A DNA stretch of 55,323 bases, taken from the NCBI GenBank assembly GCA_944325675.1, contig CALVAZ010000049.1, positions 1-55,323 of the forward strand. The letters run 5' to 3'. The translations under genes were made by a program, and so were the position numbers. Positions 1-55,323 of this stretch are shown piece after piece (within the stretch, counting starts at the first letter, position 1; the number at the start of each line of letters is the position of its first letter). Below the pieces are notes generated by a model. The model had not been told where the DNA came from. It worked only from the letters and a program-made list of their open reading frames with translations, and did not search any database. Source of the DNA: Candidatus Gastranaerophilales bacterium. GTDB lineage: Bacteria > Cyanobacteriota > Vampirovibrionia > Gastranaerophilales > Gastranaerophilaceae.

Positions 1-27
1 TCTAGCCTGAGATGCTGCCATACCCAT
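1..27 (-). CDS. MGMAASQAR-family protein, N-terminus only (runs off the window)
   Basis: Only the first nine codons are in the window, and they read MGMAASQAR on the minus strand. The same nine residues open the 648-residue protein at 40244, so this is the start of a paralogue. An AAAGGGA Shine-Dalgarno-like stretch lies about 9 nt ahead of the ATG. Further upstream is a sigma-28-like promoter with the same spacing as at the paralogue. The function of the family is unknown to me. Confidence rests on the identical N-terminus plus the matching promoter, not on length. Confidence 0.7.
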
Positions 28-63
28 GACTTTGTCCCTTTCGATTTTTTCCTTGTGCTCATG

Positions 64-124
64 TCTACGGCATCTTTATTTTTTTCTTTAATTTTTCTTT
101 TCTTTTTTGTAATATTTCGTTACA
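64..124 (-). promoter_or_regulatory. Sigma-28-like promoter with upstream TGTAACGAA box
   Basis: Read on the minus strand, this holds TGTAACGAA (124 to 116), then TAAAGAAA (90 to 83), an 11-nt spacer and GCCGTAGA (71 to 64). The start codon at 27 follows 36 nt later. The known sigma-28 (FliA/SigD) consensus is about TAAAGTTT-N11-GCCGATAA. The promoter at 40144-40204 has the same order and nearly the same spacing. Assignment to a sigma-28-type factor is inference. Confidence 0.5.
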
Positions 125-153
125 ATGATCGCCATAATACACTAATAACAAGA

Positions 154-183
154 AAAAAGAGATTACACATGTAATCTCTTTTT
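154..183 (-). terminator. Rho-independent terminator of the glucan phosphorylase gene
   Basis: A perfect 13-bp inverted repeat (AAAAAGAGATTAC with its complement) has a 4-nt loop and is flanked by A-runs and T-runs on both sides. It lies 27 nt past the stop of the phosphorylase gene. It could work in both directions. Confidence 0.75.
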
Positions 184-209
184 AATGAAATATATATAAA
201 AGTCAATAT

Positions 210-1901
210 CTACTTAATATTAGAGAATGTCCAAGCATCAAACGTAGGTGTCTCAGATATTTTCATCTCTTTTTTGACTGTTCCTGAGCAGGAATCATCG
301 TGAGCAATTGGCTTATATAATCTATTGTAATATTCAATTACCATACGATCAGAATTGAAATAAGCTTCAGATGTTCTGATTGCTTGTCTCATTAATCTCG
401 CCCATTCAGTCTTGTTTTCATAATATGTCGGAATAATTTCATTCTCAATAATACTCATTATGCAGTCATGATCCTTCCAATGACGTTCTTCCCAAGGCAT
501 CTCATCATCAAGTTCAGGATATTCAACAGTATAACCATTAATTCCGTTAAATGTACCTTCAACAGTCCACCCGTCATATATTGAAAGGTGAAGTGCACCA
601 TTTGCATTTGCAGACATACCTGAAGTACCTGATGCTTCAAACGGTCTCAATGGAGTATTTAACCATATGTCTGAACCGCGTTTCAACATACCTGACAATT
701 GTAACTCATATCCCGGCAACACCACGACATTTTTCAATGTATGAGAACGGTTCAAAAGTTTATTAAACATTTCTTTGCCCATAACATCATCCGGATGGAA
801 TTTGCCTGCAAATATTATTTGAACCTTATTTGCATCAAGTAGTTTATTGATTCTGTCTTTATCCATCAAAATTAACCAAGCACGCTTGTAATCAGCAAAT
901 CTTCTTGCCCAAGTTATTGTCAAAACATCAGGGTCAAACCTTTTACCTGCAACATTTGCAATATACTTAAACAATTCACATTTCATTTCACGCTTCACAG
1001 CAAGCAATTGCTCGTTAGTATGAGCTTCCTTAATTCTTTCATCTTGCCAGTAATGTAGGTTAACAGCATTTGTAATTGCACGAATCGGGCATCTACCATC
1101 AACCCATTCCCACATTTTGTTTGCAACCAAACCGTGCAGCTGAGATACTGCATTTGCGATTCGGCTCATTCTTAAAGCTGCAACTGTTAGTGAGAAGTTT
1201 TCCCCACCTAAGTTAACTGCTGTTTCACGTTTGCAGCCAGCAAAGAAACCACCTTCAAGCAAAGTATCTACCCAGTGGACTTCATTTCCTGCAGCAACCG
1301 GTGTGTGTGTTGTAAACACGGTTTTCTTTTTGACTTCATCTAAGTTACCGTTATATTGTCTCAATAGTTCGAATGCAGCAGGTAATGCATGGCCTTCGTT
1401 CATGTGGATTACATCAAAATTATAGCCAACAGCTTGTAATATTCTAACACCTGCTACACCCAAAACGGTCTCTTGAGCAATTCTTATCTTTTCATCACCA
1501 TCATACAATTTATAAGAAATACTTTTTGCCCAATCACTATTACCATCAATATCAGTGGTCAGAAGATATACTGGACAAGTTCCGAACAATTCCGGTTCTA
1601 CAAGAAAAGCTTTAACTTTAACTTTTTCACCAAAAATATCAACTTCTGTTGAAACACCTATATCTTTCAAAAAATCGTAATATTTTCTAATATACGCAAC
1701 TTCAACTTGGCCTTTATGGTCAATACGCTGATCATAATAACCGTATGACCAGAGCATAGTGACACCAACCATAGGCAATTGCAAATATCCGGCAGAAAGC
1801 ATATGTGAACCTGCAAGAAAACCTAAACCGCCGGAATATGTACTTAAAGACTGATCCATTGCAATTTCCATTGAAAAATATGCTACGTTTGGTAATGACA
1901 T
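210..1901 (-). CDS. Alpha-glucan phosphorylase-like protein, short form, PLP lysine replaced
   Basis: This 563-residue protein belongs to the alpha-glucan phosphorylase family (GT35, short bacterial group). The family releases glucose-1-phosphate from glycogen-type glucans in the cytoplasm. Recognisable blocks are STYSGGLG near residue 20, HMNEGHALPAAFELL, THTPVAAGNEVHW, TWARRFADYKRAWL and FEASGTSGMSANANG. In the last block, family enzymes normally have a lysine after GTSGM that holds pyridoxal phosphate. Here residue 430 is serine (codon TCT), so normal phosphorolysis is doubtful. A good ribosome site (AGGAAAGG) precedes the ATG. The gene stands alone with its own terminator. It could be an active variant with another cofactor site or a glucan-binding regulator; the family call is sure, the activity is not. 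Confidence 0.85.
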   Translation of the reverse strand: MSLPNVAYFSMEIAMDQSLSTYSGGLGFLAGSHMLSAGYLQLPMVGVTMLWSYGYYDQRIDHKGQVEVAYIRKYYDFLKDIGVSTEVDIFGEKVKVKAFLVEPELFGTCPVYLLTTDIDGNSDWAKSISYKLYDGDEKIRIAQETVLGVAGVRILQAVGYNFDVIHMNEGHALPAAFELLRQYNGNLDEVKKKTVFTTHTPVAAGNEVHWVDTLLEGGFFAGCKRETAVNLGGENFSLTVAALRMSRIANAVSQLHGLVANKMWEWVDGRCPIRAITNAVNLHYWQDERIKEAHTNEQLLAVKREMKCELFKYIANVAGKRFDPDVLTITWARRFADYKRAWLILMDKDRINKLLDANKVQIIFAGKFHPDDVMGKEMFNKLLNRSHTLKNVVVLPGYELQLSGMLKRGSDIWLNTPLRPFEASGTSGMSANANGALHLSIYDGWTVEGTFNGINGYTVEYPELDDEMPWEERHWKDHDCIMSIIENEIIPTYYENKTEWARLMRQAIRTSEAYFNSDRMVIEYYNRLYKPIAHDDSCSGTVKKEMKISETPTFDAWTFSNIK

Positions 1902-2128
1902 AACTTATAACCTTTCCTCTTCTCGTATAAAACTGAAACACTCTATCAAAAGAGATTACTTACAGCATACCACAAAATTTTTCGTGTCAAAATTTTTGAC
2001 TTATAATTTTTTTGTAATCCTTAAGAATTAGTTATTTATAGCTATTTCAGACTTTAAAAAACTTAACATTTATACATTTATAGCGCAAAAATATTTATAT
2101 TTGTAGTTATAAATGTCCAGGAGGTAAC

Positions 2129-2986
2129 GTGAAAATATTAAAAATCGGCAATAATTTTACTAAAAATTTAATGTCCTCTAATATTCAAACAAAAGTTGAC
2201 TTAGTTAAACCAAAGGATTTAAGACTGAGTATAATGGGTGTTTCACCTGATTATGTGTTTGAGGCAGCATCCAACCTGACAGTTGATGGATTTCTCATAG
2301 ATGCGTATAAATTATTGCAGGCTTCATCTATATTTGACAAAAATGTTTTGCCGAAACTTTCTCAATACGAACTACCACCATTTTATAGAGCAATCTATAT
2401 GACAAAAAATAATGAAATAGTTGTAAACTCAAATATAAGAACAAGAAGTAAACCAAAGTTGCTTGAAATTCTAGCTCACGAATTTAGACATGCAGAGCAA
2501 ATTTTTAACGGTTTAAGGCTAGACAAATACAAAGAAGAAAATCTTATTCAGCTAGCAAAATTCGCATCTAAAGGAGATAAAATTGACTATCATAATATAG
2601 TAACCAAAATGTCTCCTGACAGTATCAAGAAACTTTATGAAGACAAAAAAATTGACGATAAGTTATTCAACCTCGCCATCGAGGGATGTGAATTATTCGA
2701 CAGATATCCGGAAAAATACTCCTCCTATGAGCGTTCTATTTTCGAAAAAATTACACAGCAAAGGATGGATTTCTGGCAAAATATCCAAAATACAATAATT
2801 AAACATAACGGAGAACTTCCAGCTGGATCAAAAGCCGGGAAATACTTTAAAAAATTATTTGATAGTGCAATGCAAGAGAATAAAGTTGGATTGACATACT
2901 TTTTCAAGCCTCATGAAAGAGACGCTTACCTGTCTGGAATACGCGCCAAAAAGCAATATAAGAGCATACTTTCTCAAAATTATTAG
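2129..2986 (+). CDS. Putative zinc metallopeptidase-like protein (HExxH)
   Basis: I do not recognise the family of this 285-residue protein. It has HEFRH at residues 117-121, a classic zinc-binding helix motif, inside LEILAHEFRHAEQ. About 140 residues later comes HERDAYLSG, where E263 could be the third ligand, as in gluzincins. The N-terminus (MKILKIGNNFTKNLM) resembles no standard signal peptide. The start is GTG at 2129, chosen because a full AGGAGG sits 4 nt before it; the next in-frame ATG lacks this. The gene overlaps the convergent PLP-lyase gene by 4 bp. Peptidase activity is inference from the motif alone. Confidence 0.6.
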   Translation: MKILKIGNNFTKNLMSSNIQTKVDLVKPKDLRLSIMGVSPDYVFEAASNLTVDGFLIDAYKLLQASSIFDKNVLPKLSQYELPPFYRAIYMTKNNEIVVNSNIRTRSKPKLLEILAHEFRHAEQIFNGLRLDKYKEENLIQLAKFASKGDKIDYHNIVTKMSPDSIKKLYEDKKIDDKLFNLAIEGCELFDRYPEKYSSYERSIFEKITQQRMDFWQNIQNTIIKHNGELPAGSKAGKYFKKLFDSAMQENKVGLTYFFKPHERDAYLSGIRAKKQYKSILSQNY

Positions 2987-4221
2987 AAATAATTTTGTAA
3001 ATTTTGTACAATATTTGAAATAGCAATTTTAACATGAGAGTAGTTTAGACCACCCTGCATATATGCAACATAAGGAGGGCGCATAGGGCCATCAGCAGAA
3101 AGTTCAATCGTAGAACCTTCAATAAAAGTCCCGCCTGCCATAATTACTTTATCTTCATACCCCGGAACATATTCAGGAATCGGTGTCACATAGCCGTTAA
3201 CAGGTGATAATGATTGGATTGTTCTACAAAAATGTTCCAATGGTTCAGGCGAATTAAATATTATATTTTGAATAATATCAGCTCTTTCTTCATCAAATTT
3301 TGGTGCAGAATCAAAACCGATTTTTTCGAATACTTTAGAGGCCAAAACTGCACCCTTTAAGGCATCCGAAACAACAGAGGGTGCCATAAAAAGTCCTTGA
3401 AAAATTAATCTGTGCTGATTAAACATAGCCCCGCCCTCAGAACCTATTCCAGGTGCCGTAAGCCTGTTTGCAGCCCTATCAACATATTTTGCTTTACCTG
3501 CTATGTATCCGCCTGCCTCTACTATTCCACCGCCGGGATTCTTTATCAATGAGCCTGCAATTAAATCTGCACCAACTTCTAAAGGTTCCTCTTTTTGCAC
3601 AAATTCACCGTAGCAATTGTCAACAAAACAGATACAATTTGGATTTTTTCTTTTAACTATTTCGCAAATTCTTTTAATTTTATCAATAGTAAGCGATTTT
3701 CGAGTTGAATAACCCTTAGAACGCTGAATTAACACCATTGTAACAGATTCATCAATTGTTTTTTCGATAGCTTCATAGTCAATATCAGTATCGTTTTTTA
3801 ATGGTACCTCTGCATAAGAAATGCCATGGGCAATTAATGAATCGCATTTTGTATCTTCATCGCCGGCAGTTCCGATAACTTCAAGCATTGTGTCATATGG
3901 CTTACCGACAACAGACACCAGTTTATCTCCGGGACGGAGGTTGCCAAATAAGCAGCAGGCAAGAGTATGCGTACCTGATGCAAAATGCACCCTTACTAAT
4001 GCTTTTTCAGCCTTAAATACATCGGCAAATACTTTATCCAATATTTCTCGACCTAAATCATCATGTCCGTAACCTGAAACCGTATAAAAATGCTCAGGCG
4101 CAACTTTATTTTTTATAAAGGCATTCAATACTTTATTTTGGTTGTAATCTCTTATTTCATCAATTTTTTCAAATTGTTCTCTTAATTCAATTTCCGTTTG
4201 TTTTACTAAATTATTAATCAT
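2983..4221 (-). CDS. Methionine gamma-lyase family PLP enzyme (aluminium-resistance-protein type)
   Basis: The sequence matches the Met_gamma_lyase/'aluminium resistance' branch of fold-type I PLP enzymes, related to cystathionine beta-lyase. Typical features are YGHDDLGREILDKVFADVF, VRVHFASGTHTLA, FVDNCYGEF and the cofactor block SLIKNPGGG, whose lysine should form the Schiff base. A cytoplasmic role in sulfur amino-acid cleavage is likely, but the exact substrate is not known for this branch. The ATG at 4221 (MINNL) is preferred; the frame stays open to a TTG at 4242 that has no ribosome site. The length of about 412 residues is normal. The 3' end overlaps the HExxH gene by 4 bp. Confidence 0.85.
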   Translation of the reverse strand: MINNLVKQTEIELREQFEKIDEIRDYNQNKVLNAFIKNKVAPEHFYTVSGYGHDDLGREILDKVFADVFKAEKALVRVHFASGTHTLACCLFGNLRPGDKLVSVVGKPYDTMLEVIGTAGDEDTKCDSLIAHGISYAEVPLKNDTDIDYEAIEKTIDESVTMVLIQRSKGYSTRKSLTIDKIKRICEIVKRKNPNCICFVDNCYGEFVQKEEPLEVGADLIAGSLIKNPGGGIVEAGGYIAGKAKYVDRAANRLTAPGIGSEGGAMFNQHRLIFQGLFMAPSVVSDALKGAVLASKVFEKIGFDSAPKFDEERADIIQNIIFNSPEPLEHFCRTIQSLSPVNGYVTPIPEYVPGYEDKVIMAGGTFIEGSTIELSADGPMRPPYVAYMQGGLNYSHVKIAISNIVQNLQNYF

Positions 4222-4258
4222 AGTAACTTTATGATATTGCAAGAAAAAATAAAGGTCA

Positions 4259-5029
4259 ATGAGGTGTGGACAAGTGTATGGTGAAAGTTATGTACAACTG
4301 TCAAATAATTTTTGTATGTTGAGGTTATTGTTTAGTATATTATTTTCAGTTTGTAATGTATGTCATGCAAGTGATTACAGCGTCTATAAGCCAAATAATT
4401 ACAATATTACAAATGAAGCTGATGAAAGAATATTATTTATAATGGATTTTTCTAACAGTATGAGTGAATACTTAGACGGCAAAAGGAAAGTAGATCTTAT
4501 GCTAAACACAATGTTGAAAATTTTACCTGAAATAAATCCAAATACATCAGTAGGACTGAGAGTTTATGGGCACAAAATGGGATTTACAGCACTTGATGCA
4601 TGCAGAGCATCAACTTTACTTGTGCCGGTTTCAAAAAACAGCTCATTTAATATCGCAAATTCACTTGAAAATACTAAACCAAAAGGTATGACACCGATAA
4701 CATATTCCTTAAAACAAGCAGTAAAGAACGATTTTCTTGGATTTGCAGGCAAAAAAAGAATAATCCTTTTGACAGATGGTGGCGAAAATTGCGATGAAAG
4801 TCCGTGTGAGTACGCTATGGAGTTAATTAAAGTCAGAAAAGATATAAATATTGATGTTATAGCTTTTAACATTGATGACGAAGACGATTTACAACAGCTT
4901 GAATGCGCAGCACTTGTCACAAGCGGTAAATTTTATACTGCAAATACGGCGGCAGAACTTGCAAAAAGTATTTCTAACAGTATAAATGCTAAAAAGGCTG
5001 TGGATGCCAAGATAATATCTAATTATTAA
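4259..5029 (+). CDS. Secreted von Willebrand factor type A domain protein
   Basis: The 256-residue product has a hydrophobic segment at residues 20-35 ending CNVCHA, a likely signal peptide. A vWA domain follows from about residue 55. The MIDAS metal site is visible as DFSNS (D63, S65, S67), with a threonine in KGMTPITYSL and a later Asp in LLTDGGENCDE. vWA domains bind protein partners through a divalent cation. The start at 4259 has AAAGG before it; an ATG at 4316, at the signal core, has none. A periplasmic or surface location is inferred. It overlaps the convergent PLD-like gene by 4 bp. The partner is unknown. Confidence 0.75.
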   Translation: MRCGQVYGESYVQLSNNFCMLRLLFSILFSVCNVCHASDYSVYKPNNYNITNEADERILFIMDFSNSMSEYLDGKRKVDLMLNTMLKILPEINPNTSVGLRVYGHKMGFTALDACRASTLLVPVSKNSSFNIANSLENTKPKGMTPITYSLKQAVKNDFLGFAGKKRIILLTDGGENCDESPCEYAMELIKVRKDINIDVIAFNIDDEDDLQQLECAALVTSGKFYTANTAAELAKSISNSINAKKAVDAKIISNY

Positions 5030-6828
5030 TATGCAAAGCACCCTGAATCTTTGCTATCAACCAAGCCGTCAAAATCGTTATCCACACCGTCACTGCAGGA
5101 ACCTATTGATTCGATACCTTCCGCTCTGGCATTTTTATAAAGGTACATATCGGGTATCGTTTTCCAAAGGTATATAAAATATTCTCGATATTCTTTAGCG
5201 AGCTTACTACTTTGTATTATGAGTGTATTTTCATCATTTTTATTCTCACCGCTGTTTGATAAATTCATTGAACCTGTAATTACGTATTTGTCATCTATGA
5301 TTATAGATTTAGAATGTAACTTACCGGCATAGTTCTCTGTTTTTAGAGGAATCCCTGACTCTCTAAGCAATTTATATTTTGTATTTCTTGTTGTAACACT
5401 ATTTGCATCTATAATAATTTTTACATCAACATTTCTGTTTTTAGCTCTTATTAATGCATTAGATATGCCATCATGAGTTATTAAAAATACGGGCAAATAA
5501 ACGTATTTTTCAGCTTTATCAATCAACGGAATTATCTTTTCAGAAACTTTATCATACGGCGAAAAATAAACATCAATTTGTGTATCACCTATTAAAAAAG
5601 AGTTTGAGACATCCAATTTTGACTTAAGCTGATGGAATTTTCCGTCAAGCATCTGTTCAAACTCCTTGGTATAAAGATTTGCTATCTCGGGTGAATTAAT
5701 TAGCAAAACAGCATTTGCATTATAGCCGGAGGTACCTGTGTTACTTATATTCATAGAACCGGTTAGTACTGCTTTATTGTCAAAGATTAAAAACTTATTG
5801 TGCATAAGTTGATTTGTATAGGATGGTTTTTCCTGCTCGTAATCCGTTGTCACTCGGTCAACGTACTTTACGATATTTTCAGTCTCAGAATAGTAATCCA
5901 GTTCAGACGAGGTGGATTTATCATAGACCATTCTAATCCTTACTCCGCGTGATTTGGCATTTTTGAGAGCATTATATATGTCAGGTATAATATCCATACC
6001 ATAAACTGCAATATCTAGGGTGTTTTCTGTTGAATTAATCGCACTGACAAGTGCTTTACAGGCATCTGAATTGCAATTTTTATCTGGCCTCAAAACTTTT
6101 GTATAATCATTCAAGTAGAGTGTAATATCCCCATCAGTTATAACTTTCTTTTGAAATTCCGTTACAGGTAATTTTACTTTTTTATCAGCTGACTTTTGTT
6201 TAGACTTTTGTACATGACAAAACTTACAGGGAATTGCATCTTTAGGAAGTTTTTTCTCAGGGATAATTGAATAATCTGATGCGATTAACCCGTATTTACA
6301 ATCCAATTCATGATATTTGTTGCTTTTGAGGTTATATATTACAAGCTTTAAATTTTTAGCTGTGTTGATATTTTCAGATAATTTAGCTTTATCAAATACG
6401 CCGCCTTTTGCTGCATATCCTGATTTTAAGAGCACATCACCGTAGCTTTTATCCTCTACAATTATTTCTGCAAATCTGCAGTCTTTTGATTTCTTGCCTG
6501 TGAATTTTACTTTTACCGGTTTTGTAAGCAAATATGAGCTGCTAAAATTATCGGCCATATATCCAAGAGTTATTATATCTCGTGTCTGTAAATCTAGTGA
6601 TTTTGCAAAATCGGGAGGTGTTTCCATATTTGATAACGAAAACGCCTCAAATTCAGCTAAACACACTGTTTCATTCTCATTAATGATGCCATTATTGTTC
6701 AAATCCACCTGCAATGTATATGGATTTACTACGTTTAAAACAGGAGTATAAGCTCTCTTGCTTATATTAAATACAACAAAAAATACAAAAAATACGAGAA
6801 TTATAGTTACTGCGGCCGCTTTTTTCAT
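5026..6828 (-). CDS. Exported phospholipase D-like protein with nuclease-like N-region and MopE-type tail
   Basis: The 600-residue protein begins with one membrane segment or uncleaved signal (residues 5-20). Next come an EF-hand-like loop (DLNNNGIINENE) and a thermonuclease-like stretch (YGDVLLKSGYAAKGG) ending in a possible metal site (PCKFCH). Two PLD catalytic motifs follow: HNKFLIFD (H343, K345, D350) and HSKSIIID (H505, K507, D512), both complete, each with a TGSMN(I/L)SN block. The C-terminus carries CSDGVDNDFDGLVD, the MopE-type calcium/metal motif. PLD enzymes of this kind cleave phosphodiesters, either DNA or phospholipid. The layout suggests an extracytoplasmic nuclease; the substrate is inference. 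It lies 2 bp downstream of the deacetylase gene, in an operon with it. Confidence 0.8.
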   Translation of the reverse strand: MKKAAAVTIILVFFVFFVVFNISKRAYTPVLNVVNPYTLQVDLNNNGIINENETVCLAEFEAFSLSNMETPPDFAKSLDLQTRDIITLGYMADNFSSSYLLTKPVKVKFTGKKSKDCRFAEIIVEDKSYGDVLLKSGYAAKGGVFDKAKLSENINTAKNLKLVIYNLKSNKYHELDCKYGLIASDYSIIPEKKLPKDAIPCKFCHVQKSKQKSADKKVKLPVTEFQKKVITDGDITLYLNDYTKVLRPDKNCNSDACKALVSAINSTENTLDIAVYGMDIIPDIYNALKNAKSRGVRIRMVYDKSTSSELDYYSETENIVKYVDRVTTDYEQEKPSYTNQLMHNKFLIFDNKAVLTGSMNISNTGTSGYNANAVLLINSPEIANLYTKEFEQMLDGKFHQLKSKLDVSNSFLIGDTQIDVYFSPYDKVSEKIIPLIDKAEKYVYLPVFLITHDGISNALIRAKNRNVDVKIIIDANSVTTRNTKYKLLRESGIPLKTENYAGKLHSKSIIIDDKYVITGSMNLSNSGENKNDENTLIIQSSKLAKEYREYFIYLWKTIPDMYLYKNARAEGIESIGSCSDGVDNDFDGLVDSKDSGCFAY

Positions 6829-6830
6829 TT

Positions 6831-7667
6831 TTAAAGTTTCTTGTAATTCGTTATTTCAAACCCCATACGACGAATACTGTCTTCAAGTCTTTTATCTAAT
6901 GTAATTTTAAATTCTTCAGAATGCGAGTTTATAATATTCTTACTATATGCGCAAGGATGTATAAGTGCCTCAACAAGGACAGGTTCATCAATATTTTTAA
7001 GCCCGTATTCAACAGTTTCTGAATTCATCATTCCCGTATATCCAACACCTAATATATAATCGTTTGTTTGTAAGGATTTTTCAACAATTACCTTTTTATT
7101 TGTTGATGAATAAAAATTTAGCAAAAGAATTTTTATTAAATTAATAATGTAGGAGATTTTTAAATGTTTCTTGAAAGATGGAATTAAATAAAAATCTTCA
7201 AACTGGGTTCTTACAAATTTTATATTATACTCACGTGCAAGGTTACAAACAAGTTTGAAAATCGGCGGTATTGCGTGTACATGGACGTGTGAATCTATGT
7301 GATCAACAGCAACCTGCGAGATAACCTTTTCAATTTGCGCCCTGAATTCATTTTCTACCTGTTTTAAAAATTCAGCGTTGTTTGAATTGAGTATAAAAAA
7401 TAAATATCCTTTATTGAAATTTCCTGACTTATCAGTCAGCATTGGACAATTAGTAAGAGCTTTGCCCTCAATTATATTAAGATGAACTCCAATCCCAATC
7501 CCCGGACATTCGGGAAGTATATCATTTACAGCTGCTGAAAAAGCAGAACCGTTTGCACATAAGCTGGCTGAAGATAAAAAACCGTTGTTATACCCATCTA
7601 AAACAGCCTTATTTAACTCCTTTGACATGCCAAAATCATCAGCATTTAAAACAAATTTCTTCCCCAT
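6831..7667 (-). CDS. YdjC/ChbG/HpnK family carbohydrate deacetylase
   Basis: The N-terminal FVLNADDFGMS and the metal-binding DHIDSHVHVHAIPPI are hallmarks of this family, which removes N-acetyl groups from chito-oligosaccharides or from hopanoid and glycolipid sugars. GIGVHLNI adds a further metal ligand. The ATG at 7667 (MGKKF) has AAGGA 7 nt ahead; the open frame extends to a TTG at 7694 that is less likely. The divergent neighbour is a membrane glycosyltransferase of the polyprenyl-phosphate type. Together they suggest lipid-linked sugar modification, much as HpnK-like enzymes act beside such transferases. The substrate cannot be told from the sequence. Confidence 0.85.
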   Translation of the reverse strand: MGKKFVLNADDFGMSKELNKAVLDGYNNGFLSSASLCANGSAFSAAVNDILPECPGIGIGVHLNIIEGKALTNCPMLTDKSGNFNKGYLFFILNSNNAEFLKQVENEFRAQIEKVISQVAVDHIDSHVHVHAIPPIFKLVCNLAREYNIKFVRTQFEDFYLIPSFKKHLKISYIINLIKILLLNFYSSTNKKVIVEKSLQTNDYILGVGYTGMMNSETVEYGLKNIDEPVLVEALIHPCAYSKNIINSHSEEFKITLDKRLEDSIRRMGFEITNYKKL

Positions 7668-7677
7668 AAAAAATTCC

Positions 7678-7704
7678 TTGCAATTATTATGCAAATATTA
7701 TAAT
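7678..7704 (+). promoter_or_regulatory. Putative promoter with -10 directly before the glycosyltransferase start
   Basis: TTGCAA (7678-7683), a 15-nt spacer and TATAAT (7699-7704) precede the ATG at 7713 by only 8 nt. No Shine-Dalgarno is present. Transcription would begin at or next to the start codon. The short spacer lowers confidence. Confidence 0.4.
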
Positions 7705-7712
7705 ATAAAAAT

Positions 7713-8672
7713 ATGGACGAATTCAAACCAGTTTTAGCAATTGTTGTTCCGTGTTTTAACGAGGAGTTGTGCATCAAATCTACGGTAGATAAACTTATTG
7801 GTGTGCTGAGCAGTTTGGTGCATAAAAATAAAATCAGCGAATCAAGCTACATATATTTTGTTGATGACGGCTCAACTGATGCATCTTGGGATATTATTTC
7901 AGATTTAAACAAGGCAAACTGCCAAGTCAAAGGGTTGAAATTTATAAGAAATTTTGGAAACCAAAAGGCACTGATTGCAGGTTATGAAGGTGTCAGAAAC
8001 TTAGGCTGCGACTGTGCTGTGTCAATTGATGCCGACTTACAGCAAGATGAATGGGCGATAGAAAAATTTGTTGATAAATATATAGAAGGTTATGATATCG
8101 TTTCCGGTATCAGAAACAGCCGAAAAACTGATACTTTATTCAAGAAAACGAGTGCAATATTGTTTTATAAGTTAATGAATATGCTGGGTGCAAAAATTCC
8201 CATGAATCACTCGGATTACAGACTTATAAGCAAGCGTGCACTTGATGTTATGGAAGAATATCCTGAAAAATATCTGTTTCTTAGAGGTTTTTTCAATGAA
8301 GTAGGCTTGAAAACAGCTTATGTGAATTTTGATGTAAAACCGAGAGCGGCCGGCGAATCAAAATTTAATTTTATAAGCTTGATGGGGCTTGCTTTAAATG
8401 GCATAACATCATTCAGTATCGTACCATTGAGAATTGTTTCAATATTGGGTTTTTTAATGGCACTTTTTAGTTTTGTTGTCGGGTTTGAAACTATTCTTGA
8501 AAAGATATTTTTTAATAATACTCCTAACGGATGGGCTACAACCATATTACTATTGTGCTTCTTTGGGGGGATTCAAATATGTTGTCTTGGCGTTATAGGT
8601 GAATATGTCGGACAAGTTTACCGTGAAGTAAAGGGGCGGCCAAGATACATAAAAGAGACAGAATTGAGATAA
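7713..8672 (+). CDS. Family 2 glycosyltransferase, polyprenyl-phosphate sugar synthase type (DPM1/GtrB-like)
   Basis: The 319-residue protein has a GT-A domain with VVPCFNEE at the N-terminus, FVDDGSTDASW (nucleotide-sugar binding), SIDADLQQDEW (metal and acceptor) and SDYRLISKRA. Two membrane helices follow at about residues 235-260 and 275-300, then a basic tail (KGRPRYIKE). This is the layout of GtrB, CsbB and ArnC-type enzymes, which move a sugar from UDP or GDP to undecaprenyl phosphate at the inner membrane. The lipid-linked sugar then serves cell-surface glycosylation. It lies head to head with the deacetylase. The 3' end abuts the terminator of the SRP RNA gene on the other strand. 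Confidence 0.88.
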   Translation: MDEFKPVLAIVVPCFNEELCIKSTVDKLIGVLSSLVHKNKISESSYIYFVDDGSTDASWDIISDLNKANCQVKGLKFIRNFGNQKALIAGYEGVRNLGCDCAVSIDADLQQDEWAIEKFVDKYIEGYDIVSGIRNSRKTDTLFKKTSAILFYKLMNMLGAKIPMNHSDYRLISKRALDVMEEYPEKYLFLRGFFNEVGLKTAYVNFDVKPRAAGESKFNFISLMGLALNGITSFSIVPLRIVSILGFLMALFSFVVGFETILEKIFFNNTPNGWATTILLLCFFGGIQICCLGVIGEYVGQVYREVKGRPRYIKETELR

Positions 8673-8675
8673 AAA

Positions 8676-8934
8676 GCCGTGCCACTGTCTATCGAATTCA
8701 AGCAAATAGTGTCTTTATAAATAAAATCTCTTTTCAAACCCTACTACACCCGCAAGGATTGCCTTAGTGCTGCTATGTTTCCATCCTAACACGGTTCGAC
8801 AGCTTGCGCCATAATATGTTTGAATGTCAACAACTCTGTTTATATCAACATTACCGCTCAAACCCTCACAACAGGCTCTGCACCCCGCATAAACTTCGGG
8901 TCAAGAGATTGCAATTCCCCGTGGAGCACGGCTT
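8676..8934 (-). ncRNA. ffs: Signal recognition particle RNA, large bacterial type
   Basis: On the minus strand the ends pair as GCCGTGC (8932-8926) with GCACGGC (8682-8676), and a T-run follows at 8675-8671. The Alu-side elements read GCCGTGCTCCACGGGG and GTTGACATTCAAAC...GCGCAA, as in Bacillus-type 270-nt SRP RNA. The Ffh-binding helix 8 is AGGATGGAAACATAGCAGC, followed by ACTAAGGCAATCCTTGCGG. The apical loop is GAAA closed by AUG/CAU, where most bacteria have GGAA. The RNA pairs with Ffh to target nascent membrane proteins. An AT-rich TACAAT/TATATAA stretch just upstream could be the -10. The gene fills the gap between the glycosyltransferase and the next gene; apparent short reading frames here are not genes. 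Confidence 0.93.
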
Positions 8935-8971
8935 ATATAATTGTATCACAAACTTTATAAAATTACACAAA

Positions 8972-9724
8972 CTAATCTACAATTTTTACACTTAGTGTTG
9001 GTAAATTGTTGTAAAAATAAGGTAATTTATCCCCTTCTGTCGTCCATGCAGTCCATAAAACTCCTTTTGGCATCTCTGCCAGACGTTTCTCTAAATTTGA
9101 AGAAGTTTCAAGCTTTGAAATCTTTAAATTGCTTATTTTCCCTAAATCACCAATATTTACGATAACACATTGCCCTGTTTGTGAATGATATTCAATTGCC
9201 TTATCGAGTGCTTTATGAACCTCTTTAAGTCGTTGTTTTTTCGACGGATATTTTAACTTTTCGCAGTGGATTCCGATTGCTTCCGCATGATCTATTAATG
9301 CTCTTACGTAATTACGCACTTTTAATACATCATCATCAGCAATTATTAAACCTGTTTTAAAATCCTGATTGAGTACTTTTCTATCACCAAGTGCCAAACA
9401 CTTCATCGGATAGAGAATTTTACTTTTTAATAATTCAGTTGTTCTTGCACCAAAATTCAACCTGTTGAAGCCCGAGGTCTTACCATCTAATTCTACAATA
9501 CTTCTTGGAATAGCACTTTTACCAAAAAACTTTTTAAAAGATAAAACAACGACACCAAGAGCCAAAATACCGGCAATATAGTTTAATCTGTTTTCTTTTA
9601 TAGCGGATTTAGGCTTATAGTCACTGTTTGCAGTACAAAGAAACGGATTAAGAGTATTGCTCGAAATATATTGCTCCTGAGACCTGAAATTTGTATTGTG
9701 ATTAGAAACAGCAGTGACCTTCAT
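8972..9724 (-). CDS. Lineage-specific protein with one membrane segment (NTNFRS N-terminus)
   Basis: I do not recognise the function of this 250-residue protein. Its N-terminus (VSNHNTNFRSQEQYI) has the short N-x-F-[RQK] signature also found at the starts of the proteins at 34189 and 34750. A likely membrane helix, YIAGILALGVVVLSF, lies near residues 49-64. The remainder is a soluble domain with DLGKISNLKISKLETSSN and GVLWTAWTTEGDKL. No catalytic motif stands out. The gene is read toward the SRP RNA on the same strand, about 40 bp upstream of it, and is divergent from the superoxide reductase gene. Confidence 0.6.
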   Translation of the reverse strand: MKVTAVSNHNTNFRSQEQYISSNTLNPFLCTANSDYKPKSAIKENRLNYIAGILALGVVVLSFKKFFGKSAIPRSIVELDGKTSGFNRLNFGARTTELLKSKILYPMKCLALGDRKVLNQDFKTGLIIADDDVLKVRNYVRALIDHAEAIGIHCEKLKYPSKKQRLKEVHKALDKAIEYHSQTGQCVIVNIGDLGKISNLKISKLETSSNLEKRLAEMPKGVLWTAWTTEGDKLPYFYNNLPTLSVKIVD

Positions 9725-9858
9725 AATACAATTCTAAAACTTATAATTGGAATTTTTGCTACATTATTAAGTTTTTTAAAGTTAGCATTTGATATTAGCT
9801 TATAAGGGCAATGTATAAATTTTAGAAGCACAATATTCTATTACAAAGGAGGTTATAA

Positions 9859-10254
9859 ATGACAAAGCGCTTAGAAATGTATAGATGCGAAATATGCGGT
9901 AACCTTGTTGAAGTTATCCTTGAAGGTGAGGGAGAACTTGTATGCTGCGGTCAAGCGATGACAATTTTGCATGGAAAAAACAAAGATAACGAGGGACTGG
10001 AAAAGCACGTACCTGTTTTTGATATCAAAGAAAACGGCAAGTGTGAAGTCCGAGTTGGCAGTGTTTTGCATCCAATGAATGATGATCATTACATAATGTT
10101 CATTGAGACGATTTCAGATGACAAAAATGATATTCATTTGAAGTATCTGCATCCGGGAATGGAAGCAAAATTAGAACTTGAAGAAAAATTAGGTAAATTA
10201 ACAGCACGTGAATTTTGTAATTTGCACGGTCTGTGGGAGGGCGAAAGTGATTAG
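9859..10254 (+). CDS. dfx: Desulfoferrodoxin (two-iron superoxide reductase)
   Basis: The N-terminal desulforedoxin domain has C10, C13, C29 and C30, which hold a rubredoxin-like iron. The catalytic domain has EKH (48-50), H71, H77, C120 and H123, which form the Fe(His)4Cys site that reduces superoxide to hydrogen peroxide without making oxygen. The reductant in anaerobes is usually rubredoxin. The 131-residue length is normal. A perfect AAAGGAGG precedes the ATG. The last 8 bp overlap the ferritin start, so the two are probably translated together. This marks an anaerobe that meets oxygen now and then. Confidence 0.95.
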   Translation: MTKRLEMYRCEICGNLVEVILEGEGELVCCGQAMTILHGKNKDNEGLEKHVPVFDIKENGKCEVRVGSVLHPMNDDHYIMFIETISDDKNDIHLKYLHPGMEAKLELEEKLGKLTAREFCNLHGLWEGESD

Positions 10255-10756
10255 CGAAAATGTAAAAAAAATATTAAACGAACAAATAAACAAAGAATTT
10301 TATTCTGCGTACCTATATCTTGCAATGTCTGCCTTTTTTGATAATATGGGGCTTTACGGCTTTGCAAATTGGACAAAAGTGCAGGCACGCGAAGAAGTAG
10401 ATCATGGAATGATTATTTTCGATTATTTAGTTGATCAAAATACAAATATTGAACTCAAACAAATAGACGTACCTGATACGGATTTTAAATCACCTATGCA
10501 AGTATTTGAAAAAATTCTTGAACACGAAAAGTATGTTACATCATCAATTGATGCAATAGCACATCTTTCTTTGGAAGAATGTGACTTAGCGTCATTAAAC
10601 TTTATTAACTGGTATTTGAAAGAACAAATTGAAGAAGAAAAAAATACCGGCGATATAATAACTAAATTAAAGTTATTCGGAGATGAGCAAGCATCACTTT
10701 ATCTTATCAATAAAGAACTTGCAAAACGCGAATATAAAAAACACGAATACAGCTAA
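10247..10756 (+). CDS. ftnA: Ferritin (bacterial non-haem iron store)
   Basis: The four-helix-bundle ferritin has the ferroxidase ligands E17 (NEQINKEFYSAYLYL), E50 and H53 (REEVDHG), and a further Glu in EQIEEEKNT. It stores Fe(III) and so keeps ferrous iron away from the peroxide made by the superoxide reductase just upstream. The GTG at 10247 is chosen because GGGAGGGCGAAA precedes it and it yields the usual N-terminus (MISENVKKILNEQ); an in-frame extension into the upstream gene is not needed. At 169 residues the length is typical. The overlap with dfx suggests coupling in one oxidative-stress operon. Confidence 0.95.
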   Translation: MISENVKKILNEQINKEFYSAYLYLAMSAFFDNMGLYGFANWTKVQAREEVDHGMIIFDYLVDQNTNIELKQIDVPDTDFKSPMQVFEKILEHEKYVTSSIDAIAHLSLEECDLASLNFINWYLKEQIEEEKNTGDIITKLKLFGDEQASLYLINKELAKREYKKHEYS

Positions 10757-10783
10757 ATATTGCGACTTTGTAAACTATTTGTC

Positions 10784-10812
10784 TTATCACAAACAATAAT
10801 CTAAAATATATA
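10784..10812 (+). promoter_or_regulatory. Promoter of the hybrid kinase gene, probable leaderless start
   Basis: TTATCA (10784-10789), a 17-nt spacer and TATATA (10807-10812) end 5 nt before the ATG at 10818. No Shine-Dalgarno is visible. The expected transcription start coincides with the start codon, so the mRNA may be leaderless. Confidence 0.45.
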
Positions 10813-10817
10813 GTGTT

Positions 10818-12404
10818 ATGGGTAAGATTGTAGTTGTAGATGATGAAAAAATGGTTACCTCAGCCTTCAAAACCCTGTTAAAAGTTGAAGGTATTGAAGA
10901 TGGCGTATTTTTCAATAATCCCAAGGAAGCTGTTGAATTTTTAAAAACAGAAACTCCCGACATAATCATATCAGACTTTTTAATGCCTGAAATGAACGGT
11001 CTGGAGTTTTTGACTGCTGCAAAAAAAATTCACCCTGAGGTCAGCATGATACTTTTAACTGGCTATGCTGATAAAGAAAATGCTATAAAAGCCATCAACG
11101 ACATAGGATTATACAAATACATCGAAAAACCGTGGGATAATGACGATTTAGTTTTAACAATAAAAAACGGTATAGAACGCAGTCATCTTTTAGCTAATCT
11201 TAGAGATAAAATAGAGGCTTTGGAAGTTGCCAACTCAAAACTTGAAGATTACTCACAAAAATTAGAACAAATGGTTGCAGAGCGAACTGCGGATCTTTTG
11301 GCTGCAAATTCAAAATTAAGCGGAATAATAAACTACTGCGCTGATGGGATTATCATAATTGATAATCACGGAATAATTGAGCAGGTTAACCCTGCGTGTG
11401 AAAATATGACGGGGCTTTCCGAAGTTGCATTGTGCCACATGCAATTGCAAGAAATTGCATATTCAGACAATGTAGATTTTAACAGGGCTGCAAAAAATAA
11501 AGGCGGCATTTTTGGTTTGGGTAATGAAAAGTCAGAAATTCTTATCCGCGACTGTTATATACGAAATTCTTTGAGTGATAAGAGAATTCCTGTGGAGATA
11601 AATTTTGCAGCAATTGCGACCTCTGATAAACAGCGTTATGTAGGCGTTATACGTGATGTAAGTCTCCAAAAGGATACCGAAAGATTGCGTGACGATTTTA
11701 TAGCAACACTTACTCATGACTTGCGTACCCCGCTTCTGGCAGCAATTCAAACCCTCAAATTTTTTATTGACGGTTCCCTTGGCGATTTAGAGGAAAAGCA
11801 GAAGATATTACTTTCGACAATGCTTCAAAGCAATGAAGATTTACTGGGTCTAGTTAATGCACTGCTTGAAGTTTATAAATTTGAAAGCGGAAAACTTGAG
11901 CTTTGCAAAACTCTTTTCCCTGTAAAAGACTTGATAAACCAATGCTATGAAGAACTTAAACCGCTTGCTGCAAATAAAAATATCGACTTTATCCTGAATT
12001 GTGACATTACAGAAAAAGTTGAAATTTGTGCCGATAAAGCAGAAATCAAAAGAGTCATGATAAATCTTTGCGGTAATGCAGTAAATTACACTAATAAAAA
12101 CGGCAAGATAGAGATATTTGCAAAAGTCCAATCAGGTGATTTCATATTCTCTGTTGCAGATAACGGCAACGGTATTCCCAAAGAAGATATTCCGCATCTT
12201 TTTACACGATTTTCACAAGGAACAAGCAAAAAACGTTCAACAGGTACGGGTTTGGGATTGTATTTATCAAGACAAATTGTAGAAGCCCATGGCGGCAAAA
12301 TTTGGCTTGAAACCAAAATGAGCAAGGGCAGTGAATTTAGCTTCTTACTGCCAAATGTGGTACAAAATAATATTATTAATGAAAGACAGGTTGTAAATGG
12401 CTAA
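10818..12404 (+). CDS. Hybrid receiver-PAS-histidine kinase
   Basis: Domains run in this order: an N-terminal receiver (D8, D9, phospho-acceptor D53 in SDFLMPEMNG, T81, K104 in IEKPW), a coiled coil (about 125-165), a PAS domain (about 165-275, with DGIIIIDNHGIIEQVNPA), the HisKA dimerisation helix with H300 (TLTHDLRTP) and a HATPase domain (NLCGNAVNY, DNGNGIP, GTGLGLYLS). No membrane segment is seen, so it senses a cytoplasmic signal or is itself controlled by another kinase through its receiver. The gene overlaps the following response-regulator gene by 8 bp, so the two probably form a pair. Being downstream of the superoxide reductase-ferritin genes hints at redox sensing, but that is inference. 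Confidence 0.92.
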   Translation: MGKIVVVDDEKMVTSAFKTLLKVEGIEDGVFFNNPKEAVEFLKTETPDIIISDFLMPEMNGLEFLTAAKKIHPEVSMILLTGYADKENAIKAINDIGLYKYIEKPWDNDDLVLTIKNGIERSHLLANLRDKIEALEVANSKLEDYSQKLEQMVAERTADLLAANSKLSGIINYCADGIIIIDNHGIIEQVNPACENMTGLSEVALCHMQLQEIAYSDNVDFNRAAKNKGGIFGLGNEKSEILIRDCYIRNSLSDKRIPVEINFAAIATSDKQRYVGVIRDVSLQKDTERLRDDFIATLTHDLRTPLLAAIQTLKFFIDGSLGDLEEKQKILLSTMLQSNEDLLGLVNALLEVYKFESGKLELCKTLFPVKDLINQCYEELKPLAANKNIDFILNCDITEKVEICADKAEIKRVMINLCGNAVNYTNKNGKIEIFAKVQSGDFIFSVADNGNGIPKEDIPHLFTRFSQGTSKKRSTGTGLGLYLSRQIVEAHGGKIWLETKMSKGSEFSFLLPNVVQNNIINERQVVNG

Positions 12405-13068
12405 CATAAAGGTGCTTATTGTAGAAGACCATGATATGGCAAGAATGGGGTTGTCTGTTATTTTATCCAAAAACCCTAATATTGAAATTGCTGATATGTC
12501 CGCAGATGGTGAGGAGGGTGTTGAAAAAGCACTAAAACTAAGACCCGATGTTGTTATTATGGACATAGGTTTGCCTACAATAGACGGAATTGAAGCTACC
12601 CGAAAGATAAAAAATTCAAACCCCGCAATAAAGGTTTTGATGTACACCTCGCGGGAAGATGAAGATGACATATTTGATTCATTCAAAGCAGGTGCAGACG
12701 GTTACATAACAAAAGGTGCGACATCCGATCAAACGGTAGCTGCGGTTATTGCGGTATCAGAAGGTGCGGGATGGCTTGATCCTGCGATTGCAAAAGTTGT
12801 TTTAACAAATATAAGAAAAAGCAGTGATGTTGAGAAAAAACGCGGGGAAATCAATTATAAATTAGGTAAAAATCTATACGGCTTGACTGAAAGAGAAATG
12901 GAGGTACTCGCACTTATTGTGGATGGTATGAGCAACCCTCAAATATCCGAAAAACTTGTAATAACACTTTCAACCACTAAAACACATGTGCATAGCATAT
13001 TGCAAAAATTATATGTTGAAAGCCGTTCTAAAGCTGTTGCAACTGCAATGAAGGAAGGTTTGGTATAA
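12397..13068 (+). CDS. NarL/FixJ-type response regulator with LuxR HTH
   Basis: The receiver domain has D11 and D13 in VEDHD, phospho-acceptor D56 in VIMDIGLP and the conserved lysine in GYITKGA. The C-terminal LuxR helix-turn-helix reads LTEREMEVLALIVDGMSNPQ followed by STTKTHVHSILQKL. The protein is 223 residues, typical for the family. It should bind DNA when phosphorylated, probably by the kinase whose gene overlaps it by 8 bp. Its stop codon is directly followed by the TTG start of the next gene, so the three form one transcription unit. Targets are unknown. Confidence 0.93.
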   Translation: MANIKVLIVEDHDMARMGLSVILSKNPNIEIADMSADGEEGVEKALKLRPDVVIMDIGLPTIDGIEATRKIKNSNPAIKVLMYTSREDEDDIFDSFKAGADGYITKGATSDQTVAAVIAVSEGAGWLDPAIAKVVLTNIRKSSDVEKKRGEINYKLGKNLYGLTEREMEVLALIVDGMSNPQISEKLVITLSTTKTHVHSILQKLYVESRSKAVATAMKEGLV

Positions 13069-14418
13069 TTGTATAAACGGATTTTTCTGCTTTCTTTTGT
13101 AATTTTACTCAATTCGCTTAATGCTGATGCATTTTCTTTTAAGAAAAAAGATGCCAGAGAACGTGAAGCTGAGTATATTTTGAATGTTCTAAAAGAAGAA
13201 GAAAAAGAAAAATATGAGCGAAAAAAATTCAATTATACGCCTTCGGGTTACATGACGGTGGAAGAGTACGAGGCTCTCTCTACATATAAAGATAAAAGTC
13301 AGGATAATATAGAAATCCCGAAAGTACAACGCGGCTCTGATATGAAATATGTGCCGCAGCCTACATACAAAATCATCAGATATAACGATCCACCGGGAAG
13401 TCCAGAGTTAATTATCCAGCCGAAACAATTTTATAAAAATCGGCAATATAACGGACAAGGTATTGCATCACCTGATTTTACCATAATGGTATACCCTGTT
13501 GTATATTATTATCCAAACAGCGCTTCAACAGCTTCGGATTTATTTGTAATAAATTTAGGGCCGACAGGTACACCCCTGAGTAAATTGCAAAAAGCGCATG
13601 TTTCAAAACGTAATCCTGACCCTATTGTTTCCACGGAAAAATCAATTGACAATGAATATACTTTTCGAACACTGACACCGATTGATTTTTCTACTGACGG
13701 CAAAAAACTGCTTTTAAAAGAAAAATTAGGGAACTCACAAGACGGAATATGGAAAACTAATGCAATAATTTATGACTTTGATACAAAAACTTCATATAAC
13801 CTTTTGGAGATTCGTGACGCTATAATATATTACTGGAAAGAAAACAAGGGTTTGAATTTAGACTATGTACGGTGGGATATATATCCGCTTGGTTTTTTAA
13901 AGGATGAACCCGACAGAGTTGCAGTATACGCATACGCCTATACAGGAAACAAGCCTGTATTTTTAGGGATTTGGAGTGTAGATACTCACGGCGAACAATC
14001 ACGGCTTTATTCATTTGACCTTGATACTATTGAGCTCAGCGTAAACGGATTCAAACTTGTTCAAGATGGAGTTGTTAAACCAATCATTCTTGAAAAGGAA
14101 GAAAAAGCTCTAAAAGAAACCGAAAAGATGCAAGAAAAAGCCGCGAAGGAAAAAGTAAAAGCCGACTTCAAACAAATGGAAACAGAATACAAAGAAAAAA
14201 TAAAACAAATGGATGCTGAGTATAAAAATGAACTCAAAGATTTCCGTAAACAACAAAATATTGGCGGCACAACCTCATTTAATGAAGCACCTGAAAAATT
14301 TAAAGAAGTTAAAATAAAAGAACTTACAAAAGAAATAGAAAAAGGCCAAAAAGAACTTGAAAAGGAACTTAAATACATCAAAAAATTAGACCAAGAATTG
14401 CAAAAGGTTAATAACTAG
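13069..14418 (+). CDS. Secreted protein of unknown function with C-terminal coiled coil
   Basis: I do not recognise the family. The 449-residue protein starts with a signal peptide (IFLLSFVILLNSLNADA) and then a Lys/Glu-rich helix (residues 23-50). A beta-rich middle part with many Tyr, Trp and Pro follows (VYPVVYYYPNSAS, YWKENKGLNLDYVRWDIYP). From about residue 335 there is a long charged coiled coil with repeated KEKVKADFKQME-like heptads. The TTG start directly follows the response-regulator stop (TAATTG), with AAGGAAGG upstream. Operon membership with the kinase and regulator suggests it is either the target or part of the signal route; this is inference. Confidence 0.65.
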   Translation: MYKRIFLLSFVILLNSLNADAFSFKKKDAREREAEYILNVLKEEEKEKYERKKFNYTPSGYMTVEEYEALSTYKDKSQDNIEIPKVQRGSDMKYVPQPTYKIIRYNDPPGSPELIIQPKQFYKNRQYNGQGIASPDFTIMVYPVVYYYPNSASTASDLFVINLGPTGTPLSKLQKAHVSKRNPDPIVSTEKSIDNEYTFRTLTPIDFSTDGKKLLLKEKLGNSQDGIWKTNAIIYDFDTKTSYNLLEIRDAIIYYWKENKGLNLDYVRWDIYPLGFLKDEPDRVAVYAYAYTGNKPVFLGIWSVDTHGEQSRLYSFDLDTIELSVNGFKLVQDGVVKPIILEKEEKALKETEKMQEKAAKEKVKADFKQMETEYKEKIKQMDAEYKNELKDFRKQQNIGGTTSFNEAPEKFKEVKIKELTKEIEKGQKELEKELKYIKKLDQELQKVNN

Positions 14419-14674
14419 CGCAAAAGTTATCACCTATTAATTCTTCCTTTTGTTTACGTGACAGGTGTTTTATTCGATACTCCTCTTTTTGCGCATCAGA
14501 TTTAGTGTTAAATTCACTTTGCCAAACCACCTTAATCGGTTTATTCGCTCTTGTGTATTTGGCGCCAAGGCCATTTTTATGTGCATTAAATCTTTTTTCA
14601 ACATCATCAGTGTAACCACAGTATAAGGTATTGGATTCAGTTAAAAGAATATAAACATAGTACTTTTTATTCAT
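14408..14674 (-). CDS. GIY-YIG domain protein (YhbQ/UPF0213-like)
   Basis: A compact single-domain protein of 88 residues. The first strand reads YYVYILL and is followed by LYCGYT, the two halves of the GIY-YIG signature. KRFNAHKNG then supplies the conserved Arg and His, and a Glu lies near QKEEYRIKHL. Family members cleave DNA or act in DNA repair, but many small ones have no proven role. The ATG at 14674 gives the usual start (MNKKYYVYIL); the frame upstream is open but without support. It overlaps the convergent secreted-protein gene by 11 bp. Confidence 0.88.
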   Translation of the reverse strand: MNKKYYVYILLTESNTLYCGYTDDVEKRFNAHKNGLGAKYTRANKPIKVVWQSEFNTKSDAQKEEYRIKHLSRKQKEELIGDNFCASY

Positions 14675-14692
14675 ATATGTATTTAACACGAT

Positions 14693-14717
14693 AAAAGCGG
14701 CCATTTAAACCGCTTTT
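14693..14717 (-). terminator. Terminator downstream of the Gly/Cys-rich gene
   Basis: AAAAGCGG and CCGCTTTT form an 8-bp stem around a 9-nt loop, flanked by A and T runs. It lies 29 nt past the stop of the gene at 14747-15106 on the minus strand. Confidence 0.7.
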
Positions 14718-14746
14718 TGATGTATTTATATGATAATTACCAAATA

Positions 14747-15106
14747 CTAACATACAGATGAAAAACCGCCGCAAGAACCGCCTCCGCAGCTGCCTGCTGA
14801 AAAACTTCCTGCAGCTGATGCAAACCCGCCGCCTGTAAAACCACCCAATGCGGAAACCGCATTAGAAAAGTCACTTAAAAAGCCGCCCATTGCAACAGAA
14901 TCATCGCCTACAAATCCTGCTGAATACATGTTATAGTCAACTGCAAACGGATTGCTTGAAATGAATTCATCATATTGTCCCATTGTCATCAAACCATCTT
15001 CAAATAACATAGCCAACGAACCTGCTGTTTCAACAGCTTCTGCAGGTCTTTGCGCTTCTGCTACGTATGTTCTTTCAGATTTTGACGGTTGTGATAATGT
15101 AATCAT
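14747..15106 (-). CDS. Small protein with Gly/Ser/Cys-rich tail
   Basis: I do not recognise this 119-residue protein. The first half is mixed and acidic (AEAVETAGSLAMLFEDGLM, QYDEFISSNPFAVDYN). The last 45 residues become rich in Gly, Ala, Ser and Cys: GGFTGGGFASAAGSFSAG, then SCGGGSCGGFSSVC with three cysteines. No signal peptide is visible. The ATG at 15106 has GAGGAG at ideal spacing; the frame stays open upstream without support. Its promoter carries the TGTAACAAA box shared with other lineage-specific genes. The tail could form disulfides in a structural surface protein, bind metal or be modified, as in some peptide precursors. No modifying enzyme is nearby. Confidence 0.65.
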   Translation of the reverse strand: MITLSQPSKSERTYVAEAQRPAEAVETAGSLAMLFEDGLMTMGQYDEFISSNPFAVDYNMYSAGFVGDDSVAMGGFLSDFSNAVSALGGFTGGGFASAAGSFSAGSCGGGSCGGFSSVC

Positions 15107-15130
15107 TTTGAACTCCTCGTGCGTCTTACA

Positions 15131-15185
15131 TATATATAAAGTTGTATTATTTTTTTCGATTTCAGCATGGATTCTTTTTGTTACA
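15131..15185 (-). promoter_or_regulatory. TGTAACAAA box plus TATATAT core promoter
   Basis: On the minus strand TGTAACAAA (15185 to 15177) is followed about 40 nt later by ACTTTATATATATG (near 15143-15130), then the ribosome site and the ATG at 15106. The box lies 71-79 nt before the start codon. The same two elements occur before the genes at 24057 and 30400. The function is inferred from recurrence. Confidence 0.45.
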
Positions 15186-15299
15186 AACGTTAACATAAAT
15201 CTAAAACTATTGATTTATATGAAAATAAACCCTTAGATTGATGTTATATTGAATTGAAAGCTATATTATGATAGAGGAGAAAAAGATTAGGGGAAGAGA

Positions 15300-15929
15300 T
15301 TGAAAAAACTAATTTTGACATTGACTATATTATTTTTAGGGATAGCAGCTCAAGCGTCAGAAAACTATCTGCATACTGTTGTTTTGGAAGGAACAGACGA
15401 CGGTTACAATATAATTTTGAAATCTGATGAGCTTCCGCAAGTTAAAAAGACAATAAAAAATAATGACAATTTAGTTTTAGATGTAAAAGGAATAACAACA
15501 TCTGCAGCAGTTAATGCAATATACAAAAGTACAAACAGTGTAAACAGTCTAATTGTTGAAAATGTTGCAAATGACGAATTAAAGGTATATATTCAAGCAA
15601 AAGATATATCAAAAGCTACCGTTATGGCACAGACAAAGTCAGGCGAGCCTGTCATATTAAGCGAAAGATTTCCTTTAGAAAAAGTTAGCTGGTCGGTTGC
15701 AGTACTTCTGATTCTTGCAATGTTAATTAAATCTGCAAAAGCAATCACGGATTATGAAAACTCAATAGTAATCAAAAAGGACATTAAAGACCGTGAAATT
15801 GAATTATACAGAAATTTCCAAAAAGAGCTTGCAAGCATGCCGAAAATCAATTCAAAAATCAAAAATGCTTATGCAACAAACGTAATGCCGAAATCAAGAC
15901 GCAATTACAAAGAATTGGCACGTTTATAA
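15300..15929 (+). CDS. Exported AMIN-domain-like protein with membrane anchor
   Basis: The 209-residue product has a signal peptide (LILTLTILFLGIAAQA). Residues 25-110 form a beta-rich domain with the pattern of AMIN domains (YNIILKSDELPQV, DNLVLDVKGI, VNSLIVENV, LKVYIQA), which localise cell-wall enzymes and secretins. A second membrane helix (WSVAVLLILAMLI) lies near residues 131-146, followed by a basic, probably cytoplasmic tail. The TTG at 15300 is preceded by AGGGGAAG. The AMIN assignment is tentative and based on pattern. It is convergent with wecB. A role in envelope organisation is plausible but not shown. Confidence 0.6.
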   Translation: MKKLILTLTILFLGIAAQASENYLHTVVLEGTDDGYNIILKSDELPQVKKTIKNNDNLVLDVKGITTSAAVNAIYKSTNSVNSLIVENVANDELKVYIQAKDISKATVMAQTKSGEPVILSERFPLEKVSWSVAVLLILAMLIKSAKAITDYENSIVIKKDIKDREIELYRNFQKELASMPKINSKIKNAYATNVMPKSRRNYKELARL

Positions 15930-15942
15930 AATTTAATAAAAA

Positions 15943-17058
15943 TCAAGCGAAATATTCCCTAATAATCCTTTCAACTATTTGAGAGGATTTTCCATTACCG
16001 TAAGGATTTTGAGCTACTAAGCGAGAATTAGCTTTTGGTTTTGACAGAACATCTTCGCTGCATTTAATAATTTTATCGTAATCAGCACCAACCAGTATAG
16101 AAACACCGGCATCAATGCCTTCTTGCCTTTCAGTTTCATAGCGCATAACAAGAGTTGGACAACCAAAAGAAGGGGCTTCTTCTTGAATTCCTCCCGAATC
16201 TGTCAAAATCAGTTTTGCATTTTTCATTAAATACACCAAATACGGATAATCAAGCGGTTTTAAAAGTTTAATTTGTTTGTATTGTGATAGACGTGAATGA
16301 ATCTTATCATGCACATTAGGGTTTGGGTGCACCGGAATGACAAAAGTATGGTCATCGTATTTCTTAGCAAGATATTCAATTGCATCCAAAATCCTATCAA
16401 TTCTTGAACCATGATTTTCGCGTCTGTGCGCCGTAATCAGTACCAATTTGTCATCAATTTTTATATTATTTTTGTCAAAGAAAGTTTTTGCACCATTCAA
16501 CACATCTTCTGATAGGCAAAAAAGAGCATCTATTACAGTATTTCCTGTTACAAAAATTTTGTCATCAGAAATATTTTCCTTCAAAAGAGCCTGTCTGTTC
16601 TTTTCAGTAGGTGCAAAATTCAATTCCGCAACTCTTGTAGTCATCTGTCGCATGACTTCTTCAGGAAAAGGTTCATAAATATCATAAGAACGCAAACCCG
16701 CTTCAACATGAAAAACAGGAATTTTTCTGTAATAACTTGCCAAAGTACCGCACAAAACAGTCATTGTATCACCTTGCACAATTGTAGCATCGTAACAATT
16801 TTGGCTATATACCTCGTCAAGTGCACTTAAAATCCTTGTTTGCACAGAAATCAAAGACTGATTATCTCTCATACAATCAAGATTTATGTCCGCTTTAAGG
16901 CCAAAATACTCCAATGTCTGATTAGAAAGCTCTTTCTGTTGCTCTGTATTACATACAACAACATTATAATCATTCGGATATTTTTTTAGTTCCAAAATAA
17001 CAGGTGCTAATTTGATTACTTCCGGTCTTGTCCCGAAAACTACCAATATGTTTTTCAT
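15943..17058 (-). CDS. wecB: UDP-N-acetylglucosamine 2-epimerase (non-hydrolysing)
   Basis: The 371-residue protein interconverts UDP-GlcNAc and UDP-ManNAc in the cytoplasm, feeding teichoic-acid-like or secondary cell-wall polymers. Conserved family blocks are seen in order: FGTRPEVIKLAPVI at the N-terminus, QGDTMTVLCG, FHVEAGLRSYDIYEPFPEE, TAHRRENHG, PVHPNPNV, LTDSGGIQEEAPSFGCP and METER-like YETERQEG. All key residues appear intact. A TATAAT about 10 nt beyond the likely leader suggests a short untranslated leader without a clear ribosome site. The csaB gene further along may act on the ManNAc-containing polymer, but that link is inference. Confidence 0.95.
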   Translation of the reverse strand: MKNILVVFGTRPEVIKLAPVILELKKYPNDYNVVVCNTEQQKELSNQTLEYFGLKADINLDCMRDNQSLISVQTRILSALDEVYSQNCYDATIVQGDTMTVLCGTLASYYRKIPVFHVEAGLRSYDIYEPFPEEVMRQMTTRVAELNFAPTEKNRQALLKENISDDKIFVTGNTVIDALFCLSEDVLNGAKTFFDKNNIKIDDKLVLITAHRRENHGSRIDRILDAIEYLAKKYDDHTFVIPVHPNPNVHDKIHSRLSQYKQIKLLKPLDYPYLVYLMKNAKLILTDSGGIQEEAPSFGCPTLVMRYETERQEGIDAGVSILVGADYDKIIKCSEDVLSKPKANSRLVAQNPYGNGKSSQIVERIIREYFA

Positions 17059-17172
17059 AATTCAAAGTTTATTATAAAAATCAGAACTATGCAATACAAA
17101 ATAATCAATATTATTATACAATTTGGGGATTAAATATATCTAAGATAATTTATAATAATATCGGAGGGTAAA

Positions 17173-17406
17173 ATGATTGATTTGTATGTTCTTGATACAT
17201 GCCAGTATTGTCAAAAGGTAATGGAGTTCTGCACTTTAAACAAAATACCATATAATAAGCACGAAATAAGTAACGAAATAAATTTGGAAAAATTGCTAAA
17301 ACTTGGCGGCAAACATCAAGTTCCGTTTTTATATGATAAGGAGCGTGATGTAAAAATGTATGAATCAGATGACATAATTTCTTATCTTAAAAAATATTAT
17401 TTGTAG
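17173..17406 (+). CDS. Glutaredoxin-like protein
   Basis: A 77-residue thioredoxin-fold protein with the CQYC active site (C12-C15 region) near the N-terminus, the cis-proline block HQVPFL and a C-terminal YESDDIISYLKKY, as in glutaredoxins and the N-domain of glutathione transferases. It reduces disulfides in the cytoplasm using a small thiol. A strong CGGAGGG precedes the ATG. The next gene starts 6 bp after the stop, so the two are co-transcribed, which links this reductant to the hybrid-cluster-like protein. Confidence 0.9.
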   Translation: MIDLYVLDTCQYCQKVMEFCTLNKIPYNKHEISNEINLEKLLKLGGKHQVPFLYDKERDVKMYESDDIISYLKKYYL

Positions 17407-17412
17407 GTAAAA

Positions 17413-19014
17413 ATGTACTATAACAAAATAAATTTATTTGAATATAACGAATGCAGCGGACGCGGGATGTGTTCTATTTTCCCGACCATATCCTCATTCC
17501 AAGAAGTAATGCTTATAATACTGCGTCTTGAAAGTAACTATGTTCTAAAACTAGAAAAATATAAGCGCGATTGTTCAATATTAAAACGTAATATTATCAA
17601 TGGAATTTCAAATCTTATTTCAACAACAGGCTATTCAGATGAACAGCTTCTGGATTTAATTATATGTAATTATAACGATTTAATAAAACTCAGACATGAG
17701 TATAGTGAGATTTGTAAAAAAGATAAGATAAAAGGTTATAATGCCAAGCTGCCATTTAGGCTGAAACCCGACATGGGTCTGTCTGATGTGCTATCTTTGG
17801 GACATAAATTCATATCATCAAAAAACAAAAAAATGAACAGTGAACAAAAAACTTATTCTGAACTGCTGTTTGTTATGATTAAAAGTGTTTCACTAAGCCT
17901 TGTAAAACTTTTTGACTACAATATTGAAAATAAAGATGCAATAAATGCAATTATAAAAGGACTCAATATATATAATTACAGTTTTTCATTGCCTAAGGCT
18001 AAAAAGCTAATAAAATTACTGACAAAAACTGACCTGGAATTGTGGAATCTTAGGAAAAAAGCCCAAAATAAAGAATTTGGAAAATTAAAAAAGGTAAAAG
18101 TATCACTTTCCACAAAACCGGGAAAAGCCATACTAGTATCAGGCTCAAGTTTAAATGATTTAAATAAACTACTAGAGGCAACAAAAGATATTAATGTTGA
18201 TATATACACTCACGGGGATTTGTTAATTGCACACGCATTTGAAAAATTAAGAGCATATAAAAATTTAAAAGGACATTTCGGCAGTTTAAATGAAAACTGT
18301 ATTCTTGATTTTGCGACTTTTCCGGGTCCAATATTACTAACTCGACATGCTACACAAAATATTGAATTTTTAATCCGAGGAAGATTGTTTTCAACAGACG
18401 ATTTTGCGCCCAAAGGTGTAACTCTTATAAAAAATAATGATTTTTCCCCAATTATATCCGCAGCAAATGATGCAAGAGGCTTTTCAAAAGGACGAGAAAA
18501 AGACACAATCGAGATTGGCTTTAATACATCAACACTTGAAAAAAAATTAGATTTAATTGCCAAAAAATTTAATAACAATGAAATTAAGCATTTGTTTATA
18601 ATTGGAGCTTCGAGTTTTTCAGAACATCAAAATGATTATTTTAAAAGTTTTATAAATTTACTATCAAAAGATGATTATGTAATAAGTTTTTCTTACAATT
18701 GTGATTGCGAAAATCTATTATACATAAATCTTTCAAACAATTTCCCTTTGCAATTAAATGTATTAGAGAAAATATTTACAAAGATAAATATAAATTCTGA
18801 AAGGATAACTTTTTTCCTGACCAAATGTGATTCCAATACAATTTCAAGAATGATAAGCCTTAAAGAACAAGGTGCCGAAAATGTGTACCTCTCGGACTGC
18901 CCGCCAATGATTATAAATCCCAGCACAATGAAATCATTTAAAAAATTATACTCAATTAATTCAATAACAAATGCAAAAGAAGATTTTGAAAGTATAATAA
19001 AAAGAGCCCTTTAA
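17413..19014 (+). CDS. Divergent hybrid-cluster (Hcp/prismane)-like protein
   Basis: This 533-residue protein resembles hydroxylamine reductase/Hcp in its middle part: KAILVSGSSLNDLNKLLEAT, VDIYTHGDLLIAHAFEKL, GHFGSLNEN and FATFPGPILLTRHATQN. The C-terminal VYLSDCPPMIINPSTMKSF also fits. True Hcp has Cys and Glu ligands for a hybrid [4Fe-2S-2O] cluster. Here the expected THGE is THGD (D269), the Cys after FPGPILLT is Ala (near residue 313) and the C-terminal AGQCND block is missing. The N-terminus has only CSGRGMC. So it is either a sub-branch with another cluster or a protein that lost it. It follows a glutaredoxin gene by 6 bp. A nitrosative or redox role is inference. Confidence 0.65.
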   Translation: MYYNKINLFEYNECSGRGMCSIFPTISSFQEVMLIILRLESNYVLKLEKYKRDCSILKRNIINGISNLISTTGYSDEQLLDLIICNYNDLIKLRHEYSEICKKDKIKGYNAKLPFRLKPDMGLSDVLSLGHKFISSKNKKMNSEQKTYSELLFVMIKSVSLSLVKLFDYNIENKDAINAIIKGLNIYNYSFSLPKAKKLIKLLTKTDLELWNLRKKAQNKEFGKLKKVKVSLSTKPGKAILVSGSSLNDLNKLLEATKDINVDIYTHGDLLIAHAFEKLRAYKNLKGHFGSLNENCILDFATFPGPILLTRHATQNIEFLIRGRLFSTDDFAPKGVTLIKNNDFSPIISAANDARGFSKGREKDTIEIGFNTSTLEKKLDLIAKKFNNNEIKHLFIIGASSFSEHQNDYFKSFINLLSKDDYVISFSYNCDCENLLYINLSNNFPLQLNVLEKIFTKININSERITFFLTKCDSNTISRMISLKEQGAENVYLSDCPPMIINPSTMKSFKKLYSINSITNAKEDFESIIKRAL

Positions 19015-19028
19015 AAAAGGACTCTTTT
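19000..19028. terminator. Bidirectional terminator between the Hcp-like gene and rpsG
   Basis: AAAAGAG and CTCTTTT pair, extended inward by CC/GG and TTT/AAA with one mismatch, around an A-rich loop. T-runs follow on both strands. It lies at the convergent ends of the two genes and overlaps the last codons of the Hcp-like gene. Confidence 0.7.
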
Positions 19029-19046
19029 ATATTTTTAATACCCAAA

Positions 19047-19517
19047 TTAGTATCTATAGTGAGCAAAAGCTTTGTTAGCCTCAGCCATCTTGTGAGTATC
19101 TTCACGTTTTTTACAAGCAGCACCTTGTCCGTTAGAAGCATCGATAAGCTCGTTAGTTAACTTATCAACAAATGATTTACCGCTGCGTTTCTTAGCTGCT
19201 TCAATCAACCAAGAAGATGCAAGAGCAAATCCTCTATCAGCTTTAACTTCGATAGGTACTTGATATGTAGAACCACCGATACGTCTTGCTTTAACTTCCA
19301 ACAACGGAGTTGCATTAGAAAGAGCTTTTTGGAACAATTCCATAGGTTTTTCGTGAGTTCTTTCTTCAATCTTAGTCATTGTTGAATAAAAAATCTTCTC
19401 AGCAAGAGATTTTTTACCGCGTCTCATGATTCTATTAATAAATTTAGATATATCAACACTGTTGTATACCGGATCCGCCAACGGAACTCTTTTTGCAGGT
19501 TTAGAACGTCTTGACAT
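19047..19517 (-). CDS. rpsG: 30S ribosomal protein S7
   Basis: The 156-residue protein has the S7 signature DPVYNSVDISKFINRIMRRG and the later KARRIGGSTYQVPIEV and ASSWLIEAAKKR. It nucleates assembly of the 16S rRNA 3' domain at the small-subunit head. The start ATG shares its A with the rpsL stop (TAATG) and has GGAGGTAAG before it, so translation is coupled. In most bacteria fusA and tuf follow; here a terminator and an unrelated convergent gene follow instead, so the str operon is cut short. Confidence 0.98.
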   Translation of the reverse strand: MSRRSKPAKRVPLADPVYNSVDISKFINRIMRRGKKSLAEKIFYSTMTKIEERTHEKPMELFQKALSNATPLLEVKARRIGGSTYQVPIEVKADRGFALASSWLIEAAKKRSGKSFVDKLTNELIDASNGQGAACKKREDTHKMAEANKAFAHYRY

Positions 19518-19897
19518 TACTTACCTCCCTTTGCTTTTTTAGCACCGTATTTAGATCTGCTTTGAGCACGGTTAGCAACACCTGCTGTATCTAAAGTACC
19601 TCTTACGATGTGATATCTAACACCAGGAAGGTCTTTAACCCTTCCGCCTCTTATAAGAACAACACTGTGTTCTTGCAAGTTATGACCAATACCAGGAATA
19701 TATGAAGTAACTTCAAATCCGTTGGTCAAACGTACTCTGGCAACTTTTCTAAGTGCTGAGTTTGGTTTTTTAGGGGTTGTTGTATAAACCCTAGTACATA
19801 CTCCGCGTCTTTGAGGACAATCCATCAAAGCAGGAGATTTTGTTTTGTCTTTTAGCTTTCTACGTTCTGAACGTACCAGCTGATTAATTGTAGGCAT
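19517..19897 (-). CDS. rpsL: 30S ribosomal protein S12
   Basis: The 126-residue protein carries the classic [16 protein letters not shown] and [17 protein letters not shown] blocks. Lysines sit at the usual streptomycin-sensitive sites, so no resistance change is evident. S12 sits at the decoding centre and helps select cognate tRNA. AAAGGAG precedes the ATG at 19897; the frame is open further upstream but lacks conservation. It overlaps rpsG by 1 bp. A leader of about 150 nt separates it from its promoter, enough for autoregulation of the operon; this is not proven. Confidence 0.98.
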
Positions 19898-20056
19898 TTT
19901 TTTCTCCTTTTTATTATTTCTTACATCTTGCGAAACCGTTATCAAACCTGAAACCCTTACTCATTCCGGTTTAAACAAGTAGAACATAGTTCTTAACTTA
20001 AGTTCCGCCCCACCTGCCGTCAAATCCAGCACGAAAATTTCGACTAAGTGTATCTA

Positions 20057-20086
20057 TATATAACTACAAGCAAAAACAAATGTCAA
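20057..20086 (-). promoter_or_regulatory. Sigma-70-type promoter of rpsL-rpsG
   Basis: On the minus strand a perfect TTGACA (20086-20081) is followed by 18 nt and TATATA (20062-20057). It lies just past the leuD stop. Transcription would start near 20050, giving a leader of about 150 nt with small hairpins before rpsL. Confidence 0.7.
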
Positions 20087-20089
20087 ATA

Positions 20090-20584
20090 CTATACCAGTT
20101 TAAAATCACCATTTTTCTTAATATGTTCAACCAAACCGCCATCGTTTAACAATTTTATCATGACAGGCGGAATAGGTTCAATTTGAGTAATAGAACCATT
20201 GGTAAGATTTGTGATAATACCTTTTTCAATATCCAACTCTAATTCATCACCGGCATCAATTGAATCAGTATCACATTCGATTGCTAACAAGCCGATATTA
20301 ATAGCATTTCTGTAAAAAATTCTTGCAAACGATTTTGCAATAACCGCACCGACACCGGCCATCTTCATAATCAAAGGTGCATGTTCTCTGGAAGAACCCA
20401 GTCCAAAATTGTTGCCGGCAACAACAAAATCGCCTTTTTTCATTCTTGATGCAAAAGTTTCATCTGCATCCTCCAAAACATGTTTCGCAAATTCAGGCAG
20501 ATTTGAACGTAAATGGTACAAACGCCCTGGTGCAATGTGGTCTGTTGATATATTATCCCCAAATTTAAAAGCTTTTCCTCTCAT
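20090..20584 (-). CDS. leuD: 3-Isopropylmalate dehydratase small subunit
   Basis: The 164-residue protein is the short (archaeal/HacB-like) form of LeuD. FGDNISTDHIAPGR, GNNFGLGSSREHAP and KSFARIFYRNAINIGLL are conserved swivelling-domain blocks that bind substrate next to the iron-sulfur large subunit. With LeuC it turns 2-isopropylmalate into 3-isopropylmalate in leucine biosynthesis; a homoaconitase-like use cannot be excluded. AAGGAG precedes the ATG. No leuC or leuB lies nearby, so the subunits are encoded apart. It is divergent from the histidine-phosphatase gene. Confidence 0.93.
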   Translation of the reverse strand: MRGKAFKFGDNISTDHIAPGRLYHLRSNLPEFAKHVLEDADETFASRMKKGDFVVAGNNFGLGSSREHAPLIMKMAGVGAVIAKSFARIFYRNAINIGLLAIECDTDSIDAGDELELDIEKGIITNLTNGSITQIEPIPPVMIKLLNDGGLVEHIKKNGDFKLV

Positions 20585-20632
20585 AAATTTCTCCTTTATA
20601 CTGTGATTGTACTACAAATTTACAAAAATCTG

Positions 20633-20641
20633 TGCTATAAT
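20633..20641 (+). promoter_or_regulatory. Extended -10 promoter of the histidine-phosphatase gene
   Basis: TGCTATAAT is a full extended -10 element. No good -35 is seen at 17 nt. The ATG at 20665 follows after a short leader with AAGAGGT. Confidence 0.5.
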
Positions 20642-20664
20642 TAAGAAAAATAAAGAGGTATCGA

Positions 20665-21291
20665 ATGTATTTCAGTAGAAAATGTAAAGTAACTTTTATA
20701 TGCCACGGCGCAACAATATATACAGAAGAAAACAGACTTTCAGATGTGGAAAATTACCCGCAGCTTAGCGAATTAGGTCAGGAAGAAGTTGAGCGAATTG
20801 CAGAATTTTTGCGTAAAAGAGGGGTAAAAAATGATGTCATTTACACATCACCATCCGAAAGAACCATGCAAACTGCTAAAATAATATCAAAATTATACAA
20901 AAAGGATTGCATAGTTCTGGATGATTTGAGACCTCGTAAATGCGGCAAGTTAAACGGCTTAACTTTAGAGCAAATTGAAAATAAATATCCTGATCTTCTG
21001 GAGCGTTGGTACAACAATACAGAATATGATGAGGAACTTGAAGCTGAAAGCATTACGGACTTTATAAACCATACAAAGAAAATAATAGACAAAGTTGTTG
21101 CAGAAAACCAAGGCAATCGTGTCATAATTGTTACTCACCCGGAAGTTATTCAAGCTGCAATATGTGCCGCTCTTGAAATGCCGCATGGAAAAATTGCAAA
21201 AATATTTATCAAAACCGGCAGTGCTACACAAATAAGCTACTATGAAAAATGGGCAAGTCTTGTATATTCTGATTACACACCAATTTTCTGA
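20665..21291 (+). CDS. Histidine phosphatase superfamily protein with altered RHG motif
   Basis: This 208-residue protein has the phosphoglycerate-mutase-like fold: LSDVENYPQLSELGQEE, YTSPSERTMQTAKII (second phosphate-binding Arg), GKLNGLTLEQIE and VIIVTHPEVIQAA (second His). The catalytic RHG is CHG here (C13-H14-G15, codon TGC), so the Arg that normally holds phosphate beside the nucleophilic His is gone. The usual acidic residue in LRE..FG is Pro/Lys (LRPRKCG). The nucleophile H14 and the second His remain. Activity may be reduced or aimed at another substrate. It overlaps the convergent radical SAM gene by 19 bp. Confidence 0.8.
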   Translation: MYFSRKCKVTFICHGATIYTEENRLSDVENYPQLSELGQEEVERIAEFLRKRGVKNDVIYTSPSERTMQTAKIISKLYKKDCIVLDDLRPRKCGKLNGLTLEQIENKYPDLLERWYNNTEYDEELEAESITDFINHTKKIIDKVVAENQGNRVIIVTHPEVIQAAICAALEMPHGKIAKIFIKTGSATQISYYEKWASLVYSDYTPIF

Positions 21292-22847
21292 TTGCTAGCG
21301 TCCAAAAGTCGTTTACTTTCCGCAACCAGAAATTCTTTACCCGGTTTAATTTCAATAAAATTCCATGGCAAAGTTTTGTCGTACGAATAATTTTCTAATG
21401 CATAATAATCTGTGTCAATAAGATTTTTCTTTGCCGAATTTTTTAATGCTCCTAAACTTGAGCCGTTCTTATACGCATCCAAAATAAATCCACCAAGCTT
21501 CTCATCCCCTCTTGAAAGCACTGCCTGATAGTAATCCCATTTAACACTTGAAAATTGCGATTTTATACCTAATTTATGCAATTCTTTTTTTAAGAAAAGC
21601 ACCTTTTTTTCTAACGACTTTGTATCCTCACGCCCAAACCACTGAAAAGGAGTGTTTGGCTTTGGAACAAAACTTGAAAATCCAAAAGAAATATCGAAAC
21701 CTTTGTACTTGTTTTTAATTCTTTTGGCAAGAGTAACCATTTCGGCCAAATCTTCGTAAGTTTCAGTTGGCAAACCAATCATCCCGTAGAATTTAAACCC
21801 CTTAAGACCATTCTCACGTGCAATACTGATTGCATTAAAAATTTGTTCCTCAGTAAGATTTTTATTTATAACCCTTCTGAGTCTTTCGCTACCGGCTTCA
21901 ATGGCAAGTGTGGTATTTTTTTGGCCCGCTGCGACAAGCGTCCTGACAACTTCGGGACAAAATGCATCAACACGCATAGATGAAATGCTCATTTTAATTT
22001 TTTTTCCATCCTTAATTTTTTCAAAAATATAATTACAAATATCTTTGAAACGAGGATGAGCAGTTATTTGTGCACCCAAAAGTGCAATACTGTTTGTATA
22101 TTTAAGTCCAAGCTCAAGCGTTGAAATGATATCACCATAAGAAACAAATCTTACGGGAAGATTTAAGTATGAAGCAAGACAAAAACCGCAGCGATTTGCG
22201 CAGCCCCTCTCAACCTCTAAAATGAATGTATTTTTAAAAAACGAATTTTCACTTATAATCGGAGTATATATACATTCAGAAAGAGCCTTAGTAATTTTTT
22301 TAACGGGCTTATTTTTATTGACTGACGGTACATAAACCCCATCTATTTCAGAAAGCAAGGTCAAAATTTCCAGTTTAGATTTTGACATATTCGCCTTAAC
22401 CAAACGTGCTACTTCTAAGTTTAAATCTTCTCCGTCACCAATAATAAAGAAGTCGAAAAAATCAACATAAGGCATTGGATTTGCGGTTATAACAGGGCCA
22501 CCAGCAAATATTAAAGGTGAATTTTTATCTCTTTTTGAAACTTTTAAAGGGATTTTGTACTTATCAAGAATTGAAAATATTGTAAAAAAGTCCATATCAA
22601 AAGAAAACGAAAAACCAATCATGTTAACACAATTAGGCTGAATTAACGTGGACAATGTATCTTGATATATAGCTTCAATATTAATATCCTCAGCCTCATC
22701 CAAAGACTTAAACATCCAAAGAAACCCCAAAGATGAAAGTGCAAAAGCCTCAGGGCCCGGAAATGCCATCCACATATTAAATGAGGAGTCTTTTTGCAAA
22801 ACACGTTCATAAAGATAAATATTTTTGTTATTTTGAAGCTTCTTCAA
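21273..22847 (-). CDS. B12-binding-domain radical SAM protein
   Basis: The first 150 residues resemble a cobalamin-binding Rossmann domain (CVNMIGFSFSFDMDFF, FAGGPVITANPMPYVDFF, IIGDGED). The radical SAM core starts at about residue 213 with EVERGCANRCGFCLAS, where CxxxCxxC holds the [4Fe-4S] cluster. SAM-binding blocks follow (TLAIEAGSERLRR, GLKGFKFYGMIGLPTET). It should generate a 5'-deoxyadenosyl radical; the substrate is unknown. The TTG at 22847 overlaps the upstream permease gene by 20 bp; an ATG at 22775 would drop 24 residues. Close relatives belong to the large YgiQ/TIGR03960-like group. The exact subgroup is uncertain. Confidence 0.85.
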   Translation of the reverse strand: MKKLQNNKNIYLYERVLQKDSSFNMWMAFPGPEAFALSSLGFLWMFKSLDEAEDINIEAIYQDTLSTLIQPNCVNMIGFSFSFDMDFFTIFSILDKYKIPLKVSKRDKNSPLIFAGGPVITANPMPYVDFFDFFIIGDGEDLNLEVARLVKANMSKSKLEILTLLSEIDGVYVPSVNKNKPVKKITKALSECIYTPIISENSFFKNTFILEVERGCANRCGFCLASYLNLPVRFVSYGDIISTLELGLKYTNSIALLGAQITAHPRFKDICNYIFEKIKDGKKIKMSISSMRVDAFCPEVVRTLVAAGQKNTTLAIEAGSERLRRVINKNLTEEQIFNAISIARENGLKGFKFYGMIGLPTETYEDLAEMVTLAKRIKNKYKGFDISFGFSSFVPKPNTPFQWFGREDTKSLEKKVLFLKKELHKLGIKSQFSSVKWDYYQAVLSRGDEKLGGFILDAYKNGSSLGALKNSAKKNLIDTDYYALENYSYDKTLPWNFIEIKPGKEFLVAESKRLLDASNQKIGV

Positions 22848-23871
22848 TATCTTTACCCTTATTAATAGGAATTAAATATAATTCGTCAATCAAAACACAA
22901 ACCGTTGCGGCAATAGCAGGTGCCAAAATGACACCCCAAACACCCAAAAACTGCTGTGCTACAAACAGTGAGAAAAACACCATTAACGGATGCAATGCCA
23001 TAAACTTACCAAATAAGAACGGTCTTATCATGTAGTTGGAAATTTGTTGAACAATCAAAAAAGCAACGATTGCCAAAACTACCTTAACCCAACCTAACTG
23101 AGCCGTGACAAGTATAATCAAAGCCAAAGCAATAGTCGGTCCTAAAATTGGTATAATATCCAAAATACCGGCTATCAACCCAAGAAGTAAAGAATATTCA
23201 ACACCGAGTAAAACGAGTGAAAACATTACCATAATACCAACTGTGACCATAGACAGAATCTGTGCTCTGACATAACTACCCACCTTTAAAGTAATAGACG
23301 AAAGTATGCAACTTGCCATATCCTTCATGCTAGGCGGGAAAAACTCTAAAAACTTAGTTCTGAGATAACTCTTGTCAACCAACAAATAAAATACAATCAT
23401 AGTTATTGCAAAAGCCACAACCAGAACTTGCGTAAAGCCCATCGTAATATTTACGGACTGATTGAATATATTCTGTGCCAAGTTTGACGAAGATCCCAGT
23501 ATGGAGTTTAAATCAACCATATCAGAAATATTTTGACCGTTAAACTTTTGATTTAAAAGAAAATTTGAAAGCATAGCAAGTTTTTCAGGCAGCATTGTCA
23601 CAAAAACACGAATTTCTTTATATGCAATTATAAATATTGGCAAGAACAATGCCACAACCGCAACAAGACCTCCTGTCAAAACCGTAGTTGTAGCTAACCC
23701 TCTACTCATATTTTTCTCTAATTTGTTTACATAAGGATTTAATGCAGCTGCAATAACATACGATGCAAAAAACAATAATAAAATCCCTGTAATTTTAGGA
23801 ATAAATAATAACAGAATTACAGTTAAAATTAAAAAGATTACATTTTTCGTGGTCCAAAAATTCTTAAACAT
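22828..23871 (-). CDS. AI-2E family transporter (PerM/TqsA type)
   Basis: The 347-residue membrane protein has about eight hydrophobic segments in the family pattern: two at the N-terminus (VIFLILTVILLLFIP, GILLLFFASYVIAAAL), one near VLTGGLVAVVALFLPIFII and a cluster in the C-terminal half. It ends with the signature GILDIIPILGPTIAL and SNYMIRPFLFGKFMALHPLMV. Family members export small molecules such as autoinducer-2 or act as ion antiporters; the substrate is not predictable. GGAGAG precedes the ATG at 23871, which beats an in-frame start 12 codons upstream. It shares an operon and a 20-bp overlap with the radical SAM gene. Confidence 0.9.
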   Translation of the reverse strand: MFKNFWTTKNVIFLILTVILLLFIPKITGILLLFFASYVIAAALNPYVNKLEKNMSRGLATTTVLTGGLVAVVALFLPIFIIAYKEIRVFVTMLPEKLAMLSNFLLNQKFNGQNISDMVDLNSILGSSSNLAQNIFNQSVNITMGFTQVLVVAFAITMIVFYLLVDKSYLRTKFLEFFPPSMKDMASCILSSITLKVGSYVRAQILSMVTVGIMVMFSLVLLGVEYSLLLGLIAGILDIIPILGPTIALALIILVTAQLGWVKVVLAIVAFLIVQQISNYMIRPFLFGKFMALHPLMVFFSLFVAQQFLGVWGVILAPAIAATVCVLIDELYLIPINKGKDIEEASK

Positions 23872-23973
23872 ATTATCTCTCCGATTGTTACAATTAATTT
23901 TATACAAAAAAAGCTATTTGTGCAATAAATCGTACATATCCCCCACACGAACAATATTTATAATGTTAAGTTA

Positions 23974-24029
23974 TGTAACAAAACGGCACACAAAAAGCAA
24001 TAATACGATATATATATACTTTATATAAT
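23974..24029 (+). promoter_or_regulatory. TGTAACAAA box plus TATATAT core promoter of the coiled-coil gene
   Basis: TGTAACAAAA (23974-23983) is followed after about 26 nt by an alternating TA stretch with ACTTTATATAAT (TATAAT at 24024-24029). The ATG at 24057 lies 27 nt beyond. AATAATAC also precedes the core at 15106. The recurring order of elements supports a shared control. Confidence 0.5.
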
Positions 24030-24056
24030 TAACGAGGACTAACACGAGGACGAAAC

Positions 24057-24656
24057 ATGGGTTTCTTATTAGGCGCATACGGAAAATTGATGGCCGGCAA
24101 GAGAGTTCGACAACTCCAGGCCCGTATGATGAGCGTTCAATCACAATTGAGACGCGCAACTCGTGATGTTGAGCAAATGGAGAAATTCTATAATCAACAA
24201 GAAAAAATGTCCAAAATGCAAATGCAATCTTGGATAACATCTTGCATGCAGGGAATGCAACTTGGCCTAAACAATTCAGTATGGTCTCAAATTGGTAATA
24301 AATATGGATTAAACATGAGTAACATGGGAGATCCTACTGTCTGGGCTAAAATAAATGAACAAGGTGAAGGTAATGTGATAGCGGCATTACTACAACAGGC
24401 CAATAGTGCAAACACCGTTCAAATGCAAGCTATGCAATCTGCAATGCAGCAACAAATGTCTTTGTTGGAAAACAACCTTGAAATGGAAAAAGAACTTCAA
24501 CTTCAACCACTCAAAGATTTGGAAGAAGATTTGCAACTGGAAAAAGACTCATTAGAATCACAAATTCAATTAGCACAACAAGATTACGAGGCTTGCAAAG
24601 AAATGGAAAAAGCAGGTGCTAAGAACTTAACTCCGCAATACACAGGTCAAGGTTAA
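24057..24656 (+). CDS. Lineage-specific coiled-coil protein (MGFLLGAYGKLMAG)
   Basis: I do not recognise a characterised family. The 199-residue protein starts MGFLLGAYGKLMAGKRVRQL and is almost entirely helical. It is very rich in Gln and Met (MQMQSWITSCMQGMQL, VQMQAMQSAMQQQMSLL), with two long coiled-coil stretches at residues 15-60 and 115-190. No signal peptide is present. GAGGACGAAAC precedes the ATG. The promoter has the TGTAACAAA box also found at the two MGMAASQAR genes. The shape resembles small structural or secretion-chaperone-type helical proteins. The function is unknown, and any tie to an export system is inference. Confidence 0.65.
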   Translation: MGFLLGAYGKLMAGKRVRQLQARMMSVQSQLRRATRDVEQMEKFYNQQEKMSKMQMQSWITSCMQGMQLGLNNSVWSQIGNKYGLNMSNMGDPTVWAKINEQGEGNVIAALLQQANSANTVQMQAMQSAMQQQMSLLENNLEMEKELQLQPLKDLEEDLQLEKDSLESQIQLAQQDYEACKEMEKAGAKNLTPQYTGQG

Positions 24657-24679
24657 TATAATAAATTGAATTAGTTCTT

Positions 24680-24711
24680 AAAAGACTCAAGGTTAACTCT
24701 TTGAGTCTTTT
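24680..24711. terminator. Terminator between the coiled-coil gene and the ferredoxin gene
   Basis: AAAAGACTCAA and TTGAGTCTTTT form an 11-bp stem with a 10-nt loop, flanked by T-runs on both strands. It serves the convergent ends of both genes. Confidence 0.85.
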
Positions 24712-24714
24712 TCA

Positions 24715-24900
24715 TTAAAAATCATATATATTTATTGCATTAACAGGACACTCAATTGCCGCATCAATGCAGCTGTCTTCATTACCTGTAACAAAATCGG
24801 GGTTAACAATTGCAAAGTTTCTGTTTATTTCAAAAACTTCAGGATTAATAGCAGAACAGGCACCACATCCGACACAGTTATCAGAAATACTTATATGCAT
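24715..24900 (-). CDS. Ferredoxin, single [4Fe-4S] type
   Basis: The 61-residue protein has CVGCGAC near the N-terminus and ECPVNAINI near the C-terminus, supplying four cluster cysteines. A further Cys in EDSCIDAAIECP may form a disulfide, as in monocluster ferredoxins. It is an electron carrier in the cytoplasm, possibly for radical SAM or redox enzymes, though its partner is unknown. No clear ribosome site precedes the ATG. It lies 46 bp downstream of thrB on the same strand and may be transcribed with it. Confidence 0.92.
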   Translation of the reverse strand: MHISISDNCVGCGACSAINPEVFEINRNFAIVNPDFVTGNEDSCIDAAIECPVNAINIYDF

Positions 24901-24946
24901 AAAATAATTATTGCACTATTTTAGAATAATTTTATGCCCTGAAAGT

Positions 24947-25894
24947 TTAGTCTTCATTACTTATAACTTGTGCACCATTTTCCTCAATAGTCAATGTTTT
25001 TATAACAGCCTTAACATTCAAATCTGCCCAAGTTTCTTTTACAATAGCATGTATTTTGTCTAAATTATTTTTATGAGAAATTACAAGTATAGACGGGCCG
25101 GCACCGCTAAGAACGCAACCTAATACATTTTCTTCGTGCTTTAAATTTTCAATAATCTTTTCTAATCCCGGAACAAGCTTCATTCTATATGGCTGATGAA
25201 GCCTGTCTTGAAGGGCCAGTTTCATCAATCCAGCATCTTTTGTATTAATTGCCTCAACAAACATAGCCATACGTTTTGCATTGAAAATGGCATCGCACAT
25301 CGGAACTTCTTTAGGTAAAACAGATCTTGAAATATCCGTAGAAAGCTCATAATCAGGAATACACACGGTAATAGTCCACTCCTGCGGCCAATTTAACTTT
25401 CTGTAAACAACAGTACAGTCATCCTCTTGAGATGAAATTACCAACCCACCGACAATAGCTGGCGTAATATTGTCAGGATGACCCTCAACCTCTGTTGCAA
25501 TGGACAATAATGCAGCTTCATCAGCAGGACGTCCTAATAATTCATTTGCAGCAATCAAACCTCCGACAATTACAGAGGCACTGCTTCCAAGCCCGCGCGC
25601 AATAGGTATATTTGAGTGAATATTAATCTTCAATTCACTTGGCGTTTGACCGATAGAATTGTAAAGGAGTTCAACAGCCTTGTAAACAAGGCTATTCTCA
25701 TCCAACGCAAGGTGCTCAATTGATAATTCATCAACCGCCGCATCTTCAGATATAACATTGATTTCAACACCTGTACCCGGCAAAACAGTTTCTTCAATAG
25801 TAATTGTATTGTATATAGGAAGTGCCATCCCAAGAGAATCAAATCCCGGACCGATGTTTGCCGATGTGGCAGGAACTTTTACACTTATTTTCAT
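24947..25894 (-). CDS. thrB: Homoserine kinase
   Basis: The 315-residue GHMP-family kinase phosphorylates homoserine with ATP, the step before threonine synthase. VPATSANIGPGFDSLG at the N-terminus, the ATP-binding loop IARGLGSSASVIVGG and the C-terminal GCVLSGAGPSILV are all present. The length is normal. TGAGGGA lies before the ATG. No thrC or homoserine dehydrogenase gene is adjacent. It is divergent from the methyltransferase gene at 26001, with about 100 bp between the starts. Confidence 0.95.
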   Translation of the reverse strand: MKISVKVPATSANIGPGFDSLGMALPIYNTITIEETVLPGTGVEINVISEDAAVDELSIEHLALDENSLVYKAVELLYNSIGQTPSELKINIHSNIPIARGLGSSASVIVGGLIAANELLGRPADEAALLSIATEVEGHPDNITPAIVGGLVISSQEDDCTVVYRKLNWPQEWTITVCIPDYELSTDISRSVLPKEVPMCDAIFNAKRMAMFVEAINTKDAGLMKLALQDRLHQPYRMKLVPGLEKIIENLKHEENVLGCVLSGAGPSILVISHKNNLDKIHAIVKETWADLNVKAVIKTLTIEENGAQVISNED

Positions 25895-25966
25895 ATTTCC
25901 CTCACAATTCAGATTAAGTGTAACACAAACACAAAAAAACTGCTAATACTAAGATATTTAACGAAC

Positions 25967-25994
25967 TTGAACAATAATCTCAATAGGCTATAAT
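25967..25994 (+). promoter_or_regulatory. Promoter with -10 six bases before the start codon (leaderless)
   Basis: TTGAAC (25967-25972), 16 nt and a perfect TATAAT (25989-25994) are followed by GGCAAT and the ATG at 26001. Transcription would begin at the ATG itself. No Shine-Dalgarno is possible in this layout. Confidence 0.6.
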
Positions 25995-26000
25995 GGCAAT

Positions 26001-27203
26001 ATGTACGTATTATACCCATACTTTACAAACGATGGTTCTGTAGGTCTTTATAGTCCGGAGGCGGATGATATATACCATTCAACATATGGTGCTCTGACAG
26101 AAGCTTACGAAAAATTTATACTGCCTGCAAAATTGGATGATTTTTTAAAAAAAAATAATGAAATAAAAATTCTGGATATTTGCTACGGAATCGGTTACAA
26201 CACAAAAAGTTTTTTAAATTATTTTTTCGAAAATTTTGAAAAAAAATTATCCGACTTAAATATAAATATCGATTCGATAGATACCGATAATAAATTGAAT
26301 AAGATTTTTATAAAAACAATAGACAATGATAAAAATTTAGTTTACCTATCACCATTCATAAGATGTAACAAAAAAAATATTTTTAATAACAAATTAAATT
26401 TTAAAAATGAAAAAATTTCAAAACTACTAAACAGGAAAACGAAATCAAAATATAAACTAGAAGAATTTATAAATATAATTCTTTTAAAAAAAATAATAAA
26501 AAACATACCAGAAATTTTTGACGACGAAGAATTCAATAAAATTTTAAAAAATAAAAAATACAAAAGATATTTTGACCAAAATACACGCCGTTTATTTGAA
26601 TTTTATAAAAATCAGGGGATGAAATATACCCTTTTAAGGCGTTTAAATGTCTTTTTACATAATATATATTATAGGAACCTATCTAAGAGCTATAAAAAGG
26701 CAGTTAAATACCTAAAATTTAACGATTTTGATTTTGAGCCTGAAATAGGTGATGCTCGCCAACTTATAAAAGAAGATAAAAACTTGTACAATTTTATATT
26801 TTTAGATGCCTTCACACCTGCAAAGTGTCCTGTTTTGTGGACCGTAGACTTTTTCAAACAACTGCATAAAAATTTAGCAGATGATGGCATGATCTTAACG
26901 TATTCAAATTCAGCCGCCGTAAGAAACGCGTTTATTCAAGCGGGATTTTGGGTCGGAAAGATTTACAATAAAGAAAATGATAAATTCATGGGAACTATTG
27001 CTGCAAAAAAATTAGAGCTTATAAAATCAGGCCTCTCAGAATACGATTTAGGCCTTATAAAAACAAAAGCAGGTATTCCGTATAGGGACGAATCATTATC
27101 GCTTGATAATGAGACTGTAATTTTAAAACACAATCGAGAAGTAGAGCAGAGTAACTTAATTTCAAGCTCTAAATTCATCAAAACCTTCAGGGGGTGTAAG
27201 TAA
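26001..27203 (+). CDS. MnmC-like SAM-dependent methyltransferase (DUF752) with Lys/Asn-rich insert
   Basis: The N-terminal DIYHSTYGALTEAYEKFI, the SAM-binding KILDICYGIGYNTKSFL and the C-terminal FLDAFTPAKCPVLWTVDFF with MILTYSNSAAVRNAFIQAGF match the MnmC methyltransferase domain, which finishes mnm5-uridine in tRNA wobble positions. The 400-residue protein is longer because of an insert of about 130 residues (90-225), very rich in Lys, Asn and Ile and high in A+T. The oxidase half of E. coli MnmC is absent, but a FAD enzyme follows with a 1-bp overlap. The mRNA is probably leaderless. tRNA as substrate is inference from the family. Confidence 0.78.
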   Translation: MYVLYPYFTNDGSVGLYSPEADDIYHSTYGALTEAYEKFILPAKLDDFLKKNNEIKILDICYGIGYNTKSFLNYFFENFEKKLSDLNINIDSIDTDNKLNKIFIKTIDNDKNLVYLSPFIRCNKKNIFNNKLNFKNEKISKLLNRKTKSKYKLEEFINIILLKKIIKNIPEIFDDEEFNKILKNKKYKRYFDQNTRRLFEFYKNQGMKYTLLRRLNVFLHNIYYRNLSKSYKKAVKYLKFNDFDFEPEIGDARQLIKEDKNLYNFIFLDAFTPAKCPVLWTVDFFKQLHKNLADDGMILTYSNSAAVRNAFIQAGFWVGKIYNKENDKFMGTIAAKKLELIKSGLSEYDLGLIKTKAGIPYRDESLSLDNETVILKHNREVEQSNLISSSKFIKTFRGCK

Positions 27204-28495
27204 TGTATGATGTAATAGTGGTTGGCGGCGGTACTGCGGGGTGTTCGGCTGCATACACAAGTGGAAAACTCGGTCTGAAAACACTTTTAATAGAAAAAAA
27301 TATACATTTAGGCGGTACAATAACTTCTGCTCTTGTTGTTCCGGCTATGCAATCAGGCGAACATCAGATTAATACTGATTTTTACGAGGAATTAATCAGC
27401 GAATTAAACTCCCTGGGCGGTCAAGCAACATATCAAAAAAATCCCGGTTGGTTTAATCCGGAGCTTACAAAAATTGCTCTCGACAACCTGATGGAAAAAG
27501 CCGGTGTGGACGTGTTTTTTGATACCCACATACGCGATGTATTGCTTGATAAAAGTCACATTAAAGCTATCGTTATATCCAAAGAAATGTTATCAGTATA
27601 TAACGACACGATAGAAAAGCAAAATAAAGAGTTATCGGAACCTATCGAGGCGAGATACATAATTGACGCGACAGGAAATTGTGAAATCGGAAAACTTTGC
27701 GGTTGTAATTTTTTAGACAAAAAAAATGAAAATCAACCTGTGAGTTTAAGATTTATGATGGGCGGAGTTGATGTTCCACACTTTGCTGAGTGGCTAAAGG
27801 GCTTCGATACAGACAGAAATGTTACTACCGTAGAGGACTTAAACGGCTTCATACACCTATCTACGGCATATACGTGGGATAAGGAGAAAAAATGGGCCTT
27901 AGCGCCTTTATTTGATGATGCTGTGGCTAAAGGTATACTAAAAGACCACGATAGAAACTATTTTCAGATATTTACAGTGGCCGGAATGCCCACTACTATT
28001 GCTTTTAACTGTCCTAGAATTATAGATTATACCGACACTTTGGACGTCAAAAATATGTCAAAAGCCTTGCAGTTAGCACGAAAGAACATTTTTAGGCTTG
28101 CAAACTTTTGCAGGATATATCTTCCGGGATTTCAAAATGCTTATATCTCAAATATAGCAGATATGTTAGGTATTCGTGTCTCACGCAGAATAAAAGGAAA
28201 GTACGTTTACACACTTGATGATATTAAGTCAAGAAAGGCATTTGAAAAACCTGTTGTAATATCAAACTACCCTGTTGATGTGCATTCTGACAAAAAAGAC
28301 AATTCAACCCTTGATATTGTAAAAGATTACCAACTGCCGCTTGAAAGCCTTATGTCAGCGGATATTGACAACCTATTTGTTGCGGGGCGCTGTTTATCAG
28401 CGGACTATATGTCACAAGGTGCCCTAAGGGTTCAGGCCAGCTGTTTTTCAATGGGTGAAGCGGTCGCCAAACACATAAAATCTATTCTTTCTTGA
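27203..28495 (+). CDS. FAD-dependent oxidoreductase (FAD_oxidored family)
   Basis: The 430-residue protein starts with the dinucleotide-binding VIVVGGGTAGCSAAYTSGKL and has LLIEKNIHLGGTITSALVVP next, typical of the PF12831 family. A second FAD contact near the end reads NLFVAGRCLSADYMSQGALR. Members oxidise varied substrates and few are characterised. It overlaps the MnmC-like methyltransferase by 1 bp (TAATG), so the two are made together. In E. coli, MnmC joins a methyltransferase to a FAD oxidase in one protein, but that oxidase is of the DAO family, so equivalence is only a guess. The 3' end overlaps the convergent reductase by 14 bp. Confidence 0.82.
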   Translation: MYDVIVVGGGTAGCSAAYTSGKLGLKTLLIEKNIHLGGTITSALVVPAMQSGEHQINTDFYEELISELNSLGGQATYQKNPGWFNPELTKIALDNLMEKAGVDVFFDTHIRDVLLDKSHIKAIVISKEMLSVYNDTIEKQNKELSEPIEARYIIDATGNCEIGKLCGCNFLDKKNENQPVSLRFMMGGVDVPHFAEWLKGFDTDRNVTTVEDLNGFIHLSTAYTWDKEKKWALAPLFDDAVAKGILKDHDRNYFQIFTVAGMPTTIAFNCPRIIDYTDTLDVKNMSKALQLARKNIFRLANFCRIYLPGFQNAYISNIADMLGIRVSRRIKGKYVYTLDDIKSRKAFEKPVVISNYPVDVHSDKKDNSTLDIVKDYQLPLESLMSADIDNLFVAGRCLSADYMSQGALRVQASCFSMGEAVAKHIKSILS

Positions 28496-29843
28496 TTTTT
28501 TCACTTAAAAGCTGTGCCGCATTTAAAAGCGGGTCAATCGTGGGAGAAAAAGGCGGGGCGTATGTTAAGTCGTTTTTTGTAAACTCCGCAACAGTCAATC
28601 GTCCAAGAAGTGCACCGGTTAATGTATTAATACGTTTATCCGCATCACCACAACCAACAGCTTGACCACCTAAGAGAAGCCCCGTTGTATTATCCGCAAT
28701 CAGCTTCAAGGTAATATTATTCACATCAGGCATATAACCAACTTTATCATTTTTGGTAACAGTAACAGATACCGGCTGAAAACCTTCAGATTTTGCTTTT
28801 TTTTCAGTAAACCCAGTCATAGCCATTGTTAAAGAGAGGCATCTTACAACGGCTGACCCAAGTACCCCATCAAAAGAATCGTCACCGCCTGATAAATTTA
28901 TAGCAGCAACTCGACCTTCTTTGTTAGCGGTTGAACCAAGCGGTATCCAGACTTTTGAATCATTTATTATCATGGTTTTCTCAGCACAATCGCCACAGGC
29001 ATATATATCGGGGAAATTTGTACGCATGTGCTTATTAACCTTAATCGCACCGGTTTCACCAATAGCAACACCCGCTTCACGAGCAAATTCTATATTCGGC
29101 TTAACACCGGCACAAATTACCACCATATCCGTATCAAATTCTCTGCCAGTGCCTGTTTTTACGCCAATAACCTCTCCTGAATCGTTAGAATGAAATTCAG
29201 TAACAAATTCTGAGGTTAATATTTCAAACCTGCCGTCACAAACACTGAGAAGCTGTTCTTGTATTATAGTCGAAATATCATCATCAAATATAGGAATTAT
29301 ATGAGGTGCAAATTCGACTAAAGTTACTTTTAGCCCAATTTCGACAAAAGCTTCTAAAAGTTCAAGCCCGATATATCCACTGCCAATTATAGTTGCATGC
29401 TTTGATTTGAGTGCCTTCTCTCTAATAGCAATACCATCTTCTATATGTCGTAGAGTAAAGATATTTTTCAATTTAATATTGTCAATCGGTGGAATTACCG
29501 GTCTTGCGCCTGTTGCAATAACAAGTTTGTCATAATCAACCAGAAAAACCCTGTTTTCATTTAAATCCTGAATTAATACCTGTTTGCAATCCGGTAAAAG
29601 CTTGATTGCACGGCATTGAAGATGGATTTTAACACCTTGTGCTTCAAATTCTTCAGGTGATCTTACAAGTAAAGTTCTATAATCTTGGAAATTTCCTTGT
29701 ATATAGTAGGGCAGACCACATGCCGAATAGGAAATGTGGGTATCATCAGTGTACAAGTCTATTACGGCATCGAGCATAAGCCTTCTTGTTTTTGCTGCAG
29801 CCTTTGCACCTGCTGCCACCCCGCCTAAAACTACAATCTTCAT
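28482..29843 (-). CDS. cdr: CoA-disulfide reductase / NADH-dependent flavoprotein
   Basis: The 453-residue flavoprotein has VVLGGVAAGAKAAAKTRRL at the N-terminus, the single redox cysteine in SYSACGLPYYI (near residue 43), the ATGARPVIPP loop, a second dinucleotide fold (HATIIGSGYIGLELLEAF) and PDIYACGDCAE for FAD. This matches CoA-disulfide reductases and NADH oxidases/peroxidases of the same group. It has no C-terminal rhodanese domain. It keeps small thiols reduced, or removes oxygen or peroxide, in the cytoplasm. A near-perfect 30-bp inverted repeat lies 6 bp upstream of the ATG and may be an operator. The choice between reductase and oxidase cannot be made from sequence. Confidence 0.85.
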   Translation of the reverse strand: MKIVVLGGVAAGAKAAAKTRRLMLDAVIDLYTDDTHISYSACGLPYYIQGNFQDYRTLLVRSPEEFEAQGVKIHLQCRAIKLLPDCKQVLIQDLNENRVFLVDYDKLVIATGARPVIPPIDNIKLKNIFTLRHIEDGIAIREKALKSKHATIIGSGYIGLELLEAFVEIGLKVTLVEFAPHIIPIFDDDISTIIQEQLLSVCDGRFEILTSEFVTEFHSNDSGEVIGVKTGTGREFDTDMVVICAGVKPNIEFAREAGVAIGETGAIKVNKHMRTNFPDIYACGDCAEKTMIINDSKVWIPLGSTANKEGRVAAINLSGGDDSFDGVLGSAVVRCLSLTMAMTGFTEKKAKSEGFQPVSVTVTKNDKVGYMPDVNNITLKLIADNTTGLLLGGQAVGCGDADKRINTLTGALLGRLTVAEFTKNDLTYAPPFSPTIDPLLNAAQLLSEKIKKE

Positions 29844-29849
29844 ATGCTA

Positions 29850-29879
29850 AATGTATTTAAAAATATATTTTAATACATT
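29850..29879. promoter_or_regulatory. AT-rich inverted repeat upstream of the CoA-disulfide reductase gene
   Basis: AATGTATT and AATACATT are exact inverted arms around a 14-nt AT centre that is itself nearly palindromic. It begins 6 bp upstream of the start codon at 29843. It may bind a repressor dimer, or be chance in AT-rich DNA. Confidence 0.35.
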
Positions 29880-29889
29880 CCACAAACGA

Positions 29890-30030
29890 CTAATTTAAAC
29901 CGGAGGTTGTCAAAAATACCTTCTTCATAAAATCGCAATATGCATCAATTTCAGACTTGTATTCTTCAACCTTATCGAATAAAGTCTGTAATTCTTCTAC
30001 AACATTTTCTTTTTTAAAATTCTCTTCCAT
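29890..30030 (-). CDS. Small acidic helical protein, 46 residues
   Basis: A short frame begins MEENFKKENVVEELQTLF and ends MKKVFLTTSGLN. It is strongly helical and acidic with a single Cys. No family is recognised. The purine-rich GGGGTG ahead of the ATG is a weak ribosome site and forms one arm of a long hairpin (30037-30081). It lies between the CoA-disulfide reductase and EF-hand genes on the same strand, about 100 bp after the latter. Coding character is suggested by the amphipathic pattern; it is unproven. Confidence 0.4.
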   Translation of the reverse strand: MEENFKKENVVEELQTLFDKVEEYKSEIDAYCDFMKKVFLTTSGLN

Positions 30031-30036
30031 AACGAT

Positions 30037-30081
30037 ACACACCCCATGTTATCTTCTTACATCAATAACTACGGAGTGTGC
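30037..30081 (-). other. Two-tier RNA hairpin in the leader of the small ORF
   Basis: On the minus strand GCACACTCC (30081-30073) pairs with GGGGTGTGT (30045-30037), nine pairs including two G-U. Inside, GTTAT (30069-30065) pairs with ATAAC (30052-30048) around a 12-nt loop. The 3' arm covers the only purine-rich ribosome site of the small ORF 7 nt later. No T-run follows, so it is not a terminator. Confidence 0.4.
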
Positions 30082-30130
30082 ATCAATAAACTTTAGTAAA
30101 ATATTCAATTTTTTACATAATTTAATAAAA

Positions 30131-30400
30131 TTATGCAAGAACGTTCAATTTTTTAGCGTTAAAACCTCCATTACTCTCAAAATTAATACTTCCTTGCGGA
30201 TCGTATTGTTCAACATCAAAACCTTTATTCGTTTTTTCAGTCTTTTTCTCGTTAACCTTATTAATACCTGAAACGGCAACAAAATCGTTGTATTCTGAAA
30301 AACTAATAACACCGTCACCATCTTTGTCATATTCATCAAATGTCAATTGATCCATTGAATTTAATGACGTTCTTGTCATACCTTGCGTAATAGCTAACAT
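30131..30400 (-). CDS. Small EF-hand protein
   Basis: The 89-residue protein has one canonical EF-hand loop, DKDGDGVISFSEYNDF (about residues 25-40), with Asp at positions 1, 3 and 5 and Glu at 12. The rest is polar and probably disordered, ending in GGFNAKKLNVLA. There is no signal peptide. GAGAGGAGC precedes the ATG. A single EF-hand usually pairs by dimerisation to bind calcium. The promoter carries the TGTAACAAA box and a TATATATA core, as at 24057 and 15106. The partner and role are unknown. Confidence 0.7.
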   Translation of the reverse strand: MLAITQGMTRTSLNSMDQLTFDEYDKDGDGVISFSEYNDFVAVSGINKVNEKKTEKTNKGFDVEQYDPQGSINFESNGGFNAKKLNVLA

Positions 30401-30428
30401 GATAAATGCTCCTCTCTTATTCTTCTGT

Positions 30429-30484
30429 ATATATATAAAAAATTTTAAAAATAACGAAATTCAATGATAGTTAGATTTGTTACA
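30429..30484 (-). promoter_or_regulatory. TGTAACAAA box plus TATATATA core promoter of the EF-hand gene
   Basis: On the minus strand TGTAACAAA (30484-30476) is followed about 40 nt later by TATATATAC (near 30437-30429), then GAGAGGAG and the ATG at 30400. Its layout matches those at 15131 and 23974. The region is shared with the divergent thiC gene. Confidence 0.45.
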
Positions 30485-30534
30485 TATCTTAATAATATTG
30501 ATGTTATAATTAAGAAAATTAGGAGAGGAGAACT

Positions 30535-31809
30535 ATGACAACACAAATAATTGAAGCAAAAAAAGGCAACATCACCGAGGAAATGAAATACATCGCACTA
30601 AAAGAAGGTGTAACTCCTGAATTTGTCAGGGAAAAAGTAGCCCAAGGCAGAGTTGTAATATTAAAAAATAACAGACGAGAAAATGTTATTCCAACAGCAG
30701 TAGGCGAAGGAATGACAGTAAAAATAAATGCCAATATCGGTACATCTATGGAACGCTCAAACGTTGAGCAGGAGCTTGAAAAAGTTAGAATAATTGAAGC
30801 AACCGGCGCAGATGTTTTAATGGATTTGTCAACCGGCTCTGATATTGATGGAACCAGAAAGCAAATTATTGCCGCTACAAAACTTCCGATAGGAACGGTA
30901 CCTATGTACCAAGCCGGAAAAGAAGCTATTGATGAGTTCAAAGACATCTCAAAACTTTCAAAAGAAAAATTATTTTCAGACATAAGAAAACAATGCGAAG
31001 ACGGCATAGATTTCATCACGGTACATTGCGGAGTTACGAAATTTGTTGTTGAACAGCTTGAAAAACAAGGCCGCATAATGGATATAGTATCAAGAGGCGG
31101 CGCAATGCTTGCTGCATGGATTAAGGCAACAGGCAAAGAAAATCCTTTATATGAATACTACGACGAATTACTTGAAATAGCCCGCGAATATGATTGTACA
31201 TTATCACTGGGCGATGGATTAAGACCGGGTTGTATAGCAGATGCCGGCGATAGAGCACAAGTTGCGGAAACAATCGTACTTGGCGAACTTGTAAAAAGAG
31301 CAAGAGAAGCGGGCGTGCAGGCTATGGTTGAGGGACCGGGGCATGTGCCTTTGAACAAAATTCCTGCAATGATTGAAACAGCAAAAGTTTTAACAGATTA
31401 CGCACCTTTGTACGTACTTGGACCTTTAGTAACAGATATTGCACCAGGATACGATCATATTACGTCTGCCATTGGAGGAACCCTTGCCGCATACCATGGG
31501 GCAGATTTCTTATGCTATGTTACACCAGCTGAACATATCGGATTGCCTGATGCACGACAGGTAAGAGAAGGGATTATTGCGAGCAAAATTGCAGCACACG
31601 CTGCCGATCTTGCAAGAGGAAATAAACAAGCATACCAGATGGATTTAGATATGGCTTATGCAAGGAAAAAACTAGATTGGGATGGTCAAAGAGCCGCTGC
31701 AATCGATAAATGCACGCTTGAAGATATTAATAACGGCGAACCTTGTACAATGTGCGGCAAATACTGCAGCGTTAAGGTATTTAAAGAATATTTCAATGAT
31801 TGCAAATAA
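30535..31809 (+). CDS. thiC: Phosphomethylpyrimidine synthase
   Basis: ThiC is a radical SAM enzyme that rearranges aminoimidazole ribotide into the HMP pyrimidine of thiamine. The 424-residue protein is the short form common in anaerobes. Blocks seen are VGEGMTVKINANIGTS, ADVLMDLSTGSDID, TVHCGVT, SRGGAMLAAW, SLGDGLRPGCIADAGD, EGPGHVPLNKIPA and the C-terminal cluster motif CTMCGKYCSVK. AGGAGAGGAG precedes the ATG and TATAAT lies at 30505-30510. No TPP riboswitch core is seen in the short leader. No other thiamine gene is adjacent. It abuts the convergent permease gene with no gap. Confidence 0.97.
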   Translation: MTTQIIEAKKGNITEEMKYIALKEGVTPEFVREKVAQGRVVILKNNRRENVIPTAVGEGMTVKINANIGTSMERSNVEQELEKVRIIEATGADVLMDLSTGSDIDGTRKQIIAATKLPIGTVPMYQAGKEAIDEFKDISKLSKEKLFSDIRKQCEDGIDFITVHCGVTKFVVEQLEKQGRIMDIVSRGGAMLAAWIKATGKENPLYEYYDELLEIAREYDCTLSLGDGLRPGCIADAGDRAQVAETIVLGELVKRAREAGVQAMVEGPGHVPLNKIPAMIETAKVLTDYAPLYVLGPLVTDIAPGYDHITSAIGGTLAAYHGADFLCYVTPAEHIGLPDARQVREGIIASKIAAHAADLARGNKQAYQMDLDMAYARKKLDWDGQRAAAIDKCTLEDINNGEPCTMCGKYCSVKVFKEYFNDCK

Positions 31810-32691
31810 TTAATTTTCTTCCAAGTAAATTAATTTTTTGCGCAAATTCCATTGAACAAGCGTCAAAACAAGAATAACAACGAACAAAACGTAGGCAATA
31901 GCTGATGCTTTGCCTACGTTAAAGTATTCAAAAGCATTTTTATATATTGCATATACAAGAACATTCGTACTATCCAAAGGTCCGCCTTGCGTCATAAGAT
32001 AAATCAAATCAAAAACCTGAAATGAGCTTATTGCCGTAATTATTACCACAAAAAATATTGTGGGCGATAAAAGCGGAACCGTTACATTTTTAAAAGTTTG
32101 AAAAGGCCCTGCACCATCGATTTTTGCGGCCTCAAACAAACTTTGGCTAATAGTTGTCAAAGAGGATAAAAATATTATCATGTTATAGCCGATAAGTTTC
32201 CACACTGATACAATAATTAACGCAGGCATGGCAAATTTCGTGTCATATAACCAGTTAATATGCAAATGTAAAAAGTTATTCAAAATTCCGATATTCGGAT
32301 CAAATATCCACTGCCAAACAACACCAATTACAATCATCGGTGTAATAAACGGTAAAAAATACGCTGTTTTATAAAATTCAGAACCCCTAATTTTGCCATT
32401 CAAAATAACCGCCAACACAAGCGGAATTATTACCCCAAAAACTGAAGTCGAAACAGCAAAAACAACTGTATTTATAAAAATTTTATAAAATAAAGCATCA
32501 GTAAAAATTTCTCTGTAATTGCCTAAGCCCACAAATTTGACAGGATTAACCAAATCCCACTCAGAAAAGCTCAATCCGAATGAACAAATAACAGGAATTA
32601 TGATAAAAATTAGCGTTCCTACAACAGCCGGCAATATAAACAGCCACGCAGCATAATTTTGTTTATTAAAAAATGCATGACACAACTTCAT
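31810..32691 (-). CDS. Sugar ABC transporter permease (MalF/UgpA type), stand-alone
   Basis: The protein of about 293 residues has six membrane segments (AWLFILPAVVGTLIFIIIPV and others). The ATPase-docking EAA loop reads FEAAKIDGAGPFQTFKNVTVPLL. This is the inner-membrane permease class of carbohydrate uptake systems (CUT1). The ATG at 32691 gives a normal N-terminus; the open frame upstream runs into the divergent mutase gene and is not likely. Neither the second permease, the binding protein nor the ATPase is adjacent, so it must work with parts encoded elsewhere. It shares a 30-bp intergenic region with the mutase gene. Confidence 0.9.
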   Translation of the reverse strand: MKLCHAFFNKQNYAAWLFILPAVVGTLIFIIIPVICSFGLSFSEWDLVNPVKFVGLGNYREIFTDALFYKIFINTVVFAVSTSVFGVIIPLVLAVILNGKIRGSEFYKTAYFLPFITPMIVIGVVWQWIFDPNIGILNNFLHLHINWLYDTKFAMPALIIVSVWKLIGYNMIIFLSSLTTISQSLFEAAKIDGAGPFQTFKNVTVPLLSPTIFFVVIITAISSFQVFDLIYLMTQGGPLDSTNVLVYAIYKNAFEYFNVGKASAIAYVLFVVILVLTLVQWNLRKKLIYLEEN

Positions 32692-32699
32692 GGTATAAT
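32691..32699 (+). promoter_or_regulatory. Extended -10 promoter of the phosphohexomutase gene
   Basis: TGGTATAAT is a complete extended -10 element, 22 nt before the ATG at 32722. No -35 is evident. It overlaps the start codon of the divergent permease gene. TATAATTATA is palindromic and may also serve the other strand. Confidence 0.5.
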
Positions 32700-32721
32700 T
32701 ATACAATGAGGGAGAGGTATT

Positions 32722-34149
32722 ATGCAAAAATATGATCACGCATTCGGAAAAAATGATATTAGAGGAATTTACGAACAAGATATAACCGAAGAGTTATACT
32801 ACAACATTGGAATAGGGTTTATTGAATGGTTAAAAATTAAATCCGGTAAGGTGCCATCACAAATGACACTTACAGTATGTCGTGATGCGCGATTGCATTC
32901 TCCAAAACTTTCAGAAGCTTTAATTGCCGGCTTAACCTCAACGGGTGCAAAGGTAATTGATCTTGGACTTGCTCCGACGCCAATAGGGTATTATTCGGAG
33001 GTTACAATGCCTGAAGTTATTTCTGCAATGATTATCACAGCAAGCCATAACCCATCAGAATACAACGGCCTTAAGATGACATATCAACACCAAACTCTTA
33101 ATGAAGCACAAATAAAAGAAGTTAAAGAACTTACCTTTAAACATTGGAGAAATGAGCAAACTAAAATAAATTCAAGTCTGGTAAAAGACTACAATATAAT
33201 CCCTGACTATATTGATGATATGAAAAAGCGATTTGGACATATAGGTAAAGGTATCAAGGTTGTTGTTGACAGTGCAAACGCAACAGGGGGACTTGTCGGG
33301 CCTAAACTATATCGTGAACTGGGTTGTGAAGTTATTGAATTATTTTCTGAACCGGACGGCAGATTTCCAAATCACCACCCAAATCCAAGTGATTTAAAAA
33401 CTCTAAAAGATATTGAAAAGTCTGTCATCGAAAATAGAGCTGACATAGGCATTGCCTATGACGGAGACAGCGATAGAATTGGCGTTATTGATACAGAAGG
33501 ACATCCCCTGACAGGCGACAAATTGCTTTTAATTTATGCAATGGATCTAATTTCAAATTGCAAAGAAAAACCAACCATTGTTTCAGAAGTTAAATGTTCA
33601 CAAGTACTTTATGACACCATAAATAAAACAGGTGCAACGGCCGTTATGTGCAAAACAGGCCATGGTTATATAAAAGAAAAAATGAAAGAAACAGGAGCCA
33701 TTCTTGCAGGTGAAATGAGCGGCCACACATTCTTTAAAGACCGATACTACGGCTTTGATGATGCAATTTATGCAGGCTGCAGAATCATAGAAATCATCGC
33801 TAAAAATAAAAAATTAAATTCTAACTTTAAAATACAAGACATGCTTGAACCATTCAATGCAGTTTATACATCACATGAAGTTCGTTTTCCTTGTCCAAAT
33901 GAATTAAAAAAACCGGTATTAGAAAAATTAAAAGAGTATGTTAACGCTAACAAAGACATGTTCGGAGTTGAAATCAAGGAAATTGTAACAATTGACGGAA
34001 TGCGCATTGTTTTTGACGGTGGATTTGCTCTTATCAGACAAAGCAACACCGAACCTGTTTTTACTCTGCGCTTTGAGGCTGGAACAAAAGATGAATGTGA
34101 AAATATTGAAAAACGTATGCTTGATAAACTTGAAGAACTAGTAAAATAA
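32722..34149 (+). CDS. manB: Phosphomannomutase/phosphoglucomutase
   Basis: The 475-residue alpha-D-phosphohexomutase has FGKNDIRGIYEQDITEE at the N-terminus, the catalytic phosphoserine in ITASHNPSEYNGLKM, the magnesium loop AYDGDSDRIGV, the sugar-binding GEMSGHTFF and the phosphate-binding RQSNTEPVFTLRFEA. It moves phosphate between C6 and C1 of mannose or glucose and so supplies GDP- or UDP-sugars for glycans. GGGAGAGG precedes the ATG. All key residues are intact. Preference for mannose or glucose cannot be told. Confidence 0.93.
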   Translation: MQKYDHAFGKNDIRGIYEQDITEELYYNIGIGFIEWLKIKSGKVPSQMTLTVCRDARLHSPKLSEALIAGLTSTGAKVIDLGLAPTPIGYYSEVTMPEVISAMIITASHNPSEYNGLKMTYQHQTLNEAQIKEVKELTFKHWRNEQTKINSSLVKDYNIIPDYIDDMKKRFGHIGKGIKVVVDSANATGGLVGPKLYRELGCEVIELFSEPDGRFPNHHPNPSDLKTLKDIEKSVIENRADIGIAYDGDSDRIGVIDTEGHPLTGDKLLLIYAMDLISNCKEKPTIVSEVKCSQVLYDTINKTGATAVMCKTGHGYIKEKMKETGAILAGEMSGHTFFKDRYYGFDDAIYAGCRIIEIIAKNKKLNSNFKIQDMLEPFNAVYTSHEVRFPCPNELKKPVLEKLKEYVNANKDMFGVEIKEIVTIDGMRIVFDGGFALIRQSNTEPVFTLRFEAGTKDECENIEKRMLDKLEELVK

Positions 34150-34188
34150 CTAGCAAAAAATATTTTTACGTTTTTTATTTTTTACACT

Positions 34189-34746
34189 ATGAAGATTACG
34201 AATAATACACAAAATTTAAACTTTCAGGGTAGATATAAAATTTTACTTTCAACAGACGAGTTTAAAAAATTTGAAAGCAATGTGTTGCCGATTTTGGATA
34301 AACAGCATAATAACTATGTTGATTATTTTTATGGCAAAACTCCGGCAGATATTTTATTTGACCAAGCACTTGAAGAATATGCAAAAAATTCTGGCGCTAG
34401 CAAAGGATGGGCATTTCACAATTTAGAAAAACATGGTATAAAGTTTCAAAATGGTGATAATTCTATTCTTTACATAACTACCGGAGAAAAAGACTGTAAT
34501 TTATTATCAAAAATCGACAAGAAACTGGATTCAAGATACGACGTCAGGAAAATAGTTAATCTATTTAAAATATTTAAAAAAGATAAAGGTATAGATGCGG
34601 ATTTACTAGATATACTAGCAGCAGACAAAAGCATGAACGACCTATCCAAAACATTCTACAAATTCACACTAAAATACCCCTTTAGAAAAGTCAAAAGCCT
34701 TGATGAAGTAGTATTTGATAATCCACATAAGCTTTACGGAGATTAA
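34189..34746 (+). CDS. Lineage-specific protein with NFQGR N-terminus
   Basis: I do not recognise this 185-residue protein. It opens with MKITNNTQNLNFQGRYKILL. A mixed helical region (ILDKQHNNYVDYFYGKTPAD, SKGWAFHNLEKHGIKF) and a strand ILYITTGEKDCNLL follow. The neighbour at 34750 has the same order: an N-terminal F[QK]G[RK] signature, GW/W before a 'HGIKF / HGVKI' strand, then '(L)(Y/W)(V)ITTG or ITGTKD-NL'. The two are tandem paralogues. No signal peptide or catalytic motif is seen. The function is unknown. Confidence 0.6.
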   Translation: MKITNNTQNLNFQGRYKILLSTDEFKKFESNVLPILDKQHNNYVDYFYGKTPADILFDQALEEYAKNSGASKGWAFHNLEKHGIKFQNGDNSILYITTGEKDCNLLSKIDKKLDSRYDVRKIVNLFKIFKKDKGIDADLLDILAADKSMNDLSKTFYKFTLKYPFRKVKSLDEVVFDNPHKLYGD

Positions 34747-34749
34747 TAA

Positions 34750-35346
34750 TTGAACATCACCCCAATAAATACACTAAACACTAAAAACCAGCGCACACCC
34801 TTTAAAGGGAAGTTTTACATGGATGCAAACAGCAATGATGTAACAATTTTGCGAGAAGCACTTGTCCCCCTAATAAAGGGCAAAATGAATGACGAGGTAT
34901 CAGCCTTTGTCGGCACAAACCCATTCTGGTCAATTTTAGATGATGTTATTAATAAAATATGCGAATTAAACAAGGCGCCAAGAGAGTGGCTTATCATGAA
35001 TGCCGATATACACGGAGTTAAAATACCAAAACCTCAAATGACAAACAAACTTTGGGTAATAACCGGAACAAAGGACAATAATTTATTTGAAAAATACGTC
35101 CATCAGAGAATTGCACCCAAAAAAACATTTTTAAACAGAATAAAATCTTTCTTTATGCACGATGATAGTTACGAAAATTATCCTAAGCATTTAAGAAATC
35201 TAGCCAAATTTCTTGACATGGCAAAGGCTGAAGACAAGGCATTTGAAGTTTTTGTAAAAAATAATAACTTTAAAAAAGCAGCGAATATGAACGATCTGGC
35301 TGAAAAAATTCTTATAGATCACTTAGAAAGAAACTTGCATTTTTAA
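34750..35346 (+). CDS. Lineage-specific protein with PFKGK N-terminus, tandem paralogue
   Basis: The 198-residue protein begins MNITPINTLNTKNQRTPFKG and shares its plan with the preceding gene: EWLIMNADIHGVKI answers GWAFHNLEKHGIKF, and LWVITGTKDNNLFEK answers ILYITTGEKDCNLLSK. A basic helical tail with RNLAKFLDMAKAEDKAFEVF follows. The TTG start at 34750 lies 3 bp after the previous stop, with GGAG at good spacing. The two genes form one unit. No known domain is recognised. Confidence 0.6.
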   Translation: MNITPINTLNTKNQRTPFKGKFYMDANSNDVTILREALVPLIKGKMNDEVSAFVGTNPFWSILDDVINKICELNKAPREWLIMNADIHGVKIPKPQMTNKLWVITGTKDNNLFEKYVHQRIAPKKTFLNRIKSFFMHDDSYENYPKHLRNLAKFLDMAKAEDKAFEVFVKNNNFKKAANMNDLAEKILIDHLERNLHF

Positions 35347-35483
35347 TTTGCTTATGCTAGAGTAAAGATTGTCAGAAAAGTTACTCACGAATATTTTATC
35401 AATAGCTTAAAAAAGCTTTTATTTTGATGTATTCGTAACCTATAAAAGAATTTAATTTACACTAAACATGAAAGGTAAAATCA

Positions 35484-36161
35484 ATGGATTTAGAAAACAA
35501 AGACGAAATGAATGTTGAAACAACTGAAGAAACAACAGTTGAAGAAACAGCCGAAGTAAAAGAAGAAACAATAGTTGAAGAAGCTCCTGTGGAAGAACTT
35601 CCGGCAGAAGAAGGAAAACCTTCAAAAAGAAGATCACGCGGAAGCAAAAAACCTAAAATTGAAACCATCGAAGAAAAACCACAAAGTGAATGGACAGAAC
35701 AAGTTGTTCAAATAAGCCGCGTAACTAAGGTTGTAAAAGGTGGTAAAAAATTAAGTTTCCGTGCAATAGTAATTGTTGGTAACAAAAAAGGCCAAGTTGG
35801 TATAGGATGTGCTAAAGCCGCTGAAGTTATCATAGCAATACAAAAAGCGATTGCTGATGGCAGAAAAAATCTTATCACAGTGCCTATTTTCAAAACAACA
35901 ATTCCTCACCCTATAACAGGAAAATCAGGTGCAGGTGAAGTTATGTTAAGACCGGCATCTCAAGGTACAGGTATCATCGCAGGCGGAGCTGTTCGTCCGG
36001 TACTTGAACTAGCAGGTATTGAAAACATTTTAGCAAAATCATTAGGTTCAAAATCACCTTTAAATGCTGCATATGCAACAATCAATGCTCTAAAGGCTTT
36101 GACACCGTTTAATGAAGTCGCTAAAAAACGTGGTTTAACAATGGCTGAATTGTTAAATTAA
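35484..36161 (+). CDS. rpsE: 30S ribosomal protein S5 with acidic N-terminal extension
   Basis: The conserved S5 body begins near residue 67 with [55 protein letters not shown] and [19 protein letters not shown] follow. S5 lies near the mRNA entry channel and decoding centre. An extra 60 residues at the N-terminus are rich in Glu, Thr and Val ([18 protein letters not shown]), ending in a basic patch (KRRSRGSKK). Such tails are known in a few phyla. No L18 or L6 gene lies upstream, so the spc operon begins here. Confidence 0.97.
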
Positions 36162-36217
36162 CCAAGTATGTAATTGACTAATAAAGATAATATAATTAAA
36201 TAAAAGGATATAAAATT

Positions 36218-36409
36218 ATGACAAAAACTAAATCAAACACAGTAAAAATTAAACTTGTAAAAAGTTTAATAGGAGCATCAGAAGCTCAACGTAAAGTTGT
36301 TGCAGCTCTTGGACTTTCTAAAAAAGATCAAGTAGTTGAACACTCTGAAACTCCGACAATAATGGGTATGGTAAATAAAGTATCACATTTGTTGGAAGTA
36401 ACAAAGTAG
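36218..36409 (+). CDS. rpmD: 50S ribosomal protein L30
   Basis: The 63-residue protein has KIKLVKSLIGASEAQRKVV, LGLSKKDQVVEH and MGMVNKVSHLLEV, the usual L30 pattern. It sits between S5 and L15 as in most bacteria. AAAAGGA precedes the ATG. Confidence 0.95.
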   Translation: MTKTKSNTVKIKLVKSLIGASEAQRKVVAALGLSKKDQVVEHSETPTIMGMVNKVSHLLEVTK

Positions 36410-36488
36410 AATTTTAGTACAGACTGCGTACAGTTACTAGTGTAACGACAGTGAATAGCGAGCGGTCAAAATTAAGAGGAAAATTAAA

Positions 36489-36938
36489 ATGACAAATATT
36501 ACATTAGAAGATTTAAGACCAGCAGAAGGATCAACACACAAAACAAAACGTGTTGGAAGAGGAAGATCATCAGGCAGAGGTAAAACATCTTGCCGTGGTC
36601 ACAATGGTGAAGGCCAACGTTCAGGAAGCAGCTCTAAAAGAGGTTTCGAAGGCGGTCAAATGCCGGCATACAGAAGACTTCCTAAATTGAAAGGCTTCCA
36701 AATTATAAACAAACTTAATTATGCTGAAATCAATGTCGGCAGAATAGAACAATTAGGTTTGAAAGAAGTTTCTTTGGAAACTCTTAAAGAAGCAAAAAGA
36801 GTTCACCCTTCAGCAGATGGTTTAAGAGTTTTGGGTAACGGTGAAATTAAAAAAGCAGTTACCGTAAAAGCATCTTATGTTACTCCATCAGCAAAAGAAA
36901 AAATCGAAGCCGCAGGCGGAAAGGTTGAGTTAGTATAA
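36489..36938 (+). CDS. rplO: 50S ribosomal protein L15
   Basis: L15 is seen from its glycine-arginine-rich N-terminus (KRVGRGRSSGRGKTSCRGHN), GFEGGQMPAYRRLPKLKGF and the C-terminal KVELV. It takes part in late 50S assembly. Its length of 149 residues is normal. AAGAGGA precedes the ATG. Its stop shares one base with the secY start (TAATG), so translation is coupled. The 79-bp gap before it contains a small GTTAC/GTAAC hairpin. Confidence 0.97.
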   Translation: MTNITLEDLRPAEGSTHKTKRVGRGRSSGRGKTSCRGHNGEGQRSGSSSKRGFEGGQMPAYRRLPKLKGFQIINKLNYAEINVGRIEQLGLKEVSLETLKEAKRVHPSADGLRVLGNGEIKKAVTVKASYVTPSAKEKIEAAGGKVELV

Positions 36939-38275
36939 TGGCACAAGGTATTAAAATGCCTACAACTGAAGATTTGATGTCAATGTGGCAAGCATCAGGC
37001 TTAAAACAAAAGATTATGTTTACATTCTTGATGATTGCAGCATTCAGGCTTGGTGTTCAAATGCCTCTTTTTGGGATAAATAACCAAGTATTTTCAAATA
37101 TAGCTCAAGGAAACAACATAATAGGTTTCTTAGACTTATTTTCAGGTGGTGCTTTAGGTACTGTATCTATTTTTGCTTTAGGTATCGGACCTTTTATTAC
37201 ATCATCAATCATAATTCAGTTGGTTTCTGTTGTAATTCCTTCTTTAGAGAAATTACAAAAAGAAGAGGGCGAAGCAGGCAGAAGAAAATTATCACAGTAC
37301 ACAAGAATATTTACGGTGGTATTAGCAGTATTCCAATCACTAATATTTATGTTGTATTTACACCATCTACCGGGTGCAGTGCTACCCAATGTTAATCCTG
37401 TAATGTTCTTTGTCAGTTCTGTGGTCGTATTAACCGCAGGCTCTGTTTTGGTTATGTGGATATCCGAGTTGATAACCGAAAAAGGTATAGGAAATGGTGG
37501 GTCATTGATAATATTTGTTGGTATATTATCAGGCATACCTGTTTATGCCTCAAGAACAGCTCAGATGGTTATGAATAGTCCTTCATTACAGCTTGGATTA
37601 GCGGCACTACTTGCAATATTCTTTGCGGCAATGGTATTTATCGTAGTTATGCAAGAAGCTGTCAGAAAGGTTATCATTGTTAACCCCAAAAGACAAGTTG
37701 GCAATAAAGTTTACGGCGGCATGAATTCATTCATTCCGTTCAAACTTAACCCTGGCGGCGTAATGCCAATTATCTTTGCGATTGCGATTTTGCTGTTTCC
37801 GTCAACTGTTTTGAGTTTGGTTGGACAAGCAAACTTCAAATCCGAGGCTGTAAAAAATCTAATTATGTCACTTAACCACTGGTTAAGTCCCGACGGGATT
37901 ACGTATTACGTGCTTTATTTTGCATTAATCGTTGCATTAACGTTCTTCTATGCTTCAATAATGCCAAATATGCAGCCCAAAGACATTGCAGATAATCTTA
38001 AAAAATATGGTTCATCAATCCCTGGTATTAAACCCGGTAAACCAACAGCCGAGGCACTTGATAAGATTTTAACAAAAACAACATTTATCGGTGCGATGGG
38101 ACTTGGTGTAATAGCCTTAGTACCTTCACTTGCAAGTTATGTAACAAATATCAAAACTTTGCAAGGTATCGGTGCAACATCATTAATAATCATGGTGGGT
38201 GTTGCGTTAGATTTAATTAACCAAGTACGTACACACCTATTGGCCAGAAATTACGAATCGTTCTTAAAAGATTAA
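36938..38275 (+). CDS. secY: Preprotein translocase subunit SecY
   Basis: The 445-residue protein forms the channel of the SecYEG translocon in the inner membrane. Ten membrane helices are visible. Signatures include ALGIGPFITSSIIIQL, EKGIGNGGSLIIFVGI, PFKLNPGGVMPIIFA and the cytoplasmic loop DIADNLKKYGSSIPGIKPGK. It overlaps rplO by 1 bp and ends at a strong terminator. In many bacteria adk, map and infA follow; here they do not. Confidence 0.98.
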   Translation: MAQGIKMPTTEDLMSMWQASGLKQKIMFTFLMIAAFRLGVQMPLFGINNQVFSNIAQGNNIIGFLDLFSGGALGTVSIFALGIGPFITSSIIIQLVSVVIPSLEKLQKEEGEAGRRKLSQYTRIFTVVLAVFQSLIFMLYLHHLPGAVLPNVNPVMFFVSSVVVLTAGSVLVMWISELITEKGIGNGGSLIIFVGILSGIPVYASRTAQMVMNSPSLQLGLAALLAIFFAAMVFIVVMQEAVRKVIIVNPKRQVGNKVYGGMNSFIPFKLNPGGVMPIIFAIAILLFPSTVLSLVGQANFKSEAVKNLIMSLNHWLSPDGITYYVLYFALIVALTFFYASIMPNMQPKDIADNLKKYGSSIPGIKPGKPTAEALDKILTKTTFIGAMGLGVIALVPSLASYVTNIKTLQGIGATSLIIMVGVALDLINQVRTHLLARNYESFLKD

Positions 38276-38294
38276 TTGCATTAAAGGACAATAT

Positions 38295-38328
38295 AAAAAA
38301 TAGCTCCACATTTGGGGCTATTTTTTTT
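38295..38328 (+). terminator. Terminator of the rpsE-secY operon
   Basis: AAAAAATAGCTCC and GGGGCTATTTTTT pair with one G-U around a 6-nt loop, then a run of eight T. It lies about 20 nt past the secY stop. Confidence 0.88.
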
Positions 38329-38419
38329 GACAAATTATTAACATTTTCGGCAATGAATAAGCTGGATAATACTGTATTATAAATATGTAAATCCTCAACT
38401 CTTCTGATTGCTCAGCTTT

Positions 38420-38447
38420 GCCTCTCGAAAATGAGAGGCTTTTTTTT
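38420..38447 (+). terminator. Second, isolated terminator before the PilZ gene
   Basis: GCCTCTC and GAGAGGC form a 7-bp GC-rich stem with a 6-nt loop, followed by eight T. It lies about 100 nt past the secY terminator, with no gene between them. It could end a short RNA starting near 38385 (TATTATAA at 38375-38382) or act as a back-up. Confidence 0.75.
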
Positions 38448-38456
38448 GTAAAGTTG

Positions 38457-38485
38457 CTGACAAAATTTGAAAAATTGTATATAAT
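38457..38485 (+). promoter_or_regulatory. Sigma-70-type promoter of the PilZ gene
   Basis: CTGACA (38457-38462), 17 nt and TATAAT (38480-38485) precede the ATG at 38518. It lies directly after the isolated terminator. Confidence 0.65.
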
Positions 38486-38517
38486 GTTAACAGTATATTA
38501 CGAATGAAAGGGTAGAG

Positions 38518-39108
38518 ATGAGAGAATTAATTTCAAAAGATCAAAGAATTATAATTGTTCCACATGATTTCAAATTTGCCAATAAGGGTACAATTACAGA
38601 AGTTGCACCTGATTATTTCACATTAGAATTGGACTACGAGCCTGATGGAATACTTCGCAGCAATTATTGTGAATTTTATACACAAACAAAGCATGGAATG
38701 CTCTATTTTGATTCTTTTGCTAAAGAAATTGATGGAAAAACTCTTAAAATTGCAAGCCCTGCAAAGCACAAGTTTTTACAAAGACGTCAATATACTCGTA
38801 TAAAATATATACTTGACTTAGACATGTATGATGACGCAAATGCTTTAAAAATTACTACCCTTGATATTTCCGCAGGTGGTATGAAAATTAAGACAAAAGA
38901 CAACATAAATATTGAAAAGAATTACAAAATAACTCTGCCGCTTTCAGAAGAACAAAATATTTCATGTGTATTTTCGCCTATACGTATTGAAAAAAATAAC
39001 GAAGGCGGATACACGGTTTCCGGCAGATTTGAATATGATTCAAGCCGCGATAAAATGACTTTAATTCAGTATTGTGCAAAAAGAAGTATCGAAATAAAAA
39101 ATAAGTAG
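38518..39108 (+). CDS. PilZ-domain protein, probable c-di-GMP receptor
   Basis: The 196-residue protein has a YcgR-like N-terminal beta domain (residues 1-85) and then a PilZ domain. The c-di-GMP motifs are QRRQYTRIKY (RRxxxR, near residue 90) and TTLDISAGGMKIKTK (D/NxSxxG). Both are complete, so binding is likely. Such proteins adjust motility, secretion or surface polymer synthesis in response to c-di-GMP. AAAGGGTAGAG precedes the ATG. A decarboxylase-like gene follows after 2 bp. A link to the sigma-28-like promoter at 40144 is tempting but inferred. Confidence 0.88.
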   Translation: MRELISKDQRIIIVPHDFKFANKGTITEVAPDYFTLELDYEPDGILRSNYCEFYTQTKHGMLYFDSFAKEIDGKTLKIASPAKHKFLQRRQYTRIKYILDLDMYDDANALKITTLDISAGGMKIKTKDNINIEKNYKITLPLSEEQNISCVFSPIRIEKNNEGGYTVSGRFEYDSSRDKMTLIQYCAKRSIEIKNK

Positions 39109-39110
39109 TT

Positions 39111-40148
39111 ATGAGCTTAGTAAAATTATTAAAGAAAAAAAGTAAAAAGTTACTTTTTACGACTCCTTCTCATAGTCAAAAAACAGTAATTTATAAACCG
39201 CTACGCTCACTTTACAGAATAGATATTTCTGAAACAGATACTCATAATCCAACAGAAGCCCTTTTAAAGGCTCAAGAACGCGCGCGAAAAATTTATAAGA
39301 CAAATTCTACACTATTTTTAATAAATGGCTCTACAAGCGGTATAATCGCCTCAGTTTTAACTTGTACAAATCCCGGTGAAAAAGTATTAATTTGGAGGGA
39401 TGCGCACCCAAGCCACTTGAACGCTGTAAGATTAGCAGGTGCAATACCAATATTTTATGATATAGAAACTGATGAAGACTGGGAAGTTCCGCTTGAAACT
39501 TCATGCGAAATGCTTGAAAATTATTTAAACGCGTACGATATAAAAACCTTGATTATAACATCTCCAACGTATGAAGGAATAGTCTCAGACATCAGAAAAA
39601 TAAAAGCAATTTGTGAAAAACATAATGTATATTTAATAGTAGACGAGGCACATGGTGCTTTGTATCCATTTTCTGACAGATTACCTGAAAGTGCAGTTAG
39701 AATTGCTGATTTTACAATTCAATCACTACACAAAACAGCTGGCGGGCTTAACCCTACTGCACTTCTACACTGCAACTGTAATCTGAATACTCAAAAAGCA
39801 CTGGATATGATAAATACAACTTCCCCCTCATACCCGCTTTTAGCCTCAATTGAGGAAAATATAAATTACTTGAATAGTTGGTGGGGAAGACGGAAATTAG
39901 ACCAGTTGATAGATGAATTAGAAATTTTGAGAGAAGAATGTCAAAATTGCCAATTTTTTGGAGATGACATAACAAAAATTCTAGTAAAAACTCCTGAACT
40001 AAGCGGTCCTGAATTATCCGAAATATTATTCGAAGACTTTAATGTAGAAGATGAAAAAACAAATGAAAAATCAACAATGCTTTTGTGCGGGATAGGTACA
40101 GAAAAAAATAAGATTAACAAACTTAAAAATGCATTATTAAGTTTGTAA
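39111..40148 (+). CDS. Orn/Lys/Arg decarboxylase-family PLP protein, short form
   Basis: The 345-residue protein has the large domain of the OKR decarboxylase family: TPSHSQKTVIYKPLRSLY, FLINGSTSGIIASVL, RDAHPSHLNAVRLAGAIP, LIVDEAHGALYPF and the PLP-lysine block SLHKTAGGLNPTALL. The C-terminal domain is much reduced compared with the usual 480 or so residues. Some relatives act on lysine or arginine to make polyamines. Whether this one decarboxylates is unknown. It is co-transcribed with the PilZ gene (2-bp gap). Confidence 0.85.
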   Translation: MSLVKLLKKKSKKLLFTTPSHSQKTVIYKPLRSLYRIDISETDTHNPTEALLKAQERARKIYKTNSTLFLINGSTSGIIASVLTCTNPGEKVLIWRDAHPSHLNAVRLAGAIPIFYDIETDEDWEVPLETSCEMLENYLNAYDIKTLIITSPTYEGIVSDIRKIKAICEKHNVYLIVDEAHGALYPFSDRLPESAVRIADFTIQSLHKTAGGLNPTALLHCNCNLNTQKALDMINTTSPSYPLLASIEENINYLNSWWGRRKLDQLIDELEILREECQNCQFFGDDITKILVKTPELSGPELSEILFEDFNVEDEKTNEKSTMLLCGIGTEKNKINKLKNALLSL

Positions 40149-40204
40149 CAATTTGTTAATAAAACGATTTAATAATTAAAGATTTCAATAAATAAAGCCG
40201 ATTA
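40144..40204 (+). promoter_or_regulatory. Sigma-28-like promoter with upstream TGTAACA box
   Basis: TGTAACA (40144-40150), 26 nt, TAAAGATT (40177-40184), 12 nt and GCCGATTA (40197-40204), then 39 nt to the ATG at 40244. The known FliA consensus is TAAAGTTT-N11-GCCGATAA. The same arrangement is found before the paralogue at 27 on the minus strand. The box overlaps the end of the decarboxylase-like gene. Confidence 0.6.
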
Positions 40205-40243
40205 CCGTAGTAAGGATACAATCAGGAAAGGACAACGCCAACT

Positions 40244-42190
40244 ATGGGAATGGCAGCATCACAAGCAAGATTATTGTCAATCACATCTCGTATGGCTGAT
40301 AACGAGTTAAGATCTCAGATTATCAACAATTCGAAGATGCGTCTTGCAACTGAAAGCTCAAAGGTAAGTGAAGAATACATCAACGCCTTGAATTCAGCTA
40401 CTATGATGATGTCAAATTATGACACGGCAGGCGAAAGTCAATACCAAAAATTAAGCTTTAACTCATTGACGAGTTACAGCTCATACAATAACCAATATGG
40501 TTTGGTAAATGCGAACGGTAAATTATTAGTATCAGAAAGAGATGCTGCAAACTATCGTAATGTACTTGATAAAGGTGGAGATTTAGATGACTTTTTGGCA
40601 GTATATGGACTAGAGTATAAATCAACATACTTTACAAGTGAAACCCTGGGTGCAGAACAAATTAATTTTGAAGATATCAACAAAACATTCACTATCCAAG
40701 AGTTAGAAGAAATGTACTACGGAAATGATGATAAGGGTATACTAAGTTACAACAACGCATTACAATCTTCAGAATATGTTAATTATGCCGATTACTACGA
40801 TCAATTTCTTTTAGCACAAGAAAATTATAAACTTCAAGCCATAGATACAATAAACAGTTCTTTGGGATTTAGTGATTCAAACTCAACTTGGTCACAAAAG
40901 TACACTACATACGTCACAAATGGTGGTAGTGATAACATAAGTGACATGTACAATAATGGCGTTTTATGGATTAAAAATCAAATAACAAGCCTAGTTAATT
41001 CAAATAAATTACCAACAACAACGCCATTTTACAATGAAATGATGAGCTACATAAATAGTATAAATTACCAAAATGGCCAAGTAATATTGACCGGTACAGA
41101 CGAATGCACCGTTGATCCAGACACAGGAAACATATATATGGGAGCAACTTACGAACTTGATGATGGAAGTCTAGCTACTGAATTATTGGCCACTAAAAAT
41201 GATGATGGAACATATACGATAAGTGTAAACCCTGACATAGAAGAATACCTTGCAAATAACAGCACTAGTATAAATTTTGGGGGCCAAGCTTCTATAACTG
41301 TGAGCGATTTCAATAATTCTTTTACATACAATGTTGTTGAAACCGATGAAGAAGGCTCTTATACACAGACATACACTTATAAATATGATGAAACTACAAA
41401 CACAGGCAAAACGTCTTGGAACACAGAAATTAATGAATTTGCTGGTATAGTATCAAATTTATTTTTGATGTACAAAGCTGGAGTTGTTGATGCACTGAAT
41501 TTAGATGCTTACGCAAATTTAAGTAACCCAGTTGTTTTGGATGCAAAAAACAAGCGTGACGAAGCATTCTCAAAATTAACTGAATTGCTTTTTGGAAAAA
41601 ATAATAACTTTAAATTAGATGATGCATCCATACTAGCCAGTCCTGAGGGAGTTTTAAATTGGGCATACCAGAATGGAGGAATCACAACATCTGCACTTGA
41701 AATAATCGAAAAAATTTACATACTCGACACATTATTCAATGTGTACGGAGAACCTTCTGCCGGATGGATTGATGTTAATAACCCGGATGAAAATGCTGAC
41801 GCTAAAGTTCAATGGTATACAAACTTGTTCAACCGTATGCAACAAGGATATAGCGTTTTAGAGGATGGCCTTGCTTCAAGCAATGAATGGATTGAATTTG
41901 CACTTGAAAGCGGTTTGGTAACAATGGAACAGGTTGACAAAAATAACAACTGGACTTCTACAATCTACACAAATTGCAGCGACATAACAGAAGTTACAGA
42001 TGACACCGCAATTACAATAGCTGAAGCTGAATACAATAAAGCGATGAACAATATTGAAAATAAAGATAAACGATTTGATATGGAATTGAAAAATATTGAC
42101 ACGGAACACAATTCATTGCAAACAGAATATGATTCAGTAAAATCAGTAATCGATAAAAATATTGAAAGATCATTCAAAATTTATTCATAA
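40244..42190 (+). CDS. MGMAASQAR-family protein, 648 residues, sigma-28-like promoter
   Basis: I do not know a characterised family. The N-terminus MGMAASQARLLSITSRMADN and the following 50 residues are helical, as is the C-terminus (about 590-648: NIENKDKRFDMELKNID, EYDSVKSVIDKNIERSF). The long centre is rich in Asn, Thr, Ser and Tyr with beta-like stretches (GSYTQTYTYKYDETTNTGK). Conserved helical ends around a variable middle recall flagellin, hook-associated and other axial proteins, but no direct similarity to them is seen. There is no signal peptide. Its promoter looks sigma-28-dependent. A second family member starts at 27 on the minus strand. An exported filament or tip role is a hypothesis. 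Confidence 0.7.
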   Translation: MGMAASQARLLSITSRMADNELRSQIINNSKMRLATESSKVSEEYINALNSATMMMSNYDTAGESQYQKLSFNSLTSYSSYNNQYGLVNANGKLLVSERDAANYRNVLDKGGDLDDFLAVYGLEYKSTYFTSETLGAEQINFEDINKTFTIQELEEMYYGNDDKGILSYNNALQSSEYVNYADYYDQFLLAQENYKLQAIDTINSSLGFSDSNSTWSQKYTTYVTNGGSDNISDMYNNGVLWIKNQITSLVNSNKLPTTTPFYNEMMSYINSINYQNGQVILTGTDECTVDPDTGNIYMGATYELDDGSLATELLATKNDDGTYTISVNPDIEEYLANNSTSINFGGQASITVSDFNNSFTYNVVETDEEGSYTQTYTYKYDETTNTGKTSWNTEINEFAGIVSNLFLMYKAGVVDALNLDAYANLSNPVVLDAKNKRDEAFSKLTELLFGKNNNFKLDDASILASPEGVLNWAYQNGGITTSALEIIEKIYILDTLFNVYGEPSAGWIDVNNPDENADAKVQWYTNLFNRMQQGYSVLEDGLASSNEWIEFALESGLVTMEQVDKNNNWTSTIYTNCSDITEVTDDTAITIAEAEYNKAMNNIENKDKRFDMELKNIDTEHNSLQTEYDSVKSVIDKNIERSFKIYS

Positions 42191-42193
42191 AAC

Positions 42194-42223
42194 AAAGCCT
42201 GAAAGTTATTTTTCAGGCTTTTT
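42194..42223 (+). terminator. Terminator of the MGMAASQAR gene
   Basis: AAAGCCTGAAA and TTTCAGGCTTT form an 11-bp stem with a 6-nt loop, followed by T. It begins 3 nt past the stop. Confidence 0.88.
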
Positions 42224-42325
42224 AATTGAATCTTTATAAAGATATAAAGATTATGTAAGGAAATCAAGGTTGGAACAAATTTTGAATTATAATGTTAACA
42301 TAGGAAATAAAAATTGGAGATTGAA

Positions 42326-42610
42326 ATGCAAACAGTAAACGAAATTTTAAACAAATTGGAAACAGCTGATAATTCAACTAAAAATGAATTAGAAAATATA
42401 TTAGTAAATATTGGAACTTCAGCACTTCCGCAGTTAGTTGATCAACTTCAAGTTGTAAGAGGCATCAAACGTGGTGTTGTAGCAATGACATTGATTAGAA
42501 TAGGTGATGCATCAGTTAAATATCTTAAAAAAGCCGCTGAAGATAATAAAGATTTTGAATGGGTTGCCGAATATTTAATTCGTGAAATTGAAGGTGCCAA
42601 AGCTGCGTAG
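42326..42610 (+). CDS. Small HEAT-repeat-like protein
   Basis: The 94-residue protein is wholly helical, with repeated paired helices (LENILVNIGTSALPQLVDQL, GVVAMTLIRIGDASVKYLKK) in the style of HEAT or PBS-lyase repeats. Such modules bind other proteins. The ATG at 42326 has GGAGA 5 nt before it; a TTG four codons upstream is less suitable. A TATAAT lies at 42288-42293. It is a single-gene unit with its own terminator. The partner is unknown. Confidence 0.7.
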   Translation: MQTVNEILNKLETADNSTKNELENILVNIGTSALPQLVDQLQVVRGIKRGVVAMTLIRIGDASVKYLKKAAEDNKDFEWVAEYLIREIEGAKAA

Positions 42611-42631
42611 CAGAAAACAGTTTTAAGAATA

Positions 42632-42662
42632 AAAAAAGTCGGTTTAATTACCGGCTTTTTTT
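42632..42662 (+). terminator. Terminator of the HEAT-repeat gene
   Basis: AAAAAAGTCGG and CCGGCTTTTTT pair, with one G-U, around an 8-nt loop, followed by T. It lies 21 nt past the stop. Confidence 0.85.
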
Positions 42663-42678
42663 ATGTTAATATGAAGTC

Positions 42679-43884
42679 ATGAACATGAATAAACAAATGA
42701 AGTACACATGTTTATTTGGGGGAGGTGCCATAAGAGGTGCTGCCTATGCAGGCGCAATTAAGGCACTAAAAGATTTAGGAATCACTATCGGAAATATAGG
42801 CGGATCTTCAGTAGGTTCAATAGTTGCAGCACTTCTTGCTGTTGGGTATGACGCTGAAGATATACGGGAAATCTTTTTAGATGTAAATTTTGACTTATTT
42901 AAAGATTTTCAATTTGGACTTGGCGCTAAATTTGCGCTAAGCAAAGGTGAGCTTTTTTTAGATTGGATAAGAGAGTTGCTAGAAAAAAAATACTACGGCG
43001 ACGATTACCACAAAGGTCACAACAAAGCTGTAAGGTTCAAAGATTTAGAAAAAGACTTATTTATCATAACAACAGATTTATCGAACTTTGAATGCAAGGA
43101 ATTTTCAAAATTTGAAACTCCTGACTTTGAAATTGCAACAGCTGTAAGAATTTCATGCAGTATGCCCGGTTTAATGAAGCCTTTAGAATATAATAATACC
43201 CTTTTGGTTGACGGAGATTTACAAAAGAGTGTTCCGATGTGGAAGCTCTCAAATAACTTATTAAAGGAAAATGAAAGAGTTCTTGAATTTCGTTTAGAAG
43301 GTGATTTTGACGGCTCGAACCAAAACGCTTTAGATTATGTAAATACAATATATAGCTGTATTACATCAATATCCACCTCATTTATTGTAGATTTATTCGG
43401 TAAAAAGGACAAATTTGATTATGTAGTAATAAATACAGGGAATGTAATTGTAGTAGACTTCAACTATCCGAAAGAAAAACGAGAAGATTTAATACGAAAC
43501 GGTTACGAACAAACTATGAACTACTTCAAAAAAATTCTTCCAAGCAAAAAAGAAAACCTTTTGAATAACTATTATAAAATTAATAAAACGTTAAAAAAAG
43601 TAGAGAAGTACATCGAAAATAAAAAAATTATCAAAGCAAAACATACAATTTCGGAATTATTTGAAGACTTATGCGACATGCAGGATACTTTAGACAATCA
43701 ACTAACAGATAAACTTAAAAGATTCAGTAAAACATTCTCGCATAACCTAAGATATCCGGCCTTGTTTGGTAAAGTCAAACTAACAGACGAAACCGCTGTG
43801 AAGCGAGACCTAAAATCAATCATAGAAAATATTTCCGAAAGAATTTATGAATTAGAAGACTATATTGTTAAATTTCCCATTTGA
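42679..43884 (+). CDS. Patatin-like phospholipase
   Basis: The 401-residue protein has the oxyanion block FGGGAIRGAAYAGAIKAL, the nucleophile motif GGSSVGS (GxSxG) and the catalytic Asp in LLVDGDLQKSVP. These form the Ser-Asp dyad of RssA-type and patatin lipases, which hydrolyse acyl chains of phospholipids. The C-terminal 130 residues are helical and coiled (NNYYKINKTLKKVEKYIE). No signal peptide is visible, so it is cytoplasmic unless exported by another system. It is followed by the tRNA-Leu gene. Confidence 0.88.
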   Translation: MNMNKQMKYTCLFGGGAIRGAAYAGAIKALKDLGITIGNIGGSSVGSIVAALLAVGYDAEDIREIFLDVNFDLFKDFQFGLGAKFALSKGELFLDWIRELLEKKYYGDDYHKGHNKAVRFKDLEKDLFIITTDLSNFECKEFSKFETPDFEIATAVRISCSMPGLMKPLEYNNTLLVDGDLQKSVPMWKLSNNLLKENERVLEFRLEGDFDGSNQNALDYVNTIYSCITSISTSFIVDLFGKKDKFDYVVINTGNVIVVDFNYPKEKREDLIRNGYEQTMNYFKKILPSKKENLLNNYYKINKTLKKVEKYIENKKIIKAKHTISELFEDLCDMQDTLDNQLTDKLKRFSKTFSHNLRYPALFGKVKLTDETAVKRDLKSIIENISERIYELEDYIVKFPI

Positions 43885-43957
43885 CAATTGAGTATGTTTC
43901 AGTTAATATTAGAGAGCTTGAAATCAAGCGATACGTTGAAAATTTTATACAGAATAT

Positions 43958-44044
43958 GCTCCAGTGGCGGAATCGGTAGACGCGTTGGACTTAAAATCCA
44001 ATTGGGTGAATAGCTCAGTGCCAGTTCAAGTCTGGCCTGGAGCA
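43958..44044 (+). tRNA. tRNA-Leu (anticodon UAA)
   Basis: The 87-nt class II tRNA folds with acceptor GCTCCAG/CTGGAGC. The anticodon stem TTGGA/TCCAA encloses the loop CTTAAAA, giving anticodon TAA (43992-43994). It has a long variable arm (TTGGGTGAATAGCTCAG) and the T-loop GTTCAAGTC. CCA is not encoded; the acceptor is followed by TTTT. It reads UUA and UUG leucine codons. Confidence 0.96.
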
Positions 44045-44048
44045 TTTT

Positions 44049-44079
44049 AAAAGACTTACATAACATGTAGGTCTTTTTT
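44049..44079. terminator. Terminator between tRNA-Leu and csaB
   Basis: AAAAGACTTACA and TGTAGGTCTTTT form a 12-bp stem with one G-U and a 5-nt loop, T-rich on both sides. It serves the tRNA. It abuts the csaB stop codon and may also serve csaB. Confidence 0.82.
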
Positions 44080-45100
44080 ATTGTTCAATCAATATTTTAT
44101 CAATATTAGTCCAATCAAAAACATGTGAATCAGCAAAATTTTTCAAATTATTTTCATTTAAAGTTTTCAATTGATAGAAAACAGAATCAAAATCTTCACA
44201 TGCATCCATCGAAATAATAGGGATTCCCGCTTCTATAGCAATCTTTTCAACTTTAGCATCATAGTTAATTGCAACAGACTTTACACCGGATTTTAAAGCT
44301 ATAACAAGCGCGTGAAAACGCATAGCAATCATATATTCCAAACCCGAAATTTCCGAAATCACTTGAGCATTTGACAAATCATACAAAAGCTCCGTTTGAA
44401 TATTAGGATTTAAACTCAAAAGAATTTGACGAAACTTTTTGCAAACCTCCAAATCAATGGAATCTTGAAGAGAAAATATCTTAATTTTTTTATCAAAAAA
44501 ATCTTTAACAATTTGTCTTGCCAACTTGTTGAGTAAAGTATCATTCATTGTTGGAAAATCACGCAATTGAATACCAACAACACCTTTTTGTTTTTTGCCA
44601 TTAAAACTAAGAGAAAAAATCGGATCACAAAGCAAATCAGCATCAATTTTCATGCTTTGCATCAAATCGCAACTTTTAGCGTCTCTCACAGATACATACG
44701 AACATTTTTTCAAGACTTTACACGTAATAAATTTAGCAATTTTATTATTAATAGGCCCGATACCCTGAGCAAAAACTATTACTTTCTTTTTGTATCTTAG
44801 AGCAGTCATAATCACCCAAAGGTAATAAAACAGAGATTTCAAGCTGGTAACATCCTGTAAAAGGCTACCGCCACCGGAAATCAAAACGTCAGATTGTTTA
44901 ATAAGACCCGTAACCTGAAAAAAATCAAAAGATTGTATAGAATTAACAAAGTAATCCATTGACGTTTTTCTGGGATTAGAGGATAAAACAACGACCTCTA
45001 ACCCCATTTTTTTAAGCCTTTCAATTAAAAGTGCCAAAATGGCTTCATCGCCAAAGTTTCCAAAACCGTAATAACCAGATATAACTACTCTTTTAGACAT
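44078..45100 (-). CDS. csaB: Polysaccharide pyruvyl transferase
   Basis: The 340-residue CsaB-type enzyme has SGYYGFGNFGDEAILALLI at the N-terminus, VLISGGGSLLQD, VFAQGIGPI, VSVRDAKSCDLM and the C-terminal MIAMRFHALVIALKSG. It transfers pyruvate from PEP to ManNAc of secondary cell-wall polymer, creating the ketal that SLH-domain surface proteins bind. It implies an S-layer or SLH-type outer envelope, as in cyanobacteria and Firmicutes. The ATG overlaps the stop of the upstream kinase gene by 1 bp (TAATG). The neighbours make pyruvate, which is suggestive but not proof of a pathway. Confidence 0.9.
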   Translation of the reverse strand: MSKRVVISGYYGFGNFGDEAILALLIERLKKMGLEVVVLSSNPRKTSMDYFVNSIQSFDFFQVTGLIKQSDVLISGGGSLLQDVTSLKSLFYYLWVIMTALRYKKKVIVFAQGIGPINNKIAKFITCKVLKKCSYVSVRDAKSCDLMQSMKIDADLLCDPIFSLSFNGKKQKGVVGIQLRDFPTMNDTLLNKLARQIVKDFFDKKIKIFSLQDSIDLEVCKKFRQILLSLNPNIQTELLYDLSNAQVISEISGLEYMIAMRFHALVIALKSGVKSVAINYDAKVEKIAIEAGIPIISMDACEDFDSVFYQLKTLNENNLKNFADSHVFDWTNIDKILIEQ

Positions 45101-46035
45101 TACGCACCTTGAAATACCGAATAAACCTGATCATGGTAAGGTATAGATTTTATCGCACCGATACCTTTTGCCTGAATCCCAGCAGCGATTGAAGCCAACC
45201 TAGCCGATTCAATAGGCGGACAACCATGCGTAATACCATGCAAAAAACCGCCATTAAACACGTCGCCTGAGCATGTCGTATCAACCACATCAGAAGTGTA
45301 GAAATCAATAAAGGTAATATTACCGTTATACCCTATATAATATCCCTTATCCGCACCCGATTTAATGATAACAATACTCACACCCTTATCCCATAAATAC
45401 TTAATTGCAGCATCAATAGATTCAATAGCCAAAATAGGCATGTCATGTCTTGCACTCATAAACAAAATATCAACATACTGAATAATTTCGTCAAAATATT
45501 CTCTTGCCTGTTCAACAGAAGATACTGTAGAAATCAAGTTGGGATCATATGCAGTCTGCAAACTTAGATTCTTAGCAACTTCAAAACTTTTTCTTACTGC
45601 TTCTCTTGCAGATAATGAAAGCGATTGCGTAATACCGGTAGTATATATAACTTTAGCACTTGATATATAATTTTCATCAATATCTTCACCAGATAATTTT
45701 GAAGGGGCAGTTTTTTTGCGGTAAAAAGCAAATTCTTTTTCCAAATATGAAGGACGTGCTATTAAATAAAGCCCATTTCTTTCATCAGCAAGAGTAACTT
45801 GGGAAATATCAAGTCCTTCATCTTTCCAACCTTCAATAAGAAAATCTTTAAATGCATCATTTCCGAGTTTAGTTATAAACCCAACCTTAGAACCGAGTCT
45901 TACTGCAGCAACTGCGGTAGCCAAAGCATCACCGCCAAAATATTTATGTAAACATTCAGCATCTTTCAACTTTTCATCAGTAGATAATTCAACTAAACTT
46001 TCGCCAATAGCAATTATATCAAGTTTTTCTTCCAT
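45100..46035 (-). CDS. kdgK: PfkB-family carbohydrate kinase, probably 2-keto-3-deoxygluconate kinase
   Basis: The 311-residue ribokinase-fold protein has AIGESLVELSTDEKL, KYFGGDALATAVAAVRLG and the C-terminal DVVDTTCSGDVFNGGFLHG, which holds the catalytic Asp and anion hole. The next gene encodes KDPG aldolase with a 9-bp gap. KDG kinase plus this aldolase breaks down 2-keto-3-deoxygluconate from uronic acids (pectin, alginate or host glycans) to pyruvate and glyceraldehyde-3-phosphate. The substrate is inferred from context. AAGAGG precedes the ATG. Confidence 0.85.
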   Translation of the reverse strand: MEEKLDIIAIGESLVELSTDEKLKDAECLHKYFGGDALATAVAAVRLGSKVGFITKLGNDAFKDFLIEGWKDEGLDISQVTLADERNGLYLIARPSYLEKEFAFYRKKTAPSKLSGEDIDENYISSAKVIYTTGITQSLSLSAREAVRKSFEVAKNLSLQTAYDPNLISTVSSVEQAREYFDEIIQYVDILFMSARHDMPILAIESIDAAIKYLWDKGVSIVIIKSGADKGYYIGYNGNITFIDFYTSDVVDTTCSGDVFNGGFLHGITHGCPPIESARLASIAAGIQAKGIGAIKSIPYHDQVYSVFQGA

Positions 46036-46044
46036 AAAAACCTC

Positions 46045-46647
46045 TTAAAGTGAAGCAATAGCGCCCTTAACTCTTTCTGTAATTTCAGAATAACTATAAC
46101 CTTCATACAAATCCCTACCAACACCGACAGCAGTAGCACCTGCATCAATGTAGCTTTTAACTTCTGATAATTTAACATTACCTTGCGGCAATACGCTTAA
46201 AAATGGCATCGGGCGTCTGAGATCCTCAATATACAATGGCCCTCCAAGAGCTGTAACAGGATAAATTTTAACAAGAGGAATTCTTGCCTTCCATGCCTCA
46301 TAGGCCTCATTAGCCGTTGAAGTACCAGCTATATAAGGTATTCTTTTATCTTTTGATAATTTTACAAGATTCATGTGAAAAATTGGCGAAGATATACACT
46401 TCGCACCGGCTAATATTGCGGCATGTGCTTGCATTGAGGTAATAATACCGCCTGCACAAATCTTTGCTCTTTTAGAAACCTTTGAAATAGCGTCGTAAAT
46501 GAGCGGAGATTCAACATTAACTTCCATTATTGACAAACCGCCCTCAACTATTGCTTCAACAGTATTAATAACGACTTCAGGATCATTACTTCTGATAATC
46601 GGAAATATTTTTTGTTCAGCTAAAGAATTAATTAAATTTTCGTTCAT
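46045..46647 (-). CDS. eda: 2-Keto-3-deoxy-6-phosphogluconate (KDPG) aldolase
   Basis: The 200-residue class I aldolase has IFPIIRSNDPEVV, GLSIMEVNVESPL (catalytic Glu), ICAGGIITSMQA and RIPLVKIYPVTALGG with the Schiff-base lysine. GATAVGVGRDLY closes the phosphate site. It splits KDPG into pyruvate and glyceraldehyde-3-phosphate. No Edd dehydratase gene is adjacent, so it most likely serves uronate breakdown with the kinase gene downstream. It is the first gene of the eda-kdgK-csaB unit. Confidence 0.92.
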   Translation of the reverse strand: MNENLINSLAEQKIFPIIRSNDPEVVINTVEAIVEGGLSIMEVNVESPLIYDAISKVSKRAKICAGGIITSMQAHAAILAGAKCISSPIFHMNLVKLSKDKRIPYIAGTSTANEAYEAWKARIPLVKIYPVTALGGPLYIEDLRRPMPFLSVLPQGNVKLSEVKSYIDAGATAVGVGRDLYEGYSYSEITERVKGAIASL

Positions 46648-46702
46648 AAACTATCCCTTTTTCAAAATTTATTATATCATAAAATTAGGAGTACGAGATT
46701 AC

Positions 46703-48643
46703 ATGAAAAAACTAAAGTCAAAAGCATTTTTCATAAAGTCAATACTGATTCATTTGTTTTTGTCTGTATTTGTAATTATTGTTTCATGGCAGTTTTTTGA
46801 ACCTGAAGCGTACAACTTTATGCACAGCCTGTTTACTGCAAGAAATCAAGGTGCAGACAACATTGCCTTAATCGTAATTGATGATAAGTCTATCGAACGC
46901 TACCGTTGGCCATGGAAACGTGATTTGTATGCCAAAATATTTGAATATTTAGACACATACTCAAAGCCGCAAATTATAGGATTTGATGCCATAATTTCAA
47001 GCATGGACCGTGAAAATCCTGATGCCGACAAAAAATTATTCAGTACAATAAAAAATATTGACAATCTTGTTGTAGGTTTTAGTCCTCTTGTTCAAAAAAC
47101 AGACAATAACGACAGCTTATATCAAGATGAATTTTTCAAAAAGTTTGCGGTAAACATTGACGATACAAAAAATAAATTTAATTACTCAAAATACTCCGGC
47201 ATGACAAAATTTCCAAAAGAATATTTTAATTCAATAAAATATACAGGCTCGGTAAATACAACTCCAAACTCAAGCGGTTACATAGTACTTGGAGATCAAA
47301 TTGTAAACATAAACGGAAACAAATATCCTTCACTGGCGTTGAGAATGTACCTGTTACTCAATAAAACAGATTCAGTTACACTGTTAAAAAATAAAATTTT
47401 AGTAAACGAAACAGGCCTAGAAATTCCAAGTATAAATTCCGTGAATGCAATCCAAAATTACACAAAATACTATAAAATAATTCCAAATACAGAATATTCT
47501 CATAAAAAATATTCTGCAATAGATGTAATAGATTCATTAGACAATATAAAACAAGGGAAAGCACCGATAATAAATCCTGAAGAATTTAAGGATAAAATAG
47601 TATTTGTAGGTGCGAATGCAAAGGCTTCTGCACTTGGGCTGGAAGACGCTTTACCGACTCCAATGCTGCAAAAGCATCCTGGTGTCGATATTCAGGCAAC
47701 TAATTTAGATAATATGATTAATAATCAATTTATTCGTCAAACAACGATTACTCAGGACTTAGTTATATTAATTCTGCTCTCAATAATAGTTTTTATGCTC
47801 ATAATAAAATTGTCGTTTTTCCAATCACTTGGAATACTAATATTTTTAGCCCTTGCATATATTGTATTCAGTGCAGTATGCTTTATGCATGGCGTAGCGC
47901 CAAATGTAATAACACCGCTTGCAATACAACTTGTCACAATGATTTTTGCATACTCATACAGATTTATACTTGAAGGCAGAAATAAAGAAAAAATCAAACA
48001 AGCTATGGGGAAGTACTTGTCTCAGGATATCATGCAAAATGTTGTAAAAAATATTGATGACATAAAACTTGGCGGGAAAAAAGCTGTTGTGACCGTACTT
48101 TTTGCAGATATCAGGGGATTTACAAGCATAAGTGAAAAACTTACGGCAGAAGAAGTTTCTGTGATATTAAATGAATATTTTACAGAGATAGAACCAATTA
48201 TATCAAAATACAACGGTGTAATAAATAAATTTATCGGGGATGCAGTCATGGCAATATTCGGTGAACCGATACAGGATATAAACCATGCCAAGAACGCAGT
48301 TTTATGTGCCAATGAAATGTTGAAAAAAGTTGATGAACTACGTGACAAATGGTTATTTGAAGGAAAACCGAAAATTGAAATCGGGATAGGAATTAACACA
48401 GGGGAAGCATTTGTAGGAAACATCGGTTCTGAAAAGCGCCTTGAATACACCGTTATAGGTGATATGGTTAACCTTGCAAGCCGCATTGAAAGCTATAACA
48501 AAGTTTATAAAACAAATCTTTTGATAAGCAGTTCAACATATTCACACGTAAGCAACATTGCTGATGTAATAAAAATAAGCGAAGTTACAATACGCGGCAA
48601 ATCAAAAAAAATGGATATTTATGAAGTTTTGAGGCTTACGTAA
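46703..48643 (+). CDS. Membrane adenylate cyclase with CHASE2 sensor
   Basis: The 646-residue protein has one N-terminal membrane helix, an extracytoplasmic CHASE2 domain (about 40-330, with IALIVIDDKSIERYRWPWKR and FVGANAKASALG), three more helices and a class III cyclase domain. Both metal-binding Asp are seen (LFADIRGFTS, NKFIGDAVMAIFG). The adenine-type Lys precedes FIGD, and GDMVNLASRIE follows, so cAMP is the likely product. The ATG at 46703 is chosen; an upstream extension would run over the eda gene. RecG's start directly follows the stop. It diverges from eda. The signal sensed is unknown. Confidence 0.92.
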   Translation: MKKLKSKAFFIKSILIHLFLSVFVIIVSWQFFEPEAYNFMHSLFTARNQGADNIALIVIDDKSIERYRWPWKRDLYAKIFEYLDTYSKPQIIGFDAIISSMDRENPDADKKLFSTIKNIDNLVVGFSPLVQKTDNNDSLYQDEFFKKFAVNIDDTKNKFNYSKYSGMTKFPKEYFNSIKYTGSVNTTPNSSGYIVLGDQIVNINGNKYPSLALRMYLLLNKTDSVTLLKNKILVNETGLEIPSINSVNAIQNYTKYYKIIPNTEYSHKKYSAIDVIDSLDNIKQGKAPIINPEEFKDKIVFVGANAKASALGLEDALPTPMLQKHPGVDIQATNLDNMINNQFIRQTTITQDLVILILLSIIVFMLIIKLSFFQSLGILIFLALAYIVFSAVCFMHGVAPNVITPLAIQLVTMIFAYSYRFILEGRNKEKIKQAMGKYLSQDIMQNVVKNIDDIKLGGKKAVVTVLFADIRGFTSISEKLTAEEVSVILNEYFTEIEPIISKYNGVINKFIGDAVMAIFGEPIQDINHAKNAVLCANEMLKKVDELRDKWLFEGKPKIEIGIGINTGEAFVGNIGSEKRLEYTVIGDMVNLASRIESYNKVYKTNLLISSSTYSHVSNIADVIKISEVTIRGKSKKMDIYEVLRLT

Positions 48644-51031
48644 TTGGAGAATCTGGAAAAAATAAAGCTCGCAATAGATGTTGAAGTAAAACACCGTTAT
48701 ATAGATATACACGGGAAAACCCAGTCATTTTCAGATTTTATAAAAAAAGAAGCTCAAAAAAACTACAAACTTTCAAAAAAAAATCCAAAATGGGCAATTA
48801 TGGCAGAGACTTTTGAACATTACCCATTTGCTTCAGTCCCCGAAAGAAGACGCTCGATTGAACAACTTATAAAGGTAATTAAATCCGAGTTGGCAAAAAA
48901 CAACGAAAAGCCAGTGTCGCAAATCCAAGCCAATGAATTAAAAACTCCAGCAAGCCAAACTGATGTAATGTACATAAAAGGTGTAGGCCCAAAGGTAGCT
49001 TATAAACTTAATAAAATCGGAATATACACCGCGCAAGATTTGATAATGTACTTTCCTAAAAAACATGTAGATTATTCTTCAAGAACATTGATACGAGATT
49101 TAAAAGAAGGAGAAACTACAACAGTTTTTGGATACGTAAAGTCAGTTTCCGCATTCAACTCAAAAAACAATTTATCTGTCATAAAAGTAAAAATTGCAGA
49201 TGAGAGCGGCAGCTTTGAACTGAATTTTTTCCAAGCAAAAAGTAACCGATTCATGCTTGAAAGAATAAAATCACAATTTCCGCATAATGCAGGAATAATG
49301 GTATCAGGCGTTGTAAAAATGAATAACTACAGTCACAAACTTACAATGGACAAACCCACCTATTCCATTATGACAGGCGAGTTCCTTCAAAACTCAAATT
49401 CAAACCTTAATTTAGCAAGAATTGTTCCGATTTATACAGTTTGTGAAGATTTAAACATCAAAACATTACGCAAAGCGATATATAACGCAATCCAGCTTTA
49501 CAAAAACGAGATTTATAATGTAATTCCGGACGAAATTAGAGAAAGATTGGGAATTTTGGACAAAAAAACGGCTGTTGAACAAATACATTTCCCCGAAGAC
49601 TTGGAAATGCTCGAAAGAGCAAGATTCTCGCTTATTTTCGAAGAACTTTTCAGAATGCAGCTCAAACTACTACGGCTACGGGAAAATACAGCAAAAAACA
49701 TGTCCTCAATAGCACTCAATATTAAAAAGGACGGAATAGTCCAAAAATTTATAAAAAGCTTGCCTTTTGAATTAACAAAAGGACAAAAGGATGCCGTAAA
49801 CGAAATACTTAACGACCTTCATTCAGAAGCACCAATGCAAAGACTTCTTCAAGGAGATGTCGGAAGCGGCAAAACCGTAGTAGCTACAATTATGCTGCTT
49901 GCTGCAATAGAAAACGGCTATCAAGGTGCAATAATGGCTCCAACAGAGATTTTAGCGCAACAACATTATAACAATATGATTCAATGGTTGACACCTCTTG
50001 GCCTAAGCGTAGGATTGTTTTTGGGAAGCCAAGGCAAAAAAGTTAGGACACAATTTGAAACGGCACTAAGAAATGGGCAAATGAATATAGCCGTAGGAAC
50101 ACATGCCTTAATTCAAGACAATATTGAATTTGCAAACTTAGGCGCCATTGTTGTCGACGAGCAACATAGATTCGGAGTAAAACAGCGTAATGTTTTAAAG
50201 AAAAAATCCCAAAATCCGCAAATTTTAACCATGACAGCAACACCTATTCCAAGGACATTAGCTCTAACCGTTCACGGCGATTTAGATTTAACCATCATAA
50301 ACGAACTGCCCAAGGGTCGGCTGCCTATAAAAACATCACTTACAAGCTCTCACAGAGGTGTTTGGGAGCTCGTAAGACGCGAACTTAACTACGGAAGACA
50401 AGCATACATTGTATATCCTTTGATAGAAGAAAGTGAAACATTATCTGCAAAAGCAGCTACTATTGAAGCTGAAAAGCTTCAATCGGAAATTTTTCCCGAT
50501 TTTAAAGTCGGACTTTTACACGGAAAATTAAAAAATGATGAAAAAGAAAAAGTCATGCAAGACTTCAAAAACGGCAAATATGATATTCTTGTGTCAACCA
50601 CAGTCGTAGAAGTCGGTGTTGATGTTCCAAATGCAACTGTAATGATAATAGAAAATGCGGAAAGATTCGGACTTTCACAACTGCACCAATTAAGAGGCCG
50701 CGTCGGCAGAAGCAGCTTACAATCATATTGCATTCTTGTCAGCGCGAGCCGAACACAAGAAACACGTGAACGTCTGAATATAATGACTCAAACAAATGAT
50801 GGTTTTGTCATTGCTGAAAAGGATTTGCAGCTTAGAGGACCAGGTGAATTTTTAGGAACAAGACAAAGCGGTTTGCCTGATCTAATAATTTCAGATATAT
50901 TACGTGATGCAAAAATTTTAGAACTTGCAAGAAACGAAGCCATTGAATTTTTAAGAGGAAATAATATTGAGGATTACCCCGAGCTTAATAAAGCAACCTC
51001 GCTTGAAATGTTTACCGGGTTAGATATATAG
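48644..51031 (+). CDS. recG: ATP-dependent DNA helicase RecG with cyanobacterial-type N-extension
   Basis: RecG remodels stalled replication forks and Holliday junctions. After about 100 extra N-terminal residues comes the wedge/OB domain (MYIKGVGPKVAYKLNKIGIY, GYVKSV), then helicase motifs: LLQGDVGSGKT (Walker A), IVVDEQHRFGV (DExH box), MTATPIPRTLAL and QLRGRVGRS. The C-terminal block reads DLQLRGPGEFLGTRQSG. At 795 residues it is longer than the usual 690 or so. Such extension is known in cyanobacterial RecG and supports the host guess. The TTG start directly abuts the cyclase stop (TAATTG). Confidence 0.96.
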   Translation: MENLEKIKLAIDVEVKHRYIDIHGKTQSFSDFIKKEAQKNYKLSKKNPKWAIMAETFEHYPFASVPERRRSIEQLIKVIKSELAKNNEKPVSQIQANELKTPASQTDVMYIKGVGPKVAYKLNKIGIYTAQDLIMYFPKKHVDYSSRTLIRDLKEGETTTVFGYVKSVSAFNSKNNLSVIKVKIADESGSFELNFFQAKSNRFMLERIKSQFPHNAGIMVSGVVKMNNYSHKLTMDKPTYSIMTGEFLQNSNSNLNLARIVPIYTVCEDLNIKTLRKAIYNAIQLYKNEIYNVIPDEIRERLGILDKKTAVEQIHFPEDLEMLERARFSLIFEELFRMQLKLLRLRENTAKNMSSIALNIKKDGIVQKFIKSLPFELTKGQKDAVNEILNDLHSEAPMQRLLQGDVGSGKTVVATIMLLAAIENGYQGAIMAPTEILAQQHYNNMIQWLTPLGLSVGLFLGSQGKKVRTQFETALRNGQMNIAVGTHALIQDNIEFANLGAIVVDEQHRFGVKQRNVLKKKSQNPQILTMTATPIPRTLALTVHGDLDLTIINELPKGRLPIKTSLTSSHRGVWELVRRELNYGRQAYIVYPLIEESETLSAKAATIEAEKLQSEIFPDFKVGLLHGKLKNDEKEKVMQDFKNGKYDILVSTTVVEVGVDVPNATVMIIENAERFGLSQLHQLRGRVGRSSLQSYCILVSASRTQETRERLNIMTQTNDGFVIAEKDLQLRGPGEFLGTRQSGLPDLIISDILRDAKILELARNEAIEFLRGNNIEDYPELNKATSLEMFTGLDI

Positions 51032-51082
51032 GTCTTTTGGGCATATTAGAAATACAAAAGGAAACTACAAATATTAAGAATT

Positions 51083-51145
51083 ATTACAAAAAATACCCCC
51101 ATTTTAGCAATTATATAATTTATATATACTTTTTATATATAAGTC
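51083..51145 (+). promoter_or_regulatory. AT-rich promoter of the first Gly-rich paralogue
   Basis: CAATTATATAAT, one T, then TATATATACTTT and TATATATAAGT precede the ATG at 51166. Nearly the same string occurs before the paralogue at 52227. ATTACAAAA (about 51084-51092) may be a weak form of the TGTAACAAA box, at a similar distance. Confidence 0.45.
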
Positions 51146-51165
51146 TAAATACGGGAGAATAATAT

Positions 51166-52131
51166 ATGCCTATAAGACATGTAATGACCTTTCAATCAAG
51201 AAGACCACAAGTGGCTGTATTTAATAGAACAACCATAATAAATCAGCCAAGCTGCGGCCGTGTTGGAAACGGTGCATTTTGGGGTGGATTTTTAGGTGGA
51301 TTATTTTCTGGTATCGGTAATATTTTTATGAGCACAAGAACCCTTAATTTGGGTGGTCAAAATCCATATGCATATTTAAATAACAACCTAGGACAAGGGC
51401 AAGCACCCGCACAAGCACAAAATAATAAGGATTTAGAAGTATTACAAAAGTTTTATGGAGACAACTACATAATAGAACAAACTAGTGGAAAATTTTATGC
51501 AAAACCAAAGAATGGCGGCACAATTATAGAAGGTAACGATTTCAACGAAATGCTTGAAAAATTATCAAAACCAAGTGAACCGAAACTGGAACAACAAAAA
51601 AAGGTTGAAGAAGTTGCAGCAACAAAAGCAGCTCAAAAACCTGAAGGTGCAGGAGGGAGTGATCCTGCAGATGAATATAAAATAACAGAACTACCTGGAA
51701 ACAAAACATATAAAGTACAAAATGGTAACACCTGGTATGGTATTGTGACAGCAAAATATGATATTCCACAAGGTGTTAATGTAAAAGACGTTGCATACGC
51801 CCTTGCTGCAGCAAACTCAGGTGCTGAAGGCGCTGAAGGAATGCGGCTTGCAAAACAAGGTGTATACTTTAAAGTTGGAGATAATATACAACTACCTGAC
51901 AAGTTAATTGTAAACGGACAAGAAATTTCATTAAAATCTGATTACGAAAATCATGATGTAGCACAACAAAAATATGATTTCGTAAAAGCAACAAACTGGG
52001 CTGTAACTGTAACTCAAGTTGGTTCAAAATGGCAACTACACAAAAACGATGAACTACAAGGTACATATAATACAAAGGCTGAAGCTGAGTCCGCACAAAA
52101 AGCGCTCATGCAATCCGCCGCAGATGAATAA
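51166..52131 (+). CDS. Gly-rich paralogue A with LysM-like C-terminal part
   Basis: This 321-residue protein and the next one (52227) share the same N-terminal plan. After a basic stretch comes a short Asn/Ile strand, a glycine-zipper segment (GNGAFWGGFLGGLFSG), AYLNNN and a conserved module of about 45 residues (DLEVLQKFYGDNYIIEQ, GKFYAK, IEGNDFNEML). After a linker, the C-terminal part YKVQNGNTWYGIV with YFKVGDNIQLP looks like a LysM repeat, which binds peptidoglycan. There is no signal peptide. GGGAG precedes the ATG. A wall-attached role is inferred. Confidence 0.65.
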   Translation: MPIRHVMTFQSRRPQVAVFNRTTIINQPSCGRVGNGAFWGGFLGGLFSGIGNIFMSTRTLNLGGQNPYAYLNNNLGQGQAPAQAQNNKDLEVLQKFYGDNYIIEQTSGKFYAKPKNGGTIIEGNDFNEMLEKLSKPSEPKLEQQKKVEEVAATKAAQKPEGAGGSDPADEYKITELPGNKTYKVQNGNTWYGIVTAKYDIPQGVNVKDVAYALAAANSGAEGAEGMRLAKQGVYFKVGDNIQLPDKLIVNGQEISLKSDYENHDVAQQKYDFVKATNWAVTVTQVGSKWQLHKNDELQGTYNTKAEAESAQKALMQSAADE

Positions 52132-52145
52132 TTTGTAAACTTATA

Positions 52146-52204
52146 TTAACTTTATTTAAAATAACAGCAATTATATAATCTATATATACTTTATATATAT
52201 AAGT
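52146..52204 (+). promoter_or_regulatory. AT-rich promoter of the second Gly-rich paralogue
   Basis: CAATTATATAAT, one C, then TATATATACTTTATATATATAAGT is nearly identical to the string before 51166. The upstream ATTAAC (52145-52150) is a doubtful relative of the TGTAAC box. GAGAGG follows before the ATG at 52227. Confidence 0.45.
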
Positions 52205-52226
52205 AAAACTATAGAGAGGTATAAAA

Positions 52227-53666
52227 ATGGTACACAGGATATACAGACCATGGATGAGTTCACAGAGACCAATTCTCATGAACCGAAACATTATAATCGA
52301 CCAACGGTCACATTGCCATCACACTGGTAATGGTGGTTTTTGGGGCGCATTTTTAGGTGGTTTCCTCGGTGGTGGATTGCTTAACTCTGGTTTTTTGGGA
52401 AATATATTCGGCATTGGCACCGGAATGGGTGGTATGCAGGGTGGTCTGTACGGAGGTGGGGCATATCCTTCAACAATACCAGGAGCAACGAACAGTTACG
52501 GATATCTTAATCAAAATGCAGGAAGCGCACCAGCAACACAAAGCACCACGAAGGATCTTAGTGTTTTACAGAAATTCTACGGTGACAGTTACATTATAGA
52601 AGAACTAGATGGCAAATTTTACGCAAAAGACAAAGACGGTAACAGCGTTATAGAAGGCAACGATTTTCAAGACATGCTCGATAAGTTGGGAGGGAAGGAA
52701 CCTGCAAGTGAGAATCCCGAAACACAGAATCTGAACGAAATAAAACAAGCAGCACAACGTCAAGGACAGTTGATCAAAGCAAAAGAAGAAGCACAAAAAT
52801 TCATGACAACTAAAGGTGTCATAGCCTCTGGCGCAAAGATAAGCGTAATTGAAGATGGAGAAAATTTTGCCCAATATAAATTAACGTTAAAAGATGGCAC
52901 AACAAAAATAGTACGAGATATACCTACTGCGTACAAAGAACTGGGAATAGACCCCGCGAATGCAGATAATACACCTGAAATTGAAACTGAGCCACCTAAA
53001 GCAGAAACGCCTGCGACAGCAACACCTGCAGCAACAGCGCATGCTGCTACTAAACCTAAAACTTCATTTAAAGGTTGGGAAAGAATAGCAACAAGCGATA
53101 GAAATGAAACAGTCGGATATGGCGGTAACTACCAAATAGATGGCAAGGCACAAGCATATAATCCAAATGACATTGAAAACGCTAAATCCGCACAAGAAGT
53201 TGCCAGATACATGCTTTTAACAGAAATGGGCCTGCCTGCACCAATAGATGCAAGCGAAGATTTGATTAATGAAATCATACAACATAACCCTAGCGTATTT
53301 AATAAAGACGGTTCTGTAAAAGAAAATGCTGATTGGACGAAACTTGATTTACCAACTGCTGAATACCTTAAACAAAAAGGTTATCCTATAAAAGAAAAAG
53401 CAACTTCAAATACAAATTCAGCACAACTATCAGAAGATGCACAAAAGTGGAACGCCGCCCACCCTGACAAGCAAGTAACTATTGGTGAAGATGGGAAGTA
53501 CCAAACTAAAGTTAAAACTCGAACCGGGATTTACACTGTTAAAGCTGATTCATTTGCCGAATTGCAAAAAGCTGCCGAAGCGAGAGTAAACCGCGAAAAC
53601 ACAAGGCAGTTCAATACTGGCATGAGTTCTTACACACAGCTAGGAAGCTACATGCAAATACATTAA
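52227..53666 (+). CDS. Gly-rich paralogue B, 479 residues
   Basis: The protein repeats the plan of paralogue A: GNGGFWGAFLGGFLGGGLL (glycine zipper), a longer Gly-rich run, SYGYLNQNAG and the shared module DLSVLQKFYGDSYIIEELDG with GKFYAK and IEGNDFQDMLDKL. The remainder differs: a Pro/Ala/Thr linker (near residues 250-275) and then two related stretches, one at KGWERIATSDRNETVGYGG and one ending in YTVKADSFAELQKAAEA. No LysM is obvious. There is no signal peptide. The second gene of a tandem duplication, it has its own copy of the promoter, so the pair are probably co-regulated. The function is unknown. Confidence 0.65.
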   Translation: MVHRIYRPWMSSQRPILMNRNIIIDQRSHCHHTGNGGFWGAFLGGFLGGGLLNSGFLGNIFGIGTGMGGMQGGLYGGGAYPSTIPGATNSYGYLNQNAGSAPATQSTTKDLSVLQKFYGDSYIIEELDGKFYAKDKDGNSVIEGNDFQDMLDKLGGKEPASENPETQNLNEIKQAAQRQGQLIKAKEEAQKFMTTKGVIASGAKISVIEDGENFAQYKLTLKDGTTKIVRDIPTAYKELGIDPANADNTPEIETEPPKAETPATATPAATAHAATKPKTSFKGWERIATSDRNETVGYGGNYQIDGKAQAYNPNDIENAKSAQEVARYMLLTEMGLPAPIDASEDLINEIIQHNPSVFNKDGSVKENADWTKLDLPTAEYLKQKGYPIKEKATSNTNSAQLSEDAQKWNAAHPDKQVTIGEDGKYQTKVKTRTGIYTVKADSFAELQKAAEARVNRENTRQFNTGMSSYTQLGSYMQIH

Positions 53667-53717
53667 CAATTTAAAAATACTTTGAATTAAACACATTGTG
53701 CAGAATAAATTCAAAAC

Positions 53718-53746
53718 TTTACAAACAAGCAAAGAACCTGTATAAT
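53718..53746 (+). promoter_or_regulatory. Promoter of rpiB, inside the preceding terminator hairpin
   Basis: TTTACA (53718-53723), 17 nt and TATAAT (53741-53746) form a good sigma-70-type promoter. The -10 spans the loop side of the hairpin at 53731-53761. Transcription would start near 53753. Confidence 0.6.
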
Positions 53747-53761
53747 AAACACAGGTTCTTT
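53731..53761 (+). terminator. Terminator of paralogue B
   Basis: AAAGAACCTGT and ACAGGTTCTTT form an 11-bp stem with a 9-nt loop, followed by GCTTTTG. It lies about 65 nt past the stop. Confidence 0.75.
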
Positions 53762-53802
53762 GCTTTTGTAGCAAAGGTAGTTTTCAAAGAAAAGGAGTTA
53801 AT

Positions 53803-54240
53803 ATGGACCATTTAAAGGTAGCGATCGGAAGTGACCACGGCGGTTTTAAGTACAAACAAAAAATCATTGAATATTTACAAGCAAGAAATATTGAATATAC
53901 CGATGTAGGAACATACAAAATGGAAGCTTGCGATTACCCTGAATACGCACGGAAAGTAGCGGAACTTGTTGTTTCCGGCCAAGTTGACAGAGGCATTTTG
54001 GTTTGCGGAACAGGTATTGGTATGTCAGTAACTGCTAACAAAATCAGAGGCATCCGTGCTGCACTTTGCGGTGACACATATTCAGCCAGAGTGTCAAGAG
54101 CACACAACAACGCAAACATTCTTTGCTTAGGGGAACGTGTAATAGGTGAACACTTAGCTTTAGATATCGTAGATGTTTGGTTAAAAACAGGGTTTGAAGG
54201 CGGTAGACACAAACGCAGAGTGGATATGATTGAGGGCTAA
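53803..54240 (+). CDS. rpiB: Ribose-5-phosphate isomerase B
   Basis: The 145-residue enzyme interconverts ribose-5-phosphate and ribulose-5-phosphate in the pentose phosphate pathway. IGSDHGGFKYKQKIIEYL, YTDVGTYKMEACDYPEYA, LVCGTGIGMSVTANK (active-site Cys) and RAHNNANILCLGERV are all conserved. AAAGGAG precedes the ATG. The next gene starts 1 bp after the stop, so the pair are co-transcribed. Confidence 0.96.
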   Translation: MDHLKVAIGSDHGGFKYKQKIIEYLQARNIEYTDVGTYKMEACDYPEYARKVAELVVSGQVDRGILVCGTGIGMSVTANKIRGIRAALCGDTYSARVSRAHNNANILCLGERVIGEHLALDIVDVWLKTGFEGGRHKRRVDMIEG

Positions 54241-54241
54241 G

Positions 54242-54634
54242 ATGACTGAATTAGATTCTCAAAAACTTGCCTGTGTTATAGCCAGAATATTGGACGATAA
54301 ATTAGCAAGTAACATTTCTATCCTAAACATAAGTAACGTATCTTCTTTGGGGGATTACTTTGTAATTGCCTCAGCTGATTCACCAACTCAGGTAAAATCA
54401 CTTATGATGAGTGTCAAAGAGATGGTTAAAAAGCATTTTGAGCGCTTACCCATAAGAACAGAAAACGACCTTAAAAACAGATGGAATTTGCTGGATTACG
54501 GAGATGTAATTGTCCATATATTACACAAGGATGAGCGTGAAACTTATGCAATAGAAAAATTCTGGAGCCACGCATTTAGTATTGCTGAAGAAACATGGAA
54601 AGAACTTTCAAAAGAATACAGTGAATATAAATAA
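54242..54634 (+). CDS. rsfS: Ribosome silencing factor RsfS
   Basis: The 130-residue protein binds L14 on the 50S subunit and blocks subunit joining in poor conditions. ILNISNVSSLGDYFVIASA, WNLLDYGDVIVHILHKDERE and YAIEKFWSHA are typical of the Iojap/RsfS family. The ATG at 54242 lies 1 bp after the rpiB stop with GAGGG as ribosome site. A TPR protein gene follows. Confidence 0.95.
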   Translation: MTELDSQKLACVIARILDDKLASNISILNISNVSSLGDYFVIASADSPTQVKSLMMSVKEMVKKHFERLPIRTENDLKNRWNLLDYGDVIVHILHKDERETYAIEKFWSHAFSIAEETWKELSKEYSEYK

Positions 54635-54707
54635 CACAAGACATAGCCTGTGTCTTAACTTTTCTATACAATTTTACAAAACAAGTTAAATAGGATAAAA
54701 TGAAAGC

Positions 54708-55323
54708 ATGGATAAATTAGAACTTGATAAACAAATTAATGAAGCCATTATGGAAATGGCAAAAGACCCTAAAAATGCTGAAGGGTATCATAAACTTGCA
54801 AATTTGTATATGGAGCAGGAAAATTATGACAAGGTAATGTCTGTATTAGAAAGCCTGCTTGAGATACACCCTGATGATATTCAAGCGCTTGTCGGTATGG
54901 GCACTATGTGGTTCTATGAAAAAGATTTTAGAAAATCTCTTTCATATTATAACAAGGCTCTTGAGATTAATCCGAAAAATTTCCTGATATACTTTAATAT
55001 CGGGAATGTTTTCGCGGAATGGAAGAATTTTCCTAAAGCACTTTTTTACTATAATCGTGCAATAGATTTGAATTCAACAAATCCTGAAATTTATAACGCT
55101 ATAGCTCTTTTATATGCCGACTTTGAAGATTATGTTGAATCAAAAGCATATTACGAAAAAGCTCTTTCGCTTGATCCGGAAAATCTTACGGCATTAATTG
55201 ATATGGGTAATGTTTGTTTCAAACTTTACGATTATGAAACAGCTCTGGATTTATACAAACGTGTATTTGTCTTGAATCCTGACAATAAAGTGGTTGCTAT
55301 ATGCATCGGTAACACTTTGACAT
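54708..55323 (+). CDS. TPR-repeat protein, 3' end beyond the window
   Basis: The frame reads MDKLELDKQINEAIMEMAKD and stays open to the window edge (205 codons seen). At least five 34-residue tetratricopeptide repeats are visible, with the usual A/Y/G positions (GYHKLANLYMEQENYDKV, IYFNIGNVFAEWKNFPKAL, IYNAIALLYADFEDYVESK, ALIDMGNVCFKLYDYETAL). TPR proteins bring other proteins together. No signal peptide is present. An upstream ATG at 54700 is closed by a stop, so 54708 is the start. The total length and partner cannot be judged. Confidence 0.9.
   Translation, partial: MDKLELDKQINEAIMEMAKDPKNAEGYHKLANLYMEQENYDKVMSVLESLLEIHPDDIQALVGMGTMWFYEKDFRKSLSYYNKALEINPKNFLIYFNIGNVFAEWKNFPKALFYYNRAIDLNSTNPEIYNAIALLYADFEDYVESKAYYEKALSLDPENLTALIDMGNVCFKLYDYETALDLYKRVFVLNPDNKVVAICIGNTLT

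What the first reader, a model, noticed from the sequence alone, without database searches (positions are those of the whole stretch)
40144..40300. Conserved sigma-28-like promoter module ahead of both MGMAASQAR genes
Seen: before 40244 (+) and before 27 (-) the same elements occur in order with near-fixed spacing: TGTAAC box, 26-27 nt, TAAAGA-type -35, 11-12 nt, GCCG-type -10, 36-39 nt, then an ATG opening MGMAASQAR. Known: FliA/SigD promoters are about TAAAGTTT-N11-GCCGATAA and drive flagellar late genes and chemotaxis genes. Inferred: these lineage-specific proteins belong to a sigma-28-type regulon with an added activator box. Helical ends around a variable polar core would suit an exported filament-like protein. 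This is my best candidate for an undescribed system.
Basis: partly seen in the sequence, partly recalled or inferred. Interest (0 to 1): 0.72.

Follow-up and report, generated by a model that had tools for sequence, protein, structure and literature searches.

The report
Sigma-28 regulon of a flagellin-free exporter
A family of gut bacteria that has lost flagellin has kept the flagellar sigma factor and export machine, and appears to use them to make 7-15 copies of a new, flagellin-shaped but unrelated protein family, which would explain why these bacteria keep half a flagellum.

Summary
The window is a contig of a Gastranaerophilales MAG. The promoter ahead of 40244 is a FliA/sigma-28 site (TAAAG-N15-GCCG). 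It recurs at 82 of 109 distinct upstream regions of MGMAASQAR-family genes in related genomes, against 2 of 296 control upstreams. An 18-nt box (TGTWACAAWTTSTTAAYA) sits at a fixed place before the -35 in 78 of 82. All 37 other sampled genomes of the same family carry a bona fide FliA; the window's own MAG breaks exactly where fliA should lie. These 38 genomes hold no flagellin, few rod-protein matches, and 7-15 MGMAASQAR genes each. The own genome has the flagellar type III export genes. One copy opens the fli cluster and, unlike the others, lacks the sigma-28 promoter. The proteins have conserved terminal helices, a variable middle and no Sec signal. In flagellated relatives the family is a 109-aa helical hairpin; here large domains were inserted into its turn. 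Best reading: late substrates or surface fibres of a repurposed, flagellin-less flagellar export system. Export itself is inferred, not shown.

The parts
40143..40160 (+). Conserved upstream box (consensus TGTWACAAWTTSTTAAYA), putative dimeric regulator site centred about -60
   Evidence: start at -34/-33 from the TAAAG in 78 of 82 promoters
40177..40184 (+). sigma-28-type -35 octamer TAAAGATT
40197..40204 (+). sigma-28-type -10 octamer GCCGATTA (predicted transcript start near 40211)
   Evidence: start position inferred
40224..40232 (+). Shine-Dalgarno-like AGGAAAGGA
   Evidence: sequence read; conserved in most of L006-L016
40244..42190 (+). MGMAASQAR-family protein, 648 aa: N helix 2-51, variable middle, C helix 587-647
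   Evidence: no Pfam/NCBIfam family
107..124 (-). Upstream box of the second, truncated copy (TGTAACGAAATATTACAA)
83..90 (-). -35 octamer TAAAGAAA of the second copy
64..71 (-). -10 octamer GCCGTAGA of the second copy
1..27 (-). Start of a second MGMAASQAR gene, cut by the contig end

Best explanation
The region is a FliA (sigma-28) promoter with an upstream regulator site, driving one of 7-15 paralogous late genes of a flagellum-derived type III export system that has lost its flagellin. SHOWN: the promoter and box, their conservation, their presence before nearly all family copies except the one heading the fli cluster, the FliA in the lineage, the export-gate genes, the absence of flagellin, and the conserved-ends/variable-middle layout. 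INFERRED: FliA transcribes these genes; a dimeric regulator bound at about -60 gates them; the products, which have no Sec signal, leave through the FlhA/FlhB/FliPQR gate; their two terminal helices pack into a tube or fibre core as in flagellar axial proteins, and the variable middles are displayed outside. The cluster copy (non-sigma-28 promoter) would be the early subunit and the sigma-28 copies the late ones, keeping the flagellar early/late order. The family would descend from a 109-aa two-helix protein of flagellated relatives by insertion of large domains in its turn.
For: Promoter: (82/109 vs 2/296). Box. FliA in 37/38 family genomes; gap in the own MAG. TAAAGTTT-N10-12-GCCGAT occurs 118 times in 38 family genomes vs 2 for the reversed control, but 3 vs 14 in the 34 genomes of the FliA-less large-genome family (counts summed). 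Of 30 sampled sites 4 lie ahead of MGxxASQAR genes, about 20-fold over expectation. Flagellin absent in 38/38 family genomes; rod reduced to FlgB/C- and FlgF/G-like proteins. Export machine: FlhA; FliE, FliF, FliH, FlhB, FliI; FliP, FliQ, FliR, FliM/N. Gene order MGM-YKND-LEMN at 12/12 loci, usually followed by fliE-F-G?-H-flhA. Flagellin-like layout; no signal peptide or membrane segment by hydropathy. 109-aa hairpin in flagellated relatives. Copies only in rod-bearing genomes (56/56).
Against: No export or transcription data. The family is not homologous by sequence to any flagellar or needle protein, and the structural matches to a flagellar cap-filament chain and FlgK (Z about 6) do not exceed the noise level stated by the tool. 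In flagellated relatives the 109-aa form coexists with flagellin and mostly lacks sigma-28 promoters, and another flagellated family (f4) and a partly flagellar one (f6) lack it altogether, so it is not a simple flagellin replacement. Genome-level associations are confounded by phylogeny. FliG was named by position only (no Pfam match). An outer-membrane exit was not established.
Confidence: 0.66

Rival explanations
1. The sigma-28 control is real, but the proteins are soluble secreted effectors or adhesins that only share two terminal helices as export and packing tags, and no fibre is built.
For: Very variable middles of 200-700 aa, multi-copy; other sigma-28 sites precede unrelated putative substrates such as an EF-hand-like protein.
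Against: The C-terminal helix is as conserved as the N-terminal one, which an N-terminal export tag would not need; the 109-aa form consists of nothing but the two helices.
Confidence: 0.2
2. The proteins stay inside the cell as coiled-coil scaffolds or export chaperones of the basal body (FliJ/SctO-like), under sigma-28 control like some flagellar chaperones.
For: 109-aa helical hairpin in relatives; weak coiled-coil hits including SpaM (SctO) in two members at E down to 0.49 only.
Against: 7-15 paralogues with large unrelated insertions is how surface proteins evolve, not how a chaperone or stalk does.
Confidence: 0.08
3. A different group-3 sigma (the SigF-like factor on C75, present also in FliA-less genomes) rather than FliA reads these promoters.
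For: The own MAG has this factor (124 bits to FliA_WhiG) and no FliA.
Against: Every one of 117 genomes has some such weaker match, but the promoter pattern is at background in the FliA-less family; fliA falls into an assembly gap of the own MAG.
Confidence: 0.05
4. Decaying remnant: the genes are relics of a lost flagellum without present function.
For: Soo et al. 2014 (PMC4040986) judged such partial sets unable to encode a functional flagellum.
Against: Intact export genes, intact FliA and amplified intact paralogues with conserved promoters in the sampled family genomes.
Confidence: 0.02

Closest known systems
FliA/sigma-28 (SigD) late flagellar promoters
   Same: TAAAGTTT and GCCGATAA octamers, FliA in the lineage, late-gene position
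   Different: Spacer mostly 12 instead of 11 between octamers; almost always preceded by a fixed regulator box; drives a non-flagellin family
CRP-activated sigma-28 promoters aer and trg of E. coli (PMC2859248)
   Same: Regulator site upstream of a sigma-28 promoter
   Different: There the site is centred at -49.5 and only two such promoters are reported; here it is near -60 (or one turn nearer), has a different sequence and is the rule
Flagellin (FliC) and hook-associated axial proteins
   Same: Conserved helical ends, hypervariable middle, many paralogues, sigma-28 control, no Sec signal
   Different: No sequence homology; no PF00669 match in any of the family's genomes; structural similarity only at noise level
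Buchnera flagellin-less basal bodies (PMC8109811)
   Same: Export gate and rod kept, flagellin lost
   Different: Buchnera has no known substrate family; here an amplified candidate substrate family and FliA are kept
Myxococcales and other non-flagellar T3SS (PMC3459982)
   Same: Flagellum-derived export machine without filament
   Different: Those lack FlgB/FlgC/FliE, which are present here; a secretin was not looked for

Membership tests
sigma-28 (FliA) promoter | -35 TAAAGTTT-like and -10 GCCGATAA-like octamers at a fixed spacing | tested here: met
   (spacer 12 rather than 11 in most)
sigma-28 (FliA) promoter | a FliA-type sigma in the lineage | tested here: met
   37/38 family genomes above cut-off; own MAG broken at the locus
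sigma-28 (FliA) promoter | transcription depends on FliA | not testable with these tools
   needs RNA or in vitro work
flagellin | Flagellin_N domain (PF00669) | tested here: not met
flagellar axial proteins | long N- and C-terminal helices flanking a variable domain, with an axial-protein fold | tested here: inconclusive
   one search gives the helices but at low confidence; one search matches at noise level
bacterial flagellum (motility organelle) | flagellin filament | tested here: not met
   0 of 38 family genomes
flagellar type III export apparatus | FlhA, FlhB, FliP, FliQ, FliR, FliI, FliF | tested here: met
   in the own genome
non-flagellar T3SS (injectisome) as defined in PMC3459982 | lacks FlgB, FlgC and FliE | tested here: not met
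   FliE; FlgB/FlgC-type rod proteins
non-flagellar T3SS (injectisome) as defined in PMC3459982 | secretin | not tested
T3SS needle protein (SctF) | sequence match to the needle family | tested here: inconclusive
   no match; short helical hairpins are hard to detect by sequence

The most novel reading that the evidence does not exclude
A previously undescribed extracellular fibre or injection-type appendage of gut Gastranaerophilales, built on a flagellar basal body from a two-helix protein family unrelated to flagellin, diversified by domain insertion and expressed by a FliA regulon with a dedicated co-regulator.
Probability: 0.42. Interest if true: 0.88.

Novelty: new variant of a known kind. 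Interest (0 to 1): 0.74.

Why it matters
Gut Gastranaerophilales have been reported for over a decade to keep an incomplete flagellar gene set with no explanation (PMC4040986, PMC5877343). This gives a testable answer: the remnant is a working export system with its own sigma factor, an amplified substrate family and a shared promoter grammar. It would be a second route by which a flagellum becomes something else, distinct from the injectisome, in bacteria that live in animal and human guts, and it would supply the kind of substrates that the analogous Buchnera basal bodies lack.

Tried and rejected
A relaxed promoter scan of the own genome gives 8 hits, of which C43, C73, C90 and C49:42547 lie inside coding sequence and are treated as chance. 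Whole-model Foldseek against the PDB gave nothing at E<0.001; the VIA-align list puts a Salmonella cap-filament chain and FlgK first but at Z about 6, which the tool calls unremarkable. Folding the central domain alone failed on the remote machine. Pfam, NCBIfam, PHROG and PDB-sequence searches of the 109-aa family gave only non-specific coiled-coil matches. Whether the box is a direct repeat (correlation 0.89 at 10 nt) or an inverted repeat (0.94 at 8 nt) could not be decided. Literature searches for a description of this family, of a FliA regulon or of a type III system in this lineage found none, within the open-access library only.

Full report
WHERE IT IS. The window is contig C49 of a 1.47 Mb, 120-contig MAG, 85.9% complete. 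Orthologous loci come from Gastranaerophilales MAGs. The gene at 40244 encodes 648 aa with no Pfam or NCBIfam family.

THE OBSERVATION. Both sites exist as described. The window site reads TAAAGATT-N12-GCCGATTA. In orthologous loci the same block reads for instance TAAAGTTT-N12-GCCGATAA, that is, the classical FliA consensus (TAAAGTTT-N11-GCCGATAA, quoted in PMC2859248) with one more spacer base, embedded in a conserved TTTGTAACAATTTGTTAATAAA upstream and GCCGATAACCGTAGTAAGGATACA downstream, while the sequence between varies.

IS IT MORE THAN CHANCE. I collected the upstream regions of 113 family genes (109 distinct) from the own genome, GenBank MAGs and about 30 genomes of the same family. 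82 have TAAAG-N15-[N]CCG/GTCG with the -10 core 30-70 nt before the ATG; 2 of 296 control upstreams do; shuffled upstreams do at 0.00055 (Fisher p about 4e-59, with the caveat that the genes are related). Allowing a 14- or 15-nt gap, 91 of 113 are positive. Of the 22 others, 17 share one other upstream block and are, where checked, the paralogue that opens the fli cluster; one is the cluster-internal 108-aa gene; three of the last four differ from the pattern at a single base.

THE BOX. Aligned on the -35, positions -34 to -17 are conserved nearly as strongly as the promoter, and positions -60 to -36 are not. The consensus is TGTWACAAWTTSTTAAYA; its best match starts at -34 or -33 in 78 of 82 cases and beats the 95th percentile of shuffles in 97.6% (the matrix was built from the same sequences, so this is an upper estimate). 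It has two half-sites, read about equally well as a direct repeat with 10-nt period or an inverted repeat, and it is centred about 26 nt before the -35, roughly -60 from the expected start. Several sigma-28 sites ahead of other genes carry it too, at the same place or 10-11 nt nearer, one helical turn. That is the behaviour of a bound regulator; its identity and sign are unknown. In E. coli CRP acts on sigma-28 promoters from -49.5 (PMC2859248), so such an arrangement is rare but not without precedent.

THE SIGMA FACTOR. TIGR02479 (FliA_WhiG) exceeds its curated cut-off in 37 of 38 family genomes at about 234-248 bits; the exception is the own MAG. In relatives fliA lies downstream of a TlyC-like gene. 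In the own MAG that gene is cut at position 3 of contig C93, so fliA lies beyond the contig end. The strict pattern TAAAGTTT-N10-12-GCCGAT is found 118 times in the 38 family genomes against 2 for the reversed pattern, but 3 against 14 in the 34 large-genome relatives without FliA (my sums). Among 30 such sites taken one per genome, four precede MGxxASQAR genes, and others precede recurring small unknown proteins (two pairs of orthologues), an EF-hand-like protein, and the 90-aa gene of the fli cluster.

THE MACHINE. The own genome has FlhA, FliE, FliF, FliH, FlhB, FliI, FliP, FliQ, FliR and a FliM/N-type protein. A family copy stands divergently beside fliM-P-Q-R on C85; another opens the C27 cluster. 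At 12 of 12 loci that copy is followed by the same two genes (YKND, about 270-285 aa; LEMN, 90-108 aa), and usually by a 108-aa short family member and fliE-fliF-(fliG by position)-fliH-flhA. Relatives have FlgB/C-, FlgF- and FlgG-like rod proteins near fliA. Across 117 genomes of the class, flagellin occurs in 27 and in none of the 38 family members. Flagellated families have 5-11 Flg_bb_rod matches as a rule, this family 1-4. Soo et al. noted such partial sets and inferred non-motile members (PMC4040986).

THE PROTEINS. 38 of 38 family genomes have 7-15 copies. Paralogues of the own genome share the first 50 and last 45 residues (30-78% identical among long forms) and have unrelated middles. 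Orthologues show the same gradient. The model has an N helix 2-51, a confident globular middle and a C helix 587-647; the helices themselves have low confidence. There is no hydrophobic signal peptide or membrane segment. In three flagellated families the same family is a nearly constant 109 aa: helix, LDPxSPxA turn, helix. So the long forms look like that hairpin with 200-700 aa inserted at the turn. This origin is inferred from distribution and alignment, without a tree.

EARLY AND LATE. The copy that opens the fli cluster lacks the sigma-28 promoter and has instead another conserved block containing TATAAT and TTGACTTT; essentially all scattered copies have the sigma-28 promoter. This mirrors the flagellar hierarchy, in which early axial proteins are made with the basal body and late ones by FliA. 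It is the best single argument that the family are sequential export substrates.

WHAT IS NOT SHOWN. No transcript, no export, no fibre. The presence of an outer-membrane ring or secretin was not settled: contig C92 of the own MAG carries FlgF/G, FlgA, FlgH, FlgI and FlgJ-like genes, but other family genomes show no comparable FlgG match, and its tetranucleotide distance is towards the upper end of the range (0.185 against 0.10-0.22), so contamination is possible. Associations between genomes are confounded by descent.

VERDICT. The promoter grammar is solid (about 0.95), FliA as its reader very likely (about 0.9), export through the flagellar gate likely (about 0.65-0.7), and assembly into a fibre plausible (about 0.4).

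Noticed in passing
42679-43884 (+), with 42314-42610 (+): A patatin-like phospholipase gene and a 94-98-aa protein follow the MGMAASQAR gene in nearly all orthologous loci; the sigma-28-like hit at 42547 lies inside the small gene's coding sequence and is probably chance.
   Followed up: partly
window 1-124 and L047 (C30) 10435-10558: Two contigs end in near-identical promoter and start of MGMAASQAR genes, and C85 also ends in such a gene; the repeated family seems to break the assembly.
   Followed up: partly
L042:6097-7608 (contig C71): A second protein matches only the C-terminal (cytosolic) half of FlhA, fused to an unrelated N-terminal region.
   Followed up: no
L055 (contig C92): Canonical FlgF/FlgG-FlgA-FlgH-FlgI-FlgJ cluster not seen as such in same-genus genomes; either real and unusual, or contamination.
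   Followed up: partly
L047:1046-1708 (contig C30): A 220-aa protein with only sigma-70 region 4 recognisable lies directly after flhB.
   Followed up: no
L050:4378-5610 and L054:5209-6972: An HD-GYP-type (HD_5) protein and a 587-aa EF-hand-like protein are preceded by sigma-28-like sites in the own genome, suggesting a wider regulon that may include cyclic-di-GMP control.
   Followed up: partly
L209-L220, YKND genes: A 270-320-aa protein starting MSYKNDSYLVI accompanies the family in both flagellated and flagellin-free lineages and matches no known family.
   Followed up: partly
51166-52131 and 52227-53666: Two adjacent related proteins without Pfam match in the window, with a glycine-rich segment after a similar start.
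   Followed up: no
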